This document shows positions 1 through 64,000 of a stretch of DNA of 64,000 bases, piece after piece. A model generated the notes under the pieces. The model worked only from the letters and a program-made list of their open reading frames with translations. It made no database searches and was not told where the DNA came from. The stretch is from a virus. The first letter of the stretch is position 1; every line of letters begins with the position of its first letter. Where the stretch lies: the IMG/VR virus record IMGVR_UViG_3300045003_000080, positions 1 through 64,000 of that record; one strand, written 5' to 3'. The position numbers and the translations under genes were made by a program.

Positions 1-136
1 CCCAGTCGCAGAGCGCCACGATCTCGTGCGCCGAGTCCTCGCCGGCGATGAGGAGGCGGCCGAGAAGCTGCGCCTCGCGATGGCCGGTCAGTGGGAGTGG
101 CCTAAGAGCTGGCTCGGGATGAAGGAGAACGCATGA
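1..136 (+). CDS. TROVE-domain protein, C-terminal end of an upstream gene (partial)
   Basis: The reading frame enters from the left edge and stops at TGA 134-136. The last 44 residues include VLAGDEEAAEKLRLAMAG and WEWPKSWLG. This is the part of the TROVE (Ro60) helical repeat that lies just before the WEALIPHMGYAALLRNLRNF segment, and that segment is encoded in the next gene. The stop overlaps the next ATG (ATGA), so the two are probably translationally coupled. Ro proteins bind misfolded RNAs and Y RNAs in a ring-shaped HEAT-like fold. The N-terminal part is outside the window, so its length cannot be judged. Confidence 0.7.
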   Translation, partial: PVAERHDLVRRVLAGDEEAAEKLRLAMAGQWEWPKSWLGMKENA

Positions 137-1020
137 GCATCTCGGTGCAGGAGCGGCTGAGCGACGCGCAGGTGTGGGAGGCCCTCATCCCCCATATGGG
201 GTACGCTGCGCTTCTCAGGAACCTGAGGAACTTCGACCAGGCGGCGATCCCGGACAATGTCGCGGCGAAGGTCATAGACCGCCTGACCGATCCGGACGAG
301 GTCGCCCGCTCCCGACAGCTGCCTTTTCGCTTCCTCAGTGCGTACCGGGAGGCGCCGTCGCTGCGTTGGGGCCACGCGTTGGAGGTCGCGCTCGGCCACG
401 CGTGCCGCAACATCCCGAGTTTCCCAGGCCGCACAGCGATCTTGTGCGACACGTCCGCGTCGATGACGGACACCGTGTCGGCCAAGTCGAAGATCAAGCG
501 CGTCGACGTCGGCGCCCTGTTCGGCGTCGCGCTCGCGGCACGTGGCAGTGACGTCACCCTGTGCGGGTTCGCCGACGGGCTGTTCCACCATTCCCTGCAG
601 CCAGGCGGCAGCGTCCTGAAGCAGACCCAGGCGTTCACCGACCGTATCGGTGAAGTCGGGCACGGCACCCAGGCACTCGAAGCCGTCGCAGCCGTCCTCT
701 CGGCTGCACCGCAAACCGGGTCGAAGGCCCCGCTACGCCGAATCGTGCTGATCAGCGACATGCAGACCATGAACGCGCGACGCGGCACCTGGTACTGGAT
801 GCGCAACCCCGGCCAGCACAACGACACCGTCTCGGCGCTGGTCCCGAAGCACATCAACCTGTTCGGCTGGGACCTCGCCGGCTACGCGAACACCCAGATC
901 GACACGAGCAAGCCGGGTCGGTTCGAGTTGGGTGGGTTCTCGGACAGGTGCTTCACGATCATGTCGATGCTCGACCAGGGCATCGGATCCGGCTTCCCCT
1001 GGGAGAACACCAATGCCTGA
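133..1020 (+). CDS. Ro60-like protein, TROVE C-terminal part plus von Willebrand A domain
   Basis: This 295-residue protein begins inside the TROVE fold (MGYAALLRNLRNFDQA at about residues 22-37, then FPFRFLSAY-like sequence near 65-71). It continues into a vWA domain with a complete MIDAS metal site: DTSAS at 106-110, Thr179 in GHGTQ and Asp209 in SDMQT. Known bacterial Ro proteins are single chains of about 500 residues; here the chain is cut in the TROVE domain and restarts at an ATGA overlap. GGAG lies eight bases before the ATG. The two products could assemble into one ring, or a frameshift could fuse them. Bacterial Ro60 works in RNA quality control with Y RNA and PNPase; a phage role in RNA handling is inference. 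Confidence 0.85.
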   Translation: MSISVQERLSDAQVWEALIPHMGYAALLRNLRNFDQAAIPDNVAAKVIDRLTDPDEVARSRQLPFRFLSAYREAPSLRWGHALEVALGHACRNIPSFPGRTAILCDTSASMTDTVSAKSKIKRVDVGALFGVALAARGSDVTLCGFADGLFHHSLQPGGSVLKQTQAFTDRIGEVGHGTQALEAVAAVLSAAPQTGSKAPLRRIVLISDMQTMNARRGTWYWMRNPGQHNDTVSALVPKHINLFGWDLAGYANTQIDTSKPGRFELGGFSDRCFTIMSMLDQGIGSGFPWENTNA

Positions 1021-1375
1021 CGAAGTCGACTGGGAAGAGTACGCCCGCCACGTCGAGACCGCCTTGGAACGCGCCCGCGTCCGGGCGAACAAAGCCGGCG
1101 ACGAATGCCACAACAAGTGGATCAAGAGTCACAATAAGTTCGACCAAGGCCAAGCCGAGATCGCGTACTGGCTGCGCGACATGATCGACGACCTGCGTGC
1201 CGAAATGAAAATCGGCCCCGGTTACCAGACAATGCCCCGAAGCGGCACCACGTACTGGAAGCAGACCGCGTACATCGGGTGGCAGAAGAACGACGCCTAC
1301 AACGTTGACCTACGCCGAGCCCAGGAACGTATCCGCCAACTCGAAGACCAACTCGACATCGCGCTCCACCAATGA
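1013..1375 (+). CDS. hypothetical protein with C-terminal coiled coil
   Basis: This 120-residue protein is not recognised. ATG 1013 overlaps the end of the Ro-like gene by eight bases, which implies coupled translation, so I prefer it to a longer upstream start. The sequence is charged and mostly helical, with a Trp/Tyr-rich middle (YWLRDM, TTYWKQTAYIGWQKND) and a heptad-like C-terminus (RRAQERIRQLEDQLDIAL). It ends in ATGA with the next gene. The tight packing suggests the same transcript as the Ro-like gene and perhaps a shared function, but nothing in the sequence proves this. Confidence 0.7.
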   Translation: MPDEVDWEEYARHVETALERARVRANKAGDECHNKWIKSHNKFDQGQAEIAYWLRDMIDDLRAEMKIGPGYQTMPRSGTTYWKQTAYIGWQKNDAYNVDLRRAQERIRQLEDQLDIALHQ

Positions 1376-1686
1376 CCAGACGCGACCTCGACCAACTCTT
1401 CTTCAAGGTCACCCTCGCGATCCTCGCCGACGACGGCACCGACCAGGCGAAAACCACGGCCATCACGGTCCTGCTCCAAGAACTCTGCGCCATCGGGTGG
1501 GACGCCGACACCATCGGACAATTCGTCGGCGACCCACTCGTCATCACCGCCAGCCGACAGTTAGAACGCACCTTCTGGTGCGGCCACGAAAAACACTGGG
1601 CATCAGGCGGCTGGTCATGGTGCGACCTCGAATTCGGCCACGACAGCGACCACATGGACGAAGAAAAACGATCATGGACGAACTAA
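1372..1686 (+). CDS. hypothetical protein with possible C/H metal site
   Basis: This 104-residue protein is not recognised. It starts at an ATGA overlap with the preceding gene. The first 60 residues look helical. The second half carries FWCGHEKHW and WSWCDLEFGHDSDHMD, so two Cys and several His sit close enough to bind zinc. This Cys/His/Trp style is common in small actinophage proteins. It is the last gene of the operon and is followed directly by a strong hairpin. Confidence 0.65.
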   Translation: MTRRDLDQLFFKVTLAILADDGTDQAKTTAITVLLQELCAIGWDADTIGQFVGDPLVITASRQLERTFWCGHEKHWASGGWSWCDLEFGHDSDHMDEEKRSWTN

Positions 1687-1688
1687 CA

Positions 1689-1718
1689 CCGCGCCCAGCA
1701 GAAGAATGCTGGGCGCGG
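1689..1718. terminator. hairpin terminator between convergent units
   Basis: A perfect 12-bp stem (CCGCGCCCAGCA / TGCTGGGCGCGG) with a GAAGAA loop lies between the left operon and the convergent integrase gene. The T-run is weak on both sides (TTCTGG on +, TGTTAG on -). It probably ends both transcripts. Confidence 0.7.
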
Positions 1719-1785
1719 TTCTGGGAAGTCGTCGGAGCTGCCGTGTACCGACACCTCCGGGACACGGCAGCCACCGATACGACAA

Positions 1786-3396
1786 CTACGCAGCAAGATC
1801 AGCCCAGTGAGGGACAATCTCGATCCGAGATGCCTGTTTGCCAGGCGTCCGAAGAACCGTGATATGACGGATCACTTGGGCGAGCGCTAAGTGACGGTCA
1901 TGCTCGTTGAGACTCGGCCAGTAGTCGAGCATTGACTTGATCTTGTCGGCCGGAGGCGGTCCCCCACTGGCGACGGCTGCTTGAACTTTGCTTTTGCGGG
2001 CTTGCTTGAGGGAGAGGTCCGTCAAGAGTTCTTCGCGCGTGTTGCGGAACTCGTCCAGATCTATCGCCTCGGCGAGGTACGCCTGCTTGTTTCGGCCCAG
2101 CTTCCGCTCCAGAGCGGCAATGTCTTGATCGAGGGCGTCCAGTTCGGTACTGCGCTCATCCTTGCGCATGGCCTTCTCGTAAGCGGCGCGTGCGCTGCTG
2201 TCGGGCGAGGCGAAACTCTGCAGCCACGCGAGCACCTGCCCTTCTGCGTTCGGCAGCATGATTGTCGGTCCTCGTAGCGCGAACTCTTCCTCGCGCGCAG
2301 GGCATCGGAACTGGATCTTTCGTCGTCCGGCCCGGTAGAACGGGTGGGCGTGCATGGGACGGTGGCAGGGTTGCCCGTCATCTCGTACGTCTCCGCACCG
2401 GAGCAGCCCCGACAGAGAGTACTTCCATACCTGTTCGCTTGTCCGGTGGGCCGTCGGCTGCTTGCCGTCCAGGAGCTTGGATTTGTAGGCCGCCCACAGG
2501 TCGAGGGAGATGAGGGGTTCATGGAGGCCAGGTTCCCAAAGATCGTATTCGTCGGGGCGGCCAGTTGGGGGATGGGGCATCGTGGGGTTGCTGCGACCGT
2601 GCAACAGGCCGGCCGCGAAGCCGGTCTCCATGATCTGACGCCAGTCCCTAGCCCTGAGTACGTTCCCACGGAGTGAGCGGATGCCCCGCTCGTGCATGTC
2701 CTTCGCGATAGAGGCCAAGCTGTCGCCCTGTAGGGTCCAGCGTTCGTACGCTTCGGCGAGCGCTGGACCCCGCACGGGGTCGATTTCGAAGACACCCTTA
2801 CAGTTGTCGCAGTATTTGAATGCGTGCGGATTTTCCGAACTCCGCTCACATTTTGGGCATCGCTGATATCCGAATCGCGCCTGGCCAGTGTGCGGCAGGC
2901 CATTTCGTCGGCGTCTTTGATGGGTTTCGCGCCAACTCATGCCGATGACGTCTGATTCGAGTTCGTCCATGCTGAAATACATACGGAGGAAGAACGCGCC
3001 ATATGGCGTAGAAGTATCGATTGGCTGAGTGGCGGAAACGAGAAGTCCACCGACAGCGTTAAGGCGGTCGTTGTGGGCGCCGCATGCGGTGGCGTTTCTG
3101 CCGAAGCGCGAGAACTTCCATACGACGATTTTCTTTGCTTCGCCGTCGCCAACGCGTCCGATTGCTTCGGCGATACGTCGCTTGGCGAAGGAACGGCCAG
3201 ATTTGTCGGTCTCGATGATGTACTCAGTGATGCCGTGCCCAGTCCGCGCGGCCCACTCGTCGATGGCGTGCCTCTGCTGTTCGGGGGAGACCGTGCGTTC
3301 GTGCGCGAGACTGACGCGGATGTAGGCAATCGCGAGTTGGGACGGGTCGAGCGGTGTAGGTACTGCGTCGGCAGGCGGGGCGAGGTTGACCGGCAT
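1786..3396 (-). CDS. large serine recombinase (phage integrase)
   Basis: This 536-residue protein has the order of a large serine integrase. The resolvase catalytic domain spans about 20-165, with nucleophile Ser29 in YIRVS and the arginine motif WKFSRFGRN. A recombinase domain follows with a helix-rich DNA-binding part, then a zinc-ribbon region (CGDVRDDGQPC near 340) and a coiled coil of about 60 residues near 420-480. Such enzymes join attP and attB in one direction and need a directionality factor to excise. A further CPKC...CDNC pair near residues 175-200 is not typical and may be an extra zinc site. AGAGGA precedes the ATG at 3396. The gene shares its transcript with the small gene upstream. 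I could not pick out attP by eye. Confidence 0.95.
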   Translation of the reverse strand: MPVNLAPPADAVPTPLDPSQLAIAYIRVSLAHERTVSPEQQRHAIDEWAARTGHGITEYIIETDKSGRSFAKRRIAEAIGRVGDGEAKKIVVWKFSRFGRNATACGAHNDRLNAVGGLLVSATQPIDTSTPYGAFFLRMYFSMDELESDVIGMSWRETHQRRRRNGLPHTGQARFGYQRCPKCERSSENPHAFKYCDNCKGVFEIDPVRGPALAEAYERWTLQGDSLASIAKDMHERGIRSLRGNVLRARDWRQIMETGFAAGLLHGRSNPTMPHPPTGRPDEYDLWEPGLHEPLISLDLWAAYKSKLLDGKQPTAHRTSEQVWKYSLSGLLRCGDVRDDGQPCHRPMHAHPFYRAGRRKIQFRCPAREEEFALRGPTIMLPNAEGQVLAWLQSFASPDSSARAAYEKAMRKDERSTELDALDQDIAALERKLGRNKQAYLAEAIDLDEFRNTREELLTDLSLKQARKSKVQAAVASGGPPPADKIKSMLDYWPSLNEHDRHLALAQVIRHITVLRTPGKQASRIEIVPHWADLAA

Positions 3397-3679
3397 CGTG
3401 TCCTCTCAAGGCGGCTGACCTGCAAGATTCTAGTACGCGGCTGGTGACTATGCTTACCCAGTCATACCCACCGGCAGTACACGATTGAAGCAGGGCTTCG
3501 AGGACTTCCGCAACTCCCTGCGCTTGCGGGTCGTCTGGGTGGTCGTCGAGCAGGTCCAGCAGGTACTCAGCCTGTCGAGCGGTGAGCTGTGGGGGCCGTC
3601 CTTCGGTTTCTTCGATTAACTGATCCACAGCTGCTTTAACACTTCGTTCGAAGCGTTCTTGGGGGGTAAGTGCTCGCAT
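3224..3679 (-). CDS. small helical protein upstream of, and overlapping, the integrase
   Basis: The frame encodes 151 residues. Only the first 94 or so look like selected protein (TPQERFERSVKAAVDQLIEE, then a leucine-rich helix near 35-65). The rest overlaps the integrase start by 173 bases and is Arg/Pro-rich like an out-of-frame shadow. AGGGAG and the CCAACC-rich leader seen before other genes here precede the ATG. It heads the integrase operon, so a role in controlling integration, for example as repressor or directionality factor, is possible but unproven. Alternatives are a frameshift into the integrase or a functional readout of the overlap. Confidence 0.55.
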   Translation of the reverse strand: MRALTPQERFERSVKAAVDQLIEETEGRPPQLTARQAEYLLDLLDDHPDDPQAQGVAEVLEALLQSCTAGGYDWVSIVTSRVLESCRSAALRGHDAGQPRPACRRSTYTARPVPTRDCLHPRQSRARTHGLPRTAEARHRRVGRADWARHH

Positions 3680-3896
3680 GGTGTGCTCCCTGGCTTGGTT
3701 GGCTGTTGCCAGATTAGTACTACAGCGCTTGGTGTGTTGGGGTAGTGTTCGTTTCCGTGACCCCTTCCTTATTTTTCTTCCTTGGCAGGTTTCTGTTGTG
3801 GGGGCGTGAGTGGCGGCATCTTCCTCGTGATTGGTTAGTGGCGTCGGCTGCGTTAACGAGTTGATGGTGGGCGTGGTTCTTCAGGCGTGGTGGGAA
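3680..3896. other. divergent intergenic region, possible attP neighbourhood
   Basis: About 220 bases between the integrase operon (-) and the next + unit, with no convincing gene. It holds the CCAACC-type leader of the - strand gene, a TAGTAC/TACTAA box on the - strand and T-rich tracts near 3765-3795. Serine integrase attP sites usually lie within a few hundred bases of the gene, so this is one candidate location. No core could be identified without the host sequence. Confidence 0.4.
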
Positions 3897-3941
3897 TTTT
3901 CATCACGCAGACTTGACGTAATAAGAGAGCGCAGGTAGCTT
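3897..3941 (+). promoter_or_regulatory. conserved accessory-block promoter, copy 1
   Basis: TTTTCATCACGCAGAC lies directly before -35 TTGACG (3913-3918), followed by a 17-base spacer and -10 TAGCTT (3936-3941). The 16 bases before the -35 are almost the same in seven places, so they are probably an operator or a binding site of an activator or sigma factor. In this copy the start codon lies only 2-5 bases after the -10, so the mRNA would have almost no leader. Confidence 0.85.
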
Positions 3942-3943
3942 AG

Positions 3944-4189
3944 GTGATGGACCCGCAAGTCGGCGACAAAATCAACCAGTTGTCAGACGCCGTCGAACTC
4001 CCCGTCAAAACAATCCTCAAACAACCCGACGGCCGAACCTGGATCATCCACGCCGACCGGCAACTCCACTCCGGCTCCGACCTAGCCCCCATCCCCCTCG
4101 ACGGAGGCGCCGAAGCCGAAACAGCATTCGAGCAGATCAAACCCCTGCAAATCTTCCACATACCCCTTGCCCGGGAAGGCGGTGATTGA
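3944..4189 (+). CDS. hypothetical small protein
   Basis: An 81-residue protein of unknown function. It can start at GTG 3944 or ATG 3947; ATG 3947 matches the transcription start expected from the -10 at 3936-3941, so the mRNA may be leaderless. A predicted beta-rich middle (VKTILKQPDGRTWIIHADRQL) is followed by an acidic stretch. It is the first gene of a small operon that continues with two membrane proteins and the tyrosine recombinase. Confidence 0.65.
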   Translation: MMDPQVGDKINQLSDAVELPVKTILKQPDGRTWIIHADRQLHSGSDLAPIPLDGGAEAETAFEQIKPLQIFHIPLAREGGD

Positions 4190-4576
4190 GTGGAGTGGGT
4201 CAACGTCCGCCTGTTGATCTTCTCGATCATTGGTGGCCTGACAGCGACAGCCGACGGCGCAGTCGCCGCAACCTACAACCCGACGTCGCTCGACCCAACG
4301 GTCGTGTTCTGGCTCGTGACCGCGTCGATGCTCGTCGTCCTCGCGACCGTGTTCGTGGCGCTCGGCGCCCTTAAGCCGTACACCAGTCTCCACATGGCGT
4401 TGTGGTCGATCGCGTGGCTGCTCGGCGCCCTGAACGCCGGCGTGTTGGTCGCTGTGGTGTCGCAGCGTGCGCCGCACGGGGTCGCGTCGGCGCTGGGCGT
4501 GTTCGTCGGTCTCGTCGTGTTCGGCGTCGGCGAACTCGTGCTGTACCCAGCAGGGAAGGGCGGCCGACGTGGCTGA
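4190..4576 (+). CDS. membrane protein, four predicted helices
   Basis: A 128-residue protein starting at GTG 4190 directly after the upstream stop. Four hydrophobic segments are visible at about 7-28, 38-60, 68-90 and 96-115, with a basic C-terminal tail (GKGGRRG). The size and topology could fit a small holin-like or superinfection-related protein, but there is no lysin next to it and no recognisable motif. It overlaps the next GTG by eight bases, which suggests coupled synthesis of the two membrane proteins. Confidence 0.7.
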   Translation: MEWVNVRLLIFSIIGGLTATADGAVAATYNPTSLDPTVVFWLVTASMLVVLATVFVALGALKPYTSLHMALWSIAWLLGALNAGVLVAVVSQRAPHGVASALGVFVGLVVFGVGELVLYPAGKGGRRG

Positions 4577-4877
4577 GCGTGAGCTGCGTGGCTGGCAGTA
4601 CTTCCTTGCGGTTAGGCGGTTGACGCGTGCCGAGCCTGGTACGAGCTACCACTTGTTCCTTTACGCGATCTGTAGTGGCTTCGTCGCTACGGCGTCGTCG
4701 TTGGTGTTCGCGGCTTTTGTCGCGACTCCGCTAGGGCCGGCGCACACTTGGCAGGTCGGCGTGGGCGCGCAGGCGGTGGTCTTTGGCCTGTCGTATGTGC
4801 CGTATTCGCGGTGGCAGAAGCGTCGTTTCGACCAGTGGAAGGAGCGTCTTCGTGCTCGCGGTGTTGACTACCTCTGA
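4569..4877 (+). CDS. membrane protein, two predicted helices
   Basis: A 102-residue protein starting at GTG 4569 inside the end of the previous membrane gene. It has a polar N-terminus (ERELRGWQYFLAVRR), two hydrophobic segments at about 28-52 and 58-76, and a basic C-terminal tail (WQKRRFDQWKERLRAR). The two adjacent small membrane genes may encode a pair that acts together. No family is recognised. Its end overlaps the recombinase start. Confidence 0.65.
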   Translation: MAERELRGWQYFLAVRRLTRAEPGTSYHLFLYAICSGFVATASSLVFAAFVATPLGPAHTWQVGVGAQAVVFGLSYVPYSRWQKRRFDQWKERLRARGVDYL

Positions 4878-5817
4878 CCTGGTTGTTCCGGCCGACCGGG
4901 ACCTGGTTGCTGATGCGACGGCTGCGTGGTTGGCGTCGAAGAAGCCGACGACGCGTGACGCGTATCGCAGGGACTTGGCGTCGTGGGAGGGGTTTTGCTG
5001 GCAGCGTGGTGTTGACCCGTTGTTGGCGCGTAAGCCGGACGCGGATTTGTTTGGTGCGTGGTTGCAGGACCCGGAGAACCCGCGTCGGATTAGTGCTACG
5101 AGTGCGGCGCGCAGGATGGCGGCTGTGTCGTCCTGGTACCGGTACCTCGTGCGGTGTGACCTGCATGATCGGAACCCGTTCGCGGCTGCTGAACGCCCCA
5201 GGATCGACAAGGATTATTCGGCGACGGCGTGGCTGGACCAGGCCGGCGCGCAGGCGATGATCGACGCGGTCGAGGCGCAAACGAACGACACGAGGCTGCG
5301 TGACATCGCGATGATTCGGCTGATGTTGCAGCTCGGGCTGCGTGTCAGCGAGGTTTGTGGTTTGCAGGTGTCGGCGCTCGGGATGGTGAACGGGCAGCGT
5401 GTCCTGACCATCGTGGGCAAGGGGGGAAAGAGGATTACTCGTGTACTACCGGAGTCGGCGTGGCACGCCGTTGAGGCGCATCTCTTGGAGAGGTGTCAAC
5501 GCGCGAACGTTCGCTCGGTATACGCCTTGGGAGGACCCTTGTTGGCGACACGGGGCGGCAAGCCGGTCGACCGGCAGGAGGCGTTTCGCCTGGTCCGACG
5601 GGTCGCAGTGCGTGCGCGTGTGCCTGATCCGGGGTCGATGAGCCCGCATGCGCTGCGGCACACTTTCGCCACCCTGGCGACGGAGCGCGGCGCGGATCTG
5701 GATGATTTGCAGGACGCGATGGGGCATGCTGATCCGCGTACGACGCGCCGGTATCAGCGTGCGGCACGCCGGTTGGACCGGGACCCGGCGAACCTGGTTT
5801 CGGGGGCGTTGGTGTAG
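4852..5817 (+). CDS. tyrosine recombinase, XerC/XerD-like
   Basis: A 321-residue protein with a SAM-like N-terminal core-binding domain (about 15-105) and a C-terminal catalytic domain. All expected catalytic residues can be placed: Arg164 (GLRVSE), Lys190 (VGKGGKR), His266 and Arg269 (HALRH), His292 (MGHADP) and the nucleophile Tyr301 (TRRY). GTG 4852 is preferred because GGAAGGAG lies just upstream and the longer reading runs through the membrane gene. Xer-like enzymes resolve dimers or integrate DNA. A second recombinase beside the serine integrase suggests resolution of circular multimers or a second mobile state. Confidence 0.92.
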   Translation: MLAVLTTSDLVVPADRDLVADATAAWLASKKPTTRDAYRRDLASWEGFCWQRGVDPLLARKPDADLFGAWLQDPENPRRISATSAARRMAAVSSWYRYLVRCDLHDRNPFAAAERPRIDKDYSATAWLDQAGAQAMIDAVEAQTNDTRLRDIAMIRLMLQLGLRVSEVCGLQVSALGMVNGQRVLTIVGKGGKRITRVLPESAWHAVEAHLLERCQRANVRSVYALGGPLLATRGGKPVDRQEAFRLVRRVAVRARVPDPGSMSPHALRHTFATLATERGADLDDLQDAMGHADPRTTRRYQRAARRLDRDPANLVSGALV

Positions 5818-5825
5818 CGGCTGCG

Positions 5826-6008
5826 ATGTACATCCCAACGTGTGAGTTTGGTGTGAAGATCCACATGGGTGCGGGCGGGCCTCCGTGCAGGAGGCTCGCC
5901 TGGTTCGTGCTGTGGGTGGACGATTGCAAGATGGCTATCGCCCTGTGTCACGGCCACTGGCATCTGGTGACTGACGCGTTGGACCCGGACGACGAGGCCG
6001 GCCAGTAG
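5826..6008 (+). CDS. possible small Cys/His-containing protein
   Basis: A 60-residue frame starting eight bases after the recombinase stop. It contains CEFGVKIHM, a hydrophobic centre (LAWFVLWVDD) and CHGHWH, and ends in an acidic tail. The ribosome-binding site is weak (GGCTGCG), so the gene is plausible but not secure. No family is recognised. Confidence 0.4.
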   Translation: MYIPTCEFGVKIHMGAGGPPCRRLAWFVLWVDDCKMAIALCHGHWHLVTDALDPDDEAGQ

Positions 6009-6058
6009 TCGGGGGCGATACCCCCATACGGGCGCAATAGCGGGCCGAAAAGGTGCTA

Positions 6059-6098
6059 TAGCGCTAGCGTTAGCGCTCGCTATTAGGCGGCTCGGTGA
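6059..6098. repeat. AGCGCTAGCG / CTCGCTATTAG repeat, copy A
   Basis: TAGCGCTAGCGTTAGCGCTC followed by GCTATTAGGCGGCTCGGTGA. This matches 17271-17311 with a few substitutions. The core is self-complementary and resembles an iteron or operator. Confidence 0.75.
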
Positions 6099-6141
6099 AA
6101 AGCTCCCACTTTCACGCGGGTGGGTGCGTGGAGAAGCTAAT

Positions 6142-6163
6142 GGCTCCCCCGTTTGGGGGAGCC
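6142..6163 (+). terminator. intrinsic terminator
   Basis: A perfect 9-bp stem GGCTCCCCC / GGGGGAGCC with a GTTT loop, followed by TTCCTTGCGTTTT. It would end the transcript that began at 3.9 kb. Confidence 0.85.
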
Positions 6164-6623
6164 TTCCTTGCGTTTTAGGGGCCGGTGCGCCGAAGGGCGA
6201 GCTTCTGGGTTTTGCTGCGTCTTTGGTGTTTTGGGCGCCTGGTGCGACGGGATGCGACGTGCAGATGGTGGTGCGTATTTGAGTTGGCGGCGCGCCACAC
6301 CAGGCAAGGATCATGCTATCAAAGCGGTGTGGGTGGGCAGGGGTGTGGTGTGCCGAGTCGTGGGCCTCGCTTGTGGTAGCGCTTTTATAGCGCTTTCAGG
6401 TTTTTGAGCCGGTCGGCGCCGCGCCCCGGGCGGGGGCGGGGCGGCTGTTCTCCCCTGCTCTGCGCCGGCGTGGTGGCGCCTGGTGTTTGTCGCGGGTTTG
6501 TCGTGTTCTTGCGTTGATCTGTTGCAATTGTTTGCGCAGGTCACAGGGCCTCCTTTCGGCCGGCTGGCGGGTTGTTGTGGGCTCAGTGAAACGGGTTGGT
6601 GGGTGGCTTGTCAAGGGTCCGTG

Positions 6624-6667
6624 TTTTCATCACGCAGACTTGACGACGTTAGGGAAGCGTGTACGGT
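6624..6667 (+). promoter_or_regulatory. conserved accessory-block promoter, copy 2
   Basis: TTTTCATCACGCAGAC, -35 TTGACG (6640-6645), 16-base spacer containing ACGTTAGG, -10 TACGGT (6662-6667). It is followed by a CCAACC-rich leader and the gene at 6706. Confidence 0.85.
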
Positions 6668-6705
6668 GGAGGCGACCAACCAGCCACCAACGAAAGGGGC
6701 CAACC

Positions 6706-7125
6706 ATGAGCTACGCCGACGCCATCGCCAACACCACCGAGCAGGAGCGCGACGGCTTCGAATACCGGTGGTGGCTGGAGCCCGACAACGAGACCCGCTA
6801 CCCGGGAGAGGCCCCCAACCCCGACGACACGGACGCGTGGGCCAAGTGGTCGAAGGACTACGACCGGTGGCGCGACGCCTGGCAGTTCGTGTTTGTGTGC
6901 GGCGAGATGCGGCACGTTGCTACCAAACTTGTCGTCGCGTCTGTGTGCGTCGGGGGGACTGCCGCCGGCTGGGTGACGCCGAGCACGTTCACGGGCCTGC
7001 CGGAGATCCTTGCCGAGATGCGGGCGGCCATGCTCGCCGAGATGCACGGCGAGGTTGCGCAGAAGGCGAAGGACTTCCGCGACGTGGCGGAGCTGTTGGA
7101 TTCGTTCGTTCCCGACGAGGGCTAG
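6706..7125 (+). CDS. hypothetical protein
   Basis: A 139-residue protein, not recognised. ATG 6706 is preceded by GAAAGGGG and the CCAACC-rich leader. The N-terminal third is acidic and Trp-rich (FEYRWWLEPDNE, WAKWSKDYDRWRDAWQF). A Val/Gly-rich segment near 75-90 could be a buried helix. The C-terminus is a long amphipathic helix (MRAAMLAEMHGEVAQKAKDF). It is transcribed alone from its own promoter. Confidence 0.7.
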   Translation: MSYADAIANTTEQERDGFEYRWWLEPDNETRYPGEAPNPDDTDAWAKWSKDYDRWRDAWQFVFVCGEMRHVATKLVVASVCVGGTAAGWVTPSTFTGLPEILAEMRAAMLAEMHGEVAQKAKDFRDVAELLDSFVPDEG

Positions 7126-7127
7126 CC

Positions 7128-7172
7128 TTTTCATCACGCGCACTTGACGATGTTAGACCGTACGCGTAACGT
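7128..7172 (+). promoter_or_regulatory. conserved accessory-block promoter, copy 3
   Basis: TTTTCATCACGCGCAC, -35 TTGACG (7144-7149), ATGTTAGA in the 17-base spacer, -10 TAACGT (7167-7172). Compared with copy 2 the two bases before ACTTGAC are changed. Confidence 0.85.
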
Positions 7173-7209
7173 ACGAGCCACCAACCCAGCGAGAACAGGA
7201 GCGCGCACC

Positions 7210-7764
7210 ATGGGCGACGTAATCCCCGAGATTGAACTCAACGAGACACCGCTACGCGACATCGACCCCGAACGCTTCGGCGAAGAACTGATCGGCAGCT
7301 GGGGCGAACTCGACGTCAAGATCGAATACACGCCGAACGGAAGCACCGTCTACATCTGTGGCCGCGAGGGCTGCAACATCGACGTGACCAGCGACGGCGA
7401 GCCCTCCGGCCCGTACGAGCGCGACGTACAACAGGAACGGTGCCACGCACACCCCGACTACGACGACGAGACAAAGCCCGCGCCGCACCTCGTCACCGTC
7501 GCCCCACTCGGCTGGCTCGACACCATCCGTGTCCAGACCGACCCCGAACACGACGAGGCCGTGATTACGATCACGATCGACAGGCACCCGATCATCATGT
7601 CCGTCGCCCGGGTGAACCGCACCGAGCCGAGCGACACCGCGAAGCTTCTGCTCGACGTCCCCCACCCCGACCGGGACTTTCAGTCGTACACGCTCACGCC
7701 GCCGGTCGCCGACCAGCCGGCGACCGGCAAATACATCATCGGCGACCGCCCGGCACGCCGTTAA
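7210..7764 (+). CDS. hypothetical protein, acidic, beta-rich
   Basis: A 184-residue acidic protein, not recognised. AGGAG lies before the ATG. A CxxxxC and a further Cys-His (YICGREGCNIDV, ERCHAH) near residues 50-85 could bind a metal. The second half alternates hydrophobic and polar residues (TIRVQTDPEHDEAVITITID), as expected of beta strands. It is followed by a tRNA-like element. Confidence 0.7.
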   Translation: MGDVIPEIELNETPLRDIDPERFGEELIGSWGELDVKIEYTPNGSTVYICGREGCNIDVTSDGEPSGPYERDVQQERCHAHPDYDDETKPAPHLVTVAPLGWLDTIRVQTDPEHDEAVITITIDRHPIIMSVARVNRTEPSDTAKLLLDVPHPDRDFQSYTLTPPVADQPATGKYIIGDRPARR

Positions 7765-7773
7765 GCACGGCCA

Positions 7774-7841
7774 GGCGCGCAGGCCCCCGGGTTTTGGGGG
7801 CGCCCTTCGGGGTGTGCCGGGTTCGAGTCCCGGGCGCGCCG
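7774..7841 (+). ncRNA. tRNA-like structure without a D arm
   Basis: A 68-nt element with a perfect 7-bp acceptor-like stem (GGCGCGC 7774-7780 / GCGCGCC 7834-7840) and a canonical T arm (CCGGG, TTCGAGT, CCCGG at 7817-7833). Between them lie a 6-bp hairpin GCCCCC/GGGGGC with a 7-base loop and a short CCC-TTCG-GGG hairpin. No D arm is present, and the 7-base loop (GGGTTTT) lacks the usual T before an anticodon. It could be a decayed tRNA, a tRNA mimic or a cleavage signal in the leader of the next gene. Confidence 0.55.
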
Positions 7842-7875
7842 CTTCCCACCCCTTCAACTGATCGGAGCGCCCCCC

Positions 7876-8469
7876 ATGGGCGAAGAGAGTAAGCGCCGCG
7901 AGTACGGCCAGATGACGGATGTTCAGATGGGCGCCCTGATGTGGGCGACGCAGAACCCTGTGTTCCTCGACGATAAAGGGCTGTATGTGCCCGCCCCGCA
8001 CCTGAAGCCGGGTACTCCGGAGTTTGACGATGTGGTGAGCAGCCGGCCGAAAGCGCCGACGTTGGCGACGCTGGTTCCCAGGGGTTTCGTCGCGAACACC
8101 CTGGGTCAGCGTGTCGGCCCGACCGCCAAGGGGCGGCACAAGTTGGCTTTGCACCTGCGCCGACCGGAAAACCGCATCCCCTACTACCTGCCGGCGTCGG
8201 AGATCCAACCGGGCGCGTTGATCGACTTGGGGTTTGACCCGGTCGCGGTCCCGGACCGGGACGCTCCGAACGTGTACGAGAGCGAGTTCTCACGGGTACT
8301 CGACCCGGCCGACGACCCGTCGGTGATGCCTCTGAACTGGTCAGACGGTGAGGTCCCGCTCTGGATCGAGACCGGCGCCGACGACGTGATCATCTTCCCG
8401 GCTGGGCACCTGATTCGCCAGGTCGGCGAAGTCATCGGCGACCGGGTGACCACATGGGACGGCGCGTGA
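7876..8469 (+). CDS. hypothetical protein sharing a domain with the DUF2637 protein
   Basis: A 197-residue protein, not recognised as a named family. Its central and C-terminal parts resemble the C-terminal half of the DUF2637 protein encoded at 8657: TLVPRGFVANTLGQRVGPTA matches TLRSFFDRGLVAKTPNRPVG, and VIIFPAGHLIRQVGEVIGDR matches VLTFPHAHLLRVVGVVVDG. Both precede a Trp-containing C-terminus. This looks like an internal duplication within the operon. The start at ATG 7876 follows GGAGCG. Confidence 0.7.
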   Translation: MGEESKRREYGQMTDVQMGALMWATQNPVFLDDKGLYVPAPHLKPGTPEFDDVVSSRPKAPTLATLVPRGFVANTLGQRVGPTAKGRHKLALHLRRPENRIPYYLPASEIQPGALIDLGFDPVAVPDRDAPNVYESEFSRVLDPADDPSVMPLNWSDGEVPLWIETGADDVIIFPAGHLIRQVGEVIGDRVTTWDGA

Positions 8470-8660
8470 CAGAAGACGACGCGCTAGAGCGCGCCGAAGA
8501 CGCCGACCCGACACAGGTCGAAATCGAATACACGGACTGGCGCCCTGATGGGCTGGCTTTTCTTCACGGAGCCCGGGGCGCATGGGCGACTGACCCCTAC
8601 ATCATTGCGCGCGCTGTTGAACTGTTGCGCGCCCAAAACGAGAAAGAAGGTAATGCGTGA
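8466..8660 (+). CDS. hypothetical small acidic protein
   Basis: A 64-residue protein starting at GTG 8466, which overlaps the preceding stop (GTGA); an in-frame ATG at 8454 is the alternative. Its C-terminal half looks helical (YIIARAVELLRAQNEKEG). It ends in a GTGA overlap with the DUF2637 gene, so the three genes form one coupled unit. No function is recognised. Confidence 0.65.
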   Translation: MTEDDALERAEDADPTQVEIEYTDWRPDGLAFLHGARGAWATDPYIIARAVELLRAQNEKEGNA

Positions 8661-9952
8661 CTGCTGTTGCGATGTCTGGTCCGCTCACCCGGGCCGACCG
8701 GTACGAGCGGCCCGCGACCGACCCGAACAAGGCTGACCGTGCGCTTGTCGGCGCGTGGATGGCGCTTGCGGCTGTTATCGGCGTGATGGCGACGCTGATC
8801 GCCCTGGGCGGCATGGTGCTGTCGTTTCGCGCCGTGTCGGTGGAGATGGTTCCGGCGTTCGGCGCCCGGTTCGCCTGGTTGGTGCCCGTCGTGGTTGACC
8901 TCGCCGTGTTCGTGTTCTCCGGCGTGGATCTCGTGTTGGCGCGCATGGACATGGGGCACCCGCTCGCCCGGTGGACGGTGTACGGGGCGACCGGGGGCAC
9001 GGTGTATCTGAACTGGAACGCTGGCGGGAACATCGCCGGCCGCGTCGCGCACGTCCTCATGCCCTCGATCTGGGTTGTGTTCGTGGAGCTGATGCGGCAT
9101 ATCGTGCGCCGGCAGGTGGGCCTCACGACCGGGAGTCTGCGCGAGCCGATCCCGGTCGCCCGGTGGCTGCTGTCTCCGGTGCCGACGTTCCTACTGTTCC
9201 GGCGCATGGTCCTGTGGCGGGTGAACGACTACACGCGCGCCCTGGAGATGGAGCGGCGCCGGCTCGGGGCGGTGTCGGTGCTGCGCGAACACGGGGGGCG
9301 CCGGCGTGTGTCGCTTCTGCTGCGCCGTCAGATCACCTGGGGCGAGGTGGACGCCGAGCAGGTGCGTGCGGCGCTGAACCCGGCGCCGAAGGTCGCCGAC
9401 GTGTCGACGATGGGCGGCGACTCGCAGTCGCGTGGGCTCTCGGAGATCCCGCAAGTGCACGAGACGCACATGCGCACGAGCGAGGCCCAGTACGCCGGCT
9501 TGGCGTGGGTGGCGGCAAACACGGTCATGCTCGACGGCGCGTCGCGTCTTCGCCTGGTCCCGGGCGTGCCGCTCGTGGGGGACGTTCCCGACGGGCGCAC
9601 CCTGCGATCGTTTTTTGATCGCGGCTTGGTGGCGAAGACGCCGAACCGGCCGGTTGGTCTGACGGTCAAGGGTGTGGGGGTGCTCGGGTATCACACGCAC
9701 AACACGGCTGACGTGCCGCATTACCGGGCGGCGTGTGAGTTGGGGCGTGATGTGGTGGTGGAGTTGGTGGCGCCGGATGGGGGGTTGCGTTCGGGGCCGG
9801 TGGTGGGTGTGAACCGGGTGGATGTGAGCGGCACCACGCTGCATATCGACGTGGTGGGCGGGGGTGTGGAGGTGCTGACGTTCCCGCATGCGCATTTGTT
9901 GCGTGTGGTGGGGGTTGTGGTGGATGGTTCGCCGGTTCGTTGGGTGAGCTAG
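8657..9952 (+). CDS. DUF2637 membrane protein with duplicated C-terminal domain
   Basis: A 431-residue protein. Residues 28-170 match the DUF2637 pattern: hydrophobic helices around ALVGAWMALAAVIGVMATLI, then SFRAVSVEM, WLVPVVVDLAVFVFSGVDLV and a TVYLNWNAGG segment. DUF2637 proteins occur in conjugative plasmids and integrative elements of Streptomyces (SpdB-type spread proteins) and in some actinophages. After an Arg-rich cytoplasmic linker (about 195-240) comes a domain of about 160 residues that is paralogous to the product of 7876-8469. This fusion is not typical. It supports a plasmid-derived or plasmid-like lifestyle, but no transfer function can be shown. Confidence 0.8.
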   Translation: MTAVAMSGPLTRADRYERPATDPNKADRALVGAWMALAAVIGVMATLIALGGMVLSFRAVSVEMVPAFGARFAWLVPVVVDLAVFVFSGVDLVLARMDMGHPLARWTVYGATGGTVYLNWNAGGNIAGRVAHVLMPSIWVVFVELMRHIVRRQVGLTTGSLREPIPVARWLLSPVPTFLLFRRMVLWRVNDYTRALEMERRRLGAVSVLREHGGRRRVSLLLRRQITWGEVDAEQVRAALNPAPKVADVSTMGGDSQSRGLSEIPQVHETHMRTSEAQYAGLAWVAANTVMLDGASRLRLVPGVPLVGDVPDGRTLRSFFDRGLVAKTPNRPVGLTVKGVGVLGYHTHNTADVPHYRAACELGRDVVVELVAPDGGLRSGPVVGVNRVDVSGTTLHIDVVGGGVEVLTFPHAHLLRVVGVVVDGSPVRWVS

Positions 9953-9959
9953 CCCCTTT

Positions 9960-10004
9960 TTTTCATCACGCACACTTGACGATGTTAGAGGGTGCGAGTA
10001 GTTT
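9960..10004 (+). promoter_or_regulatory. conserved accessory-block promoter, copy 4
   Basis: TTTTCATCACGCACAC, -35 TTGACG (9976-9981), ATGTTAGA, 17-base spacer, -10 TAGTTT (9999-10004). The leader that follows is CACCAAGCCAACCAAAACG. Confidence 0.87.
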
Positions 10005-10050
10005 TTGCAGTGCACCACCAAGCCAACCAAAACGCGAGGAGCACACCACC

Positions 10051-10194
10051 ATGAGCCAGAAGACCAGCCACCGACGCACCGCCACACGCAACGCCGCCAC
10101 CCTCGTGCGCGTCCTCCACAAGGACGCCCCCGTCATCCTCAACGACGCCGACACCCTCGCCGACCTCACCCGGCGCGCCCACCCCAGCCGCTAG
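10051..10194 (+). CDS. hypothetical small basic protein
   Basis: A 47-residue basic protein that starts at ATG 10051 after GCGAGGAGC. The N-terminus is Arg/Thr-rich (SHRRTATRNAATLVRVLHK) and the C-terminus is Asp/Arg-rich. It is the first gene after promoter copy 4 and is closely followed by the next gene. It could bind nucleic acid, but this is only composition-based. Confidence 0.65.
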   Translation: MSQKTSHRRTATRNAATLVRVLHKDAPVILNDADTLADLTRRAHPSR

Positions 10195-10206
10195 GAGCCC
10201 GACGAC

Positions 10207-10713
10207 ATGACCCAGCCCCTCACCCCGCCCGAGGTCGCCGACCGGCTCACGTTCATCGGCCTGCACGCCTCCCGGTTCAACGACTCGGAATACGGACAAG
10301 CCCGCGACGGCCTGTGCATCAGCCAGACGGAGTACGGCATGCCCTGGGCGGCCTACTGCAACGAGGTGCCCGACTACCGGTCACTACACTGCATGGAACA
10401 CGGGCGCGAGATCCGGCAGCGCGAGGGCCGCAACGCGTTCGGCCTGGACATCTACCCACTGTATCCGGGTGCCGTCGCAATCGAGAGCGTTGCCGAGCTG
10501 CGCGCTGTTGCAGATGCGATCGGCCTCAAGGACCACGAGCCCGACGAGCAGGACAACTCGGCGACCGTGACCGGTATCAAGCTCGACAACGCCACCGGCG
10601 TGACCGGCCCCGACTACGTCGTGTACCTGCGCCATGACGGCCCCGACGACGCACCCCAAATGTGGGCCGTGAACCTCTCCGACCTCATCAGCTGGGCCCG
10701 GCACGGCGCCTGA
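10207..10713 (+). CDS. hypothetical protein with Cys/His domain (paralogue of 10800 gene)
   Basis: A 168-residue protein. Residues 18-85 (SRFNDSEY, GLC, YCNEVPDYRSLHCMEHGREI, NAFGLDIYP) align with SRFSDHEF, GKC, LCVYGAVQGSLYCAHHRDAL and NTFGVKIPT in the product of 10800-11234. The three conserved Cys and one His suggest a small zinc site. The C-terminal third is acidic and probably beta-rich. Neither paralogue is a family I recognise. TAGGAG precedes the start. Confidence 0.7.
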   Translation: MTQPLTPPEVADRLTFIGLHASRFNDSEYGQARDGLCISQTEYGMPWAAYCNEVPDYRSLHCMEHGREIRQREGRNAFGLDIYPLYPGAVAIESVAELRAVADAIGLKDHEPDEQDNSATVTGIKLDNATGVTGPDYVVYLRHDGPDDAPQMWAVNLSDLISWARHGA

Positions 10714-10799
10714 CGCCCTGAGTACGTCCCGACGGGGGCCGCACCCCCCGTCGGGGCCACCCGGGAATCAGACCACCAACCAGGAAGCGAGTCAAGACG

Positions 10800-11234
10800 A
10801 TGGCACCCGAACGGCCCCGCATCTACCCGCACCAGACGGCGCACCAGGCGCCCGCGAACGAGCTGCGCCTAGAGTTCACGTCGCCTTTCGGTGGCGGCCA
10901 TCTCACCCTGGCCAACACTGATGACGGCCGGTTGTTGTTCGACGTGACCCGGCAGGACTCAACCGTGATTGTTCGGGTCGCTGGTCAGGGGTTCGACCCG
11001 CGCCCGGTGATCGCGTTCATGAACGCGCACCCCTCCCGGTTCAGCGACCACGAGTTCCGGCACGCTGCCTCCGGCAAGTGTCTGTGGCTGCACGAGTACG
11101 GCGCCGGCAACTCCGAACTTTGCGTGTACGGCGCCGTACAGGGGTCGCTGTACTGCGCGCACCACCGTGACGCCTTGACCGACTCGAACCCCAACACGTT
11201 CGGCGTGAAGATCCCCACCGACAACGAGAACTGA
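10800..11234 (+). CDS. hypothetical protein with Cys/His domain (paralogue of 10207 gene)
   Basis: A 144-residue protein whose second half is the same C...C...YC..H module as in the 10207 gene, here placed at the C-terminus, while that gene has it at the N-terminus. The first half looks beta-rich (LRLEFTSPFGGGHLTLANTD). GGAAGCGAG lies before the ATG. The shuffled order shows that the Cys/His module is an independent unit. Confidence 0.7.
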   Translation: MAPERPRIYPHQTAHQAPANELRLEFTSPFGGGHLTLANTDDGRLLFDVTRQDSTVIVRVAGQGFDPRPVIAFMNAHPSRFSDHEFRHAASGKCLWLHEYGAGNSELCVYGAVQGSLYCAHHRDALTDSNPNTFGVKIPTDNEN

Positions 11235-11244
11235 GGAAACGATC

Positions 11245-11523
11245 ATGATGCACCCTGCGCCTGGCGCGTCGTGGCGCGAACGCGCTGAGAGCGCCAACCG
11301 TGCCGCCCGGTTCCTGCCACAAGTGGACGACGACACGTTGCCCATGATCGAGGTCGCTGGCGTGCAGGTATACGCGTACCTCGACCCGGATGACCTGGGC
11401 GTGGTCCGTGTCTCGGTCAACCTTGACACTCCGGACGCTGATCTTTTCGGCTCGGGGAACGTGCCTCTCCGGGTGGATGTTCAGGACGCGACCGTGTACG
11501 ACAGCGATCCGATCCGGCCCTGA
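11245..11523 (+). CDS. hypothetical small protein
   Basis: A 92-residue acidic protein with a short helical N-terminus (SWRERAESANRAARFL) and beta-type sequence after it (VQVYAYLDPDDLGVVRVSVN). GAGGAAAC lies before the ATG. It is not recognised. It ends before a gap of about 105 bases that holds a likely promoter. Confidence 0.65.
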   Translation: MMHPAPGASWRERAESANRAARFLPQVDDDTLPMIEVAGVQVYAYLDPDDLGVVRVSVNLDTPDADLFGSGNVPLRVDVQDATVYDSDPIRP

Positions 11524-11594
11524 CCCCCAGAACGTGGCCGGCGTGCCCCCCGCGTCGGTCAGCGTTCGGGTTTTAGTCCGTGTCACACCCCCCA

Positions 11595-11612
11595 GCTTTA
11601 ATATGGTATCCG
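11595..11612 (+). promoter_or_regulatory. probable -10 region for the 11630 gene
   Basis: The sequence TTTAATATGGTATCC contains TAATAT and TATGGT boxes about 20 bases before the AGGAGG of the next gene. The conserved TTTCATCACGC element is absent, so this unit is probably controlled differently. Confidence 0.45.
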
Positions 11613-11629
11613 TGCTAGGAGGCACCCCC

Positions 11630-12028
11630 ATGACCATCCCACCGGGCTACGAGGTCCAGCCCTTCTGCTCCGTCGCGTACCTGCCCGGCGAATTCGAATG
11701 GTACGACCAGGACGCCGCACTCCAAATCATCAAGGGCCTGCCCCAGCTCGCGGAGGGGTGGGAGCGGGGCAACTCGCCCACCCCGTACACGGCTCTGTTC
11801 CGGACGCGAGGCGCGTGGCTGTTCGTCGGCGTCCAGAGCATCAGCGACGGTTACGCCTTCGACGCACACGCACAGCTCTACTACGGCGAAAACCCGGGCG
11901 TGAGCACGAACCACCTCATCCACGACGTCCGCACCCCCGAACGGCGTACCGAAGCCATCGCCGAAGCCGCTACCCACCTCACAGCCTGGCTCGACCAGCA
12001 GCTACCCGCGTTCCTGGGCGGCAAGTGA
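11630..12028 (+). CDS. hypothetical protein
   Basis: A 132-residue protein with CTAGGAGG before ATG 11630. It has aromatic-rich beta-type sequence (FEWYDQDAALQII, YTALFRTRGAWLFVGV, YAFDAHAQLYYGEN) and a helical C-terminus (RRTEAIAEAATHLTAWLDQQL). It is not recognised. The stop overlaps the next ATG (TGATG). Confidence 0.7.
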   Translation: MTIPPGYEVQPFCSVAYLPGEFEWYDQDAALQIIKGLPQLAEGWERGNSPTPYTALFRTRGAWLFVGVQSISDGYAFDAHAQLYYGENPGVSTNHLIHDVRTPERRTEAIAEAATHLTAWLDQQLPAFLGGK

Positions 12029-12381
12029 TGGCAGCGACCGAGACCAGGCGCCGCGTCACCGAGCTGACCCCACCTGAACTGTGCGAGCGGGCCGGCAAGC
12101 AAACCCGTGCGTGGCATGACGACGTTCCCGCCACCGCGTACGGGCGCGCCGACGTCAGTAACGCAGCGCTGCGCGTCACGGGCGCACTCGACGACCTGAC
12201 CTACTGGTCCACCGTCTACACCGCACTCGGCGACAGTATCAAGTTCTACAAGATGTATAATCTGCGCCCGACGGTCACAGACGACGACGTCGCCAGGACC
12301 CAGCGCAAGGCACTCAGCGCCTACAACGTGTGGCAGACCCGCATGCGCGACCTACGCCGCGCCACCGAAAGGGCGCGCTGA
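12028..12381 (+). CDS. hypothetical helical protein
   Basis: A 117-residue mostly helical protein that starts at a TGATG overlap with the previous gene. It has alternating charged and hydrophobic stretches (LDDLTYWSTVYTALGDSIKFYK) and a basic C-terminus (WQTRMRDLRRATERAR). It is not recognised. It ends with another TGATG overlap. Confidence 0.65.
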   Translation: MAATETRRRVTELTPPELCERAGKQTRAWHDDVPATAYGRADVSNAALRVTGALDDLTYWSTVYTALGDSIKFYKMYNLRPTVTDDDVARTQRKALSAYNVWQTRMRDLRRATERAR

Positions 12382-12878
12382 TGACCCTCACCACTGCCCA
12401 GCTCGCCGACCTTCGTGGCATCGTCGCGAAGCGCATCGGCGCGCCGGAGATCACCGAAGATCGGATGATCTGCCCGGCATGCGGGGGCGACGACTACGGG
12501 CCCAACATGCAACCCGGCGAAATGGACGTGTGGACCGTCGACAACCGGTTGCCGCTCTGGCTGCGCGGTGTGTGCGTCGATTGCGGGCACGTCCAGGAAC
12601 CAACCAGTTTCCACGTGATCGAAGCGGCCCCCGAGCATGTGCGTGAACTGTGGCTCGCCCCGGACGACTGGGTGCTGTGGCTGAATGCCCCGTTTCACGA
12701 GCTGCCCCGCCTAGAGCTTGCCTCGCGCCATGACGCGCTCAGGCCGTTCATCATCGCCGAACGACACCACCTGTTCGAAGTAATGCGCATCCACCCGGCG
12801 CTTGCGCTGGACAGCGACATGACGCGGCTACTCGACGGCTGGCAAGAAGACATCGCCGAACACTTCCCCCTCTTCTAG
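12381..12878 (+). CDS. zinc-ribbon protein of unknown function
   Basis: A 165-residue protein. CPACGG near residue 34 and CVDCG near residue 68 form a four-Cys zinc ribbon with about 30 residues between the pairs. The rest is Trp-rich and helical (LWLAPDDWVLWLNAPF) with a C-terminal amphipathic part. Coupled to the preceding gene by a TGATG overlap. The ribbon could bind nucleic acid or only stabilise the fold. Confidence 0.7.
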   Translation: MTLTTAQLADLRGIVAKRIGAPEITEDRMICPACGGDDYGPNMQPGEMDVWTVDNRLPLWLRGVCVDCGHVQEPTSFHVIEAAPEHVRELWLAPDDWVLWLNAPFHELPRLELASRHDALRPFIIAERHHLFEVMRIHPALALDSDMTRLLDGWQEDIAEHFPLF

Positions 12879-12886
12879 GAGCCCCC

Positions 12887-13180
12887 GTGACCGACACCGA
12901 CAATCTTCCCCTGATCGAGGCGTCTGACCTGCGTAAGTTGCTCGACGCGACGTGCGAAGACCCGGTTCTGTACCTCAAAGAGAGCGCCGACGGGGGCGAC
13001 CTGGGCGTGTGGGCGGAAGCCTACGTTCCGCATCCGTCGATCATCGTGCGTCAGTCCGAACTGTTGGACATGCTCACCGGCTGCGCCCCGGAACCGATCA
13101 CCACCGATGACCTGAAGTGGGCGGCCGAACAGCTACAGGACAACGTCGAACAAGCCGAACCCTGCCCCGACAACGACTAG
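12887..13180 (+). CDS. hypothetical acidic protein
   Basis: A 97-residue acidic protein starting at GTG 12887 with TAGGAGCCCCC upstream, the same spacing as in neighbouring genes. It begins with a helical segment (IEASDLRKLLDATCEDPVLY) and ends with an acidic helix. It is not recognised. Confidence 0.65.
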   Translation: MTDTDNLPLIEASDLRKLLDATCEDPVLYLKESADGGDLGVWAEAYVPHPSIIVRQSELLDMLTGCAPEPITTDDLKWAAEQLQDNVEQAEPCPDND

Positions 13181-13191
13181 GAGACGCCACC

Positions 13192-13437
13192 ATGAGCCGC
13201 AAAGAAGACGACCGCCGCGACCCTGAGCTGAAAGAGATCGTCGCGGAGTATGAGCGCCTGTCCGGCGACACCGGGTTTCACCTCTACACCTCGTATCCGG
13301 TGGAGACCGGTTCCGGCCGCTACCAGTTCCAAGGGAACGAGCGCGTAGAAATCGGCGTCGCCGAAGCGATCATCTACGCGCAACAGGCCCTCGCGCACGC
13401 CAAGGCACACGGCACCCCCTACCGGCCCTTCGGGTGA
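13192..13437 (+). CDS. hypothetical small protein
   Basis: An 81-residue protein after TAGGAGACGCCACC. It has a charged helix (RDPELKEIVAEYERLS), a beta-like centre (FHLYTSYPVETGSGRYQF) and a helix near the end (AEAIIYAQQALAHAKAH). It is not recognised. Confidence 0.65.
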   Translation: MSRKEDDRRDPELKEIVAEYERLSGDTGFHLYTSYPVETGSGRYQFQGNERVEIGVAEAIIYAQQALAHAKAHGTPYRPFG

Positions 13438-13497
13438 TCGCCGCCCCCTGTGATGCATAAGACGCCTTATCCACGACAAGCCGAAAGGGGAACCAAC

Positions 13498-14067
13498 ATG
13501 AACGAGGCAGCGCAGGACAAACGCGCCGTTATCTACGCGCGTGCGGCCAGCACGCTAGCCCTCAGTGAGCAGATGGCTGCGTGTCGGTTGTTCATCCTGG
13601 AGCAGGGTTGGACACCCGTCGGGTTCTGGAGTGACGCGGCGATGCCGAAAGACACTCTCCCGGACGGCCTCACGCAGGCGTGCAACTGGGTCCGCGACAA
13701 CGGCGTCCCGCATTTCGTCGTCCCCCACCTCGATCGGCTCGGACGCAAACCGGACCAGTACCGGCGTTCCCGCGACGCGATCGAGGCCACCGGCGCGAAG
13801 ATCCATTACGCGAGACTCACCGTGACCCTGTCGGAGGAAATGCCCGGCGACGTGTTCGCCGTGCGCGTCCGTGACGAGATCATCGCGACCCTGGTCCCCA
13901 GCGACGAAGGCGTCATGGACTGGTACCCGAAGGGCTCCGACACCGCGCAGGCCGTCACCTTCGGTGAACTACAAGACCGGCTCTACGAGTTTGGGGGCGA
14001 CGTGTTCTACATGGACCTCGCCGGCAACCCGAAGCCGGTCGTGCCCCGCCCCAAGGCCGACGCGTGA
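13498..14067 (+). CDS. resolvase-fold protein without a DNA-binding domain
   Basis: A 189-residue protein whose first 110 residues match the N-terminal catalytic domain of serine recombinases: AVIYARAAST at 10-19, an EQ motif on the next helix, then PHLDRLGRKPDQYRRS (about residues 78-93) and GAKIHYA. The catalytic region reads R-A-A-S (Ser18) instead of the usual R-x-S, one residue longer. No recombinase or HTH domain follows, only about 75 unrelated residues. It may be an inactive or regulatory relative of a resolvase rather than a working recombinase. GAAAGGGG precedes the ATG. Confidence 0.75.
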   Translation: MNEAAQDKRAVIYARAASTLALSEQMAACRLFILEQGWTPVGFWSDAAMPKDTLPDGLTQACNWVRDNGVPHFVVPHLDRLGRKPDQYRRSRDAIEATGAKIHYARLTVTLSEEMPGDVFAVRVRDEIIATLVPSDEGVMDWYPKGSDTAQAVTFGELQDRLYEFGGDVFYMDLAGNPKPVVPRPKADA

Positions 14068-14483
14068 CCGACGCCACGCAGTGGCCGTCGCTCGCGGAGA
14101 TCGGCCAGGACCCGAACCCGTTTTCGGACATCGTCAAGCAGATGCGCGACGCTGGCACCCGGCTGCGCTACTCGTACGCGCAGGATTCCGAAGGCGACCC
14201 GGACAGGTGCACGTTCGAGGTTTACGAGGTCCCGCACCCCGAACGAACCGTCTACCTCGTCTTGGTCACCTGGGGTCAGTCCAGTGCCACCGTCTACACC
14301 GACCGTGCCGACGCCGAAACCGAGTACCGCACCACCGTCACGACGATGCTCGCCGACTCCGACCCGGGCGGAGATGTCTACGTAGACGCAGCCGAGTGGG
14401 GACTTCCCCACGCCGAACTAGACCAGATCACCGACAGCGTGGACTACCTCAACAACCCGGAGAGAGACGATGCCGACGCCTGA
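14064..14483 (+). CDS. hypothetical acidic protein
   Basis: A 139-residue acidic protein starting at a GTGA overlap with the resolvase-like gene. The middle is beta-type (RCTFEVYEVPHPERTVYLVL, SSATVYTDRADAETEY). It is not recognised. Co-translation with the resolvase-like protein is likely. Confidence 0.65.
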   Translation: MTDATQWPSLAEIGQDPNPFSDIVKQMRDAGTRLRYSYAQDSEGDPDRCTFEVYEVPHPERTVYLVLVTWGQSSATVYTDRADAETEYRTTVTTMLADSDPGGDVYVDAAEWGLPHAELDQITDSVDYLNNPERDDADA

Positions 14484-14601
14484 TCCGAACGGCACCGCGC
14501 CGCCAGCCGACGACGCGGCGAAACGCCGCCAGGGAAACGAAAACATCGTTAACGACGTCACGAAAAACCCGCACGGGTCCGACGAGCCGAAAGGGCGATG
14601 A
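14470..14601 (+). CDS. small hypothetical peptide
   Basis: A 43-residue protein (MPTPDPNGTAPP... ...SDEPKGR) that starts inside the end of the previous gene, with GGAGAG just before ATG 14470. It is Pro/Asp/Asn-rich and probably disordered. Its stop touches the next start (TGAATG). The tight packing and good ribosome-binding site are the only evidence. Confidence 0.5.
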   Translation: MPTPDPNGTAPPADDAAKRRQGNENIVNDVTKNPHGSDEPKGR

Positions 14602-15024
14602 ATGACCAAGATCACGACGAGTGGTCAGCTTCGCGCGCTGCCGGAGTACACGCCTCTCCAGGACCAGGCCGGCCGCGAATGGGTGAAGGCGGGTGGGAGG
14701 CTGTACCAGCTCGGGCCGGGGCCGTCCATCGACATACCGAACAGCGACACCCTGATCGGCGACCAGTACGCGCCCCTCACCGTGATCACGGACGCGCCCC
14801 GACCCCAGTCGGCGCGGCTTCGTGTTGAGCTGGCGGAGCTGCCGTCTCTCGTGGGCGCGCTGGTCGCCGACCGCACCGGACACGTGTGCACCGTCCACCC
14901 GGACGGCCTCATCACATGGGACGGGCTGCGCGTCCCCTACGCGACCAGCGTCATCGAGGGGCTGGCGCCGTTCTACCTCATCACCCAACCGGGTGAGCAA
15001 TCGAAGGGGGAAACCACCGAATGA
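14602..15024 (+). CDS. phiSA1p31-like repeat protein, short form
   Basis: A 140-residue protein with two copies of a module that has the pattern L-x-D-x-x-G-x-x-W followed by a strand (YTPLQDQAGREWVKAGGRLY; LVADRTGHVCTVHPDGLITW). The same module occurs three times in the next gene. It resembles the proteins annotated as phiSA1p31-related in Streptomyces genomes, but that is from memory and untested. The start directly follows the upstream stop. Confidence 0.6.
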   Translation: MTKITTSGQLRALPEYTPLQDQAGREWVKAGGRLYQLGPGPSIDIPNSDTLIGDQYAPLTVITDAPRPQSARLRVELAELPSLVGALVADRTGHVCTVHPDGLITWDGLRVPYATSVIEGLAPFYLITQPGEQSKGETTE

Positions 15025-16172
15025 CCAACAAGAGCGGCCCGATCGAGGGCGACTGGCACACGTCGCACGAAAGGCTCGCCGCATCGATCGAGGGCGCCTA
15101 CCGGGAGCGGCGCGCAGCCGAAACCCGACAAGAAGGGGGAACCATGTACCCGATGCGCCGCTTCCGCATCGAACTCGCGACCGAAGACAGGGACGTCACC
15201 GCGACGTCTTACCAGCTCGCGAACGGGATGTATCACTTCTACGGGCCGCCCCTCCCCGGCCTCGTCACAAGCACGCCCCGCCACAGTGTCCGGGCCGAAA
15301 ACGTGCTCGCCGTGTACGAGATCGACGACGCGCCGGCCACGCCGACACTCATCATGTCGGAGACCGACCTGCGCGCGCTGCCCATGGGGCTGATCGTGTC
15401 CGACGCGCGCGGACTGCGCGCCGAAACGTACATGACCCCGTACGGCGCCGACGCCCAGTTCTACATCAACGGCGCCCCGATCGACGCCCTGTATCCGCTC
15501 ACCGTGAACGCCGTCGACAACGCCGTCCGGCTGTGGTCGATGCCGGATGACGTCCGGTTCACAGACGCGGCCGGCCGCACGTGGGTCACGTGCTACGTGA
15601 ACGGCGTCTCGGCTGCCGTGATGCTGCCGGGCGGCAAGGATCAGGGGGTGTGGGTGGTCACGGAAGACAGCAACATGAACCTTCCGTTCCCGTTCACGTT
15701 CGCCGGCTACCCGATCACCGACGACGACACGGTGACCACCCGCCACATGGTGGCCCACTCGTTCGACACACTGTGGGGGCTCCCCGTCGGGCTGAGCCTG
15801 ACCGACCAGGGCGGCCACACCTGGCGCACCGTCGAGCACATGGGCGCCACCGGGATTCAGTACGTGGAGGACGGGCAGGTCGGCGAAGTCGTGTACGCGG
15901 GCAACTACCATGCGGCGTTGCCGGTGGACACGTCGGAGCTGTTCCCGTTCACGGTGGACACGTTCGACGGGCCCGGTGATCTGCTCCGGCTCGGCGCGGA
16001 CGTGAACCTGCGCGACGGCGACGGCGCCATGTGGAAGACGTACACGGGAGAGAAGGCGGGCGTGGGGCTGATGCCGGTTGCGCCTGGTTCGGATGAGTGG
16101 CACTGGCTGAACCCGGCTGATCCGGCGGTTCTGGATGGTGGGTTGGTGTACCCGTTCACCTACGTACCGTAG
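15021..16172 (+). CDS. phiSA1p31-like repeat protein, long form
   Basis: A 383-residue protein overlapping the previous gene by ATGA. After a charged N-terminus, three modules of about 75-90 residues share a D-x-x-G-x-x-W core: FTDAAGRTWVTCYVNG near 177-192, LTDQGGHTWRTVEHMG near 260-275, and LRDGDGAMWKTYTGEK near 330-345. Each follows a proline-rich strand (PVGLSL, PFTVDTF). The repeats suggest a beta-structured binding protein. Function is unknown. The gene ends just before a strong terminator. Confidence 0.65.
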   Translation: MTNKSGPIEGDWHTSHERLAASIEGAYRERRAAETRQEGGTMYPMRRFRIELATEDRDVTATSYQLANGMYHFYGPPLPGLVTSTPRHSVRAENVLAVYEIDDAPATPTLIMSETDLRALPMGLIVSDARGLRAETYMTPYGADAQFYINGAPIDALYPLTVNAVDNAVRLWSMPDDVRFTDAAGRTWVTCYVNGVSAAVMLPGGKDQGVWVVTEDSNMNLPFPFTFAGYPITDDDTVTTRHMVAHSFDTLWGLPVGLSLTDQGGHTWRTVEHMGATGIQYVEDGQVGEVVYAGNYHAALPVDTSELFPFTVDTFDGPGDLLRLGADVNLRDGDGAMWKTYTGEKAGVGLMPVAPGSDEWHWLNPADPAVLDGGLVYPFTYVP

Positions 16173-16211
16173 TACTGTACGACTGTCGCGCGGCTTGCGG
16201 CACAGAACGAA

Positions 16212-16248
16212 GCACCCCCCGGCATACGCGTCGGGGGGTGCTTTCGTG
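16212..16248 (+). terminator. intrinsic terminator of the 10-16 kb unit
   Basis: A perfect 10-bp stem GCACCCCCCG / CGGGGGGTGC (16212-16221, 16232-16241) followed by TTTCGTGT. It closes the operon that ends with the 383-residue repeat protein. Confidence 0.85.
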
Positions 16249-16311
16249 TGCGGCCCGGGGCGTTGGCGCTATGGGGTGCGAGGCCAGGTGGGGCTCCGGG
16301 CCAGCGTAGGG

Positions 16312-17127
16312 GGGCCCTGTGCGTTGCACTCATGGGAGGCGAAAGACATTTGGCACGGGGCCCGGCTTTTGGGGTTCCGGGCTGGCGTGATATGGGCGTC
16401 GCCGTTTCGTCGAGCCCGGAACCAGTCGGATAATAGCAGAAAGCCCCGTGCGCGGGTCCTTCGGGGAGCGGGACGATAGGGGGCACAGGGCTGACTCTGG
16501 TAGCCCCGGGCGCCTCTACTATGGGCGGCAGTCGAAATCTGACCCGGGGACTAGTCGGATGATAGCAGGAGGCCCCGAGCGGCACTACTCCGGGTGAACG
16601 TCCCTGGAATGGCTCGGGGCCCGCCTGCGCACCCCGTGCGGTTCCCATGAGGGCGGCGACGATGCATCGGCGCGGGGCAGTCAGGGTGTCCCGGGCGATC
16701 TGGCATTGGGCGGCGAAACATACCCGACCCGGGACGAGCATACAATAGCAGACGGCCCCGTGTGCGACCTCAACAGGGTGACGTGAGGGGTTCGACACGG
16801 GGCCGGCGTGCCTCAGGCGTTCAACACAGGGGCGCCGGAAGTGATTCGACCTGGGGCAAGTCTCGCGGCCCCGGGCGCATCCGCTATGGGTAGCGATATG
16901 TTCGAGGCCCGGGACCGATCCGATAATAACAGCCCTGTGCGGGACTCAATCGGGTGAACGGGCACTCATTGGCACAGGGCCAGCTCTGGGGTCCCGGGCG
17001 AAGAACTGACGGGTAGGCGTCTGAGACTAGGCCCGGGACTGTCAGATAATAGCAGAGGGCTCGGCGCGCAATCTGACAGGGCGACGGATGCTCTACGACG
17101 CCGAGCCCAGCTCTCGGGGTCCCGGGC
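16312..17127 (-). ncRNA. array of paired stem-loops, probable tandem small RNAs
   Basis: Six units of 125-185 bases. Read on the - strand, each consists of an extended -10 box (TGCTATTAT, TGCTATCAT, TGCTATTGT, TGTTATTAT, TGCTATTAT), a stem-loop with a GTCCCGGGC-type stem, and a second stem-loop with a variable stem. Second stems on the + strand: GCCCCGTGC/GCACAGGGC, GGCCCCGAGC/GCTCGGGGCC, GGCCCCGTGT/ACACGGGGCC, GCCCTGTGC/GCACAGGGC, GGGCTCGGCG/CGCCGAGCCC. The stems differ but stay paired, while loops of about 30 nt keep short motifs: CCCATA in most first loops and CGTTCACCC-like in second loops. This covariation points to RNA. The strand is inferred from the -10 boxes; wobble pairs favour - in most but not all stems. 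Confidence 0.65.
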
Positions 17128-17180
17128 GAAAGAACTACGGTGAGCGCTGGAACAGGGGACCAGGACCAGCGCATACGATA

Positions 17181-17245
17181 CCATACGGCGCCAATCGCAG
17201 GGGGATACGGGCCCCATACGGCGCCAATCGCAGGGGGATACGGGC
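17181..17245 (+). repeat. 33-bp tandem direct repeat, two copies
   Basis: CCATACGGCGCCAATCGCAG followed by GGGGATACGGGC occurs at 17181-17212 and identically at 17214-17245. ATACGGGCGCAAT at its end also occurs near 6026-6038. It lies directly beside the AGCGCTAGCG cluster, as would iterons of an origin or a partition site. Confidence 0.85.
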
Positions 17246-17270
17246 GCAATTACAAAAACGAAACCACCCC

Positions 17271-17311
17271 TAGCGCTAGCGCTAACGCTCGCTATTAGAC
17301 GACTCGGTGAA
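17271..17311. repeat. AGCGCTAGCG / CTCGCTATTAG repeat, copy B
   Basis: TAGCGCTAGCGCTAACGCTC followed by GCTATTAGACGACTCGGTGA. It matches copy A at 6059-6098. The downstream AGCGCT block lies 311 bases away here and 317 bases away in copy A. Confidence 0.75.
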
Positions 17312-17822
17312 TCGGTGAAAAGACACCACCACGCCCGGTGAAAAGCTCGCGCCCCCACGCCGTCACCCGAACGGGGGAAGCCCCGGGCCGGCGCGCGAAG
17401 GATGGTCGAAAAACGCAGCGACGTCAGCACACCGGCCCTTGCGGGCACCAGCCTGACGGGGAGCACCGCCCACGCGGAGCCACTATGGGCACCACTGAAA
17501 CGCTGGCGTGGACGGTGGCGGCTCCCCCCAGACACACCTACGCTATCACATCATGCTAACGACCAGGGCAGAGCTTGAAGCCGCTAGCGCTCAGCGCTAT
17601 ATCAGCGCTTTCCGGTTTTTCAAACACGGCGCCTCCCGGGCGCGCGCCGGCCACCCCGCCCGCGTCGGCCGGCGCCGGCAGCCCCCGCCTCGCACACGCG
17701 CGAGCGCGCGAGGGTATGTCAACGCCGGCGTATCAAGCTGCGAGTGTCAACGGCTTGACACGGGGCGCTTGGGTCCAACTTCACACGTTGCCAGACGCGG
17801 GGCACCCATGGCAAGGGGCACT

Positions 17823-17866
17823 TTTTCATCACGCAGACTTGACAATGTTAGGGAACGTGAGACGAT
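17823..17866 (+). promoter_or_regulatory. conserved accessory-block promoter, copy 5
   Basis: TTTTCATCACGCAGAC, -35 TTGACA (17839-17844), ATGTTAGG, -10 GACGAT (17861-17866, 16-base spacer). The -35 is consensus and the -10 is weak. Confidence 0.82.
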
Positions 17867-17902
17867 CGAGGCTCCGCACAACCCACCGACTAAGGGGCGA
17901 CC

Positions 17903-18442
17903 ATGGGACGCGCACCGATCATCGAAGACAGGTACTACGCCGACCGGACTAACCCCCTGATCATCGTGCGGCCCTGGTCCGTCGAACCGCGCGCCGTACA
18001 CCTTGACGTTATCCACCGCATGCACCGCGACCAGGCGCCCGACGACACCATGGGCAAAAGCGCGTTCCGGGCACAGTTCAAACTCATCACGCCCGAACCC
18101 CCGTGCGACCCTGCCCGCTACTACACCGTAGACCTTTGCCAGTGCTGCATGGTCATGCTCGCGAACGGCGACGGATGCCAGTGCGGAGACGACACACGCC
18201 AGCATCCGGCCGGACTCATGGGCAACCTGGTCGACGAGGAGATCACGCTCGGCGCACTCGCAGAGGAGCACGACAGCAAGTGTCCGGTCAACGTCTACGG
18301 GTCACACTCGCCCCTGCCGGGCGAATTCGAATGCGACTGCGAAACTGACACGTTCTCGGGCGTCCCGTGCGACGGATGCGGCACTCACCTCGCAGGGGAA
18401 CGCCGCAAGGCAACCGGTTGGGTCAAGGCTCCGGCTGAGTAG
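17903..18442 (+). CDS. cysteine-rich zinc-binding protein
   Basis: A 179-residue protein. About the first 75 residues look ordinary; then Cys clusters follow: LCQCCMVML and GCQCGDD near 85-100, KCPVNVYG and FECDCETD near 128-148, and CDGCGTHL near 155. These can form two or three zinc sites. The family is not recognised. The start is ATG 17903 after AAGGGGCGACC. Confidence 0.7.
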   Translation: MGRAPIIEDRYYADRTNPLIIVRPWSVEPRAVHLDVIHRMHRDQAPDDTMGKSAFRAQFKLITPEPPCDPARYYTVDLCQCCMVMLANGDGCQCGDDTRQHPAGLMGNLVDEEITLGALAEEHDSKCPVNVYGSHSPLPGEFECDCETDTFSGVPCDGCGTHLAGERRKATGWVKAPAE

Positions 18443-18502
18443 GCGTCCGGGCCACACGGCGCGCCGTGTGGTAACCGGTCGGTACTCAGAAAGGGAACGA
18501 TC

Positions 18503-18853
18503 ATGCGTCCATGGGATGAGAAAGCGAAACCCTACCGGGCAGCAGCCGAAGCGGCATTCAACGCGTTTCAGGCAAACCGCACGCCCGAAAACGACACTGC
18601 ACTAGCTGAAGCGCGCGCCGCATGGTTCGAATACCAGCGCACCGAAATCGAAGTCGGATACTCGCCTAAGCGTATCCACTTTATGGAGCCTGGAAAGCGC
18701 GAGCGACGCGAAGCACTATGCGGCGCAATGATCGAAGCGCGCTCCATCATGACCTATAAGGCATGGCGTAATGCAATCCCGAACCCACGCCGACTCATGT
18801 GCGAGAAATGCATGAATCACCCGAAAGCCGTAGAACAGAATGGGGACTACTGA
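18503..18853 (+). CDS. hypothetical protein with CxxC
   Basis: A 116-residue helical, basic protein. The C-terminal half has LCGAMIEARS and MCEKCMNHP. The spacing Cys...CxxC...His is a frequent small zinc motif in actinophage proteins. GAAAGGG precedes ATG 18503. The next gene follows after TGATCATG. Confidence 0.65.
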   Translation: MRPWDEKAKPYRAAAEAAFNAFQANRTPENDTALAEARAAWFEYQRTEIEVGYSPKRIHFMEPGKRERREALCGAMIEARSIMTYKAWRNAIPNPRRLMCEKCMNHPKAVEQNGDY

Positions 18854-18855
18854 TC

Positions 18856-19305
18856 ATGAGCGACCTCGAATTGATCATGGCGGACGTGACGCGCTCATGG
18901 CGCACCGCCACACCGATTTACGACGGAACCGCGCGCGCCATTGCAGCCGGATTCCATGGCGGAAACAATGAGGCTTTCACCTCATTCTCGAGCACCGGTG
19001 CCATTCTGGCGGATTTTATCGCCGAGATTCAGGCAGAATCCGCTTTCGTCGAACGGCACGCGCACAACTTCGACCCACACAAGCGCGTCGGAGACCTGGG
19101 GACCGCGCGCCAAAACCTCGCCATGCTCGCCAAACTGGCGGAGTATGCCGCATTCTACGGCACGCGTGGGCCCGTCGAACGCTGGTCGCATGTCTGGGCT
19201 GACAAGCTGGCCCCGGAAGACGAATACAACGGTTGCGGAACGTGTGGCGGGAAGGGGCCGCGACATGAGCCGAACTGTCCAGAGCAGCCGGAAGACGGCG
19301 ACTGA
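18856..19305 (+). CDS. hypothetical protein with C-terminal zinc knuckle
   Basis: A 149-residue protein. It has a long helical body (FSSTGAILADFIAEIQAESA; ARQNLAMLAKLAEYAAFYG) and a Cys/His tail CGTCGGKGPRHEPNC that could hold one zinc ion. Stop and start are joined as TGATCATG, the same junction as in the 22.6 and 22.9 kb genes. Not recognised. Confidence 0.65.
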   Translation: MSDLELIMADVTRSWRTATPIYDGTARAIAAGFHGGNNEAFTSFSSTGAILADFIAEIQAESAFVERHAHNFDPHKRVGDLGTARQNLAMLAKLAEYAAFYGTRGPVERWSHVWADKLAPEDEYNGCGTCGGKGPRHEPNCPEQPEDGD

Positions 19306-19388
19306 CGGACACCTTTGCCTGCCTACCGGCCGTGTGGTCGGTATGGCGGGAATGGGTGTCTGACTGGCAGGCACACGAAGGGGGAAAC

Positions 19389-19601
19389 ATGATCGTTAAG
19401 GCGCTGTTGCGCGACTACTTCGGACCGCTCGTGATCGCACTCGCCGTGCTGGGCTCCGCTATCGGCGCCGGGTACCTGATCACCCACACGACCGTCTACA
19501 ACGCGCCCGGTAACGCGGGAATCGTCATCGGCGTGCCGTGCGTGAACGTCGGTTTTGAGTGGCGAGGCACGCCCGGACCGATCGTGGACACCTGCGACTA
19601 G
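19389..19601 (+). CDS. small single-span membrane protein
   Basis: A 70-residue protein. Residues 10-33 (YFGPLVIALAVLGSAIGAGYLI) form one hydrophobic helix after a basic start; the rest is short, with two Cys. GAAGGGGGAAAC precedes ATG 19389. It may sit in the host membrane. Function unknown. Confidence 0.65.
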   Translation: MIVKALLRDYFGPLVIALAVLGSAIGAGYLITHTTVYNAPGNAGIVIGVPCVNVGFEWRGTPGPIVDTCD

Positions 19602-19615
19602 ACTCGACACGCGGC

Positions 19616-19630
19616 TTGACAGGATAGGAG
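19616..19630 (+). promoter_or_regulatory. possible -35 and ribosome-binding site before the 19639 gene
   Basis: GGCTTGACAGGATAGGAGAG contains TTGACA only about 20 bases before the start and a GGAGAG ribosome-binding site. A fitting -10 is not visible, so TTGACA may be chance. Confidence 0.3.
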
Positions 19631-19638
19631 AGCACGAC

Positions 19639-19887
19639 ATGAGCAGCAAAGACACGGAAGTCGTGAAGACGATCGAAAGCCTGAAGCGCGCAAACAACAG
19701 CGTGAACGGCAATCCGTCATGGATCGTCACGTGCACGGACGGAACCGTGCTGCGTACGCAGTCCGACGCGAGCGTCAGCTACGCGCTCGATAACCCGAAC
19801 TTCCGGAACGTGCCCGTACGGTTCACCCTTACGGCAGCCGGACGGATCAGGTACGCCAAACCGGAACCGGGCGCCGACGCTGTTTAG
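19639..19887 (+). CDS. hypothetical small protein
   Basis: An 82-residue basic protein after TAGGAGAGCACGAC. It has a helical start (VVKTIESLKRANNS) and beta-type sequence afterwards (WIVTCTDGTVLRTQSD, PVRFTLTAAGRIRYAK). Not recognised. Confidence 0.65.
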   Translation: MSSKDTEVVKTIESLKRANNSVNGNPSWIVTCTDGTVLRTQSDASVSYALDNPNFRNVPVRFTLTAAGRIRYAKPEPGADAV

Positions 19888-19952
19888 CGGCATCCATAAC
19901 TGAATATTGGCCCGTGTGGTCGCCACGCGGGCGGTAACGATTCGGTATCGTC

Positions 19953-19996
19953 TTTCATCACGCAGACTTGACAGAGTTAGCGGAGGTGAGACGATA
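19953..19996 (+). promoter_or_regulatory. conserved accessory-block promoter, copy 6
   Basis: TTTCATCACGCAGAC, -35 TTGACA (19968-19973), AGTTAGC, -10 GACGAT or ACGATA (about 19990-19996). Like copy 5 it pairs TTGACA with a GACGAT box. Confidence 0.82.
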
Positions 19997-20031
19997 CCCG
20001 GGCGACACCAGCCAACCAAAGGGAGCACACC

Positions 20032-22002
20032 ATGCGCACCGCAACCGTCAACGGCATCAGAGCAGCACTCCGCGCACGCGGAATCACCGTGCTCAATGCG
20101 AACGACACACGCGCGTTCACGTGGAACAGCGAAACCGGAAACGCACTCACAGACGGCGCAACGGTGATCACCGTAACCGCGTACACTCCCACGCCCGACA
20201 GCATGGCCGCACCGGTCCAGATCAAGGTCTACGCGCAACGTGACGCGGACGCTGAGGCACTGGCGCGGCGCGTCTCTGACACGCTGTCCGACTACACCGG
20301 ATACGGGCTCTGGCCATACAACGCGGACGACTACACCGACACACAGACCACCGACCAGACTGAGAACGACGCTCCGACGCGCCCACGTTATGGCGTGCTG
20401 CACTCCGCGATCGACGGATACTACATCTGGGATTCGGTCGAGTTCACGGAAGTCCGCGCCGAACCGCACGACGGCACCGTGCGTATCTGGCGCACCGATA
20501 ACAAGTCGGTAGCCGACGAGTACGCCGCACGACTCAACAGCGAACCGAACGGCCCGGACACAGCGCCGTTCAAACTTGGCCAGACAATCAAGGTCAAGGC
20601 GGACGCGCTTTCCCCTTACAAGGGGCAGATCGGCCGAATCGAAGTTGTCCACCCTGTCGAGAACCGGCGCCACGATTACGACGTGCGCATTCCGGGCGTT
20701 GACCACTACGTGCTGTTCAACGCGCGTGACCTCGAACCGATCAGCGCCGATGAACTCCGCAAACTCCAAGACGAGGCAACCGAAATCGGTATCTCGCGCG
20801 GTTGGGATCACGCGAACTTTGTGAACGCGTACGGGGGAGAATTGCACGGGCATGTGGACGTCCCGTTGACGTACGCGGTTATCGACTGGTCGTTCTACCG
20901 CTCCGGATTCGAAACCGGCATTGACCGCTACGAAAACGGCCAGTGGCAAGACGGAACCTCACGCGATGACGAGGGAGACGACACGGGAACGGAGCCCAGT
21001 GCGCAGCACTGCGCCACGATCGGACACGGTGACCGGATCGGCACACACCGACTCCTCATGCTCATGGAAGACGGAACCTGGTCACTCGACCGCGTGTGCG
21101 CCACATGCGACCGGTACTACCAAACGTATGCGGGGAAAGTTGGCCCGCACGCACTCGCTATCCCCGTACCGACCGACCGGACCACGCTCACGGTCGGCTA
21201 CGTACCCGACATGGCCATAAGCGTTTGGCCCGTCGAAACCACCGACGGCGACACCCGCTACGGGCACATGCTCACACTCGGTCGCGACACCCTATACGCC
21301 GGCGTTGACATCAGCATCCCTGCAACCCAACACTCCGCACACGCCGCATTCGCCGTAGCCGCACGCATCATCGCGCAAGCGGATCACGCCGACAGTAGCG
21401 ACTACGGCACACGAGACGGCGACTGCCCGGAACACGGCAAGCCTTACACCGAGTGCGGGACCTATCGGCGCGTCTACATGTACGCCGACAGCTTGGGCAT
21501 GTGGCGGGAAGACTGGGCAGGCGAGCACGGCAACGTGTGGGATTCACTCGGGTACGTCGGACACTTCGAAGCGATCATGCACGACAACCACGACGTGTTG
21601 ATCGGTTTCGGGAAGGTCAACGGCATCACGCCGCACGAAATGATCTCCCAATACTTCGAACTCGTCGGCGCCGAACCGAGCGACGCGCAACGACACGGAT
21701 ACATCACCTGGGCAAAGATCATCGGCGCCGAACACGGCGCGCACGTCGTCAACTTCCTACACGTAGGCGACGCGAACGACGCGCAACAGATCATCGACGC
21801 GGGAACCGACACGATCATTCCGGCCGTGCAAGACGCGTTCGACTACGCCGACCAGGCCAACACGTACGGGCCGGATGACCTACTCGGGGAACTCGACCTC
21901 GAAGCGGACGCGGATCACACGCTGTGGAACGCGTACAACGACGCGTATCGGGACCAGGCCATGCGGGACATGATCGAACGGGCACGGGACTACCTCGCGT
22001 GA
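20032..22002 (+). CDS. large multidomain accessory protein
   Basis: A 656-residue acidic protein, the largest of the accessory block. It is read as several small domains: an N-terminal beta/alpha domain (1-95), an acidic linker, a segment near 180-245 that resembles an SH3/KOW-like domain (FKLGQTIKVKADALSPYKGQ), a Cys/His part near 325-365 (QHCATIGHGDRIGTHRLL, CATCDRYYQTY), another Cys pair near 465-480 (CPEHGKPYTECG), and an acidic helical C-terminus. I do not recognise the whole. It may have arisen by joining several accessory genes. AAGGGAGC precedes the ATG. Confidence 0.7.
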   Translation: MRTATVNGIRAALRARGITVLNANDTRAFTWNSETGNALTDGATVITVTAYTPTPDSMAAPVQIKVYAQRDADAEALARRVSDTLSDYTGYGLWPYNADDYTDTQTTDQTENDAPTRPRYGVLHSAIDGYYIWDSVEFTEVRAEPHDGTVRIWRTDNKSVADEYAARLNSEPNGPDTAPFKLGQTIKVKADALSPYKGQIGRIEVVHPVENRRHDYDVRIPGVDHYVLFNARDLEPISADELRKLQDEATEIGISRGWDHANFVNAYGGELHGHVDVPLTYAVIDWSFYRSGFETGIDRYENGQWQDGTSRDDEGDDTGTEPSAQHCATIGHGDRIGTHRLLMLMEDGTWSLDRVCATCDRYYQTYAGKVGPHALAIPVPTDRTTLTVGYVPDMAISVWPVETTDGDTRYGHMLTLGRDTLYAGVDISIPATQHSAHAAFAVAARIIAQADHADSSDYGTRDGDCPEHGKPYTECGTYRRVYMYADSLGMWREDWAGEHGNVWDSLGYVGHFEAIMHDNHDVLIGFGKVNGITPHEMISQYFELVGAEPSDAQRHGYITWAKIIGAEHGAHVVNFLHVGDANDAQQIIDAGTDTIIPAVQDAFDYADQANTYGPDDLLGELDLEADADHTLWNAYNDAYRDQAMRDMIERARDYLA

Positions 22003-22017
22003 CGGATCGTGGGGGAA

Positions 22018-22040
22018 CGGTGCCTCACCGCGAGGCACCG
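22018..22040 (+). terminator. hairpin terminator next to promoter copy 7
   Basis: CGGTGCCTC / GAGGCACCG (9 bp) with an ACCGC loop. The T-run that follows is the first part of TTTCATCACG, so the terminator and the next promoter share bases. Confidence 0.75.
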
Positions 22041-22084
22041 TTTCATCACGCACGCTTGACGATGTTAGAGCACGGTGGTTGACT
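22041..22084 (+). promoter_or_regulatory. conserved accessory-block promoter, copy 7
   Basis: TTTCATCACGCACGC, -35 TTGACG (22056-22061), ATGTTAGA, 17-base spacer, weak -10 TTGACT (22079-22084). The leader CACCAAGCCAACCAAGGGAG follows. Confidence 0.8.
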
Positions 22085-22115
22085 GGACACCAAGCCAACC
22101 AAGGGAGCGCAAACC

Positions 22116-22595
22116 ATGATCATTCAGCCGCAAAGCACACACATCGTGGACTCACGCACACGCGTACTCGCCTACCGCTCCCCATGGGAACAGCGCGAGG
22201 CAGCAGACTACGCGCGCGCGGCTGGTTACCAGGTCGAGTACGTGGCGACGACCGGCATCAAGATCCACAAGCCGACGATCATGGAAAAGCAACGCGCCTA
22301 CTGGGCAGCACATCCCGTCGCGCGCCGCGTCACCCTCGTGTGCGCACTCGCCATGATCCCGTACGTCGGCTGGGCCATGATCGTCTACTACGCGTGCAAA
22401 TGGCGCCGGGAACACCTCCGCAACAGGCCCAGCGCGGCCCACACGACGCGCCAGACACGCCGACAGACCACACGGCCAGAAACACACACCGCACGCCCAC
22501 ACGCCACCATACGCCCCGGACTCGGCGCAGCACCGACCAGGCCCAGCGCATACACACACAACGGCGAAACCCTCGAATGCGAATGGGCCGCGTGA
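22116..22595 (+). CDS. single-span membrane protein with basic tail
   Basis: A 159-residue protein. The N-terminal 60 residues contain EQREAADYARAAGYQVEYV, a helix-strand unit. Residues 70-92 (VTLVCALAMIPYVGWAMIVYY) are hydrophobic. The tail of about 60 residues is rich in Thr, Arg and His and is probably disordered. Not recognised. It ends in TGATCATG with the next gene. Confidence 0.65.
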   Translation: MIIQPQSTHIVDSRTRVLAYRSPWEQREAADYARAAGYQVEYVATTGIKIHKPTIMEKQRAYWAAHPVARRVTLVCALAMIPYVGWAMIVYYACKWRREHLRNRPSAAHTTRQTRRQTTRPETHTARPHATIRPGLGAAPTRPSAYTHNGETLECEWAA

Positions 22596-22597
22596 TC

Positions 22598-22879
22598 ATG
22601 GCCAAACGTGGACAACGCTACCCCTACCGTGTCGTATTCGAATACCCCAACGGCGTAAAAGCACGCAACGTCGCGGGCAGCCTGGTCGAAGCCGCATCAG
22701 AAACGGCCGGACTCCTGAGACGCGGCGCCGAGGTCACCCTCATTGAGGTCAACCCTGAGACGCGCGCCGAGACGACGCTACACAGCTTCACGCCCGACGA
22801 CATGCCCGAACCGGAAGACGACGACTACCCCTACAGGGGCGACACAGACCACGTACTCAAAATGATCAAGGGAGAATGA
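22598..22879 (+). CDS. hypothetical small protein
   Basis: A 93-residue protein starting at ATG 22598 directly after the upstream stop (TGATCATG). Basic beta-type start (YPYRVVFEYPNGVKARNVAG), one helix, then an acidic C-terminus. Not recognised. Confidence 0.65.
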   Translation: MAKRGQRYPYRVVFEYPNGVKARNVAGSLVEAASETAGLLRRGAEVTLIEVNPETRAETTLHSFTPDDMPEPEDDDYPYRGDTDHVLKMIKGE

Positions 22880-22881
22880 TC

Positions 22882-23355
22882 ATGAGCACCTATGTCCTCA
22901 TCGGCGCACAACGCGACGGAACGCGCATCGCCGTCGAAGCACGACACGAAACCCAAACCAGCGACTACACCACCACCCAACACGAACAGCGCACCGGACC
23001 GCACGCCAGACTCGCGCTCTCCGTACTCGGCTGGTATGGACTCACCAGCGACCCAGACACGGCCGGACAGGTGGGCAACATGCTCGCCGACATCACACGG
23101 CCAGCCGGAACCCTCACCCACGCAGACATCAAACGACTCGCCGAAATCTGGGACCGGTGGCACCTCAATGACAGGCGCGCCGCATGCGCACACATGGAAC
23201 TGCCCGACGATCCGTCATACGACGCGCGCCGAGACATCACCTGCCCCGAAACCGGGTACCGCTACGGCCACGCATGGCTAGTTGAGCCCCTGCCTGACGG
23301 ACTCTGGGACGAAGTCCGGGCAATCCTCGCCAAAGGCGAAAAACTAGACAACTGA
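22882..23355 (+). CDS. hypothetical protein
   Basis: A 157-residue protein, last gene of the 22-23 kb unit, joined to the upstream stop by TGATCATG. It has a helix-rich centre (THADIKRLAEIWDRWHL) and scattered Cys/His (CAHMELPDD, CPETGYRYGH). GGGAGAATG is the ribosome-binding site. Not recognised. Confidence 0.65.
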   Translation: MSTYVLIGAQRDGTRIAVEARHETQTSDYTTTQHEQRTGPHARLALSVLGWYGLTSDPDTAGQVGNMLADITRPAGTLTHADIKRLAEIWDRWHLNDRRAACAHMELPDDPSYDARRDITCPETGYRYGHAWLVEPLPDGLWDEVRAILAKGEKLDN

Positions 23356-23368
23356 CGTACCCCACACC

Positions 23369-23396
23369 AGGCCCAGCCGTGTCGACGGCTGGGCCT
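23369..23396 (+). terminator. strong intrinsic terminator
   Basis: A perfect 12-bp stem AGGCCCAGCCGT / ACGGCTGGGCCT with loop GTCG, followed by TTCT. It closes the accessory block. Confidence 0.9.
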
Positions 23397-24168
23397 TTCT
23401 GCTACCCACATGTCAACAGGCGAATATCGATTTGTCGACAAAGACAGAACTGGAGTACCCCAACTGGAGTACCTGAATAGAACCATTCACCCGACCGACC
23501 AACCTGAATAACAACACCCCACCTGCATACCTGCACACATGCGCAGATGAGAACACCCCACCCCCAACACAAAACAGCAATGTCTATAAGATGACTGCCA
23601 AGGATAGGGCTAGAAGGGGGGAAGGGGCAACGCTCACGGCCTGCGGGTAGCTGTTGGCTACCCTACCATGGGTCGGTCGGTGGCGGGGGCGCTGCGTTGG
23701 TTCTGGCCATGATCAAGGATCTTGGTTTTGTGCCACTGGAGTACCCCAGTTGGGGGATGCCAGCTACTGGCTGTGCGTATAAGTAACGCTGTGTAGCTGA
23801 ATGGAGTACCCCAATGGAGGTACTGATTTGCTGCTGCCGGGCCCACTCCCACGCCCTCGTCTATGGTATGACCAGCTCTGTAGCCTCATGATCACAACAT
23901 AATCGGAGTTATGTAGTACTGCGCCCGGCTCGAAACGTAGGGCAGGGGGGAATCCCTAGCGATTCCAGCGAAGTGCACCCCGTACCCGTGCGCGTCGGTG
24001 CGTCTGTCGAGCCGTACCCGCCACCTCGCCGGCGATCATGCTGTGTATCAACCAGCTGTCGCCGGCGAGTCCACGCGTTGATATCAATGTCAGGGGGTCA
24101 GCGCTCATAGGCGATCATGGACCACGCACAGCCCGCTTCCCGCGTGTGTTTTTCCCCTCTTTTCCGGC
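23397..24168 (+). other. lower-GC non-coding region with operator-like repeats
   Basis: About 770 bases without a gene and with visibly lower GC. It contains TGGAGTACCCC elements (23451, 23737, 23802), half copies (23465, 23815), hairpin GGGTAGC/GCTACCC near 23645-23662, and a TATGGT box at 23862. It could be a control region or an origin. Nothing else is clear, including the stretch 23900-24160. Confidence 0.6.
23451..23823 (+). repeat. TGGAGTACCCC repeats
   Basis: TGGAGTACCCC occurs exactly at 23451-23461, 23737-23747 and 23802-23812. Each full copy is followed within a few bases by a related half (TGGAGTACC, GTTGGGGG, TGGAGGTAC). The core GTAC and the paired halves suggest a dimeric DNA-binding protein. 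Nearby candidates are the XRE-GntR protein at 25882 and the protein at 24574. Confidence 0.7.
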
Positions 24169-24186
24169 TATGGTAATAGCGTGAGA
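24169..24186 (+). promoter_or_regulatory. TATGGT box before GTG 24181
   Basis: TTTCCGGCTATGGTAATAGC lies directly before GTG 24181, with six bases between the box and the codon. Nearly the same string (TTYCNGGCTATGGTA) occurs at 24330 and 24561. Confidence 0.5.
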
Positions 24187-24570
24187 TGGTGTGAGAAGTG
24201 CGCCGAGCGCCTCTCCCTTTCCTTTTTATTTAATCCCACCTCCTACCGCTACCGAACAGATGTTTCATTCTTTGTTCACAGGCTGCGTGGGCTTTGGCTG
24301 GTGGTGTTGTCCACCTTCTTCTTTCTGGCTATGGTATTTCGTTGCTATGGGTGTGGCCGACGTGCGCCGGCCCTGTTTTTCTTTAATCCCACCCCTCACG
24401 TCTTTAGAACATCAGTTCGATACGTTCGGCGTGCGGGCGGCTGCCGGGTGTTTCGTGAGGGGAAAACGGTCAAAACCCTGTCCTCAGCGTCTCGCTGGGC
24501 ACCATGCCCGGCAGCCACTGTGTATATGTCGTGGTGTCGGGCGAACGTTGGGTTTCCGGCTATGGTATGA
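24181..24570 (+). CDS. possible CDS with duplicated CxxC / FNPT module
   Basis: A 129-residue frame with internal repetition: CEKCAERLSLSFLFNPTSYR and CYGCGRRAPALFFFNPTPHV, each followed by RT-x-V. Both copies are also preceded by the same TATGGT box, so the duplication includes regulatory DNA of about 160 bp. It may be one leaderless gene, two short leaderless peptides, or repeated non-coding elements. A GC-rich hairpin with a T-run (24355-24380) cuts through the middle, which speaks against one long protein. Confidence 0.3.
   Translation: MRWCEKCAERLSLSFLFNPTSYRYRTDVSFFVHRLRGLWLVVLSTFFFLAMVFRCYGCGRRAPALFFFNPTPHVFRTSVRYVRRAGGCRVFREGKTVKTLSSASRWAPCPAATVYMSWCRANVGFPAMV
24355..24380 (+). terminator. 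hairpin with T-run inside the duplicated region
   Basis: GGCCGACG / CGCCGGCC forms a stem with one mismatch and is followed by CTGTTTTTCTTT. With the TATGGT box at 24330 it would delimit a transcript of only about 50 nt. Confidence 0.5.
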
Positions 24571-24573
24571 CGC
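24561..24573 (+). promoter_or_regulatory. -10 box of a leaderless gene (24574)
   Basis: TATGGT at 24561-24566 is followed by seven bases and the ATG. No ribosome-binding site fits between, so the mRNA probably begins at or near the start codon. Confidence 0.6.
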
Positions 24574-24891
24574 ATGAATTCTCCTGTGTCTGACGCCTCG
24601 TCGTCGGAACTCGCCCGTGAGCGGTGGGTGTCTGTCGTGTGTGATGTGTTGGCGGAGCATCCGGAGTGGGCTGGCGTGACGGTGGGCGCGATGCAGCAGG
24701 GGCTTCTGGACGCGTTGGATCGGCGTTCGGAGCGCTTGTCGACGGTGAGTCTGGGTCTGTACGAGGCGCTGAGCACGCGTCCGGGTGTGAAGCGGCGTCG
24801 CCGGGACGTGATCGTGGACGCGATTAAGGCGAGCAACTTCCATCCGACGAAGTGGTCGGCTGAGATGCTCGCGAGGGGGGAGCGGCTGTGA
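24574..24891 (+). CDS. hypothetical helical protein
   Basis: A 105-residue helical protein. The centre (EHPEWAGVTVGAMQQGLLDAL) and a basic segment (RPGVKRRRRDVIVDAIKASN) could hold a DNA-binding element, but no clear HTH can be assigned. The mRNA is probably leaderless. It ends in a GTGA overlap with the next gene. Confidence 0.65.
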   Translation: MNSPVSDASSSELARERWVSVVCDVLAEHPEWAGVTVGAMQQGLLDALDRRSERLSTVSLGLYEALSTRPGVKRRRRDVIVDAIKASNFHPTKWSAEMLARGERL

Positions 24892-25094
24892 GTCAGTGGT
24901 TTGGTGGTTCGGGTTGGTGTCCGGCGACGGATGTGTGGGAGCACGTGGCTGTGCCGGTGGGGGAGCGGTGTGTGTGCGGGGAGCTGATCGGGGAGGGCGA
25001 TGAGGGGTTCGTGTTCCCGAACATCCCGGCCGAGTTCACGGTTTGGCATCGTCGGTGTTGGGAGGCGCAGACGCCGGCGCCGCCTGCGCGTTGA
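24888..25094 (+). CDS. small zinc-binding protein
   Basis: A 68-residue protein with GERCVCGELIGEGDEGFVFP and VWHRRCWE, giving CxC...H..C, a compact single-zinc fold found in many small actinophage proteins. Translated by GTGA overlap with the upstream gene. Confidence 0.7.
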   Translation: MSQWFGGSGWCPATDVWEHVAVPVGERCVCGELIGEGDEGFVFPNIPAEFTVWHRRCWEAQTPAPPAR

Positions 25095-25113
25095 GTTCCT
25101 GCTGTGGGATGAC

Positions 25114-25143
25114 TGTGGCCCCCTGCTTGAGCGGGAGGCCACA
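25114..25143. terminator. hairpin terminator
   Basis: TGTGGCC / GGCCACA (7 bp) with an extended inner stem CCTGC/GCGGG and loop TTGA, between the + unit at 24.6-25.1 kb and the - strand gene at 25.2-25.5 kb. Confidence 0.6.
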
Positions 25144-25193
25144 GGTGTTGTGTTACTACACAGCAATGCTGTCACAACGACCTTCATACGGTA

Positions 25194-25513
25194 TCACGCG
25201 CCTGGGGTTGGGGGGAGTGGCGCCCTGTCGGTGGTGTCGTGGGTGTTGTAGTAGTGGGCGAGTGCGGTGATCTCTTCCCGGGTGTGCGTGATGTAGCTGT
25301 CGTCTTCGTTGGGCGAGTCGTTGCCGGTCTGGTACGTCTCGGTTGTGCGGCTGCCGAGTGGTTCCCGGTAGATGGTGATGAGCCGGTAGCAGTCGGGGGT
25401 TCGTTGTCGGGTGGGAGTGTGCCGGTGTGGCAGACGCGGTGGTCGCCTTTGTAGGCGAAGCCCCGGGCGGGTTTGCCGCAATGGGCGCATGGGGTGGGTT
25501 CGTGGTTGGTCAT
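25194..25513 (-). CDS. zinc-ribbon protein interrupted by a frameshift in a C5 tract
   Basis: The start at 25513 gives MTNHEPTPCAHCGKPARGF and RVCHTGTLPPDNEPP, a CxxC...C zinc module. The natural continuation (DCYRLITIYREPLGSR through ALAHYYNTHDTTDRA, ending at 25194) is in another frame. The switch lies at five identical bases (G 25395-25399 on +, C on -) and needs a -1 shift. It is therefore a sequencing error in a homopolymer, a mutation, or a programmed -1 frameshift. AAAGG precedes the ATG. It is one of very few - strand genes in the window. Confidence 0.65.
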
Positions 25514-25571
25514 TCGTTGGGGGCGCCTTTCTGTTTTTGGGGTTTGCTCACCCCTCCATGACGGCGATGAT

Positions 25572-25898
25572 ATGACTATGGAGCAGTGTTGGTGTGGCCG
25601 TGACCTCCCCGTGCGTCGCGGCAGGGTCGGGCGGCACTCCGAGTGGTTCCACACGCGCCTTCGTTTCCTGCTTGAGGGGCGGCTTGTGGTGCGGCTTGGC
25701 GATGAGGCCGACCTGGTGTTGCGGCGTGCGGAGACGATGACGGACAAGGCGTTTATCACGATGGCGTTGCCGATCGTGGGTGGTTCGACGTGGCATGGGC
25801 CGATGCCGCCTGGTGTGGATCCGGCCCGGGTGGCGTCGTGGCGTGCGGCGCAGGCGACGGTTCCGTTTGGCGAGAGGGTTCGTGTCGTTGACTCGTAG
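25572..25898 (+). CDS. hypothetical protein
   Basis: A 108-residue protein with CWCGRDLPV at the start and a basic first half (RRGRVGRHSEWFHTRLRFLL). ATG 25572 or 25578 can serve as start; neither has a ribosome-binding site, and TGATAT lies just before, so the mRNA may be leaderless. It overlaps the regulator gene that follows. Confidence 0.55.
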   Translation: MTMEQCWCGRDLPVRRGRVGRHSEWFHTRLRFLLEGRLVVRLGDEADLVLRRAETMTDKAFITMALPIVGGSTWHGPMPPGVDPARVASWRAAQATVPFGERVRVVDS

Positions 25899-26337
25899 TG
25901 ATGTGTGGTCGGCGTTGGCGAGGCAGTTGGCGGATGTGCGGCGTGTGCGGGGGTTGGGTGTGGTGGAGGTGGCGGCGCGTGTGGGGGTGCCGACCAGTCG
26001 ACTGGAGGAGTGGGAGGCGGGGGTGGGGTCTCCGTCGGTGTCGGAGTTTGTGGATTGGACGCTGGTTGTGGGGTGTGAGTTGGTGGTGCGGCCGAGTTTG
26101 AGGCGGGGGCGGGGTTCGGCTGCGATGGGTGCGTGGGAGCAAATCGTCAAGGTGTTGTCGGCCGAGTTGCCTTCGTATGGTGGGTGGTGTCCGTCGGAGC
26201 AGAAGTTGGCGGAGCGGTTCGGTGTGAGTCGGGGGATGGTGCGTCGCGCGTTGGAGGTGTTGCAGGGGCGTAGGTTGGTGGAGCCGGTGTGGGGGCGTGG
26301 GTGGCGTGTCCTCCACCCCGATGCTGCTACTGTATGA
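25882..26337 (+). CDS. transcription regulator, XRE-type HTH joined to a GntR-type winged helix
   Basis: A 151-residue protein. Residues 8-70 form an XRE/Cro-like HTH (ALARQLADVRRVRGLGVVEV, then GVPTSRLEEWEAG). Residues 80-148 form a GntR-type winged helix (MGAWEQIVKVLSAEL, SEQKLAERFGVSRGMVRRAL, QGRRLVEPVWGRGWRV). The effector domain usual in GntR proteins is missing. Two different DNA-binding domains in one short protein are rare. GAGAGG precedes GTG 25882. It is the best candidate in the window for a repressor or switch protein acting on the repeated operators. Confidence 0.8.
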   Translation: MSLTRSDVWSALARQLADVRRVRGLGVVEVAARVGVPTSRLEEWEAGVGSPSVSEFVDWTLVVGCELVVRPSLRRGRGSAAMGAWEQIVKVLSAELPSYGGWCPSEQKLAERFGVSRGMVRRALEVLQGRRLVEPVWGRGWRVLHPDAATV

Positions 26338-26615
26338 CGACCGTCCCTTCCATACTTCCAGCGTTCAGCCAGTAGTCGATCCGAGGGGGCGCTTGCCGGT
26401 CTCGTCCCGGTTCCCATACCGTGAACGCAGGCGTCCCCCTATTGCATAACGGTGCCCTAATGACGACCGGGGGACGCCACACCCCCAGTTTCGTGTTACC
26501 ATCGGTGTGCGGCCATGGTGCCGCTTCCGAGTCTGGTTGGCTTGGAACTCGCGGCCCTCGAATCCCTCACCGGTCGGGGGCCGCGACCCTTTCCCCTCCC
26601 GTTCGAGGAGCCCCC
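26338..26615 (+). other. intergenic region with paired hairpins
   Basis: It contains a perfect 10-bp inverted repeat GGCGTCCCCC / GGGGGACGCC (26430-26439, 26469-26478) with a 29-nt loop, a TTACCAT box near 26497-26503, and a second inverted repeat GCGGCCC/GGGGCCGC near 26551-26583. The spacing and loop size match the dual stem-loop family seen elsewhere in the window. Confidence 0.55.
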
Positions 26616-26816
26616 GTGTCTCCGTATGCGCGCGTGATGCTGCCGGTCGTCGTGGCGAGTTTCGGCGTGGGGTGTCTCGCTGGCGCCGCCACGCGGGGTC
26701 CGGTGTATATGCCCGTGATGATTACGGTCGCGGGCGTCGTCGCGTTTGTCCTGGGGTATTGGTCGGACTGGTTGTCGGCGTGGTGGCGCAGTTGGATCGC
26801 GAAGCGGAGGGCGTAG
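26616..26816 (+). CDS. small membrane protein
   Basis: A 66-residue protein with hydrophobic segments at about 5-25 and 29-48 and a basic end (WRSWIAKRRA). CGAGGAGC precedes GTG 26616. The stop overlaps the next GTG (TAGTG). Confidence 0.65.
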   Translation: MSPYARVMLPVVVASFGVGCLAGAATRGPVYMPVMITVAGVVAFVLGYWSDWLSAWWRSWIAKRRA

Positions 26817-27484
26817 TGGCGTCGTTTTACACGGCTGATCTGCATTTCGGCCACGCGAACATCATCAGCTTGTGTGATCGTCCGTTCGCTGACGTCGGCA
26901 AGATGGACGAGGGGCTTATCAAGAGGTGGAATGAGGTGGTGGGCCCCGACGACACGGTGTACGTGGTCGGGGATGTGGCGTTGTCGCCGAAGCAGCTGAG
27001 CCCTGTGTGCCTGTTGAATGGGCGCAAGATCCTGGTCGCCGGTAACCACGACAGCTGTCATCGGATGCATCGCGGGTGGCGGCGTGCGGTGCCGGTGTAT
27101 ATGGATGCTGGGTTTGTGTCGGTGGTGGTGGGGGGTATCGTCACCGATCATGATCTTGGCGGGGGTGTGGTGGTGGATCTCGCGCATCTGCCGTATGCGG
27201 GGGATTCGCGTCCGGAGGATCGGTACGCACGGTGGCGCCCCGAAGATCGTGGCAATGTGTTGCTGTGTGGGCACGTCCATACGGCGTGGGCGGTGAGCGG
27301 GCGGCAGATAAACGTGGGTGTCGACGTCCACGACTACTGCCCGGTGTCGCAGGAGCGGGTGCGGGAGTTGGTGCTCGCGGTTGGCGCCTCACCGCCAGCA
27401 ACGTGTTACGATAGGACTTGCTGGTGCGAGGGCTCTCCACACCTGCAATCGAGCGCACCAGCACAGCCACCCCTCTCCGCCTAG
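26816..27484 (+). CDS. metallophosphoesterase (calcineurin-like)
   Basis: A 222-residue protein with the full motif set of the family: FYTADLHFGH (about 4-13), GDVALS near 46, LVAGNHDS near 67, and GHVHTAW near 141 followed by NVGVDVHDY. These residues bind two metal ions and cleave phosphate esters in nucleotides, nucleic acids or proteins. Phage members are often of unknown substrate. Starts at GTG 26816, overlapping the stop of the small membrane gene; the last 30 residues look disordered. Confidence 0.88.
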   Translation: MASFYTADLHFGHANIISLCDRPFADVGKMDEGLIKRWNEVVGPDDTVYVVGDVALSPKQLSPVCLLNGRKILVAGNHDSCHRMHRGWRRAVPVYMDAGFVSVVVGGIVTDHDLGGGVVVDLAHLPYAGDSRPEDRYARWRPEDRGNVLLCGHVHTAWAVSGRQINVGVDVHDYCPVSQERVRELVLAVGASPPATCYDRTCWCEGSPHLQSSAPAQPPLSA

Positions 27485-27797
27485 CTGGGGGAGGGTGGGC
27501 TACCTGCCGACCTAGACCCCACGTGTCTATTGGTTGATGGTCGGCGACTCCGGTTGCGGTCAACCGGAGGACAGAACCCTCACCCCCCTACGCGCCGCTC
27601 ACGGGGTGGGGGTTCTGTCGCGTTCCGCTTCCCCCCGCACACACAACGTGCTATTGTCGTATTGCTGGTCGGGTTGGTGCGAGTCAGACTCCCGACCCGC
27701 CAGTGTGACCGTCGCTCCTTTTCCACCCCCAAGGAAGCGCGCGATGGTTACTCACCGGAAGCCCTAATCCCGCCAGGATTACTTCCGGAACCTCCCC

Positions 27798-27836
27798 GGG
27801 CTCCCTCTCGACCCCCGAAGAGAGGGAGCCCTTTGG
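27798..27836 (+). terminator. intrinsic terminator inside the stem-loop array
   Basis: A perfect 12-bp stem GGGCTCCCTCTC / GAGAGGGAGCCC followed by TTTGG. Confidence 0.8.
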
Positions 27837-28014
27837 TGTCTGTGGCCTGTTTTCGGGAAACCGCCCCCAACCCCAACCGGCGATGCTACGGTGTGATTGC
27901 TGGTTCGGGGTGATGGCGCCGCACCGCCTCCCCCGGAAAGGTGTGGCCTGTCGCTCTCTCGGGGAGCACTGGTCACGGGCCCCGGATGGGGGGACACTGT
28001 CCAGGGCCGCACAT

Positions 28015-28050
28015 GGCCCCCTCCCCGACGACCGAGGAGGGGGCCTTCGC
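28015..28050 (+). terminator. intrinsic terminator inside the stem-loop array
   Basis: A perfect 10-bp stem GGCCCCCTCC / GGAGGGGGCC with an 11-nt loop, followed by TTCG. Confidence 0.65.
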
Positions 28051-28195
28051 ACACCACGAATGTGCTACCGTATGACTGTTCCCCGCCCCTTCGACGTTGT
28101 GAAAAGGGCGGGGGGCTTGGGATATGCCGCGCACCGGCCCCCCCGCTCCTGGATCAGCGAGGGGGCCACACGCATCCGTGCGGGAGGTCAACACC

Positions 28196-28822
28196 ATGAC
28201 GACGTCGACCCTCACCCCTGCCTACACCGAACTCGCCGCCAACCTCAAGCACCTCGACGACACCCGCAAGGCCACCAAGGCATTACGACGCCTCTGGGTG
28301 CTGTCCAACGCAACCTGTTGGCGCTGCAAAAAGCAGATCAAACTGTCGAAGGCCACCCGCGACCACATCATCCCCCGTGCGCTCGGTGGCACGAACAAGC
28401 CCTCCAACCTGCGTTTAGCTTGCTACCCCTGCAACAACGGGCGCGGCAGTCAGCTGCCCGACCGTCCCGTTCCCGATCCTGTAGCTGGCGTCCCGGGCTT
28501 CCTCGCCTCTCACGGCAAGCTTCCACGGGGGGGCGCGAGAGACTACAACACGGTGGCGAAGTTGTACCGGGTGCGAGGCGGCAGGTGCTGGTTGTGCGAC
28601 GACCCGGTCCTGATCGACGAGGTGTGCCGTTCACGCATCGACATAACTAAGGGCTGGGCGATGGCGAACCTGCGCCTGGCGCACTGGGCGTGTGAGGCGC
28701 GGCGCGGCAAGACGAACAACGCGTGGAAAACGCATCTTTGGCGGTCACGCGCAGCTCGGCCGGCTGTCCGGTTGCGGGTGCGGCGTCGTGCCGCCCACCT
28801 CAAGACTCGTGTTATCGTATGA
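28196..28822 (+). CDS. HNH endonuclease with a second, degenerate HNH-like unit
   Basis: A 208-residue protein. First unit: CWRCKK near 42, RDHIIPRALGG near 55-65, NLRLACYPCNNGRG near 70-83; this has all HNH residues (DH, N, H/N) and the four zinc Cys. Second unit: CWLCDD near 132, then RSRIDITKGWAMANLRLAHW and CEARRGK, where the DH pair is replaced by SR. This looks like a tandem duplication whose second copy lost catalysis. A free-standing HNH protein may be a homing enzyme or a defence or packaging nuclease. Here it lies away from terS/terL. CGGGAGG precedes the ATG. Confidence 0.82.
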   Translation: MTTSTLTPAYTELAANLKHLDDTRKATKALRRLWVLSNATCWRCKKQIKLSKATRDHIIPRALGGTNKPSNLRLACYPCNNGRGSQLPDRPVPDPVAGVPGFLASHGKLPRGGARDYNTVAKLYRVRGGRCWLCDDPVLIDEVCRSRIDITKGWAMANLRLAHWACEARRGKTNNAWKTHLWRSRAARPAVRLRVRRRAAHLKTRVIV

Positions 28823-29042
28823 ACGCACTGCACGAGGTGCTGGGCAAGTAGCGCCCAAGTCGGCCCTTCCCCCCGGACCGGGAAGGGCCGACACCACAAC
28901 CAGTGCTCTCCCCAGCCTTCTCACGACACCCATACTGTCTCCGGGAGAGCACCCCAAACCGGGCGCGGCTCTCCGGACTCTTTTCGACACCCCGTGATGC
29001 TGCGAGAGCCGCACCCACCCCCATCAGTAGTATCATCCGCTC
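28810..29042 (+). ncRNA. dual stem-loop element upstream of the 29043 gene
   Basis: GTGTTATCGT (28810-28818) is followed by the 13-bp hairpin GTCGGCCCTTCCC / GGGAAGGGCCGAC (28859-28892) and by two long-loop stems: TGCTCTCCC/GGGAGAGCA (28904-28951, about 30-nt loop with ACACCCATACTG) and GCGGCTCTC/GAGAGCCGC (28965-29012, about 30-nt loop with ACACCCCGTGATG). The loop motifs echo those of the 16-17 kb array read on its - strand (CGCCCATA; CTCCCATGAGTG). Directly after lies TAGTATCAT, the -10 box of the next gene. Confidence 0.6.
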
Positions 29043-29045
29043 ATG
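29031..29045 (+). promoter_or_regulatory. -10 box of a leaderless gene (29043)
   Basis: TATCAT 29031-29036, six bases, then ATG. The same layout is found before 30555, 31514, 33326, 36086 and 48441. Confidence 0.65.
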
Positions 29046-29423
29046 CCCACTCCCCGTGAACGGCTCATCGCCACAATCGTCGAAGCCCTCCGCGACACCA
29101 CCGAACTCGGCTACGAAGACCGCGCCGAACGCATCCTCAGCGCATTGATTCAGCCAAGCCTCCACGACTACGCCCTCACCGTGCTCGCCTCCTCCGACGA
29201 AGCACTCGGCACCCACCTCGACCTCCTCGAAGAGTGGTACCGGTGGTGGACCAACCCCGAGTACCTCTCGGCGACCCTCCCGAACAAGCTCCACAGCCGC
29301 ACCTGGACCGCGCTCGCCGTCGCCGGCCGCAACACCGTCATGGACGAATGCCGCCACATCATCGGCGACAACCAACCAGTTGACACGAACACGCCCACCA
29401 GCGACGACCCCGCCCCCGAGTGA
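29043..29423 (+). CDS. hypothetical helical protein
   Basis: A 126-residue helical protein. It has EALRDTTELGYEDRAERILS and a Trp-rich centre (LLEEWYRWWTNPEYLS). The C-terminus is acidic and probably disordered. It starts without a ribosome-binding site after a -10 box, and ends in a GTGA overlap with the methyltransferase gene. Not recognised. Confidence 0.65.
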   Translation: MPTPRERLIATIVEALRDTTELGYEDRAERILSALIQPSLHDYALTVLASSDEALGTHLDLLEEWYRWWTNPEYLSATLPNKLHSRTWTALAVAGRNTVMDECRHIIGDNQPVDTNTPTSDDPAPE

Positions 29424-30289
29424 GTACACACGTGGACGCAACCACCACCCAAATACACGACTACTTCGACAACAACACCACCGAATGGGACCGGCTACGC
29501 AACGACATCCCCGGCCGGGTCTCCCACGAAATCCACCGACGCTTCCTCGACGAACACCTCACCCCAGGCATGCGCGTCCTCGAAATCGGCGCCGGCCCCG
29601 GCACGTTCACCCACCACCTCGCCCAAGCCGGCGCGAAAATCGTCGTCACCGACCTCTCCCGTCGGCAACTCGCCGAGAACCAACGCCGCATCACCGAAGC
29701 CAGCCTCGCCCACAACATCACCGCCTGGCGCACCGCCGACATACGCGACCTGTCCCACTTCCCCACCAGCGCATACGACCTCACCCTCGCCTACGGAGGA
29801 CCCCTCTCCTACGTCTTCGAAGACGCCCCGGTCGCGATGGCCGAACTACTACGCGTCACCCGCCCCGGAGGAACAGTCGTCGCCTCCGTCATGTCCACAC
29901 TCGGCGCCCACCGCTACTACATGCGCGCCGTCATCGAAGAAACCCTCGGACACGGCACCGACATCACCGACAAAATCTGGCGCACCGGCGACCTACGCCC
30001 CATCCAACCCACCGGCCACGTCTGCCAAATGTACCGAGCCGACCAGATCCTCGACCTCGTCGCACACGCCGGCGCCGAAACCACCGCGATCAGCGCGTCG
30101 AACTGGGCGTCACTCGCCGACCCCGACGCCCTCGCGCGACTCGAAGCCCACCCCCACCACTGGGCGCGGTTCCTCGACAACGAAGCGTGGGCGTGCCGCC
30201 AGCTCGGCGCCCTCGACGGAGGCACCCACATCCTTTTCGCCGCCCGGCAGGCAACCAAATCGACGAAAACCGTCAACGCATTGCCATGA
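29420..30289 (+). CDS. SAM-dependent methyltransferase (class I)
   Basis: A 289-residue protein. SAM-binding motif I is VLEIGAGPGTFTHHL (about 53-67), motif II ends in VVTDLS (about 76-81), and motif IV/post I contains YDLTLAYGGPLSYV. The N-terminus (IHDYFDNNTTEWDRL) is typical of small-molecule methyltransferases of the UbiE/biosynthetic type rather than of DNA methyltransferases, and no DPPY/NPPF motif is present. The substrate cannot be deduced. Its position about 4 kb upstream of the FxSxx peptides makes a tailoring role conceivable but weakly supported. Confidence 0.82.
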   Translation: MSTHVDATTTQIHDYFDNNTTEWDRLRNDIPGRVSHEIHRRFLDEHLTPGMRVLEIGAGPGTFTHHLAQAGAKIVVTDLSRRQLAENQRRITEASLAHNITAWRTADIRDLSHFPTSAYDLTLAYGGPLSYVFEDAPVAMAELLRVTRPGGTVVASVMSTLGAHRYYMRAVIEETLGHGTDITDKIWRTGDLRPIQPTGHVCQMYRADQILDLVAHAGAETTAISASNWASLADPDALARLEAHPHHWARFLDNEAWACRQLGALDGGTHILFAARQATKSTKTVNALP

Positions 30290-30554
30290 ACGCGCAGGTC
30301 AACGCGGGTTTTGCAGAAACCGACGACGAAGCAGTGTGACCGTTCCTCGCCGTACGCCCTTGACCTGCGTAAACGCTTTGTGAGGCCCCAGCGTTTAACG
30401 TCCACACGTTGACTTGTGGCCTAAAAATCAATAGGCTAAAGGGGAGGGCGGGCGGAGACACTAACATTGTGGGGGTCAAAAACGGGCCCCAAAATTGGTC
30501 TAGACCAAGTATAGCAGATGGCTGATATACCCAGGTTGCGCGTATGATCACAGC
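30290..30554 (+). other. intergenic control region with a 14-bp palindrome
   Basis: A very short frame (30287-30340, 17 residues) is not convincing. The region is locally A/T-richer and has TTGGTCTAGACCAA at 30495-30508, a perfect palindrome likely to be an operator, and TATGAT at 30543-30548, the -10 box of the next gene. Confidence 0.6.
30495..30508. promoter_or_regulatory. palindromic operator candidate
   Basis: TTGGTCTAGACCAA is a perfect 14-bp palindrome 35 bases before a -10 box, where a dimeric activator or repressor would act. Confidence 0.6.
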
Positions 30555-30944
30555 ATGGGCCGTCCCCGTATCCACCCGAAACCCACCACCCTGCGCGCCA
30601 GTGTGAACTACCTGGTGCCCTGGGACCGCGACGGCAACCTGTTGCGTAACACCAAAGGGTTGCCACGCGACCAGGTCGTGTGGCGGATGAACGCCCAGTT
30701 CAAAGCCACGTTACGGCCAGTGTCGATCCACTGGACCGAGTACGAAACGTCGGGCAACCAGCACGACTGGTACGAGTTCCGCGACTACTACGACCACGTG
30801 TACCCGATGTTCCGGGACCAGGTCGACGAGCTGCGCGCTACCGGGCACGGCGACCGGCCGTCGGTGTACGGGATCTGGGACGTCGCCAAAGCGGCGTCCG
30901 ACGGGGTCCTGTTTTTCGGGGTGCGGCTGGTGGCGATCCTGTGA
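30555..30944 (+). CDS. hypothetical protein
   Basis: A 129-residue basic, aromatic-rich protein (YLVPWDRDGNLLRN, HDWYEFRDYYDHVYPMFRDQ). It starts six bases after TATGAT, so the mRNA is probably leaderless. It is followed by a GTGA overlap. Not recognised. Confidence 0.65.
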   Translation: MGRPRIHPKPTTLRASVNYLVPWDRDGNLLRNTKGLPRDQVVWRMNAQFKATLRPVSIHWTEYETSGNQHDWYEFRDYYDHVYPMFRDQVDELRATGHGDRPSVYGIWDVAKAASDGVLFFGVRLVAIL

Positions 30945-31273
30945 CGTACGAGGAACGCGACGAGAAGTCCGGTGCCCCGCATTGCGATCCGTCTGTTCTC
31001 CACCCGCCAACGGTTTGCCGCTACTGTGATATGTATCCGGATTGGCAGGCGATGCGGGAACGCGCCCGGATCAACTACACCGGCGAGAACGACCCCGACA
31101 AGGCGCCGTGTCCGAGCCTGTATTTCCGGTCGGCGCAGCGCCGCGACCAGTGGGGTGGTAACCGGGCTGTCCCACACGGGCAGCAGCCGCCACCCATGTG
31201 GACGTGGGGCATGTCGCGGCCTGCCGACGATGACGATCCGCCTCGTCGGCGCAGGTGGTGGCGTGGTGCCTGA
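30941..31273 (+). CDS. hypothetical protein with Cys/His
   Basis: A 110-residue protein starting at GTG 30941 (GTGA overlap). HCDPS, VCRYCDMYPDW and a third Cys (PCPSLYF) could bind one zinc. The C-terminus is Pro/Asp/Arg-rich (DDDDPPRRRRWWRG). Not recognised. Confidence 0.6.
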   Translation: MTYEERDEKSGAPHCDPSVLHPPTVCRYCDMYPDWQAMRERARINYTGENDPDKAPCPSLYFRSAQRRDQWGGNRAVPHGQQPPPMWTWGMSRPADDDDPPRRRRWWRGA

Positions 31274-31472
31274 CGTCACGATCGAGTTCTTCGGTGGGCC
31301 GCTCGACGGGCAGGTCACCGACTGGTTCGACCCGGTGCGGCCTGTGTACTCTTTCGCGCCGAACAGGATGAACCACAAGTATGTGCGCGCCGGCACGCAG
31401 GTCGTGGGGCGCCCGGTCCGGTACCAGTACGTCGGCATGGTCACGGGCGACGAGGCGATGCGTGGGGAGTAA
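31266..31472 (+). CDS. small conserved-type phage protein
   Basis: A 68-residue protein. The start is uncertain: GTG 31266 overlaps the upstream stop and gives MPDVTIEFFGGPLDGQVTDW, a typical beginning of small actinophage proteins (IEFxGGPLDG); ATG 31230 is the alternative. Function unknown. Confidence 0.6.
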   Translation: MPDVTIEFFGGPLDGQVTDWFDPVRPVYSFAPNRMNHKYVRAGTQVVGRPVRYQYVGMVTGDEAMRGE

Positions 31473-31513
31473 CACGTTGCCACACAAACCAGTTGAGTCG
31501 TATCATCCTACGC

Positions 31514-31978
31514 ATGAGTAAGGCTGCTCGACCCATCACCCTCGTCCGAGCGATCTGCACCAGCACCGCCTGCCCCTCCCAGTGGGACGCCTGGGACGCC
31601 GAAGGCCGCTACTACTATCTGCGCTACCGACACGGCTACGGCAGCGTCGAATCAGCCGAAAGCGAAGAGGTCTGGGACAAGCGCTTCGAAAACCTGCAGT
31701 GGGACGAACAGGAGAAGGTCTGGCGCGGCGAAGACCCCGTCACCCTCGAAGCCACCTTCGAACACGGCCACCCCCTCGACGGCCACATCAGCCTCGAAGA
31801 CTTCGCGCAGCTCGCCGGCATCACCCTCGCCGCCAACCTCGACACCACCGGGTTTTGGCGGCATATCCACAACCAGCTCAGCGAAGAGTTCAAGGACGAC
31901 CCGGGCGCACTCGCCCGAGCCGACCAACTCCTGGGCGGCATCGATCTCGACACCGGCGAAGCCATATCCACCAATTGA
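31514..31978 (+). CDS. hypothetical acidic protein
   Basis: A 154-residue acidic protein. TTGCCA, an 18-base spacer and TATCAT (31500-31505) form a good promoter, and the ATG lies eight bases after it, so the mRNA is probably leaderless. A beta-type half (YYYLRYRHGYGSVESAESEE) is followed by a helical half. Not recognised. Confidence 0.65.
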   Translation: MSKAARPITLVRAICTSTACPSQWDAWDAEGRYYYLRYRHGYGSVESAESEEVWDKRFENLQWDEQEKVWRGEDPVTLEATFEHGHPLDGHISLEDFAQLAGITLAANLDTTGFWRHIHNQLSEEFKDDPGALARADQLLGGIDLDTGEAISTN

Positions 31979-32032
31979 CAATCCTCGGCGCCTGCGAGAT
32001 CCTCCGGTTGACTCGTCTCCCCGGAGGTGCTG

Positions 32033-32233
32033 GTGCCGGACTTGACGTATCTCTTCACGATCCGGCAGATCGCCGAGTTCTTCGACGTCCCAGCCCAGCC
32101 CCTGTACCTGGCAGCCTCACGGGGGAAGGTACCCCGGTACGGGCGACGCGGCGACTACCGGTACGACCTCGAGGATTTCTACCCGTTAATACAGGGCCTC
32201 GCGCGGCGTCTCGCCGATCTTGACAGCGCATGA
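32033..32233 (+). CDS. excisionase-like HTH protein
   Basis: A 66-residue protein. FTIRQIAEFFDVPAQPLYLA, GKVPRYGRRGDYRYDLEDF is the pattern of a MerR/excisionase-type winged helix (HTH_17): a short HTH, a wing with a Gly-Arg turn, and a final helix. Proteins of this size act as excisionases or as small regulators. It could be the directionality factor for one of the two recombinases. CCGGAGG lies five bases before GTG 32033. Confidence 0.7.
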   Translation: MPDLTYLFTIRQIAEFFDVPAQPLYLAASRGKVPRYGRRGDYRYDLEDFYPLIQGLARRLADLDSA

Positions 32234-32286
32234 CCACACGTTGATAATTTCTGACTGACCCCGTGTGCCTTGTCCCGGGAGGCGTC

Positions 32287-32511
32287 ATGCCTGTGCGCGC
32301 CTCGAAAGATGGCCGGCTGCCCTGGGGTGTCGTGGACTGGTCGCACGCACCGATGGCTCGGATGGGGATCTCCGGCCTGTGTGTGCACTGTGGGGAGCCC
32401 GCGTACCTTCGCCACCCGTTGACGAACCAGCCGTGTCACAAAGTCTGTGACGACGTGTATGATCGTCATACACGGCAGGTTGCCCGAGCGGCCAATGGGA
32501 GCGCGCTGTAA
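32287..32511 (+). CDS. small zinc-binding protein overlapping a tRNA
   Basis: A 74-residue protein. GLCVHCGEPAYLRH and QPCHKVCDD form CxxC...CxxxC, a single zinc site. GGGAGG precedes ATG 32287. Its last 13 codons lie inside the tRNA-Tyr gene, which is unusual; either the overlap is tolerated or the protein ends there only by chance. Confidence 0.55.
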   Translation: MPVRASKDGRLPWGVVDWSHAPMARMGISGLCVHCGEPAYLRHPLTNQPCHKVCDDVYDRHTRQVARAANGSAL

Positions 32512-32554
32512 ACGCGTCGCGAAAGCTACCCAGGTTCGAATCCTGGACCTGCCA
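32474..32554 (+). tRNA. tRNA-Tyr (GTA)
   Basis: Acceptor GGCAGGT/ACCTGCC, anticodon loop CTGTAAA with GTA at 32508-32510, a long variable arm (class II, as usual for bacterial Tyr), T arm CCAGG-TTCGAAT-CCTGG. CCA is not encoded. Confidence 0.93.
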
Positions 32555-32555
32555 C

Positions 32556-32626
32556 GTCCGAGTGGCCGAGAGGCAAGGCAGCAGCCTGCAAAGCTGCGTA
32601 CGCGGGTTCGAATCCCGCCTTGGACT
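32556..32626 (+). tRNA. tRNA-Cys (GCA)
   Basis: Acceptor GTCCGAG/CTTGGAC with two G-U type pairs, anticodon loop CTGCAAA with GCA at 32588-32590, T arm GCGGG-TTCGAAT-CCCGC. 71 nt. Confidence 0.92.
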
Positions 32627-32631
32627 CCCCT

Positions 32632-32706
32632 GGGCGTGTAGAGCCAACTGGTAGAGCAGCGACGCTTAAAACGTTGTGGTTGCCGGTTCGAATCCGGCCG
32701 CGCCCA
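32632..32706 (+). tRNA. tRNA with Leu anticodon TAA on a class I body
   Basis: Acceptor GGGCGTG/CGCGCCC, anticodon loop CTTAAAA (TAA), only five variable bases (TGGTT), T arm GCCGG-TTCGAAT-CCGGC. The D stem has two G-A type mismatches (GAGC/GAGC). Bacterial Leu tRNAs normally have a long variable arm, so charging is unclear. In Streptomyces the UAA anticodon belongs to bldA. The 3' end lies two bases before the ATG of the next gene. Confidence 0.75.
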
Positions 32707-32707
32707 C

Positions 32708-33277
32708 ATGAACACCCTGACAGCGAACATCAACATCGCGAAAGCACTCGCGGCCAGTGAGCATCCCTACGCGCGCGGCAAAATCATCAGCGACGACCCG
32801 AACGCCCCCAACGGCGCCGGCTCGCCCGAAGGTATTGACTACGTCATCCTGCCCGACCGGTCCGTGCAGTGCAGTGTCGGCTGGTCCCCGCACGTCCAGG
32901 ACGGCGTCATCACTCACTTCTACCAGGACGACAACCAGGTCGAAGGCATCCTCTACGACGTCCCCGAGTTGAACCACCACCCCACCGTCCTAACCAACCT
33001 GCCCGACGGCTCACCGGTGCGCGTCGACAGGGACATCGCCCACATCCTCAAGGCACTGTGGGCGCAGGGCGTCGAAACGTTCGCGTCCTGCCAAGGCGGC
33101 TGCCCCGGTGACGGCAGGCCGGCGAACCTCGCGATGATCGGCTACTACACCTGCGACGAGAACACGGTGCGCGAGTTCTTCAAAGACTTCCCGTACGCCG
33201 AGTTCGAGGATGGCGGCTTCAACACCCGGTTCGTCTGGTTCCAGACGCCCCTCCCGTGCCCGGCGTGCACCCCATGA
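32708..33277 (+). CDS. hypothetical protein
   Basis: A 189-residue protein. The segment VDRDIAHILKALWAQGVETFASCQGG belongs to a widespread pattern of uncharacterised phage and bacterial proteins (alpha-helix with LW.xG, then T..SCxGG). Other Cys are at the C-terminus (PCPACTP). The start lies one base after the tRNA discriminator, so tRNA 3' processing would leave an almost leaderless mRNA. Start chosen because no ribosome-binding site exists for any later ATG. Confidence 0.7.
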   Translation: MNTLTANINIAKALAASEHPYARGKIISDDPNAPNGAGSPEGIDYVILPDRSVQCSVGWSPHVQDGVITHFYQDDNQVEGILYDVPELNHHPTVLTNLPDGSPVRVDRDIAHILKALWAQGVETFASCQGGCPGDGRPANLAMIGYYTCDENTVREFFKDFPYAEFEDGGFNTRFVWFQTPLPCPACTP

Positions 33278-33309
33278 ACGGCGCTGGGCAGAAGTATCAC
33301 ACCCCGCGA

Positions 33310-33328
33310 TAGTACGATCCGACGTATG
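33310..33328 (+). promoter_or_regulatory. -10 box of a leaderless gene (33326)
   Basis: TACGAT at about 33313-33318, followed by seven bases and ATG 33326. Confidence 0.6.
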
Positions 33329-33973
33329 GATGACTTTCCCCGCCTCGAACTACGCACCAAACGCCTCATCCTCACCACCGACGCCGCCCACCTGCTCGAA
33401 CTGGCCGAACTCGCACGCGCCGGCATCCACGACCCCGAAGTACAGCCCTTCAGCACCATGTGGACCGACGTCACCCCCGACGAGCGCCTCGAATCAGTCA
33501 TCGACTGGCACCGCACCCGACGCGAAACCTGGGACGAAAACGACTGGACCCTGCCGTTCTTCGTCCTGCACGCTGGCGCCGTCATCGGCACCCAATCCAT
33601 CAGCGCCGACAACTTCGCGATCCTGCGCACCGTACGCACCGGATCATGGCTCGGACAACGCCACCAGGGCCAAGGGTTCGGCACCGAAATGCGCACCGCC
33701 ATCCTGCACTTCTCGTTTGTCCTGCTCGGCGCCTACTACGCCATGACCAGCGCCCACGACAACAACGCCGCATCCAACGGGGTGTCACGGAAACTTGGCT
33801 ACCGGCACAACGGAATCAGCCGCGTCGTCGTACGGGGCGGCCCCGTCACCGTGCGGCACTACATCATGACGTACGCCGACTGGGAAGGCCGCGAATCGGA
33901 CATCGCCATCGAAGGCGACCTCAACGCGCTCACACGCGCATGCGGTGTCCCCCCCCACGGCACCCTACGATGA
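33326..33973 (+). CDS. GNAT N-acetyltransferase, RimJ/RimL type
   Basis: A 215-residue protein. LRTKRLILTT at the start, FFVLHAGAVIGTQSISADNF (strand 4), GSWLGQRHQGQGFGTEMRTA with the Q/RxxGxG/A acetyl-CoA loop, then SAHDNNAASNGVSRKLGYRH, are the ordered motifs of the family. Members acetylate N-termini or amino groups of small molecules. Its position upstream of the FxSxx peptides could be meaningful but is not proof. mRNA probably leaderless. Confidence 0.87.
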   Translation: MDDFPRLELRTKRLILTTDAAHLLELAELARAGIHDPEVQPFSTMWTDVTPDERLESVIDWHRTRRETWDENDWTLPFFVLHAGAVIGTQSISADNFAILRTVRTGSWLGQRHQGQGFGTEMRTAILHFSFVLLGAYYAMTSAHDNNAASNGVSRKLGYRHNGISRVVVRGGPVTVRHYIMTYADWEGRESDIAIEGDLNALTRACGVPPHGTLR

Positions 33974-33977
33974 TCGT

Positions 33978-34238
33978 GTGCGCGTAGAACAACACCATTA
34001 CATCTCCACCGCCTGCCAACACGGCATCCACACCCGGTGCGCCCGCACCTGCAAATTCTGCGACGCACCCTGCCGATGCGGCTGCGACCACGACGAACGC
34101 GACGACGAGGAACTACATGAAGCGCTCGCCCGGTTCCTCTGGGAAAACGACGCCTGGAACGACCTGACCTCGCACCCGCGAGAACTCGCCGACCAGATCG
34201 TCGGGTTCCTGTGCCGCATCCCCCCGTCCTGCCGGTAG
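33978..34238 (+). CDS. cysteine-rich zinc protein
   Basis: An 86-residue protein. ACQHGIHTRCARTCKFCDAP followed by CRCGCDHD packs six or seven Cys and two His into 30 residues, enough for two zinc ions; the rest is an acidic helix. Starts at GTG 33978 about eight bases after TACGAT (33965-33970). Not recognised. Confidence 0.65.
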   Translation: MRVEQHHYISTACQHGIHTRCARTCKFCDAPCRCGCDHDERDDEELHEALARFLWENDAWNDLTSHPRELADQIVGFLCRIPPSCR

Positions 34239-34246
34239 GAGGATGC

Positions 34247-34438
34247 GTGCGCCTGATCGTCACCAACGGCGCCCAGGCAGTCGACATCACCGTCAAAGGC
34301 GGCGGCGTTAAAGCATTGATACGAGCCGAGAAGGTCGCGCGCCGACTCATGCGGCAATCCGCGAAGACGGCTGCCACCACCCAGCCGTTCGGGTTCACCG
34401 TCCGCTCCGACACCGCACTCGCCGACACCGACGAATAA
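34247..34438 (+). CDS. hypothetical small basic protein
   Basis: A 63-residue protein after TAGGAGGATGC. Beta hairpin-like start (MRLIVTNGAQAVDITVKG) and a basic helix (IRAEKVARRLMRQSAKT). Not recognised. It lies just before the FxSxx peptide unit. Confidence 0.6.
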   Translation: MRLIVTNGAQAVDITVKGGGVKALIRAEKVARRLMRQSAKTAATTQPFGFTVRSDTALADTDE

Positions 34439-34439
34439 G

Positions 34440-34480
34440 TGTGACGACCCCCGGGATTCGTGGTATAAGAGTGGTGTCAG
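34440..34480 (+). promoter_or_regulatory. probable promoter of the FxSxx peptide operon
   Basis: GTGACG, a spacer of about 17 bases and TATAAG lie directly before the three peptide genes, followed by AGAGGAGC. The -35 resembles TTGACG of the other promoters, but the upstream TTTCATCACGC is missing. Confidence 0.55.
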
Positions 34481-34499
34481 TTCCTTCCAGAGGAGCGCA

Positions 34500-34664
34500 G
34501 TGACACCACCCACCCCTACCGAGGCTGCCGTGATCACGCGGATCCCGGACGTGCTGGGGCAGCCCCTCGGCAAGCCGACGCCCGCCACTGCGGCGATCCG
34601 CGACAGGATCCTGCAGAAGAAAAGCACCGAAGTACCAGTCGCCGCCTTCCAATCGTCGATCTAG
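34500..34664 (+). CDS. FxSxx-COOH-type peptide 1
   Basis: A 54-residue peptide ending in VPVAAFQSSI, i.e. F-Q-S-S-I at the carboxyl end. The middle (RIPDVLGQPLGK, AAIRDRIL) follows the pattern of FxSxx-COOH proteins, which are small actinobacterial peptides encoded beside a radical SAM enzyme (FxsB) and considered RiPP-like precursors. GAGGAG precedes GTG 34500. First of three tandem paralogues; no radical SAM gene is in the window. Confidence 0.7.
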   Translation: MTPPTPTEAAVITRIPDVLGQPLGKPTPATAAIRDRILQKKSTEVPVAAFQSSI

Positions 34665-34672
34665 AGGTTGAC

Positions 34673-34852
34673 ATGTCAGCCGCCACCGAAACCCCCATCC
34701 CGTCGCAGGTCGTCGACCTGCGCCAAACGCCGCTCCGCCAACTCGTCAGCGACCGCGAACCCGGCAAAGCGGCCCGCGACGCAGTCGCACGAATCGCGCC
34801 CCCCGACCAGACATCAAAGGTCCCAGTCGCCGCCTTCAACTCATCCCTGTAG
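34673..34852 (+). CDS. FxSxx-COOH-type peptide 2
   Basis: A 59-residue peptide ending in KVPVAAFNSSL (F-N-S-S-L). The region VVDLRQTPLRQLVSDREPGK then ARDAVARI matches the family best of the three (D-x-x-x-x-PL-x-x-L, then a helix before the tail). AGAGG lies before ATG 34673. The spacing to peptide 1 is eight bases. Confidence 0.75.
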   Translation: MSAATETPIPSQVVDLRQTPLRQLVSDREPGKAARDAVARIAPPDQTSKVPVAAFNSSL

Positions 34853-34861
34853 GAGCCGCAC

Positions 34862-35068
34862 GTGACCACCCTCGACGAAACCCCCGTCGCCGCATCGTCG
34901 ACCGAAGAGATGTGGGGCACGCCGGAAACATGGCGAATGCCAGACGCGGGCGACACGCCTCTCGGCCAAGCTGGCACGGGAGAACAGCGTGACGCCGTCG
35001 CGCGACTCGTCCGGAAAGACAAGGGCAGCAGCGCCGTCCCGGTCGCCGCGTTCAACGCCTCACTGTAA
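34862..35068 (+). CDS. FxSxx-COOH-type peptide 3 (FxAxx variant)
   Basis: A 68-residue peptide ending in AVPVAAFNASL (F-N-A-S-L). It keeps PLGQ, RDAVARLV and VPVAAFN but has Ala in place of the signature Ser and a longer acidic N-terminus with two Trp. TAGGAGCCGCAC precedes GTG 34862. The variant may act as a decoy or have drifted. Confidence 0.7.
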   Translation: MTTLDETPVAASSTEEMWGTPETWRMPDAGDTPLGQAGTGEQRDAVARLVRKDKGSSAVPVAAFNASL

Positions 35069-35078
35069 ACAGCACAAC

Positions 35079-35152
35079 GGGCCTATAGCTCAACCCGGCA
35101 GAGCACCTGCTTTGCAAGCAGGGGGTTCGGGGTTCAACTCCCCGTGGGTCCA
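35079..35152 (+). tRNA. tRNA-Ala (TGC)
   Basis: Acceptor GGGCCTA/TGGGTCC with two wobble pairs, anticodon stem CCTGC/GCAGG, loop TTTGCAA with TGC at 35113-35115, T loop TTCAACT. CCA not encoded. Confidence 0.92.
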
Positions 35153-35228
35153 CGGGACGGTGCGGCCACGCTCCGGGAGCAGACGCCGCGCAAGCGGCCC
35201 CACGAGCTGCTGAAATGTGGGTGGCAAC

Positions 35229-35303
35229 GCCCTGTTAGCTCAGCCGGCCGAGAGCGGCTCCCTCGTAAGGAGCAGGTCCGGGGTTCGACTCCCCGACGGG
35301 GCT
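35229..35303 (+). tRNA. tRNA-Thr (CGT)
   Basis: Acceptor GCCCTGT/ACGGGGC, anticodon stem GCTCC/GGAGC, loop CTCGTAA with CGT, T loop TTCGACT. Confidence 0.92.
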
Positions 35304-35356
35304 CGTGGTACTGTAGGATTACATCAAGCGGTGAGGGCGAAAGCCCGGCCGCCCGG

Positions 35357-35430
35357 TGCGGGGTGGCGCAGCTCGGTAGCGCGAAGGGCCCATAACCCTT
35401 GTGTCGCAGGTTCAAATCCTGCCCCCGCCA
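35357..35430 (+). tRNA. initiator-like tRNA-Met (CAT)
   Basis: Anticodon loop CCCATAA with CAT at 35391-35393. Anticodon stem AAGGG/CCCTT has three consecutive G-C pairs next to the loop. The first acceptor position cannot pair (T1 against C72, TGCGGGG/CCCCGCC). The three G-C pairs and the 1-72 mismatch are hallmarks of initiator tRNA. Position 33 is C instead of T. Confidence 0.85.
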
Positions 35431-35529
35431 CTAAGGCGCCGTCCCTCTTGGCCCGTGGGGATTCAACGCCGACAAAGCCTGAGGTCCGAACTCAGTGCGC
35501 GCCCCGCAAGGGGAAACGGGCCTGCCAAA

Positions 35530-35604
35530 CGGAACGTGGGGTAGCCCGGCCGCCCGCCAGCTTTGGGAGCTGGTTCTACGCAGGTTCGAATCCTGCCGTT
35601 CCGA
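35530..35604 (+). tRNA. tRNA-Pro (TGG)
   Basis: Acceptor CGGAACG/CGTTCCG, anticodon stem CCAGC/GCTGG, loop TTTGGGA with TGG at 35564-35566, T loop TTCGAAT. Confidence 0.92.
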
Positions 35605-35618
35605 CAACAACTTGATAT

Positions 35619-35693
35619 GGCCCTATAGCCCAATTGGCAGTAGGCGACGGTCTGAGGGGCCGTACAGTGCAGGTTCGAGTCCTGCTAGGGCCA
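35619..35693 (+). tRNA. tRNA with Leu anticodon GAG on a class I body
   Basis: Acceptor GGCCCTA/TAGGGCC, anticodon stem ACGGT/GCCGT, loop CTGAGGG (GAG), five variable bases (ACAGT), T arm GCAGG-TTCGAGT-CCTGC. The long variable arm of bacterial Leu tRNA is absent. Confidence 0.82.
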
Positions 35694-35694
35694 C

Positions 35695-35767
35695 GCTGAT
35701 GTGGCCCAGTCGGTAGGGCGTCTCCTCGCCATGGAGAAGGTCACGGGTTCGATCCCCGTCATCAGCT
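35695..35767 (+). tRNA. tRNA-Gly (GCC) with C33
   Basis: Acceptor GCTGATG/CATCAGC, anticodon stem TCTCC/GGAGA, loop TCGCCAT: GCC at 35728-35730 preceded by C rather than T at position 33. Confidence 0.88.
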
Positions 35768-35771
35768 CTAT

Positions 35772-35846
35772 GGTCCCGTGGAGCAGCTTGGAGTGCTCGA
35801 CTGCCCGTCAAGCAGTAGGTCGCGAGTTCGAATCTCGTCGGGACCG
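35772..35846 (+). tRNA. tRNA-Asp (GTC) with C33
   Basis: Acceptor GGTCCCG/CGGGACC, anticodon stem ACTGC/GCAGT, loop CCGTCAA: GTC at 35807-35809 preceded by C at position 33. T loop TTCGAAT, discriminator G as usual for Asp. Confidence 0.9.
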
Positions 35847-35862
35847 CTCTACACTGGTTGAT

Positions 35863-36063
35863 ATGGCGAACTTTTTTCATCACGCTGGGGATGTCCTGCA
35901 CGAGGCCCTGCATTCGCTTGGCGACGAGTTCGACAAGGTGTTGGCGGAGCTTAGGCGCGCTGAGCAACCGGCTGTGCACGATGCGGAAGCGGCTGTTGGT
36001 GAGGCTGTGAAGGCTGCTGAGACTGTTGCAGAATCGGCAACTTCGGGTGTCGTCAACAAGTAG
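35863..36063 (+). CDS. small helical protein
   Basis: A 66-residue protein, an amphipathic helix throughout (FFHHAGDVLHEALHSLGDEF, then Ala/Glu/Val-rich). TACACT (35850-35855) lies seven bases before the ATG, so the mRNA is probably leaderless. Not recognised. It could associate with membranes or form a coiled coil. Confidence 0.6.
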   Translation: MANFFHHAGDVLHEALHSLGDEFDKVLAELRRAEQPAVHDAEAAVGEAVKAAETVAESATSGVVNK

Positions 36064-36085
36064 ACGCCATTAGTACTATGGCGCT

Positions 36086-36502
36086 ATGGGACCACTCTTC
36101 ACGGGTGACGTGCCCGTGCTACTCGACGTCGACCTTGACCCCGATCAACGGCAACTAGTTGCCAAGGTGATCGGCGACATGCCACCAGCCGATTGGTTGC
36201 GCGGGGTGATTCTGCGTGCCGCACTGTGGCAGGTAGCCGTCCGAGAGTTGCGCGAAGGCGACCCGCAACGCCACGACTGGACGTCGGAGAATCTGCCGAC
36301 GTGCCTTGTCGAGATCCTTGACGCCCAGGCGGGGAAGCTTCATTCGCCCGGTGGCGCGGTGCGCAGGTGTCTCGCGGATATCCTCAACGTGTACGACGGG
36401 ATGATGATCTACGACGACGGTGTTGCTGAGGCGCACGAAGAGATGTGGCGGGGGAGTCTGAGCACGAGCGAGTTCGTCGACGCGAAGGCGCGCCGGCCGT
36501 GA
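36086..36502 (+). CDS. hypothetical protein
   Basis: A 138-residue protein. TACTAT lies six bases before ATG 36086 (leaderless). Mostly helical, with QRQLVAKVIGDMPPADWLRG and LRAALWQVAVRELREG. Ends in a GTGA overlap with the HAD-like gene. Not recognised. Confidence 0.65.
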   Translation: MGPLFTGDVPVLLDVDLDPDQRQLVAKVIGDMPPADWLRGVILRAALWQVAVRELREGDPQRHDWTSENLPTCLVEILDAQAGKLHSPGGAVRRCLADILNVYDGMMIYDDGVAEAHEEMWRGSLSTSEFVDAKARRP

Positions 36503-37062
36503 GTGACGGCTTGTTGTTCGTCGGTGTCGACGGGGTGTTGAACCCTTGGGACGTGCCGCGAGGCCGCGAGCTGCCTGGTTATGAAACGTTCTACCGGTAT
36601 CGCGAGTTCAACCCGGGTGGTTATACCGCTCCTACGGTGTGGGGGCTTGGCCCGGTGCAACGTGGCGGTACGCGTGTGCGGTTGAACCGGGAACACGGCT
36701 GCATGTTGCGTGAGGTTGCGGAGCGGTGGAGTCTGGAGTTGGTGTGGGCGACGTGGTGGGGGGATGACGCGCCCCGGTTGATCGCGCCGGTGCTCGGGTT
36801 GCCGGAGATGCGGGTGGTGCCTCTTTATCCAGGCACGAACCGTCCTGGCGAGAATTGGAAGCGTTGGGCGGTGAACTCGTTCGCGGATGGTCGGCCTTTC
36901 GGGTGGTTGGATGACGAGTTCGGTGCCGGTGACTATGTGTGGGCGGCGAACCGGCAGTTGAAGAAATGCATTCCGACGTTCGTGTGGAATGTGGATCCCA
37001 GGGAGGGTTTGACGTGGCAGGCCGTTAAGATGGTCGACACGTACTTCTGGGGCCTGTCGTGA
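36499..37062 (+). CDS. HAD-like protein (SAK-type) lacking the nucleophile Asp
   Basis: A 187-residue protein. LLFVGVDGVLNPW at the start is motif I of the HAD family associated with RNA-repair proteins (HAD_SAK type, DVDGVLNP). Here the first Asp, the nucleophile, is Gly (G-V-D). LELVWATWWGDDAP (motif II region) and PFGWLDDEFGAGDYVW (motif III/IV) are kept. It may bind rather than hydrolyse phosphate esters, or use another residue. Starts at GTG 36499. Confidence 0.7.
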   Translation: MSDGLLFVGVDGVLNPWDVPRGRELPGYETFYRYREFNPGGYTAPTVWGLGPVQRGGTRVRLNREHGCMLREVAERWSLELVWATWWGDDAPRLIAPVLGLPEMRVVPLYPGTNRPGENWKRWAVNSFADGRPFGWLDDEFGAGDYVWAANRQLKKCIPTFVWNVDPREGLTWQAVKMVDTYFWGLS

Positions 37063-37397
37063 GCGGCGAGGGGAAGCTCGTTCGGGATGGCGTTGCAGGG
37101 GTTGTGGGGGAGCGCGGTTTGGTGCCGGTTTTCCGGCATGCGCGTAGCGATGATGAGCATGGGCGTCTGCTTCGGTTGAAACTCGTTGAGGAGGTCGGTG
37201 AGGCTGTTCTTGCAGGTCCGGAGGATCTGCTTGAGGAGCTTGCGGATGTGGTTGAGGCGTGCTTGGCGCTGGCCGATCTCCATGGGTTTACGCCTGAGCA
37301 GGTCTTCGACGAGACCGATAATAAGCGTGCTCGTTTGGGTGGTTTTGGCGCTGGAACGGTTCTGTTTTGGCGTGATACTTGCAATAACATTACGTAA
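37059..37397 (+). CDS. MazG-like / PRA-PH-like NTP pyrophosphohydrolase
   Basis: A 112-residue protein. LLRLKLVEEVGEAVLA and DLLEELADVVEACLALAD carry the EExxE...ExxD metal-binding pattern of the all-alpha NTP pyrophosphatases. Such enzymes hydrolyse NTPs or alarmone-related nucleotides and are common in phages. Starts in GTGA overlap with the HAD-like gene, so the two may act on nucleotides together. Confidence 0.8.
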   Translation: MSGEGKLVRDGVAGVVGERGLVPVFRHARSDDEHGRLLRLKLVEEVGEAVLAGPEDLLEELADVVEACLALADLHGFTPEQVFDETDNKRARLGGFGAGTVLFWRDTCNNIT

Positions 37398-37414
37398 TAT
37401 CGTACACTGCGCGC

Positions 37415-38068
37415 ATGACAACCCTCCAAACCTCCGATGCCCCACCAGCATCCGGAGATGACAACACGTTGGTGCTCCCGCACCACATCGACTTCCGCGC
37501 CACCATGCACACGGTCTGGAAGCAGCTACGCGACAAGGCCAGCACCGAAGGCGAACCCTACGAACACAACGGTGTCAATGGGTTCAGCTGGAAAGGCCAC
37601 TTCGTCGCGATCGTCAGGGCCGCCTACCCCGAGCACGACGCCATGAAAATCCAGATCGCCATCGGCGCGCCCATAAAGAAGCTCGGAGTCGTCGCCAAGC
37701 TTCGCGGTGGAGGCGCAGCAGGCGCAGTGCCTGCCGAGTGGTGGGTCGCCGACAAGTGGCCCGAGGGCGAGCCGACGACACGCTGGGACGACGACGAGTC
37801 GGAGTCAGAAGTCGAGGCCGAGACCGCCACCACGCCAGTGCCGGCTGTAGCCGCACCGGCCGCCCCGGGTGGCACCTTGGACGAGCTGACGCGCATGCTC
37901 GCCGCACACATCAACAACAAGGCGCGCGAGAAGACGGAAGGCGCACGCAAGGGCCTGGTCGAGCTGCGCAACAGCCTCGAAGACACGCGCGACAGGATCA
38001 ACGACACGATCAGCGAAATCGACGCGATGATCGAAGACCTCGACGCGCAGGACGGCGACCCGCGATGA
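37415..38068 (+). CDS. hypothetical protein with coiled-coil C-terminus (paralogue of next)
   Basis: A 217-residue protein. Similar layout to the product of 38065-38709: an N-terminal half around a helix with V-W-x-x-x-R/L (MHTVWKQLRDKAS), an aromatic core (EWWVADKWP), an Ala/Pro-rich linker and a helical C-terminus (LVELRNSLEDTRDRINDTIS). TATCGT lies upstream (about 37392), 11 bases from the ATG. Function unknown; a pair of oligomerising DNA- or RNA-binding proteins is possible. Confidence 0.65.
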   Translation: MTTLQTSDAPPASGDDNTLVLPHHIDFRATMHTVWKQLRDKASTEGEPYEHNGVNGFSWKGHFVAIVRAAYPEHDAMKIQIAIGAPIKKLGVVAKLRGGGAAGAVPAEWWVADKWPEGEPTTRWDDDESESEVEAETATTPVPAVAAPAAPGGTLDELTRMLAAHINNKAREKTEGARKGLVELRNSLEDTRDRINDTISEIDAMIEDLDAQDGDPR

Positions 38069-38709
38069 CCACGTGCAACACGCAGACCCCACTGCCCCCC
38101 CTGCCGAGCGTCCCGAGTGAGAACTACCAGGCCGCGACGGTGCACGTGTGGGCTACCATGCGGGCAAGGGCCACGACGCCGCGCGAGCACGGCAAAGTGC
38201 CAGGGTACGTAGTCGACTACTCGCTGGTGGAGACCATCCGGGACCTGTGGCCGGAACTGCGCAAGCGTCAGAAGGAACTGGCTGCCGCGCAGGGTTACAT
38301 CGGCCTGCAGCTCAAGAGCACACACCGTGCGGCGTTCCTGGACCGGCGCTCTGGCCAGTGGTGGGTTTCCGCCACCTACGACGGCTCACCCGAACAGCCC
38401 GCGCCTGCGCCCGAGCTGGCGCCTGTCGTCGAAGCCGCGCTCCCGGCGCCGGTCGCCAAGGCCGTACCCGAGCCGATCGTGGCGGGCCCGGCGCCTGCCG
38501 TGTCGCCCGATCTCGATTTGGCCGAGCTGCTCGGGCCGATAGTGGAAAAGATCGGTGGCGACCTGAGGGCGAAGAACGCGGTGCTGAGCGCGGCGCTGGC
38601 GGAGGAGAAATCCAAAAACGATGCGCTGCGCAAGTGGATCAGGGAGCTTGTCGATGAGCAGCGCTTGCACGCCCAGAAAGGCGAAGAGATCCTCGAACTC
38701 ACCGCCTAA
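38065..38709 (+). CDS. hypothetical protein with coiled-coil C-terminus (paralogue of previous)
   Basis: A 214-residue protein starting at an ATGA overlap. VHVWATMRARATTPREHGKV and QWWVSATYDG correspond to the same parts in the preceding protein; an Ala/Pro-rich linker and a C-terminal helix (KNAVLSAALAEEKSKNDALR) follow. Sequence identity is low, so the relationship rests mainly on layout and short matches. Confidence 0.65.
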   Translation: MTTCNTQTPLPPLPSVPSENYQAATVHVWATMRARATTPREHGKVPGYVVDYSLVETIRDLWPELRKRQKELAAAQGYIGLQLKSTHRAAFLDRRSGQWWVSATYDGSPEQPAPAPELAPVVEAALPAPVAKAVPEPIVAGPAPAVSPDLDLAELLGPIVEKIGGDLRAKNAVLSAALAEEKSKNDALRKWIRELVDEQRLHAQKGEEILELTA

Positions 38710-38760
38710 TACTTATATACGACTGTTGCTGCGTGCTCGTGGGGAACGTACCCTGCGAGC

Positions 38761-39237
38761 ATGCCCGTGCTTGTCACTCTCACGCCCACCGAGTCGCGTG
38801 CCGCGATCCTGACCGGTGCGGAGCGTCAAATCGACGCGCTCACGCGCGGCCTGCGCGACCGGGCGGGCACGAGTGACGACACGTGGACACTGCATATCGA
38901 GGGCGCGGCCGGCGAGATGGCGGCAGCGAAAGCGTTGGGCCGCTACTGGCAGATGCCTGTGTCGACGTTCAAAAAGGGCGGCGATGTGGGGGAGTTGCAG
39001 ATACGCACCCGCTCGCAGCACAACTACGATCTGATCGTGCGCGACGACGACCGCGACGGCGACCTTTTCGTGCTCGTCACGGGGCGTATTCCCCGGTTCG
39101 CTGTACACGGGTGGATACGGGGTGGGGATGCGAAACGCGCTGAGTGGCGCAAGCAGTACGACGCACACGAGCCGGCGTTTTTCGTGCCTCAGGGGGAGTT
39201 GCGCCCTTTGGTGGAACTGGAATCGCCGGTGAGGTGA
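38761..39237 (+). CDS. possible PD-(D/E)XK-fold nuclease
   Basis: A 158-residue protein. GAAGEMAAAKALG (a helix with Glu), then KKGGDVGELQIRTRSQHNYD and DLFVLVTGRIPRFAVHGWI resemble the alpha-beta-beta core of restriction-fold nucleases, with D...(E)-x-(K/R) replaced by D-V-G-E-L-Q-I-R. Fold assignment is tentative. TACCCT is six bases before the ATG (leaderless). Confidence 0.6.
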   Translation: MPVLVTLTPTESRAAILTGAERQIDALTRGLRDRAGTSDDTWTLHIEGAAGEMAAAKALGRYWQMPVSTFKKGGDVGELQIRTRSQHNYDLIVRDDDRDGDLFVLVTGRIPRFAVHGWIRGGDAKRAEWRKQYDAHEPAFFVPQGELRPLVELESPVR

Positions 39238-39241
39238 GGGC

Positions 39242-39377
39242 GGGGGCCCCTGCGCCTGCGAATTACGCCGGTCCCTCTCGGCGTGTGCAGGGACCCCCGA
39301 CAGTCACATGGTAGCAGAAAAGGCGCAGGCCCCCGTGTGGTTCGACGCGGCCGGCAAGCCTACGTCGCACAGGGGCC
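39242..39377 (-). ncRNA. paired stem-loop element, probably - strand
   Basis: Stem GGGGGCCCCTGC/GCAGGGACCCCC (39242-39253, 39287-39298) and stem GGCCCCCGTG/CACAGGGGCC (39328-39337, 39368-39377). Each has one C-A mismatch on + that is a G-U pair on -. Between them CATGGTAGCAG reads as TGCTACCAT on -, an extended -10. This is the same layout as the 16-17 kb array (ATAATAGCAG on +). Confidence 0.65.
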
Positions 39378-39479
39378 CTCGTGCATCAGCCAGGCAGGCT
39401 GCAACGGAACCAAGCACACAGTAACACAGAACGTCCGCCCCGTTCGCAGGGCGGTTCTCCGTGATGGAGATACGGCGAG

Positions 39480-39815
39480 ATGCCATCAGAACGAATCACC
39501 AAATCGCACGCCGACGACCACATCGACATGGTTGTCGGCTGGGGCAAAGGGCTCGGCGGCGACTCCCTGAACGGCCCGCTCACGCCCTACGTGCGGCTAT
39601 TCCCATGCATCGCGCCAGTGGTGCGTGACGAAGTGACGTACAAGGTGCGTGGCGGCGTCTATGTGCAACCCGATAGGGAGGACGCCCACCTGCTGGGCCT
39701 AGAACCGGGCGAGGGCGTGGGACCGGCGCAGATGCGCCTGAACCGCGCGCAGGTCAACCGCCTCATCCGTGTGCTTCGAAAAGCACGCGACCAGGCGTTC
39801 GGCCGCGACGAGTAG
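39480..39815 (+). CDS. hypothetical protein
   Basis: A 111-residue protein. The centre is beta-type (YVRLFPCIAPVVRDEVTYKV) and the C-terminus is a basic helix (RAQVNRLIRVLRKARDQAF). GGAG is about 11 bases before the ATG. A hairpin CCGCCC/GGGCGG lies just upstream. Not recognised. Last gene before the tail-fibre block. Confidence 0.65.
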   Translation: MPSERITKSHADDHIDMVVGWGKGLGGDSLNGPLTPYVRLFPCIAPVVRDEVTYKVRGGVYVQPDREDAHLLGLEPGEGVGPAQMRLNRAQVNRLIRVLRKARDQAFGRDE

Positions 39816-39820
39816 ACGCC

Positions 39821-39867
39821 GAACACCCCCACCCGTGCGTGGTTCTGCCAGGCGGGTGGGGGTGTTC
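39821..39867 (+). terminator. strong terminator before the structural region
   Basis: A perfect 14-bp stem GAACACCCCCACCC / GGGTGGGGGTGTTC with a 19-nt loop, followed by GTTTGG. Confidence 0.8.
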
Positions 39868-39928
39868 GTTTGGACTTGGCGGGGCTGTCATCCGCCACTG
39901 CGAATGGTAACACTTATTCGGGGGGTGT

Positions 39929-42250
39929 GTGGGGCTACCGGGAAACGTCAACACCATCACCGTCACCGGCTCGTACTACGACTTTCAAGGCAACCCCCTG
40001 GCTGGCAGCGTCACGTTCATCGCATCAGCCGGCCCGCTCGCTGACCCCGGCGCACCCGCGTTCCTGAGCCCGGTCACCGTCACCGCGACCCTCGTGAACG
40101 GCAAATTCAGCACCGTCCTGCCGTGCACCGACAACGCGACGCTGTCTCCGAACGGGTTCGTGTACACGGTCATCGAAACGCTGCCCGGCACGTCCCGGTC
40201 ATACATGATCTCCCTGCCGCACTCGCTCGGTTCGAGCGTCGATCTGGCGACCGTCGCCCCCGTGACCACGCTGCCGACAGTGTCCCCATACGGGGTCCTC
40301 GCGCTTAACAACACGTGGACGGGAACGAACACCTTCAGCAGCCCGGTGGTACTCGGCACGACCACGATCGCGACCCCCCCCGGAACCACGACCGTGTTTT
40401 TGCGCGGCGACGGCACGTGGCAGGTCGCGGGTGTGCAGATCGCCGGCGACCTGGGCGGCAGCACCGGCAACCCGCAAGTGGTCTCCACGCACTTGTCGGC
40501 GCCGCTCCCGCTCGCGCAGGGTGGCACGAACGCGGCGAGCGCGAGCGCGGCACGCACCCAACTCGGCGTCGCCTACGACACCACGCCAGCCGACTACCAG
40601 CCCGACGGTGTCGCGGGCGCCGGAGCGAACGGCCTGGTCGCCGACTCCGGACACATCCACCCGCTCCAGGCGCACCAGTTCAACGTCAAAGCGTACGGCG
40701 CCAAAGGCGACGGGAAGATCGTTCACGACGGGGCGATGACCGCGTCCAGCGCGACCCTGGCGTGTACGACGTCGACCCCGTTCACGGCCGGCGACGTCGG
40801 CAAGAGCATCATCGTGCGCGGCGCCGGCCCGACGGGCGTCACCACGCTGGTCACGACGATCTCCGGGTTCACCGACTCCGGGCACGTCACCCTCGCCGCC
40901 AGCGCGTCGACCACCGTGTCCGCCACGATCGTGGCCTGGGCGACCGACGACACGGCAGCGTTCAAGCAGGCTGTCAACGCGGCGACGACGTTCGCGCAGG
41001 CGTCCCCGGCCGGATACGCCGAAGTCGTCGGCGTCCCCGGCATCTACGGGATCTTCGGCGCGCTGGTCACCGGTGGGTCGACGTTGGGCAACGCACAGAT
41101 CCCGTTGCCGATCGTCGCCACGACCGTCAACAAGGTGACGCTCGTCGTCAAGTGCCTGGAGTCGGCGACGGCTGCGACTGGGGCGCACTGGCAGCAGACA
41201 CAGTTCCAGTCCACCGCGATGACGCTGCTGTCGGGTGGGGTGTTCGCCAGCTCGGGCGCGCAGGGCTCCTCGGTCACGGCAGCCGGGAACCCGGCGATCA
41301 TCGGTGGGCCGACCCAGCCGAATCACTACGGTGATTCAAACCTGGTGTATTCGAACATGAACGCCGTGTTGCAGAACGTCACCCTGGTCACGCCCCTGTC
41401 GGCGTCGGGGTGGAACTACTGTGGCGCCGACTTCTCGGGGCTGAGCCAGGCCACGATCCGGGACGTGAACGTGACGGTCACCGGCACGTACGTCGCGAAC
41501 GACTTCAACAGCCCGGCGAACCTCGCTAGTGGTTTGTCTAAAGGCATTTTGATGCCCGCGAACGGCAACAACGACATTTGCGATATTCAGAACTTGTCGG
41601 TGTGGGGCGGCTACACCTGGGCGCTTTTCGCTACCGAGCACACAGTGATCCGTAACGCCCGGCTGCTGTACTGCTGGAGCGCTCTGACAGCCGTCGGCAA
41701 CTATTTCAACAGCGTCAGCGCGGGCCACGCGATCTACGGCGACCAGATCAGCGTCGAAGGCTGTATCTACAACATTTACATACTCGGGCAGGGTGCGTCC
41801 GGAATCGGCCCCTACCTGGACATTGCCCAAATGGACACGGAATCGCCCGCGCCCCGGCTGCGCGACGACAACTCCGGCGCTCTGGCCACCGCTCAGGGCA
41901 CCGTCAAGTTAACCGGCTTGTACACAGCGTCTTCAATCCAGACCGACGCCGCGACCACGCTGCAGATCATCAACGGCCAGCAGCCGCCCGGCGTCGTCAC
42001 CGCCCCGACGTACACGCTCGGCACAGCGTTCCAGAACACATTCTGGCGGCCTGCCACCGTGATCCTCGCAGGCGGCACCGTGACGTTCGTGAAGATCGGC
42101 GCGACCATGGGCGGCCCGTCGGCGCCGACGATGAACACGGTGTGGACCGGGGCGCTGTCCGGGACGCTCACTGTGTCGCTGCCCCCGGGCGGCTGGCTGG
42201 AAATCGACGGCAGCGTGAAACCGACCACCAACACGTGGATCCTCAGCTAG
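39929..42250 (+). CDS. tail fibre / receptor-binding protein with pectate-lyase-like beta helix
   Basis: A 773-residue protein. N-terminus: Ig-like strand-rich domain (NTITVTGSYYDFQGNPLAGS). Near 185-215: LPLAQGGTNAASASAARTQL, a typical phage fibre segment. From about 250: FNVKAYGAKGDGK, the entry of pectate-lyase-type right-handed beta helices, continuing to about 680, then a C-terminal beta domain. It probably binds or cleaves host surface glycans. GTG 39929 follows a GGGGG ribosome-binding site. Its position before the terminase is unusual. Confidence 0.88.
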   Translation: MGLPGNVNTITVTGSYYDFQGNPLAGSVTFIASAGPLADPGAPAFLSPVTVTATLVNGKFSTVLPCTDNATLSPNGFVYTVIETLPGTSRSYMISLPHSLGSSVDLATVAPVTTLPTVSPYGVLALNNTWTGTNTFSSPVVLGTTTIATPPGTTTVFLRGDGTWQVAGVQIAGDLGGSTGNPQVVSTHLSAPLPLAQGGTNAASASAARTQLGVAYDTTPADYQPDGVAGAGANGLVADSGHIHPLQAHQFNVKAYGAKGDGKIVHDGAMTASSATLACTTSTPFTAGDVGKSIIVRGAGPTGVTTLVTTISGFTDSGHVTLAASASTTVSATIVAWATDDTAAFKQAVNAATTFAQASPAGYAEVVGVPGIYGIFGALVTGGSTLGNAQIPLPIVATTVNKVTLVVKCLESATAATGAHWQQTQFQSTAMTLLSGGVFASSGAQGSSVTAAGNPAIIGGPTQPNHYGDSNLVYSNMNAVLQNVTLVTPLSASGWNYCGADFSGLSQATIRDVNVTVTGTYVANDFNSPANLASGLSKGILMPANGNNDICDIQNLSVWGGYTWALFATEHTVIRNARLLYCWSALTAVGNYFNSVSAGHAIYGDQISVEGCIYNIYILGQGASGIGPYLDIAQMDTESPAPRLRDDNSGALATAQGTVKLTGLYTASSIQTDAATTLQIINGQQPPGVVTAPTYTLGTAFQNTFWRPATVILAGGTVTFVKIGATMGGPSAPTMNTVWTGALSGTLTVSLPPGGWLEIDGSVKPTTNTWILS

Positions 42251-42258
42251 GAGGACTC

Positions 42259-42459
42259 GTGGCCGACGCGCACGCACGGCAGCCCACCAGTATCGAGGTG
42301 TTCGCGGTCGTGACCCGCGCCGACGGCACCGTCCAGGACCAGGGCCTCGTGTCCGCGACATACTCGTGGCGTAAACCGATCAAGAAACTGCTGTGGCCCC
42401 TGCGTAAACGACAGGCGGACCGGCGCATCAAAGCCTTCAACCCGGAACGTGAGGAGTGA
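42259..42459 (+). CDS. small basic protein between tail genes
   Basis: A 66-residue protein, beta hairpin-like (SIEVFAVVTRADGTVQDQG) followed by a strongly basic end (RKPIKKLLWPLRKRQADRRI). TAGGAGGA precedes GTG 42259. It could be a chaperone or linker for the fibre. Not recognised. Confidence 0.65.
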   Translation: MADAHARQPTSIEVFAVVTRADGTVQDQGLVSATYSWRKPIKKLLWPLRKRQADRRIKAFNPEREE

Positions 42460-42465
42460 ACCCGG

Positions 42466-43089
42466 ATGGCAGCCGTCCTCACAACCAAAGGGCGCGACAT
42501 TCTAACCAATCGTATTAAAGCCGGTGGCACTGAGCCGCTCAACGTCGGCTGGGGCAACAATCCAAACACATTGACGGCTGCGAACACGGACGTCGCCCTG
42601 TTCAAACCGGCAGCTGAAGCCCGCGTCGCGGGCACCTCGACGCAGCAGACGACGACCACCACCAACGACACATATCAAGTGGTTGCGACGATCACCTCGT
42701 CCTCGGGGCAGACGATCGCGGAGGTCGGCCTGTTCGACTCGACGAGCGTCCCGTTCTCCACGACCTGGGCGACAGCGCCGACGACGACATCGGGCACCAC
42801 GGGCACGTTATCGGCGTCGTACACCCCGGCGAACAACACGTATATCCAGTCTCGTACTGAGGTCATGCAGGTCACGGCCGGTACGGGGACCACGAGTGTG
42901 ACGGTGGTGCGGGCGGCGAACGGGTCGACGGCGACGACGAGTTCGAACGGTGACACCACGACGAGCGGGAACGTGCCGGGCAGCTCGACGATCACGGGCG
43001 GGAGCATGTTCCTGCACGCGGACCACGGCGCCAATACTTTGAATAATGGTGATAGTATAACTTATACGATCAAAATCAGCTTCTCGTAA
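42466..43089 (+). CDS. minor tail protein
   Basis: A 207-residue Thr/Ser-rich protein. TKGRDILTNRIKAGGTEPLN and TIAEVGLFDS follow a pattern seen in phage tail proteins placed with fibres (the EVGLFD segment is common in tail-collar or fibre-attachment proteins). The second half has low complexity (Thr/Ser/Gly). The 3' end is A/T-rich compared with its neighbours. Confidence 0.7.
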   Translation: MAAVLTTKGRDILTNRIKAGGTEPLNVGWGNNPNTLTAANTDVALFKPAAEARVAGTSTQQTTTTTNDTYQVVATITSSSGQTIAEVGLFDSTSVPFSTTWATAPTTTSGTTGTLSASYTPANNTYIQSRTEVMQVTAGTGTTSVTVVRAANGSTATTSSNGDTTTSGNVPGSSTITGGSMFLHADHGANTLNNGDSITYTIKISFS

Positions 43090-43101
43090 CACGGGGGGCG
43101 T

Positions 43102-43800
43102 GTGGCGATCGCGTTCGACAACACCGGATCAGCCTTCAGCAACGCCGCCACGAGCCTTTCGATTGACATCACGGCAGCCGCCACCGGCGCCTGGGTGTAC
43201 GCGTATTTCCAAATCGGTGGCTCGGAACCCAACGGTGTGACCCTGGCCGGCTGGAACAAACTCATCGACCAAAACGAGCCCAATAGCGGGTCACATTTCG
43301 CCATGTTCCGGCGCGTGAAACAGTCCGGCGACACCACGTTCTCGGCGAGTTTCCAATCCTCGCAATCGGTGGTGGCCGCCTGGTCCAGTTACACGGGTTT
43401 GAATTCGGACGTCCCGGATGAGGGTTTCCAGGGAGCGTCGCAGCAGTCGACGACCTCCTCCTACACCACGCCCACCGGCACCCCTGTGGATAACACGAGG
43501 TGGGCGCTCGCTGCCGTGGGCGCCCGGTCTACCGTCAGCGCCGAAACGTGGACAGCGCCCGCGTCACTCACCCTGCGCGTCCAGGCAGTGAACACGGCGT
43601 CACGCTGGGACCCAGTCGCGATCGCGGATTCCAACGGGGCTGTGGCCGCGTCGGCGCAAAGTTACACGTTCACACTCTCGGCGTCTGAGGCGCATGGTGG
43701 CAAGGTTCTGGGTTTCCTCGTTCCGTCTACGGCGACGGACCCCGCTTATCCGCCCCCGATTTTCGAACGGCAGGCCCTTCCGCGTGCCGCAACCTGGTAG
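43102..43800 (+). CDS. minor tail / surface protein
   Basis: A 232-residue beta-rich protein starting at GTG 43102 after GGGGGGC. Its sequence (IAFDNTGSAFSNAATSLSID, YAYFQIGGSEPNGVTLAGW, MFRRVKQSGDTTFSASFQSS) resembles jelly-roll-type virion surface proteins. Part of the fibre block. No specific name can be given. Confidence 0.68.
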   Translation: MAIAFDNTGSAFSNAATSLSIDITAAATGAWVYAYFQIGGSEPNGVTLAGWNKLIDQNEPNSGSHFAMFRRVKQSGDTTFSASFQSSQSVVAAWSSYTGLNSDVPDEGFQGASQQSTTSSYTTPTGTPVDNTRWALAAVGARSTVSAETWTAPASLTLRVQAVNTASRWDPVAIADSNGAVAASAQSYTFTLSASEAHGGKVLGFLVPSTATDPAYPPPIFERQALPRAATW

Positions 43801-43808
43801 GGAGGGGT

Positions 43809-44306
43809 GTGGCAGGTCTTTATATCGCCACGACGGGCGCGATGGCGACGACGGCTGCGAGCGTGAAACTGGCAACGGGTACGTCGATTAAGACGCTGTT
43901 GCAGGTGGCTTCGTCTGCGACGCGGCCTTTGTTTGTCGTCGAGTGGGGTATTTCTTTCGACGGTAATACGGCGCAGACCCCGATCGAGTGCGAGCTGATT
44001 CAGACGGATGTGGCGGCGACGGTGACGGCACACGTCGCAGCAGGTGTACAACCATACGATGACCCCAATGCTCCGGCGAGCACCGTCACGTTGGGCACGG
44101 CAGCCACCGGCTACAACGCGTCCGGCGAAGGCTCGACCACCACCACCCGGTACGCCGACCTGCAGCTTGTGCCGCCCACGACGCAGTACATCAAGCAATG
44201 GCCCCTTGGGCGCGAGTTCCAGTTGCCCGTGTCGAAGTTCCTGAGGGTGAGGGTGACGGCAGCGAACACGGTGAACGCGTACGCGTACGTCATATGGCAG
44301 GAGTGA
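43809..44306 (+). CDS. minor tail / surface protein
   Basis: A 165-residue beta-rich protein starting at GTG 43809 after GGGAGGGGT. It contains RPLFVVEWGISFDGNTAQTP, a pattern seen in phage virion proteins, and a hydrophobic C-terminus (FLRVRVTAANTVNAYAYVIW). It belongs to the fibre block by context. Confidence 0.68.
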   Translation: MAGLYIATTGAMATTAASVKLATGTSIKTLLQVASSATRPLFVVEWGISFDGNTAQTPIECELIQTDVAATVTAHVAAGVQPYDDPNAPASTVTLGTAATGYNASGEGSTTTTRYADLQLVPPTTQYIKQWPLGREFQLPVSKFLRVRVTAANTVNAYAYVIWQE

Positions 44307-44329
44307 CAGGGCCCTGATACGGGGGTTGT

Positions 44330-45283
44330 GTGTCGAGGTTCTTCCGCTCCCACCCGTCGAGTTTCCCCGGGCACACGGCTGGCGCGCACGTCCTGATCGG
44401 CACCCCGATCGTGAGCGCGGGGGCGCAGAACTTCAACGTCACCGTCACCGCCACGTCCACCTCGTCGGCGACGCTGACCCGGGCGATCGCCAAGACTCTC
44501 AGCTACGCCAGCACGTCGATCACGACGGTGACGCGCGGCGTTGCCACGACCCGGACCGCCAGCAGCTCCGGGGCGCCGACCCTCATCCGCAACGTCGGGC
44601 TGACACGCAGCTACGCTTCGACCAGCGCCGTCACCCTGGCGCGCGCGCTCGCGTTGACGCGCACCGTCGCGGCCTCCTCGTCGGCGACGCTCACGCGCGC
44701 GCTCGCATTCACCCGCACGGCGACGTCGACGTCGACCGCGACATTCACGCGCGGCGTGGGCGTGGTGCGTTCGTACGCGTCGACCAGCACAACCAGCCTG
44801 ACGCGCGCTCTCACGAAGACGCTCACCCTCGCGGCGACGTCGACCGGGTCGACGCTGCGCAACGTCGGCAAAACCCTCACCGGGTCGTCGACGTCGACCG
44901 GGTCGGCCGCGTTCGCCCGCGCCTACTTCCGCACCCTGACCTACGCCGCGAGCAGCACGGCCAGCCTGACGCGCGCCGCATCGCTCACCCGCGCCTACGC
45001 GGCAGCCGGCACCGCCAGCGCTGGGCGGGCCCTGGCGAAAACCCTGACCTGCGCGGCGTCGGGCACGGCGTCGTTCACACGCGGCTACGGCAGGATCCTC
45101 ACGGTCGCGGTGTCGTCACTGGCGACACTGATCCGCGTCGTCGTCCCGAAACCCGTCCCGGTCCGTATCCGCACCTGGCCGCCCCAGGCGAAATGGGTCG
45201 CGTGGCCGGCGTTGACGGTGTGGCGTGTCGCGGCCCCGGTCGCGAAATGGCTGTCGCAGCCTCCGATGAGCGACGACACGTAA
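44330..45283 (+). CDS. tail protein with twelve 18-residue repeats
   Basis: A 317-residue protein. From about residue 48 to 265 a unit of 18 residues repeats 12 times with almost no length change, e.g. TLTRALAFTRTATSTSTA, TFTRGVGVVRSYASTSTT and SLTRAASLTRAYAAAGTA. Arg at position 4 and a basic residue near 8-10 are nearly fixed; the rest is Thr, Ser and Ala. This regular short period points to a fibrous beta-solenoid or shaft. The C-terminus (PVRIRTWPPQAKWVAW) is Trp/Pro-rich and may anchor it. GTG 44330 start. Confidence 0.75.
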   Translation: MSRFFRSHPSSFPGHTAGAHVLIGTPIVSAGAQNFNVTVTATSTSSATLTRAIAKTLSYASTSITTVTRGVATTRTASSSGAPTLIRNVGLTRSYASTSAVTLARALALTRTVAASSSATLTRALAFTRTATSTSTATFTRGVGVVRSYASTSTTSLTRALTKTLTLAATSTGSTLRNVGKTLTGSSTSTGSAAFARAYFRTLTYAASSTASLTRAASLTRAYAAAGTASAGRALAKTLTCAASGTASFTRGYGRILTVAVSSLATLIRVVVPKPVPVRIRTWPPQAKWVAWPALTVWRVAAPVAKWLSQPPMSDDT

Positions 45284-45293
45284 GGGGGGCGGC

Positions 45294-45611
45294 ATGTTGC
45301 AGCTCTCCTCGCTCGCGACCGCCTACGTGCGCATCCCCGTGTACGCGGATCAGCTCGGCGTCGTGGTCGACCCGTCGGCGTACACGGTGACGATGGCGTT
45401 CATCTCCGGCCCGTTGAATCCGGGTGCGGGAGATTGGAAGACGGCGTCGTGGACGACGACGGCGCAGGGCCAGCACGTCGCCCAGTGCCTCGTCGGACCC
45501 ACCGGGGGCACGATCACCCTCACGGCTGGGTTGACATACAACGTGTGGATCCAGATCGCCGCAACCCCCGAAACAGTGATCATCAACACCGGTCAGATGC
45601 AGGTGGTGTAA
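45294..45611 (+). CDS. tail-associated small protein
   Basis: A 105-residue beta-rich protein (VRIPVYADQLGVVVDPSAYT, YNVWIQIAATPETVIINTGQ) starting at ATG 45294 after GGGGGGC. Similar small proteins lie in actinophage fibre and baseplate regions. Last gene of the first structural block. Confidence 0.65.
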   Translation: MLQLSSLATAYVRIPVYADQLGVVVDPSAYTVTMAFISGPLNPGAGDWKTASWTTTAQGQHVAQCLVGPTGGTITLTAGLTYNVWIQIAATPETVIINTGQMQVV

Positions 45612-45860
45612 ACGACGGTGGCCCGGCCCTGTTTGCCCAGGACCGGGCCGGTAGTCCGTGCCACCGGTTGGACGATGCACGGACTCTAAGCGCGGCCCGG
45701 AAGGCGACACAGGCGGAGCTTAGGACGTGGTGTTCGGGTGTCGAGTCCCTAAGCACCACCATTAATCATACAGCACTGGGGCCGCTCCCACTGACGAAGG
45801 AGCGGCCCCAGGCGGTGCCCGGAGGTCTCACGTCTGGGCACCGGAAATCATACAGCACGT
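45612..45860 (-). ncRNA. tandem pair of paired stem-loops (- strand)
   Basis: Read on -, ACGTGCTGTATGAT (45847-45859) is followed by stem GGTGCCC/GGGCACC (45814-45842) and the perfect 13-bp stem CTGGGGCCGCTCC/GGAGCGGCCCCAG (45776-45811). A second AGTGCTGTATGAT (45765-45777) is followed by a GTGGTG/CACCAC stem (45727-45759), CTAAGC/GCTTAG (45686-45723) and AGTCCGTGC/GCACGGACT (45653-45685). A last hairpin GGCCCGG/CCGGGCC (45620-45649) could terminate. AATCATACAGCAC is repeated exactly. The direction opposes the flanking genes. Confidence 0.68.
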
Positions 45861-45871
45861 GGGGGTGTGTG

Positions 45872-46552
45872 ATGGACGAACCGGTGACGCTCGACGCGCT
45901 GATGCCACGTCGGCGCCTGAAGAAAAACACCGACGTCGACGAACTACCCGACCCGACCGACAAGGCTCCCCGTCCGGCCCTGGACGAGCTGGCCCGGGTG
46001 TACCGGGACGCCGAAGCCCTCGAACTGCGCGCGAAACACTACACGTACGACCAGATCAAAGACGCCCTCGACTACGACAACGTCGAACAGGCCCGCGAAG
46101 CCAGCCGGCGCGCCTCCGAACGACTGCGCCTCCTCCATGAGGACGATCAAGAGGCTGTCACCCTGGAGCTGGCCCGCTACGACGCGATGGCGCGCAAACT
46201 CCTGGAGATCCTGGAACGCAAACACTACGTGATCTCCAACAGTGGCCGTGTCGTCGAAGACCCGGAAACCGGGGCGCCCCTGATCGACTCGGTCGCGGAG
46301 ATGCAAGTCATCGACCGGCTCACCACCCTGAGCAAAGAACGCCGCAAGATCCAAGCCCTCGACAAACCCTCAACGACAAGGGTCGAAGTCCACACGGTCG
46401 ACGAGTTCGACCGGGAGATCGAGCGCCTTTTGGGAATCCTGGCCGACAACACCCGGCCCCCACGCCAACTACCCCCGGCACCGGAGCCGACGGTGACGGC
46501 TGAGCAGATCGTCGACGCGGAAGTCGTCGAAGAGGCCACCGACTCCGAATAG
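45872..46552 (+). CDS. terS: terminase small subunit
   Basis: A 226-residue protein. YTYDQIKDALDYDNVEQARE gives an HTH-like DNA-binding unit, followed by long helices with MARKLLEILERKHYV and MQVIDRLTTLSKERRKIQAL, the pattern of actinophage TerS proteins that recognise the packaging site and feed TerL. ATG 45872 or GTG 45869 may be used; GGGGG lies just before. It precedes TerL by eight bases. Confidence 0.78.
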   Translation: MDEPVTLDALMPRRRLKKNTDVDELPDPTDKAPRPALDELARVYRDAEALELRAKHYTYDQIKDALDYDNVEQAREASRRASERLRLLHEDDQEAVTLELARYDAMARKLLEILERKHYVISNSGRVVEDPETGAPLIDSVAEMQVIDRLTTLSKERRKIQALDKPSTTRVEVHTVDEFDREIERLLGILADNTRPPRQLPPAPEPTVTAEQIVDAEVVEEATDSE

Positions 46553-46560
46553 GAGGCGCG

Positions 46561-48084
46561 GTGACCGTCAACTATGGTGAACCGGACGAGTGGCGCACCT
46601 GGTCCAAAGAAGACAAAAAACTGTTCATCGAACGGTTGCGCGCGAAAGCGGCCGACCGCGACGAGCGCCCCTACTACCGGATGGCGCGGCCCAAGCAGCT
46701 GCCCCCCGACCACCCGCGCCACCACTTGCCGGACGCGAACGGGTTCTCGTGCGGCTGCGACGGGGTCGACGACGACTGGGTGATCTACCTGATCATGGCT
46801 GGTCGTGGCCTGGGCAAGACGTGGACGGGCGCGAACTGGCTGGTCGCGCAGGCGCTTCGGTTCCCGAAAACGGAGTGGGGTGTGTTCGCCCCGACGTTCG
46901 GCGACGTCCGCAAGGTGTGTATCGAAGGCACTTCCGGGATCCGGGCGGCGTTGCGCGAGGGTGAGGAGAAGCAGTACCGGCGCAACGAGCTGCAGATCGT
47001 CCTGTCCAACGACAGCGTGATCTACGGGTATTCGGCTGACCAGCCCGAGCGTGTGCGTGGCGCGAACTTGTCAGGGGCCTGGTGTGATGAAATCGGGAGT
47101 TGGCGGTATTACGAAACATGGTATGAGGGTTTAGTCCCGGCCCTGCGTATCGGCGAGAAGCCCCGGGTCCTGGCCACCACCACCCCCCGCCCCACCCGGC
47201 TGCTGCGCGACCTGATGGGCCGGGGCGACGGCACCGTCCACGTCACACGCGGATCAACCTGGGAAAACGCCGCCAACCTGTCCGGCACCGCCCTCGCTGA
47301 GCTGAAACGCCGCTACGAGGGCACCCGGCTGGGCCGACAGGAACTCGAAGGCGAACTACTCGAAGACATCGAAGGCGCCCTCTGGTCACGCAGCATGATC
47401 GACGAAGCCAGGGTGCGACAGGAAGACGTCCCCCAGCTGCTGCGCGTCGTCGTCGGCGTCGACCCGGCCGTCACCGGCTCGGAAACCAGCGACGAGACCG
47501 GGATCGTCGTCGTCGGCGAAAGCCTCGACGGCCACGCCTATGTCGTCGGCGACTACTCCGTGAAAGGCTCCCCGGACACGGCGATGCGCCGGGCGGTCGC
47601 CGCCTACCGCGAACACCAGGCCGACTGCCTGGTCGCCGAGGTCAACCAGGGCGGGGACTACATCGGGACTTTACTTCGCACTGTTGACCCGAACATCCCG
47701 TACCGGCAGGTGCGCGCCATGCGCAACAAGCAGGTGCGCGCGGAACCCGTCGCCGCACTGTACGAACAGGGCCGGGTCCACCACGTCGGGGTGTTCCCGG
47801 AACTCGAAGACCAGATGGTGACCTGGCTGCCCGGCAGCCGCCAGTCCCCGGACCGCGCCGACGCGTTGGTGTGGGCGTGTAGCGAGTTGCGCGGCCTGGG
47901 CACCGGCGACTGGCACGACGCGTACGGGATCGTCATCTGCGAGGGCTGCGACCACCGCTTCATGAGCGAACTGCACCCGCACGTGTGCCCCAGGTGCCGC
48001 ACCCGGTGGACCCAGCCCGACCCGCCACCGCCACCCCAGCAGCAGGAACCCATCGACGAGGGGAACGTGTCCTATGGCGGCTGA
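46561..48084 (+). CDS. terL: terminase large subunit with C-terminal zinc ribbon
   Basis: A 507-residue protein. ATPase: Walker A GRGLGKT at 81-87, Walker B ending in Asp176-Glu177 (GAWCDE), coupling motif LATTTPRP near 213. Nuclease: Asp301 in VGVDPAVT, then Glu in VAEVNQGGDY and Asp in SPDRADALVW. It cuts and pumps DNA into the prohead. After the nuclease an unusual tail carries CEGCDHRF and VCPRCRTRW, a four-Cys zinc ribbon, and a Pro/Gln-rich end. GGAGGCG precedes GTG 46561. Confidence 0.95.
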   Translation: MTVNYGEPDEWRTWSKEDKKLFIERLRAKAADRDERPYYRMARPKQLPPDHPRHHLPDANGFSCGCDGVDDDWVIYLIMAGRGLGKTWTGANWLVAQALRFPKTEWGVFAPTFGDVRKVCIEGTSGIRAALREGEEKQYRRNELQIVLSNDSVIYGYSADQPERVRGANLSGAWCDEIGSWRYYETWYEGLVPALRIGEKPRVLATTTPRPTRLLRDLMGRGDGTVHVTRGSTWENAANLSGTALAELKRRYEGTRLGRQELEGELLEDIEGALWSRSMIDEARVRQEDVPQLLRVVVGVDPAVTGSETSDETGIVVVGESLDGHAYVVGDYSVKGSPDTAMRRAVAAYREHQADCLVAEVNQGGDYIGTLLRTVDPNIPYRQVRAMRNKQVRAEPVAALYEQGRVHHVGVFPELEDQMVTWLPGSRQSPDRADALVWACSELRGLGTGDWHDAYGIVICEGCDHRFMSELHPHVCPRCRTRWTQPDPPPPPQQQEPIDEGNVSYGG

Positions 48085-48268
48085 CGCCCCGTACACCTGG
48101 CTGAAACTCAAGTACCGCACACAGCGCACGGTCAAGCAGAACAAGAGCACCGCGACGACCGGGGTGTCCCGAAAGACCCACACCGTCAAGCAGCCCACGC
48201 AGCCGGCACGCCCGATGATGCTCGTCGTCGACGGTGGGACGGGAAGGCGTAGGTGGGTTCGTGACTGA
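48074..48268 (+). CDS. small basic protein overlapping terL
   Basis: A 64-residue basic protein starting 11 bases before the end of terL. Thr/Lys/Arg-rich (KYRTQRTVKQNKSTATTGVS). Probably disordered and nucleic-acid-binding by charge. GAGGGGAAC precedes ATG 48074. Not recognised. Confidence 0.55.
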   Translation: MAADAPYTWLKLKYRTQRTVKQNKSTATTGVSRKTHTVKQPTQPARPMMLVVDGGTGRRRWVRD

Positions 48269-48431
48269 CCAGGTCGATCCGCTCCAGGACGGGGCGCCGA
48301 CGCCGTTGATGCAGGGCGCTGCCGTGATGCACGAGAGCTTCAAAGCCTACGTGGCTGCCGGGTTCACGGAAGCTCAGGCGATCGCGATCGTGACGCAATT
48401 ACTGATCGCCGCAATGAAGTCACAGGGCTAA
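48261..48431 (+). CDS. small conserved-type head-region protein
   Basis: A 56-residue protein (PLMQGAAVMHESFKAYVAAG, then FTEAQAIAIVTQLL). It is an amphipathic helix-turn-helix of the MHE.Y..L...GFT..QA..I... type, which is seen beside terminase or in accessory regions of many actinophages. GTG 48261 overlaps the previous gene. Function unknown. Confidence 0.65.
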   Translation: MTDQVDPLQDGAPTPLMQGAAVMHESFKAYVAAGFTEAQAIAIVTQLLIAAMKSQG

Positions 48432-48440
48432 CATTCATCT

Positions 48441-49097
48441 ATGGAACATCCGCGTGGAACGGTGGCACAGATGGTGCACGACTTCGTCGACCTGGAACGA
48501 CGCGTCAGGGAACTGGAGAACGCGATCCGGGACGGCGACGCCCGCCTGAAAGCCGCCTACACGCCCACCCCGGCCAAGGACCGCGACAGGGGCGAATACC
48601 TCGACCAGCTGAACGAGCTGTACGAGAAGCTCGCCGCCAAACGCGCCGCGATGAACCTCACTCGCACCACCGACGAAGCCGAAACAGTCGTCGAAACCAG
48701 CGTCAAGGTCAAGACGAAGCCAGCGAAGTGGGCGGACGTCACCCCGCCAGCCGAAGTGAACGAAACCTACAAGTACGACCGGCTCACCGCCTACCAGGAC
48801 CCAGGACTGTACACCGTCACCTGGGAAGACCCGGAAAGCGGCGTGAAGGTCACGTCCGTGCCGAGCCGTTCCCTCACCGACGCCCGAGCCAGCGCCAAAG
48901 CCCTGTACGAAGTCGCCCTGGCCGAACACTTCAAATCGTTCAAACCGGCCTACTGGTTCACGGTCAACGAGTTCAAGCGGCTACGCGCGCAGACCTACGC
49001 CAACCACAGCGAGTGCATGCGCGCTCTGCACTCCACCACCTCCTACGAGCGCGCGTTGGCGTGGCTGCTGAACAGGGATGTGAAACTCAAGGCATGA
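48441..49097 (+). CDS. hypothetical protein with coiled coil
   Basis: A 218-residue protein. The first 75 residues form a coiled coil (FVDLERRVRELENAIRDGDA; YLDQLNELYEKLAAKRAAMN), followed by a beta-type part and a helical end. TAACAT lies six bases before ATG 48441, so the mRNA is probably leaderless, which would give a separate promoter inside the packaging operon. Not recognised. Confidence 0.65.
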   Translation: MEHPRGTVAQMVHDFVDLERRVRELENAIRDGDARLKAAYTPTPAKDRDRGEYLDQLNELYEKLAAKRAAMNLTRTTDEAETVVETSVKVKTKPAKWADVTPPAEVNETYKYDRLTAYQDPGLYTVTWEDPESGVKVTSVPSRSLTDARASAKALYEVALAEHFKSFKPAYWFTVNEFKRLRAQTYANHSECMRALHSTTSYERALAWLLNRDVKLKA

Positions 49098-49570
49098 ACG
49101 AGCGGCCCCGGTTCGCGGACATCGAAGCGCTGCGTGTCGGGGTCGCTGCCGCCCAACGTATCCCCAAGGGCGGGGCGGAGCGGCGCCGGCTACGCGACCG
49201 GGCGGGCGTCTCGCTCGCGGACCTCGCCGAGTTGGTTGGGGTCTCCGCGCAGACGCTGCTTCGGTGGGAACGCGGCGAGCACGTCCCGGCCGTGCACGCG
49301 GTCGCCTACGCCCAGGCCCTCGACGCGCTCACCCCGCCCGAGTCGACTGAGCTGACGGCTGAGGACCGGGCGGACATCCGGGCCAAGTTCCAGGCCGGGC
49401 AGGGCTGCGCGCACTGTGGCGGCTACCACGTCCACGCCTGCCCCCGCGTCAAACGGTTCGCGTTCCACACCAACGAGGCGATCGCAGAGGTCGAGTTCTG
49501 GCCCGACGGGAAATGGCCCACCGGTTCGATCATCTGGCCCGAAGACGTCGTCGACCCGGACGACGAGTAG
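49094..49570 (+). CDS. XRE-type HTH regulator with C-terminal Cys/His site
   Basis: A 158-residue protein. Residues 32-78 (RLRDRAGVSLADLAELVGVS, then LLRWERGEHVPAV) are a clear XRE/Cro-like HTH. Near 103-115 CAHCGGYHVHAC may bind zinc. An acidic C-terminus follows. A regulator between terL and portal is unexpected and might control late transcription. It starts at an ATGA overlap. Confidence 0.78.
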   Translation: MNERPRFADIEALRVGVAAAQRIPKGGAERRRLRDRAGVSLADLAELVGVSAQTLLRWERGEHVPAVHAVAYAQALDALTPPESTELTAEDRADIRAKFQAGQGCAHCGGYHVHACPRVKRFAFHTNEAIAEVEFWPDGKWPTGSIIWPEDVVDPDDE

Positions 49571-49609
49571 CGCGGCATCGCGACAATTGAATACACGGGG
49601 GGCGACGGT

Positions 49610-52600
49610 ATGGCGGGGAATGCTCGTGCTGTGGCGCGTGCCGCCCGCGCCGTGGGAAGCGGTGTCGCGTCGGGCAACGCGCCGGGCGGTTTCGGGGGAG
49701 TAGCCAGCACGGTGGGCACCCTGGGCACCACCCAGAATCCGTCGCCCCTGATCAGCTCGTATCAGCAGTGGACACAGGGGCGCCCTTACGGGATCGGGCT
49801 GCCCCGCGACCCGGGCACGTTCTTGGCCGGCGCGTTCGGACCGTTGACGCCGATCGAGCCGGTGGGTATCGACGCCCCGGACCCGAGCACGGGGCGGCCT
49901 GAGCCGCGCAGGTATACGTATTTGCCCGGCTGGAACATGCCGGTCGGCGAACCGGGCTCCGAGGGTCTCAAGCTCGCCCCATTCGCCGCTTTGCGTTCCC
50001 TCGCCGACCAGTACAGCGTCGCCCGCGCGTGTATCAATGTTCGCAAGCAGGAGATTCTGGGCTTGGAGTGGGACATCATGCCCACCCGCGACGCCGAGAA
50101 GAAAATGCGTGGACGCCCGTCCCTACACAAGGATTTCCAGGAGCGCCGCGCCGAAGCAGTCGCTTTCTTCCAGAACCCTGACCCGGGCAAGTACCGGGGC
50201 TACTCGGCGTGGCTGTCGGCGCTGCTCGAAGACGTGTTCGTGATCGACGCCCTGACGGTCTACTTGCAGCCGACCCGTAAGAAGGGCAAGGGGCTGCTCG
50301 GCTCCGACTTGGGTGCGCTGTGCCTGATCGACGGCTCGACGGCGCGCCCCCTGCTGGATATCCAGGGTGGTACGCCTCAGCCTCCGAATCCGGCGATTCA
50401 GATTTACAACTACGGTGTGCCCAGGGTCGATCTGATGACGGCGATCGACGGCGCCGAATACAACGAGATGAAAGAATCTCTGCTGGCCGAGTACCGCTCC
50501 GACCAGGTGCTTTACCTGCCGTACACGCCACGCACCTGGACGCCTTACGGCTTTTCGCTGGTGGAGAAGGCGCTGGTGCCGATCATCGCCGGATTGCAGC
50601 GCCAGCAGTACCAGCTCGGCTACTTCTCAGAGGGTTCAATTCCAGGAGTGTTCATCAGTTCGGGTGACCCGAACGCGACCCCGAACCAACTGCGCACCTT
50701 GCAAGATGCTTTAAATGCAATGGCTGGCGACCCGATGTGGAAGCACCGCATCATCGTCATCCCAGGTGGCAGCCGCATCGAACCGATGCGCCCGACACCG
50801 CTCGCCGACGCGTTCGACGAGATTGTCATGAACCAGGTACTCATGGCTTTCGATGTGATGCCGATGGAACTCGGCATCACCCCCCAGGTCGCCGTCACAC
50901 CCAGCCCTGGTGCGGCGAACCAGATGGCGAAAGCATCCGCGCAGGTCAACCAGCGTAAAGCCCTGCGCCCCCTGCTGATGTGGCTCAAGCAGACCCTGTT
51001 CGACTACGTCCTCCAGGTCGTATGTGGACAGGATGATATGCAGTTCATGTGGGCCGGGCTCGAAGAGGGCCAGGAACGCGAATCGTTGATCGACAACCTC
51101 ATCGACCAGGTCGGCCACGGCATGATGAGCATCGACGAAGCGCGCGTCGAGATCGGGGAACAGCCCTGGGGTCTGCCCCTCACCTCCGACCCGGTGTGGG
51201 CGACACAGATGGGCGTCGTCCCACTCGGCTCGATCGACCCGCTCACCGGGCGCCCGGCCGCAATGCAACCGATGCTCCCCGGGCAGGCCGGCCAGGCCGG
51301 TGGCACGGGGGCACCCGGCATCCCAGCGCCGGGCGGCGTCAACCAGATCCAGGCAGGCAACATCGTCGCGTCGCAGAAAGAGCCGTCGCCGGCGAAACCC
51401 GTCGCCGACGCACAGGACCAGGCGCGCGCCAACCAGGCCACCGGCACCCCGTCGCACACGCAAAACGCCAACACCCCGATGAAACCGACGAATGTCAAAG
51501 CCGCGATGCGGGAACTGTCCCTGATCAAGGCCCGGCTGGAGAAAGGGCGCAGCGTCGACGGGTGGCGGTACGACTTCGTGCCCCCGCATGTCGCAGCCGA
51601 ACTGGCCGAGAACATGCAGTCGATGGACTGGGTCGAAGCGATCGGCAAAGCGCGTGCCCGGTTGGCCGGGATCGCGGACGCGGACCGGCGCGACCAGGTC
51701 GTGGCACCCATCGCGAACCGGGTCGCCTCGCGGCTCGGCGCCCTGGCGCGCGGCGTGAAGGACGGCTCCGAAAGCCGGATCGCGATGATCGACGACGGCA
51801 CGCAGGTCATGCGCGACGGTCTTCGCGAAGCGATCCTCGCCGGCGCGCGCGACGCGTTGTCGCGGCCACGCGCGCACTCGACGAAGGCCGACGATGACGA
51901 CGACGAAGCCGAACGGGACATCGACGCGATCCTGTCCGGCCCGTACGGCGACTACCTGACCGGCCTGGCCGATCAGCGCGCAGGAGACCAAACCAACTTC
52001 CTGACAGGGCTACTGCAGGATGTGCTGGTCGCCGGGCTGATCCAGGACATCCTCGACGCGCTCGGCTGGCGGTTTGACCTGTACGGCGACCAGGCGTACG
52101 AGGCGTACAACATGGGCTACGGCCTGTCACTGTTCGCCGACAATCCCGACCAGTGGATTCAATGGCAGACCACCAGCGCCCAGCCGTGTGTGCTGTGCGC
52201 GGCCCGTGACGGCAACACGTACAACGCCGACACGCTGCCCGGCTGGCCCGGCGATGGCGGATTCGGTGGCACGTCCGTGTTGTCGGCGTCGGGCACCGGG
52301 ATCTGCATGGGTGGTCCACGCTGCAAATGCATCCTGATCGCCGTCTCCGACGGTCAGGTCGCGGTCGGCACGAACACGCAGGGCGACGAGGAGCCGGGCA
52401 CGCTCGGCCGGGTGATCGCGGCAGCAGTGCGCGCCTACCAGGCCGGGACCCGTGCGTCGAAGGGTGCGCAGGAGATCACCCACCATGATCACGGCGACCA
52501 CCACACGCCGGACATCACCCACCACGTGTACGCGTACCTCGCCCGCCACTACCCGGCCAGCGAACTGGAATGGGTGAAGAAAGCGGTCTGGCGCGGCCCG

Positions 52601-52993
52601 AGCCATGTGCCACTCGAAGACATCAGCATGGCGCACCGTGAAGGCGGCGCCCGCAACCCCGACAAGGTGCGGCTGATCGCCCACGCGATCGCCGACGGGC
52701 ACAAACTCGACCCCATCGTCCTGGTAAGCGAACCCGGCCACGACCAGTATCAAATCGCCGACGGCTGGCACCGCACAGCAGCCATCAAACAGTCGGGCGG
52801 CAAGAGCGCACTCGCGTTCATCGGGAAACTGCCCGACGACTCGTTCAGCGCAGCCGCGATGGGCCGATCCAAGCTCAACAAGGGCACGGACGTGGTCGTC
52901 GACCTGCGCAGCACGACGGTGATGAGCGACGCGGACATCGCGGAGTTGGCACGCAAGATCGGCAAACGCCTGGGAGACGCATCAGGAGGCTGA
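49610..52993 (+). CDS. portal protein fused to MuF and ParB-like domains
   Basis: A 1127-residue protein. Residues about 110-530 form an HK97-type portal (LADQYSVARACINVRKQEIL, RTWTPYGFSLVEKALVPIIA, GAANQMAKASAQVNQRKALR). Near 790-905 lies a MuF-type minor head domain (GWRFDLYGDQAYEAYNMGYG, then CVLCAARDGNTYNAD, ending in CKCILIAV). Residues about 990-1075 form a ParB/sulfiredoxin-like domain (HVPLEDISMAH, LDPIVLVSE, ADGWHRTAAIKQSGGKSAL). Portal and MuF are usually separate or simply adjacent; a triple fusion is rare. The C-terminal part may enter the host with the DNA. ATG 49610 follows GGGGGGCG. Confidence 0.9.
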   Translation: MAGNARAVARAARAVGSGVASGNAPGGFGGVASTVGTLGTTQNPSPLISSYQQWTQGRPYGIGLPRDPGTFLAGAFGPLTPIEPVGIDAPDPSTGRPEPRRYTYLPGWNMPVGEPGSEGLKLAPFAALRSLADQYSVARACINVRKQEILGLEWDIMPTRDAEKKMRGRPSLHKDFQERRAEAVAFFQNPDPGKYRGYSAWLSALLEDVFVIDALTVYLQPTRKKGKGLLGSDLGALCLIDGSTARPLLDIQGGTPQPPNPAIQIYNYGVPRVDLMTAIDGAEYNEMKESLLAEYRSDQVLYLPYTPRTWTPYGFSLVEKALVPIIAGLQRQQYQLGYFSEGSIPGVFISSGDPNATPNQLRTLQDALNAMAGDPMWKHRIIVIPGGSRIEPMRPTPLADAFDEIVMNQVLMAFDVMPMELGITPQVAVTPSPGAANQMAKASAQVNQRKALRPLLMWLKQTLFDYVLQVVCGQDDMQFMWAGLEEGQERESLIDNLIDQVGHGMMSIDEARVEIGEQPWGLPLTSDPVWATQMGVVPLGSIDPLTGRPAAMQPMLPGQAGQAGGTGAPGIPAPGGVNQIQAGNIVASQKEPSPAKPVADAQDQARANQATGTPSHTQNANTPMKPTNVKAAMRELSLIKARLEKGRSVDGWRYDFVPPHVAAELAENMQSMDWVEAIGKARARLAGIADADRRDQVVAPIANRVASRLGALARGVKDGSESRIAMIDDGTQVMRDGLREAILAGARDALSRPRAHSTKADDDDDEAERDIDAILSGPYGDYLTGLADQRAGDQTNFLTGLLQDVLVAGLIQDILDALGWRFDLYGDQAYEAYNMGYGLSLFADNPDQWIQWQTTSAQPCVLCAARDGNTYNADTLPGWPGDGGFGGTSVLSASGTGICMGGPRCKCILIAVSDGQVAVGTNTQGDEEPGTLGRVIAAAVRAYQAGTRASKGAQEITHHDHGDHHTPDITHHVYAYLARHYPASELEWVKKAVWRGPSHVPLEDISMAHREGGARNPDKVRLIAHAIADGHKLDPIVLVSEPGHDQYQIADGWHRTAAIKQSGGKSALAFIGKLPDDSFSAAAMGRSKLNKGTDVVVDLRSTTVMSDADIAELARKIGKRLGDASGG

Positions 52994-52994
52994 T

Positions 52995-53792
52995 TTGTGC
53001 CTCACCTGCGGTTGCGGCTTACCGAACAGCTCCCATCATGATCCACGCCATTTCATCCTTCCGGAGCTGGTCGCGGCTGCTCAGGCAGCCGGGATCAGCC
53101 CGGAGGAAGCGGCCGACAACGTACCCCGGACGTTGCGGTCGGCGTTGGGTGATCCTGCGCACGCGTTCGCGTCCCAACTCACCCTGCCGACGATCGTATT
53201 CGACGTCGACGACACGTTGGCGTTCACCGTCGAAGCCGAACTCGTCGCCCTCAACGCCACCTTCGACGAGAACTACTCGATCAGTGATGTCACCGACTAC
53301 GACTGGGACCTGAACCTGCCGAAAAAGCAGCGCAAATGGCTCAGCGACCAGCACCAGCAGCCCGACCTGCACGAGAACCTCGCCCCCGACTGGCGGGCGA
53401 TCGACACCGCGCAGCTCGCGCAGAAACTCGGCTACCCCCTCTGGGTGGCTACCGAACGCCCACCTCAGTTGCAGCGCACCACCGTCACGTGGCTTGAACG
53501 GTGGGGTTTGCAGCCCGACGGCGTCGCCGACGTGGGGCCCGGCAACAAACCGTTGTGGATGCACAAGTGGTTCGGCCCCGACTCGCCGGCGATCCTCATC
53601 GACGACAAACCGGTAGCCGAGTACCTGATCCCCGGCCCCGGAATCGAACTGTGGGCGCCCCCGGTGTGGACGCGCCGTTTCCCACCCCAGCCGGGCGTGA
53701 CCCGGCTCGAATCCTGGCAGCAGGCCCGCGACCTGCTGATTTCGTTCTTTGATGCCCCGGCCCCCTTAGAGGCGGGCACCGTCTACTCGTAA
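52995..53792 (+). CDS. HAD-type phosphatase (nucleotidase-like) with N-terminal Cys motif
   Basis: A 265-residue protein that starts at TTG 52995, eight bases after AGGAGG, overlapping the portal stop region. CLTCGCGLPNSSHHDPRHF then ISPEEAADN is an N-terminal module found near capsid genes in actinophages. A HAD domain follows: IVFDVDDTLAFT with Asp70, Asp72 and Thr74 (DxDxT), WVATERP (motif II), and ILIDDKP (motif IV). This resembles 5'-nucleotidase/phosphatase members. A function in nucleotide or capsid maturation is unknown. Confidence 0.78.
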   Translation: MCLTCGCGLPNSSHHDPRHFILPELVAAAQAAGISPEEAADNVPRTLRSALGDPAHAFASQLTLPTIVFDVDDTLAFTVEAELVALNATFDENYSISDVTDYDWDLNLPKKQRKWLSDQHQQPDLHENLAPDWRAIDTAQLAQKLGYPLWVATERPPQLQRTTVTWLERWGLQPDGVADVGPGNKPLWMHKWFGPDSPAILIDDKPVAEYLIPGPGIELWAPPVWTRRFPPQPGVTRLESWQQARDLLISFFDAPAPLEAGTVYS

Positions 53793-53801
53793 GGGAGCTG
53801 T

Positions 53802-56441
53802 GTGGCGAAGCTGCTCGACGCCGCCAACGACGAAAAGGTTCATGTCAGCTTCGATATCACCAAGTTCGAGGATGACGCCGACGGCAATCTGGTGGTCTAC
53901 GGCAAGGCCACAGACGGTTCCGTCGACACCGACCAGCAGATTGTCGACCCGGAATGGTCGGCCAAGGCCATCAACGACTGGCTGAACGACGGGGGCACGC
54001 TCCGTGTGCAGCACTCGCCGAAGCTATACCCGGCTGGGCGTGGCCTAGAGGTCGAGACCACTCCGAACGGCCACTATGTCAAGGCGCTCGTGGTCGAGCC
54101 GACCGCGCAGCGTTTGGTGAAGTACGGCGCTCTGCGTGCGTTCTCGGTGGGCATTGCGCACCCGGTGATCGAACGTGACATGTCCGGGAAGGCCCGGGGC
54201 GGCATCATCCGGGGCAACGACAAGACGTCGATCTGTGAGATCAGTCTGGTCGACTCGCCAGCGAACAAGAACTGTGGCTTCACGATCGTGAAGTCGGAGG
54301 ATTCCGACGCGCCGTGGGAGTTCGGCGACCTCGACGCTCTGCTGGAGAAGAACGTGAGGACGCAAGTCGCCAAGGGCCAGCCGGAAGACCGGCAGGACAC
54401 GCAGGAAGCCGGCGAAAACGAGGACGAGGCGAGCGAGGGCAACGCCGACGACCCGGACTCCGACGAACCTCAGGGCCCTGCGTCCAAGGGCGCGGAAGCG
54501 GATTGGCGTGCGGAGCGTCACGCCTGGTTGCAGCGTGAACCGAAGCGCGGCGACGCAGCCGACGGCACCCAGTTCTTGGCCAAACGCGCGGCGTGGCAGC
54601 GCTGGTGGGCTGAGGGTGAGCAGCAGGGCCTGACCGACGACGGCTACCCGACGTGGGCGGCCAAGCGGGACATGGACCCGAATGTCGGTGGCGGCACGGA
54701 CCGCGACAAGATCCCGGCCGAAGATTTTGCCGGTAAGGACCGGTCGTTCCCGATCGTCACCCCGGGCGACGTGTCTGACGCGGCGTCAAGTCTTGGACGT
54801 GCAGGGGCGGGCAACTACTCGACCGACCAGATCAAGTCGAACATCATCCGTATCGCCCGGCGCAAGGGGCAGGCGTTCGTCGACGCCCTCCCGGACGCGT
54901 GGAAAGACGGTGGCACCGGCGCGGACAGCGACAAGGCCGCGAAGCCGAAGGCGAAAGCGGTCCAGTGCCAGGACTGCAACACCTACAACAAGGGCGGCAG
55001 CACCAAGTGCAAGGGGTGCGGCAAGCCGATTGGCGACGACGCGTCGGAGAAGCAGCCTGCTGAGAAGCTTGACGTGACCGACGGTGTGGCGAAGGCGGGT
55101 GGGAAGACCTGCCCGAAGTGCTCCAAGGTGTACCACGCCGACAGCAAGATCAAGTTCTGCAAGAAGTGCGGCACGAAGCTGCCGGCCGGGTCGACGAAGA
55201 TGGACGAGGCCGACGCGGAGAAGACGCGCCGCGCCCTGCCAGCCGACACCCGCCCAGCCGGCACGCACCGTGAACCGGACGGCACCAGCACGATCGAGGT
55301 GCTCGAACCGCAAGCGGGTCTGGGCACCGACCCCGACTCGACCCCTGACAAGGTGCCCGCGTCGGTCAAGTCGGCCCCGTCGTACGCGGTGGTGCGCGCC
55401 CACGACGCCCTGTGCGCCGCCTACCACGCCGACGACGTGCTCGCCGTTTACCCGACCCTGAAGTCGATCACCGACGCGGTCGACCCCGGCTACTGGGAGA
55501 CCCTGGCAGCCGAGAAAGCCGAAACGGGCGACGTCAAAGGCGCGAACGAACTCGTCGCACTCGCCAAGGCGGCCAAGGCCCTGAAGGCTGAGGATGCGGA
55601 TCTCGTCGCCGACGCCCGCATGGCCCTGTACAAGTCGTTCACGTCGATGTATCCGACAACGAATATCAAGCCGTCGAGCGACGCGGTGCGGCCCGGCATG
55701 TTCAACCGGCCGTACATCTCCACCGGGCACGCCCCGCTCAACGCCGGCTCGTCCGGACCGAGCGTCAACGTGCCACCATCCACCCACGTCCCGGAACCAG
55801 GCGACTTCACCCGGGGCCCCCTGACGGCTGGTGAGCAGCGCCCGTCCCCGGGCAACAAGGCAGCAGCAGGCGGCAACAACCCGACGGGCAGCGTCGACAC
55901 GGGCGCCGTGCGCACGTACTACGCGGCCCGAGCCCGTGACGCCGCCCACAACATGCTGGCAAACCTGCACGACAGCATCGCTGTGCGCTACCCGGACACC
56001 TGCGTGCTCGCCCCGGCGAACGCGGCCATGCCATCCCGGATGGGCGCCACGAACGTGCCCGCGCACGCCAGCGTCGCCGCGACCAAGCCCGCACCGGGCG
56101 AGAAGAACGAGGTCGCGGACCTCGTCAAGTCCCTCGTCGCCGAGCACACCAGTGCACTGCGCGACGAGTACGAAACCCAGATCACCGCACTCAAAGCAGA
56201 GATCAACGAATTGGGCAAGCAGCCCGACCCGGCCCAGGCCCCACCAAGGGGAGCGGTCAGGAAGGCAGTCGAGGCCGACGCCACTCCCGTGGAGAAGGCA
56301 GCCGTCGACGCCCAGCGTGCCGAGAAGGCAGCCCAGGAACGCGACGCCTACGTCGCGTACCTCACGTCCATGACCCAGTCGGGTGACCCGACGGTGCGGC
56401 AGGACGCCGAAGCCGTCCTTCTCAAGTACCTGACTCCCTGA
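53802..56441 (+). CDS. capsid maturation protease / scaffold with two zinc ribbons
   Basis: An 879-residue protein. Residues 1-165 match the prohead protease type found in this position (VYGKATDGSVDTDQQIVDP, LRVQHSPKLYPAGRGLEVE, FSVGIAHPVIERDM, EISLVDSPANKNCGF), with His, Ser and a VDSPA motif. An acidic linker follows. Near 387-412 CQDCNTYNKGGSTKCKGCGK and near 434-460 CPKCSKVYHADSKIKFCKKC are two zinc ribbons, unusual in a scaffold. The last 250 residues include a coiled coil (LRDEYETQITALKAEINELG) typical of scaffolding. GTG start in the shared leader GGGAGCTGTGTG. Confidence 0.82.
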   Translation: MAKLLDAANDEKVHVSFDITKFEDDADGNLVVYGKATDGSVDTDQQIVDPEWSAKAINDWLNDGGTLRVQHSPKLYPAGRGLEVETTPNGHYVKALVVEPTAQRLVKYGALRAFSVGIAHPVIERDMSGKARGGIIRGNDKTSICEISLVDSPANKNCGFTIVKSEDSDAPWEFGDLDALLEKNVRTQVAKGQPEDRQDTQEAGENEDEASEGNADDPDSDEPQGPASKGAEADWRAERHAWLQREPKRGDAADGTQFLAKRAAWQRWWAEGEQQGLTDDGYPTWAAKRDMDPNVGGGTDRDKIPAEDFAGKDRSFPIVTPGDVSDAASSLGRAGAGNYSTDQIKSNIIRIARRKGQAFVDALPDAWKDGGTGADSDKAAKPKAKAVQCQDCNTYNKGGSTKCKGCGKPIGDDASEKQPAEKLDVTDGVAKAGGKTCPKCSKVYHADSKIKFCKKCGTKLPAGSTKMDEADAEKTRRALPADTRPAGTHREPDGTSTIEVLEPQAGLGTDPDSTPDKVPASVKSAPSYAVVRAHDALCAAYHADDVLAVYPTLKSITDAVDPGYWETLAAEKAETGDVKGANELVALAKAAKALKAEDADLVADARMALYKSFTSMYPTTNIKPSSDAVRPGMFNRPYISTGHAPLNAGSSGPSVNVPPSTHVPEPGDFTRGPLTAGEQRPSPGNKAAAGGNNPTGSVDTGAVRTYYAARARDAAHNMLANLHDSIAVRYPDTCVLAPANAAMPSRMGATNVPAHASVAATKPAPGEKNEVADLVKSLVAEHTSALRDEYETQITALKAEINELGKQPDPAQAPPRGAVRKAVEADATPVEKAAVDAQRAEKAAQERDAYVAYLTSMTQSGDPTVRQDAEAVLLKYLTP

Positions 56442-56465
56442 CACGACAACCCCGAAAGGGCTTGT

Positions 56466-58274
56466 GTGACCGTTACGTACGACGCCCCGTCGCCACAAGC
56501 GGTGACGGCCGGGCTGGTGGCTGACGCCTCCAACTTCGAAACCCCGAACCAGATGCTCGCCGGTAAGATGCCGGCGCTTGTCAAGGGCATGGGATACGCC
56601 CGCCCAGGCGGGAACGCCATCACCCAGGACGACGACAAGATTTTCCAGCAGTCGATGCGCGCCGAGATGGCGCTCACCAAGGCTGTTCGGACTGGTCTGA
56701 ATGATCCACAGTCAGTTATCAAGGGCCTGTCTCCGGACTTCTCGAACCAGTTCGGCGCGTTCCTGAGCAACACCCCGCAAAATTACGCGATGCAGAACAT
56801 GCTCGGGCAGCTGTCCGGGCAGATCAGCGACTTCATCGGCCGTAGCATCACCCTGACGAGCCCACTTTCGACCGGACTTGTCCCTTTTGACCTCGTTGCC
56901 CCTTCGAGGTTGATCTATCCTGTATATTCGCCTATTCGCAACAAACTCCCACGTGTTCCTGGCCAGGGCACGTCGCGCCGGACCAAGGTGCTCACCGGCA
57001 TCTCCGGCAGCCAGACTGGTGCTTCTGGCGGTAAGTTCCTCGACCTGGGCATCCCGGAGCTTGTCTCCAACACGTCCAGCATGCAGAACTGGCCATTGAA
57101 CCTCCCCGGAACCGGTGTTCAAGACTCTCTAGACCTGAATGTTCCTTACCGTTTTTGGGGACTTACTGAAAGTTTGTCCTGGCTTGCCCAGTTTGCGGGT
57201 CAAGGGTTTGAGGATATTTCAGCCCTTGCTAATCTCATCCTGCTTCAGGAGTTCATGCTCAGCGAGGAGGCCGCGCACCTCGCAGCCACCTCCACGAACC
57301 TGGGCACCCCAAGCAACCCGACGCTGACCGCACGGTCAGCGAACTCCGGCGAGACCGCATTGTCGGGCGTTACCACCAACGTGTTCGTCAAGGTGAGTGC
57401 GCTCAACTGGTTCGGTGAGACCGCGACCCAGGCGTCCGGCGCATCCGTCGCCTGGTCGTCCGGCCAGGTCGTGGACGTCGCGATCTCCCCAGTCGCTGGC
57501 GCGATGTGGTACCGGATTTATGTCACCACTGGTGCATCGGCAGGTACGTACTACCTGATGCAGGACAACGTCGGGGGCTTGAACTTCACGCTCCAGGGCG
57601 CGCTGCCAACGTCCGGCACCAACCCGGCGACGGGTGACACCGGCACCGGCAACGGCAACCGGCAGGAAGGCATCATCCCGGTTGTCGCCGGCCACTCGCA
57701 GGGCTCCAACCAGGTGTACCCGGCCAACTGGCAGGGTGGTTACATCAACCAGGCGCTCGGCGACACCCTCCACATCACGAACATCAACACGATGTTGCAG
57801 GGCTTGTGGGATGGCGTGGGCAGCTTCCGTGCCGACCCGGTCGAGCTGATCGGCGAGGGCGGCGACCTGATGCGCCTGAGCAACGACATTGTGCAGTCTG
57901 GTACGACCACTGCTTACCGTCTGTTCATTGAGCAGGCTGACGTGGCCGGAGTCCGGGCCGGGGCAGCCGTGTCGGAGTTCCAGAACCCGATCACTCGCAG
58001 CATGGTCAAGCTGTTGGTTCACCCGTGGCTGCCTCAGGGCACCCTGCTCGCGATGAGCTACACGCTCCCGTTCGCGTGGAGCAACGTCGCGAACGTGTGG
58101 GAGTTCGTCACGGTCCAGGACTATTTGTCCATTTCGTGGCCTGTAGTGGATGCGTCCTTTAGGTACAGCATGTTTATGTATGGGGCACTTGTGGCGAACG
58201 CCCCGCAATATTGCGGGATCCTTCAGGGCATTCAGAAGTCTGACCGTTCCGGCTCGACCGGCACCTGGTCGTAA
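56466..58274 (+). CDS. major capsid protein with inserted Ig/FN3-like domain
   Basis: A 602-residue protein of HK97-type. The N-terminal part (NQMLAGKMPALVKGMGYARP, RAEMALTKAVRTGLNDPQSV) and the C-terminal part (ADPVELIGEGGDLMRLSNDI; FQNPITRSMVKLLVHPWLPQ) bracket an insertion near 280-390 (LSGVTTNVFVKVSALNWFGE, ISPVAGAMWYRIYVTTGASA), which has the FN3/Ig-like pattern and probably projects from the capsid surface. GTG 56466 after AAAGGGCTTGT. It is followed by a strong terminator. Confidence 0.9.
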   Translation: MTVTYDAPSPQAVTAGLVADASNFETPNQMLAGKMPALVKGMGYARPGGNAITQDDDKIFQQSMRAEMALTKAVRTGLNDPQSVIKGLSPDFSNQFGAFLSNTPQNYAMQNMLGQLSGQISDFIGRSITLTSPLSTGLVPFDLVAPSRLIYPVYSPIRNKLPRVPGQGTSRRTKVLTGISGSQTGASGGKFLDLGIPELVSNTSSMQNWPLNLPGTGVQDSLDLNVPYRFWGLTESLSWLAQFAGQGFEDISALANLILLQEFMLSEEAAHLAATSTNLGTPSNPTLTARSANSGETALSGVTTNVFVKVSALNWFGETATQASGASVAWSSGQVVDVAISPVAGAMWYRIYVTTGASAGTYYLMQDNVGGLNFTLQGALPTSGTNPATGDTGTGNGNRQEGIIPVVAGHSQGSNQVYPANWQGGYINQALGDTLHITNINTMLQGLWDGVGSFRADPVELIGEGGDLMRLSNDIVQSGTTTAYRLFIEQADVAGVRAGAAVSEFQNPITRSMVKLLVHPWLPQGTLLAMSYTLPFAWSNVANVWEFVTVQDYLSISWPVVDASFRYSMFMYGALVANAPQYCGILQGIQKSDRSGSTGTWS

Positions 58275-58281
58275 CCCGTTC

Positions 58282-58313
58282 CGGCAGCCGCCCACACCAC
58301 GTGGGCGGCTGCC
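58282..58313 (+). terminator. terminator after the major capsid gene
   Basis: A perfect 13-bp stem GGCAGCCGCCCAC / GTGGGCGGCTGCC. No long T-run follows, so it may attenuate rather than stop transcription of the downstream connectors. Confidence 0.7.
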
Positions 58314-58334
58314 CGTTCCATGTAAGGGAGCTGT

Positions 58335-58643
58335 GTGACCGCACCTGCCGGCACGCTCGCGTACCGCACTTATGTCACTCTCAGCGCTGCCGGGAACAGC
58401 AACGGCGACGCGACCACCATCAGCAACGCCTTCAACGGCGTGATTTACCCAGCTGTGTCGGGTACTGCCGCGACCGCGTCCGCTTCGGGCGCCGTGGTGA
58501 CGATCTACTGGCCAGATTCGACCATCAAGATGGCCCGCGAGCTGGTGCGTGACTTCGTCGCGCAGCAGATCGTGGGCATGGCGGCGAGCCTGAACGCTGC
58601 CGTCACGAATATTCAGTGCTTCACCGAGATCAACATGTCGTAG
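58335..58643 (+). CDS. small capsid-region protein
   Basis: A 102-residue protein, beta-type start (TLAYRTYVTLSAAGNSNGDA) and a hydrophobic helix (ARELVRDFVAQQIVGMAASL). GTG 58335 uses the AAGGGAGCTGT leader that also precedes 53802 and 62736. It is in the position of head decoration or connector proteins. Not recognised. Confidence 0.65.
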   Translation: MTAPAGTLAYRTYVTLSAAGNSNGDATTISNAFNGVIYPAVSGTAATASASGAVVTIYWPDSTIKMARELVRDFVAQQIVGMAASLNAAVTNIQCFTEINMS

Positions 58644-58649
58644 CCGGGC

Positions 58650-58665
58650 GGCCCCCACGGGGGTC
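58650..58665 (+). terminator. short GC hairpin
   Basis: GGCCCCC / GGGGGTC with a two-base loop, followed by GTTCC, between two small capsid-region genes. Probably attenuation. Confidence 0.4.
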
Positions 58666-58694
58666 GTTCCGCTTCTCGCGGAAGGGGCACACTC

Positions 58695-59222
58695 GTGCCA
58701 GATAGCGCTTTTAACGCGCAGGGCACCCCGGTTGCGGGCGGCTACGCGCAGCCGGGCCCGGGTATCACGGAAGAACTCGTTGTTCTCGGCGACCGGTCAG
58801 GCAACTCCTATGTGTCGACGGGGACGTCGGGGACGACGACGTACCTGGGCACGTCGGCGTATCGGGATTCGATCATCACGGTGCAGAACGGTGGTAAGGC
58901 CACTGCGCCGACTGCCGCGACGGTGCTCGCGACCGTCACCCCGGGCACTGCCGGCAAGTGGGAGTGCACGATCACGCTCGCGGTGACCGGTACGACGGTC
59001 GCGGCGACCGACTCGAACAATTTCGCGATCAACCAGACGTCGACGGCTGTGATCAGCCCCGTGCCGTTCCCTGTCAACGGCACCACTGGGTCTACTGCGA
59101 TTGTCACTCAGACGGTGGTGCTGAACCTGTCGGCTGCGGACACGGTGAACGTGACGGCGATCGCGAACGCCACGGCCAGCAGCATCTATTCGGCGTCTGT
59201 CGTCGCTCGCCGGGTGGGTTAA
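58695..59222 (+). CDS. probable virion surface or decoration protein
   Basis: A 175-residue Thr/Ala/Val-rich beta protein (ITVQNGGKATAPTAATVLAT, AIVTQTVVLNLSAADTVNVT). It is like an Ig/jelly-roll domain without Cys. GTG 58695 after GGAAGGGG. Position and composition suggest head decoration. No name is justified. Confidence 0.62.
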   Translation: MPDSAFNAQGTPVAGGYAQPGPGITEELVVLGDRSGNSYVSTGTSGTTTYLGTSAYRDSIITVQNGGKATAPTAATVLATVTPGTAGKWECTITLAVTGTTVAATDSNNFAINQTSTAVISPVPFPVNGTTGSTAIVTQTVVLNLSAADTVNVTAIANATASSIYSASVVARRVG

Positions 59223-59225
59223 ACC

Positions 59226-59501
59226 ATGACGGTCGGCAGTCAGCAGTATTCCGTGTCGACCACTGCCGTGCTCATCGGCAGCGCGCCGGCCTCGTCCCAG
59301 GTGGGGCCGGTCGGTGCGCTGCTGGTGCTCGCGGACGCGACGGTCGATGCGTATGTGGGCGGCGCGAATGTGTCGTCCACCAATGGGATGAAGGTCACGC
59401 ATGCAGTGACGGCTCCCGTGCCGATCACCCTGTACCCGGGCGACACCGTGTACGCGATCACCGCGTCGGGCACGGCGACGCTCGGGGTCCTGCAAACGTA
59501 G
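59226..59501 (+). CDS. small beta-rich virion-type protein
   Basis: A 91-residue protein that starts three bases after the preceding stop. Pattern SVSTTAVLIGSAPASSQVGP then ITLYPGDTVYAITASGTATL matches the small jelly-roll-like proteins often found in phage heads. Poor ribosome-binding site, probably coupled. Confidence 0.62.
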   Translation: MTVGSQQYSVSTTAVLIGSAPASSQVGPVGALLVLADATVDAYVGGANVSSTNGMKVTHAVTAPVPITLYPGDTVYAITASGTATLGVLQT

Positions 59502-59509
59502 GGGGTTTG

Positions 59510-59782
59510 GTGTCGAAGATCGCGCTGCCTGACGGGTGTATGGGGCTTGATTTCGCGGACGGGACTCGGGTCGACGCGGATGGTCGGGGCCGGGTGGACG
59601 TGCCCGAGTCCTACGCCCGGCAGATCGGCAAGTCCTGGTACGGGTCGGCCGGTGTGATGGCCGGCGGCGAACGGTTCAGTTTCGGGACGAAGAAAAGCCG
59701 GCTGTGTCGCCCCTGTAAACGCGCGTGGAACGCGTGGTCGGAAACCTGCCCCCGGTGCGGGGCTGAAACGACGGAGGAATAG
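59510..59782 (+). CDS. zinc-ribbon head-region protein
   Basis: A 90-residue protein. DFADGTRVDADGRGRVDVPE is followed by LCRPCKRAWNAWSETCPRCG, a classic four-Cys zinc ribbon. GTG 59510 after GGGGG. It is one of three consecutive small zinc proteins. Confidence 0.68.
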   Translation: MSKIALPDGCMGLDFADGTRVDADGRGRVDVPESYARQIGKSWYGSAGVMAGGERFSFGTKKSRLCRPCKRAWNAWSETCPRCGAETTEE

Positions 59783-60229
59783 ATGACGGCGTATGCGCCG
59801 ACGGATGTGCGCGCGACCAGTGCGGTCGCGGGCGGTTGCGGTGAGGGTCACCTGGTCGAGCCTGTCGCGGGTGGTGGGCGCGGGGTGACGTGCGCCCTGT
59901 GTGAGCCGGGGCTGCTGAAGTTGTGGGGGTGGGCGGGTTCACCCGAAGGGGTGAAGCTGACCCCGGATGAGGTCGCGGTGCTCGAAGACTCCAAAGCTCA
60001 GGGGCTCGCGGCGCAGGCTTTGGCCGCTAAAGCAATCGGGGAGAGGCTTGCGGCGACGGTTCTTTCGGACGCGATCGCGCCTGCCTCGTCTGTGGCGGCG
60101 TCGCCGGAGAGCGTCTCGAAGACGGACCTGGCGAAGCTGATCGCGCAGTTGGACCCGGCTGAGCGTGACGAGCTGCTCAAGGGCGTGGGTGTCAAGCGCG
60201 GCCCTGGTCGCCCACCGAAGACGGCGTAA
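59783..60229 (+). CDS. Cys-containing head-region protein with AT-hook-like end
   Basis: A 148-residue protein. GCGEGHLVEP and CALCEPGLL near 18-42 could bind zinc. Helical middle (AAKAIGERLAATVLSDAIA; KLIAQLDPAERDELLK). It ends in RGPGRPPKTA, an AT-hook-like basic tail. ATG 59783 directly follows the upstream stop after GGAGGAATAG. Confidence 0.65.
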   Translation: MTAYAPTDVRATSAVAGGCGEGHLVEPVAGGGRGVTCALCEPGLLKLWGWAGSPEGVKLTPDEVAVLEDSKAQGLAAQALAAKAIGERLAATVLSDAIAPASSVAASPESVSKTDLAKLIAQLDPAERDELLKGVGVKRGPGRPPKTA

Positions 60230-60405
60230 TGGGTCGGCCTGGCGGGCTGTGTGCGCTGTGCGGTGGTCCTCAGCGTGGGCGCGCCGGGCGTCGCGCGGAC
60301 ATCGTCGCGTACTGCCAGGCGTGTGGTGCGGGTGTGTGTACCCGGCATGTGCGTTTTTCGGACGGCCGGTGGGTGTGCGCGAGGTGTGAGCGCAACGGTC
60401 AGTAA
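60229..60405 (+). CDS. small zinc protein
   Basis: A 58-residue protein starting at TAATG. CALCGG, YCQACGAGVCTRH and WVCARCERN give seven Cys and one His, enough for two zinc ions. Not recognised. Confidence 0.62.
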   Translation: MGRPGGLCALCGGPQRGRAGRRADIVAYCQACGAGVCTRHVRFSDGRWVCARCERNGQ

Positions 60406-60475
60406 GCGCCGATTTGAGCGTTACAGAAAAAGCGAGGCGTATCGCCTCCCCGGCCCGAGGAGGTGATGCCACTAT

Positions 60476-61450
60476 ATGCCTGTCTACAGTCCTACAGACA
60501 CTCCGGTCTCAGGGCCTGGAACTCCCTACGTGACTCCCGCAATGCTGCGTTCAGCAGCAACAGGCATTTCTTAGTCCTGGAAGACGATAGGTGGGGATGG
60601 GACGACGGCGCCGTCGGCGCAGCAGCAGTACGCGGAGCAGCTGAACATCTGTCACCGGGCGTCGTCGGTGGCGTCTGGGTATGTGAATCAGCCGCTTCAC
60701 GCGACGATCGACACTGAGCAGCTCACCGGGCCTGGCACGTTCCGGTTTCAGTTGGAGAACGGGACGGGTCGGGCGTGGTTGTTGTTGTCGCGGTCGCCGG
60801 TGACCTCCGTGCTCGGGGGGCAGATCACGCCGGCTGCCGCGTTCCCGCCCCAGTGGACCGCGTTGGCGGCGAATCAGTTTCGTATCGCTCAGCCGGTGAT
60901 CGGGGTGTATGGGACGACGTCGCCGGGTGGTTCCGGTGATGGCGGGCAGGCGGTGTATCTGGCGCCGGGCAATGCGACCTGGTTGTTCGGGCGTAACGCA
61001 TACGACGTGCAGGTCACGTATATCAATGGTTGGCCGCACACGTCGTTGACGGCGCCGGCGACGGCTGGCGCGAGGTTGATCACTGTGGATGACTGTACGG
61101 GGTGGGGGCCCCCGGCCGGGATGAGTAGTGGTGCGACCGGCACCTTGTACGACGAGGGGCAGCAGGAGGTGGTGACCTGTGTCGCGGCGTCGGCGACGTC
61201 GGGGCCGGGTGTGTTGTCGTTGGCTGCGCCCTTGAACTACGCGCACTCGTATGGGGTGTTGTGTTCGACGCTGCCTGGGTCGATTCAGCAGGCGACGATC
61301 TACCTGGCGGTGGCGCAGGCGTTGGCGCGTGGCGCGACGGCGACGAGCGTGCAGGCGATTCCCGGGTCGATGGTTGGTCAGGGTGCGAACATGAAGGATT
61401 TCGAGGACGCGGGCAAGCGGATCTTGCACACGTACCGGCGCGTCATCTAA
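60476..61450 (+). CDS. head-tail connector (gp6-type) with an in-frame amber codon
   Basis: A 324-codon frame from ATG 60476, interrupted by TAG at 60572-60574. Before the stop: YVTPAMLRSAATGIS; after it: SWKTIGGDG and AEQLNICHRASS. Both halves are parts of the same N-terminal region of actinophage head-tail connectors (typically YVTP...L...PTGI.W.T). The rest (YVNQPLHATIDTEQL; LSRSPVTSV; ATIYLAVAQALARGATATSV) is intact. Re-initiation at GTG 60668, readthrough, suppression or a sequencing/assembly fault are possible. AGGAGG is 12 bases before ATG 60476 and better placed for an out-of-frame ATG at 60466. Confidence 0.72.
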
Positions 61451-61460
61451 GGGGGCGAAG

Positions 61461-61964
61461 ATGCCCCTGCAGTCGATGCAGCAGTACCTGAGGAACTTGT
61501 TGGATCAGACGCCTCTTCCGCTCGGTGAGGGTGTGCTGACGGCGCAGATCACGCCCCCGGATCCGGGGGACGGCATGGTGCCCACCGTGTACATCTGGGG
61601 GTCGGTGGCGCAGGAGCGGCGCCAGTCGATGCCCCGGGCGCAGCCGGGCCTGTATTCGACGGGCGGCTTCAAGACGATCGAACACAAGATCGATCTGTGG
61701 TTGGTGTGGTACGGGTACGCGGACGACGCCCTCGCGGACTCCCAGTTCCCGGCGATGATCGACACGGTCACAGCCGTTCTTCGTAACACGTTGATGCCGG
61801 TGTACAACGTCGTCGACCCGGTGTCGGGCGCGGGCTCCTCGATCCTCGCGATCGGGGAGAAACTCGAATGGGATTACGCCCCCGTTCATTCGACGGCTGA
61901 CCAGCGCATCCTGCGCTACGTCGCGAAGATCACGTGCACGGTCGAGGAACTTCTCCAGGCTTAG
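61461..61964 (+). CDS. probable head closure / tail terminator protein
   Basis: A 167-residue protein. LRNLLDQTPLPLGEGVLTAQ then EHKIDLWLVWYGYADDALAD and VAKITCTVEELLQA follow the alpha/beta layout of neck proteins between connector and gp10-like genes. Start ATG 61461 after GGGGGCG. The exact role (stopper or terminator) cannot be separated by eye. Confidence 0.65.
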   Translation: MPLQSMQQYLRNLLDQTPLPLGEGVLTAQITPPDPGDGMVPTVYIWGSVAQERRQSMPRAQPGLYSTGGFKTIEHKIDLWLVWYGYADDALADSQFPAMIDTVTAVLRNTLMPVYNVVDPVSGAGSSILAIGEKLEWDYAPVHSTADQRILRYVAKITCTVEELLQA

Positions 61965-61971
61965 GGGGCGT

Positions 61972-62442
61972 GTGGCCGACCCGATGCTGCGCCACACCAT
62001 CACCGGGGACTCCGGTGCGATCACCCGGATCCAGAAATTCCAGGCGATCATGGCGATGGTCGCGTGGGCGGACCGGTGGGGCCCAGTCGTCGCGGCCGAG
62101 CTGCGCCACGAGGCGCCCGTGCAGGGCCGGTACAAGCCGGTCACCGGGGGAGCGCTGCGCGACTCGATCAAGTGGGAGCGGCGCAGCGCGTTCGGTGGGG
62201 TCGCCCTGGTGTTCCACACCGATGTCCCGTACGCGAAATACGTGCTCGAAGGCACACCCGCGCACTACATCCCGGCCTCGAAGGAATGGCTGCGCTGGGA
62301 GGACTTCTCCGGCGTGCAGTGGCGCCACTTCGGCGTGAACCACCCGGGAGCGGCGAAAAACCCGTTCTCGCGCCGTGTCGCGGACCGGGTGGTGCCCGAG
62401 ATGGCCGATTCCCTTGCCGAGATGTTCAGACAGGAGCTTTGA
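61972..62442 (+). CDS. HK97 gp10-like neck protein
   Basis: A 156-residue protein. VVAAELRHEAPVQGRYKPVT, GALRDSIKWE, VPYAKYVLEGTPAHYIP and the end ADSLAEMFRQEL are the typical order of gp10-type proteins (helix, AP...G.L..SI, VPYA..VE.GT..H.I.P). These connect head and tail. GTG 61972 after AGGGGGC. Confidence 0.85.
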   Translation: MADPMLRHTITGDSGAITRIQKFQAIMAMVAWADRWGPVVAAELRHEAPVQGRYKPVTGGALRDSIKWERRSAFGGVALVFHTDVPYAKYVLEGTPAHYIPASKEWLRWEDFSGVQWRHFGVNHPGAAKNPFSRRVADRVVPEMADSLAEMFRQEL

Positions 62443-62443
62443 C

Positions 62444-62704
62444 GTGCCTTCCAAGACGCGCGCCGTGCCCGCCCCCGACGCCGAGCCTAACGACACCGAG
62501 CTGAGCGACACGGCGCCGGATCCGGACGCGTATGTGCTGCTCGACTACACCGGCGACCCGTTCGTGATCAACCCGTACGGGGAGTTGCGCGCCGGCGACG
62601 TCGTGGCGGCGCGCCCGCACCTGGTGCCAGGGCTGCTGGCGGGCGGGAGTTTCGCCGTCCGCTCGGATCCGCGCCCTGACGCGGAGCAGATCCGCACCCC
62701 GTAA
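62444..62704 (+). CDS. small acidic neck-region protein
   Basis: An 86-residue acidic protein (PDAYVLLDYTGDPFVINPYG, LRAGDVVAARPHLVPGLLAG). GTG 62444 follows AGGAGC. Such a protein is often found between gp10-like and tail tube genes in actinophages. Function unknown. Confidence 0.65.
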   Translation: MPSKTRAVPAPDAEPNDTELSDTAPDPDAYVLLDYTGDPFVINPYGELRAGDVVAARPHLVPGLLAGGSFAVRSDPRPDAEQIRTP

Positions 62705-62735
62705 CGCCATAACGCTATGCATGTAAAGGAGCTGT

Positions 62736-63956
62736 GTGCCAACTACTGTTGTCGAGCGTTATGGCTCGTTGTCCGCTACGGGGGTTGCGAAGGAGGCCAC
62801 GTTCGGGACGCCCGTGACGCCTCCGACGGGCGGTTTCGTTCCGATGACGGGCAACGAACTTCAGCTTGACGTGGGCCTGTTCAGCCCGAAGGTGATGTTC
62901 GGGCAAAGGGATCTCAACACTTTCCCACTCTATGGGCAATACAAGATCGCTGGCGCGTTGAACGCGCCTTTGTTCCCGACGAACGGGGCATCGCTGATCG
63001 CGGGCGCGATCGGCCCGGACGCGCAGGCCGGGTACGGGGTGACGGGCACGTCGGGGTCGGGGTCGACGACGCTGAACGGTGGCGTGAGCGCGGGAGCGAC
63101 CACGATCGTCGTGACGTCGGCAGCCGGGTTCTCGAACAACCAGGTCATCCAGATCGATGTGAACAACACCAGCACGCCAACGACTGCCGAATGCCGCAAG
63201 ATCACCAACATTTCGAGCAACACGCTCACGCTCGACAGCGCGCTGGGTTACGCGCACCTGACCGGTGTCGCCGTGATCGGGGTGATCGCCCCGTACACGC
63301 ACTCGATCCAGCAGGCCAACACGCTTAGCTCGTTCACCGTCGAAAAGAACCTGGGCGGGTTCGAGTCGCTGCAGTTCGCCGGCTCGCGTATCAATAAGTT
63401 CAATATCTCGACGCAGAACGGTGACACGGAGGCGACGTTCAGCGCCGACCTGGTCGCGAAGTCCAGCGCGGTGCTGGTCACGCCGACCACGATCTCGATC
63501 ACGAACGAGAACCCGTTCGTATTCGCTGAGGCGACCGTCAGCCTGTTCTCGCAGAACGTGCTGCAGGCCACCGACTTCTCCATGGACATCGAAAACGGGC
63601 TCGTCAGCACGTATACGTTCAACTCCAGCCACAACCTGCAGTTCCTCACCCCGGTCACCCGGCGCGTGTCCGGCAAGGTCGACGTCGTCTTCACGAGTCT
63701 CGACGACGCGACGTGGGGCTACTACACGGCGATGGTCAACGGCACCAACGGCGCCCTCACGTTCACCCTCGCGCACCCCTCCTCGGGCGGCACGATCGTG
63801 TTCACCCTGCCGAAGGTGTACCTGAAGCTCGCGACCGACGCCGTGAAGATGGAAGGCGTCATCATGACAAGCCTTTCCTATGAGGCGTTCCTGAACCTGT
63901 CCACGCTGCAGACGATCTCCGCGACGGTCACCGACTCCGCGTACCTGCCCTTCTAA
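62736..63956 (+). CDS. major tail (tube) protein with inserted surface loop
   Basis: A 406-residue protein. ATGVAKEATFGTPVTPP, LDVGLFSPKVMFGQRDLNTF and the end (FTLPKVYLKLATDAVKMEGV, LSTLQTISATVTDSAYLPF) match phage tail tube proteins. Near 105-180 GVSAGATTIVVTSAAGFSNN and SSNTLTLDSALGYAHL form an inserted beta domain of the type found on the outside of tails. GTG start in the shared AAAGGAGCTGTGTG leader. A long non-contractile (siphovirus) tail is likely but not proven here. Confidence 0.85.
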   Translation: MPTTVVERYGSLSATGVAKEATFGTPVTPPTGGFVPMTGNELQLDVGLFSPKVMFGQRDLNTFPLYGQYKIAGALNAPLFPTNGASLIAGAIGPDAQAGYGVTGTSGSGSTTLNGGVSAGATTIVVTSAAGFSNNQVIQIDVNNTSTPTTAECRKITNISSNTLTLDSALGYAHLTGVAVIGVIAPYTHSIQQANTLSSFTVEKNLGGFESLQFAGSRINKFNISTQNGDTEATFSADLVAKSSAVLVTPTTISITNENPFVFAEATVSLFSQNVLQATDFSMDIENGLVSTYTFNSSHNLQFLTPVTRRVSGKVDVVFTSLDDATWGYYTAMVNGTNGALTFTLAHPSSGGTIVFTLPKVYLKLATDAVKMEGVIMTSLSYEAFLNLSTLQTISATVTDSAYLPF

Positions 63957-63970
63957 AACCTGGAGCGCCA

Positions 63971-64000
63971 ATGGGTTTCCTCGACGATTTCGCGACGCCC
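63971..64000 (+). CDS. start of the next tail gene (partial)
   Basis: ATG 63971 (MGFLDDFATP...) after TGGAGCG continues beyond the window. By position it should be a tail assembly chaperone or another tail protein. Nothing more can be said. Confidence 0.6.
   Translation, partial: MGFLDDFATP

What the first reader, a model, noticed from the sequence alone, without database searches (positions are those of the whole stretch)
16312..17127. Array of paired stem-loops with covarying stems and conserved loops: a candidate new ncRNA family
Six consecutive units each hold two 7-10 bp stems with loops of about 30 nt. Stem sequences change between units while pairing is kept (GAGC/GCTC, GTGT/ACAC, GGCG/CGCC, GTGC/GCAC), whereas loops keep motifs (CCCATA-like in first loops, CGTTCACCC-like in second loops, - strand sense). 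Each unit carries an extended -10 (TGCTATTAT type) on the - strand. Covariation with conserved loops is the mark of selected RNA structure. No protein frame explains it.
Basis: partly seen in the sequence, partly recalled or inferred. Interest (0 to 1): 0.88.

Follow-up and report, generated by a model that had tools for sequence, protein, structure and literature searches.

The report
Phage array of twin-spacer guide RNAs
The repeated hairpins are real: they are a phage's array of small guide RNAs, each with two 9-letter guides, for a protein that uses RNA to find DNA (a TIGR-Tas system, first described in 2025), and here the guides are scattered around the genome, even squeezed between tRNA genes.

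Summary
Observation confirmed. Window 16252-17167 holds 15 tandem hairpins on the - strand (not 12), with one more at 17466: 10-bp stems that change by compensatory pairs, 29-32-nt loops, and five extended -10 boxes placed so that +1 falls at a hairpin's first base. The same hairpin recurs at about 40 places in this 120-kb phage.

Interpretation. Not a new RNA family but a TIGR-Tas stem-loop guide array (Faure et al. 2025). Each loop reads CC(A)-spacer A-CG-N4-CC(A)-spacer B-CG, i.e. box C/D-flanked twin spacers. A gene outside the window (genome 109170-110087, next to another array) encodes the Nop-domain Tas protein: NCBIfam TIGR_Tas_endo 184.6 bits (cut-off 100); closest fold TIGR-TasR (9mty). 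No nuclease domain was detected, so it is TasA-like.

Independent tests: 76 tas loci from other phages plus three named phages carry 321 strict units on the tas strand and 3 on the other.

New: guides up to 92 kb (contig distance) from tas; promoters every 2-3 guides; guides starting 1-3 nt after tRNA ends; guides inside tas genes of other phages; guide replacement in conserved stems among named M. smegmatis phages. No natural target was found.

The parts
16252..16302 (-). TIGR stem-loop guide unit H0
   Evidence: R3 E 1.8e-4
16313..16362 (-). guide unit H1
   Evidence: E 1e-6
16374..16422 (-). guide unit H2, first after promoter 16430
16430..16438 (-). extended -10 TGCTATTAT; last base 7 nt before H2's outermost pair (16423)
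   Evidence: sequence
16442..16492 (-). guide unit H3
16502..16551 (-). guide unit H4
16559..16567 (-). extended -10 TGCTATCAT
   Evidence: sequence
16571..16621 (-). guide unit H5
16630..16679 (-). guide unit H6
16687..16736 (-). guide unit H7
16742..16750 (-). extended -10 TGCTATTGT
16754..16804 (-). guide unit H8
16809..16858 (-). guide unit H9
16867..16916 (-). guide unit H10
16923..16931 (-). extended -10 TGTTATTAT
16931..16981 (-). guide unit H11
16990..17040 (-). guide unit H12
17046..17054 (-). extended -10 TGCTATTAT
17058..17107 (-). guide unit H13
17118..17167 (-). guide unit H14 (weaker stem, motif CACC)
   Evidence: E 2.6e-4
17466..17515 (-). outlying guide unit H15
   Evidence: E 5.8e-5
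16209..16244 (.). strong GC-rich hairpin at the - strand end of the array, possible terminator
26325..26333 (+). extended -10 TGCTACTGT before array 2
   Evidence: sequence
26342..26391 (+). possible guide unit (tentative)
   Evidence: motif read by eye
26387..26436 (+). guide unit, array 2
   Evidence: E 4.4e-4
26430..26478 (+). guide unit, array 2 (5' arm overlaps the previous unit)
28903..28952 (+). guide unit
   Evidence: E 2.9e-5
28964..29013 (+). guide unit
   Evidence: E 6.9e-5

Best explanation
The array is a set of TIGR-Tas guide RNA genes of the stem-loop type. Each hairpin is one tigRNA-like unit: a variable, self-complementary stem, box C (CC plus A or G), spacer A of about 9 nt, box D (CG), a 4-5-nt turn, box C', spacer B of about 9 nt, and box D' that closes the stem. 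Host-type extended -10 promoters transcribe groups of 2-3 units from the - strand. The single Tas protein (TasA-like; genome 109170-110087, outside the window) binds the units and, by analogy with TasR, lets spacers A and B pair with opposite strands of a DNA target. With no nuclease domain found, it most likely blocks transcription or replication of the target, or bends it, instead of cutting. Shown: structure, covariation, box/spacer layout, promoter sequences, a Tas gene of the right family and fold, and co-occurrence across phages. Inferred: transcription, processing, DNA targeting and its effect. The target is unknown.
For: Covarying stems in own hairpins and in other phages (part of those loci were chosen with a stem filter). 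Own-trained model R3 finds arrays in unrelated phages down to E 8.8e-6. Tas: PDB phmmer TasR 9.5e-10; profile TasR 9.7e-27 and TasH 1.6e-14; AF2 pLDDT 88.4 with Foldseek top hits TIGR-TasR and TasH, then IS621 and Nop5; NCBIfam TIGR_Tas_endo 2.3e-54, above cut-off. Reverse test from Tas: 76 loci, 393 same-strand versus 8 opposite-strand hairpins; 321 versus 3 strict-box units including 3 named phages, 268 with 9-4-9 spacing. The window phage's close relative G001 has neither tas nor strong hairpins. Orthologous stems in M. smegmatis phages keep stem and boxes while both spacers change. Published precedent: PMC12045711 section 9.
Against: The own phage's box C is relaxed (third base A or G, sometimes C or T). 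No expression or binding data. No target found: matches of paired spacers in 2.4-3.3 Mb of held phage DNA do not exceed chance or mispaired controls. Array 1 lies 92 kb from tas on the contig. NCBIfam calls the family an endonuclease, yet Pfam and the model show no nuclease domain.
Confidence: 0.93

Rival explanations
1. Antisense small RNAs with C-rich loops that pair with G-rich ribosome-binding sites, like the actinobacterial 6C RNA.
For: Two or three C-rich-loop hairpins per promoter, hairpin at +1, actinobacterial setting.
Against: No Rfam 6C match even at E 5; CCC sits at a fixed distance with box C/D on both sides; linked to Tas on the same strand.
Confidence: 0.03
2. A protein sponge or decoy RNA (CsrB/RsmZ-like) that soaks up a host protein through repeated loop motifs.
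For: Many copies of one motif on covarying stems.
Against: Loops carry two length-conserved variable segments that are replaced between close relatives while stems stay, as expected of guides, not of a decoy.
Confidence: 0.02
3. Relic or working bridge RNAs of an IS110-type transposon.
For: The Tas protein shares the IS110 RNA-binding fold; PHROGs calls it 'transposase'.
Against: No DEDD/RuvC domain, one tas gene, dozens of single-loop units instead of one two-loop RNA; IS621 hits are far weaker than TasR.
Confidence: 0.01

Closest known systems
TIGR-Tas stem-loop arrays with TasA (Faure et al., Science 2025, PMC12045711, section 9)
   Same: Nuclease-less Nop-domain Tas, tandem hairpins with variable palindromic stems, two spacers of 8-12 nt between box C and box D
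   Different: The characterised example has 13 units in three subarrays about 450 nt apart. Here about 40 units lie at six or so places, up to 92 kb from tas on the contig, with promoters every 2-3 units, and several abut tRNA genes
TIGR-Tas dual-repeat arrays (TasR, TasH)
   Same: Tandem 9-nt spacers; box C CCA; box D UG there and CG here; same protein fold
   Different: No edge or loop repeats, no nuclease domain, a 10-bp stem instead of edge repeats
IS110/IS621 bridge RNA and recombinase
   Same: Nop-like RNA-binding domain; loop with two guides
   Different: No recombinase domain, single-loop units in arrays
Archaeal and eukaryotic box C/D guide RNAs (snoRNA)
   Same: Box C/D flanked guides; plant tRNA-snoRNA dicistrons resemble the tRNA-hairpin neighbours here
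   Different: K-turn, L7Ae and fibrillarin links were not looked for; target presumed DNA
6C RNA (actinobacterial sRNA)
   Same: Stem-loops with C-rich loops
   Different: No sequence or structure match

Membership tests
TIGR-Tas | Nop-domain Tas protein in the same genome, next to an array | tested here: met
   tas starts 29 nt after the last hairpin of array 3
TIGR-Tas | Two spacers of 8-12 nt, each between a box C and a box D motif | tested here: met
   own, box C third base relaxed; other phages: 268 of 321 strict units are 9-4-9
TIGR-Tas, stem-loop type | Variable but palindromic flanks forming a stem | tested here: met
TIGR-Tas | Array and tas co-occur on one strand across genomes | tested here: met
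   close relative G001 lacks both
TIGR-Tas | Transcribed and processed into single guide units bound by Tas | not testable with these tools
   Only promoter-like sequences seen
TIGR-Tas | RNA-guided binding of a DNA target | not testable with these tools
   Binding needs an experiment; a search for targets found none above chance in 2.4-3.3 Mb of held DNA
TasR / TasH subtypes | N-terminal RuvC or HNH nuclease domain | tested here: not met
   only coiled coil plus Nop-like domain, so TasA-like
IS110 transposon | DEDD/RuvC recombinase domain joined to the RNA-binding domain | tested here: not met
6C RNA | Match to the Rfam covariance model | tested here: not met

The most novel reading that the evidence does not exclude
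A dispersed form of TIGR-Tas: guides are independent small genes with their own promoters or ride as tRNA-guide dicistrons (four hairpins start 1-3 nt after a tRNA 3' end), act in trans on one distant Tas, and spread through phage genomes as movable units, even into the tas coding sequence of other phages. Maturation next to tRNAs would use tRNA-processing enzymes, a bacterial parallel of plant tRNA-snoRNA genes and a possible answer to how such guides are matured.
Probability: 0.4. Interest if true: 0.82.

Novelty: new variant of a known kind. Interest (0 to 1): 0.7.

Why it matters
The natural targets, maturation and array growth of TIGR-Tas systems are open questions, partly because most known loci are metagenomic. 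This work links the stem-loop type to cultured phages of M. smegmatis mc2 155 (for example SarFire and Euphoria; 84 named phage records carry a Tas homologue, and the arrays of three M. smegmatis phages were read here), where guides differ between close relatives, and it shows guides placed outside the tas locus, including between tRNA genes. That makes target, processing and spread directly testable in a laboratory phage.

Tried and rejected
Rfam at gathering and E 5 thresholds: nothing relevant. DNA similarity of array and genome to named phages: none. Model R2, built on array 1 and the outlying unit alone, gave only weak hits in relatives by terminase; R3, trained on hairpins from all arrays known by then, reached unrelated phages. 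A motif-regex hairpin listing was too noisy to use. The first promoter-plus-stem scan of IMG/VR found nothing; the loop-pattern scan did. Spacer-target searches in four geometries against 2.4 and 3.3 Mb showed no excess over controls. No Tas in PLSDB plasmids. Considered and dropped: sponge RNA, antisense sRNA, aSD mimic, type III antitoxin repeats, CRISPR, terminators, bridge RNA.

Full report
What is there. The finding describes six units of two hairpins on window 16312-17127. The sequence shows 15 tandem hairpins at 16252-17167 on the - strand and one more at 17466-17515. Each has a stem of about 10 bp and a loop of 29-32 nt. In the - strand sense almost all loops begin and end with C, so that a C-C mismatch sits on top of the stem, and carry CG-N-Y-R-CCC with CCC at loop positions 17-19 in most copies.

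It is more than chance. A scan of the whole window for 9-bp hairpins finds eleven in the array and about one per kb elsewhere. With the loop motif added, the 120-kb genome holds 30 hairpins at score 14.5 or more, against 1-5 in six random sequences of the same dinucleotide content. Stem covariation is strong: 91% of cells paired, all ten pairs with double changes, score 0.78 against 0.18 when the partner is slid by one column. The stems helped to choose the set, so this number alone overstates the case; the independent tests below do not depend on it.

Strand and promoters. TGYTATTRT occurs five times in the window where 0.24 are expected; four are in the array, all on the - strand, and TGCTATCAT at 16559-16567 is a fifth. 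Their last base lies 6-8 nt before the first base of a hairpin stem, so +1 should fall on that stem. The closing pair shows C-G 21 times, U-G 5 times and U-A once in the C-rich sense, a wobble possible only on that strand; over the whole stem the wobble counts of the two strands are close (15 against 12), so this is weak evidence by itself. Elsewhere in the genome the C-rich strand follows the direction of neighbouring genes and tRNAs.

The family in this genome. The model R3 and reading by eye place further hairpins at window 26387-26478 and 28903-29013 (+), at genome 93382-93484 (-), 99844-101877 (+) and 108464-109141 (+), about 40 in all. The 99.8-101.9 kb group lies within a tRNA gene cluster. 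Four hairpins start 1-3 nt after a tRNA: L003 16044 after tRNA-Arg ending 16042, 17769 after tRNA-Lys ending 17766, 17900 after tRNA-Glu ending 17899, 18028 after tRNA-Glu ending 18027. The last has E 0.01; the other three have E 0.5-0.75 on their own and rest on their position and motif.

What it is. The 108.4-109.1 kb array ends 29 nt before a gene (genome 109170-110087, 306 codons). Pfam sees nothing, but a sequence search of the PDB gives TIGR-TasR 9mty at 9.5e-10, and the profile of 13 relatives gives TasR 9.7e-27 and TasH 1.6e-14. AlphaFold2 (mean pLDDT 88.4) followed by Foldseek gives TasR and TasH, then IS621 and Nop5. NCBIfam TIGR_Tas_endo matches with 184.6 bits, cut-off 100. No HNH or RuvC domain is seen, so it is TasA-like.

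[quoted passage not shown] In TasR the boxes are CCA and UG (section 8). The hairpins here read CC(A/G)-9-CG-NNNN-CC(A/G)-9-CG: the stem's last C-G pair would be the box C/D pair and the C-C mismatch the next, unpaired box position. This reading of the mismatch is inference.

Independent tests. (1) A scan of IMG/VR with a loop pattern that says nothing about stems or proteins returned 120 stretches. Most stretches with three or more stem-filtered hairpins also encode a Tas homologue, nearly always on the same strand, and no stretch with fewer than three does. (2) From the protein side, 76 tas loci found by Tas sequence alone carry 393 same-strand and 8 opposite-strand hairpins. (3) With strict boxes, those loci plus three named phages give 321 units against 3, of which 268 have exactly 9-4-9 spacing. 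(4) The window phage's close relative G001 (terminase 86% identical) has neither tas nor convincing hairpins. (5) Three contigs with arrays (L168, L198, L201) show no Tas in the stretch held; a more distant Tas, or one outside the stretch, is possible.

Named phages. Tas homologues occur in 84 phage records, 76 of them Mycobacterium phages, annotated mostly 'transposase' or 'hypothetical protein'. SarFire, Euphoria and KyMonks1A carry arrays just upstream of tas. At the orthologous stem cccgtcagc/gctgacggg, relatives carry different spacer pairs (for example TTCGACGCA/TAGAACCAG and TACGACGCA/ACCTGGACC), so the guides change faster than the stems. Bxb1, another Fromanvirus, was read and shows no gene annotated as a Tas or transposase. 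Actinomadura sp. WMMA1423 carries tas with eight hairpins, two inside the tas coding sequence; L220 and L203 do the same.

How it most likely works. Host RNA polymerase transcribes groups of 2-3 units; the hairpins are released and bound by the Tas dimer; spacers A and B pair with the two strands of a DNA target. Without a nuclease the likely effect is blocking or bending the target DNA. Everything after the promoter sequences is inferred from the published TasR and TasA work. Targets: paired spacers tested in four geometries against 2.4 and 3.3 Mb of phage DNA, including SarFire, Bxb1, TM4 and Che8, gave no more matches than chance or mispaired controls.

Novelty. The system type is known. 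What I have not found in the paper's main text is the dispersed layout: dozens of units at several loci, promoters every few units, neighbours of tRNA genes, and units inside tas. The supplementary tables of that paper could not be read, so similar loci may be listed there. For the link to M. smegmatis phages, the paper search found only that same paper holding both terms, through a reference title.

Noticed in passing
window 17268-17298 and 6067-6092: A palindrome-rich element (TAGCGCTAGCGCTAACGCTCGCTATT) occurs at both places in inverted orientation; the copy near 6 kb lies just after a probable tyrosine recombinase gene.
   Followed up: no
window 17181-17246: Two 33-bp direct repeats, 97% identical, at the upstream end of the array.
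   Followed up: no
window 26300-29050: Several further TGnTAnnnT promoter-like sites followed by short non-coding stretches with hairpins that do not match the guide motif; possibly other small RNAs.
   Followed up: partly
window 17840-17880 and 19945-19990: A repeated promoter-like block (TTGACA...GTGAGACGAT) before several genes, reminiscent of start-associated repeats of actinophages.
   Followed up: no
L110 14041-14090 (- strand), a 100-kb relative phage: A single perfect hairpin of the same family (E 0.0019) in a record in which no Tas homologue was found in the part held.
   Followed up: partly
genome 96.6-96.8 kb (L003 about 12830-12950): A cluster of repeated CCCGTACTAGTA palindromes.
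   Followed up: no
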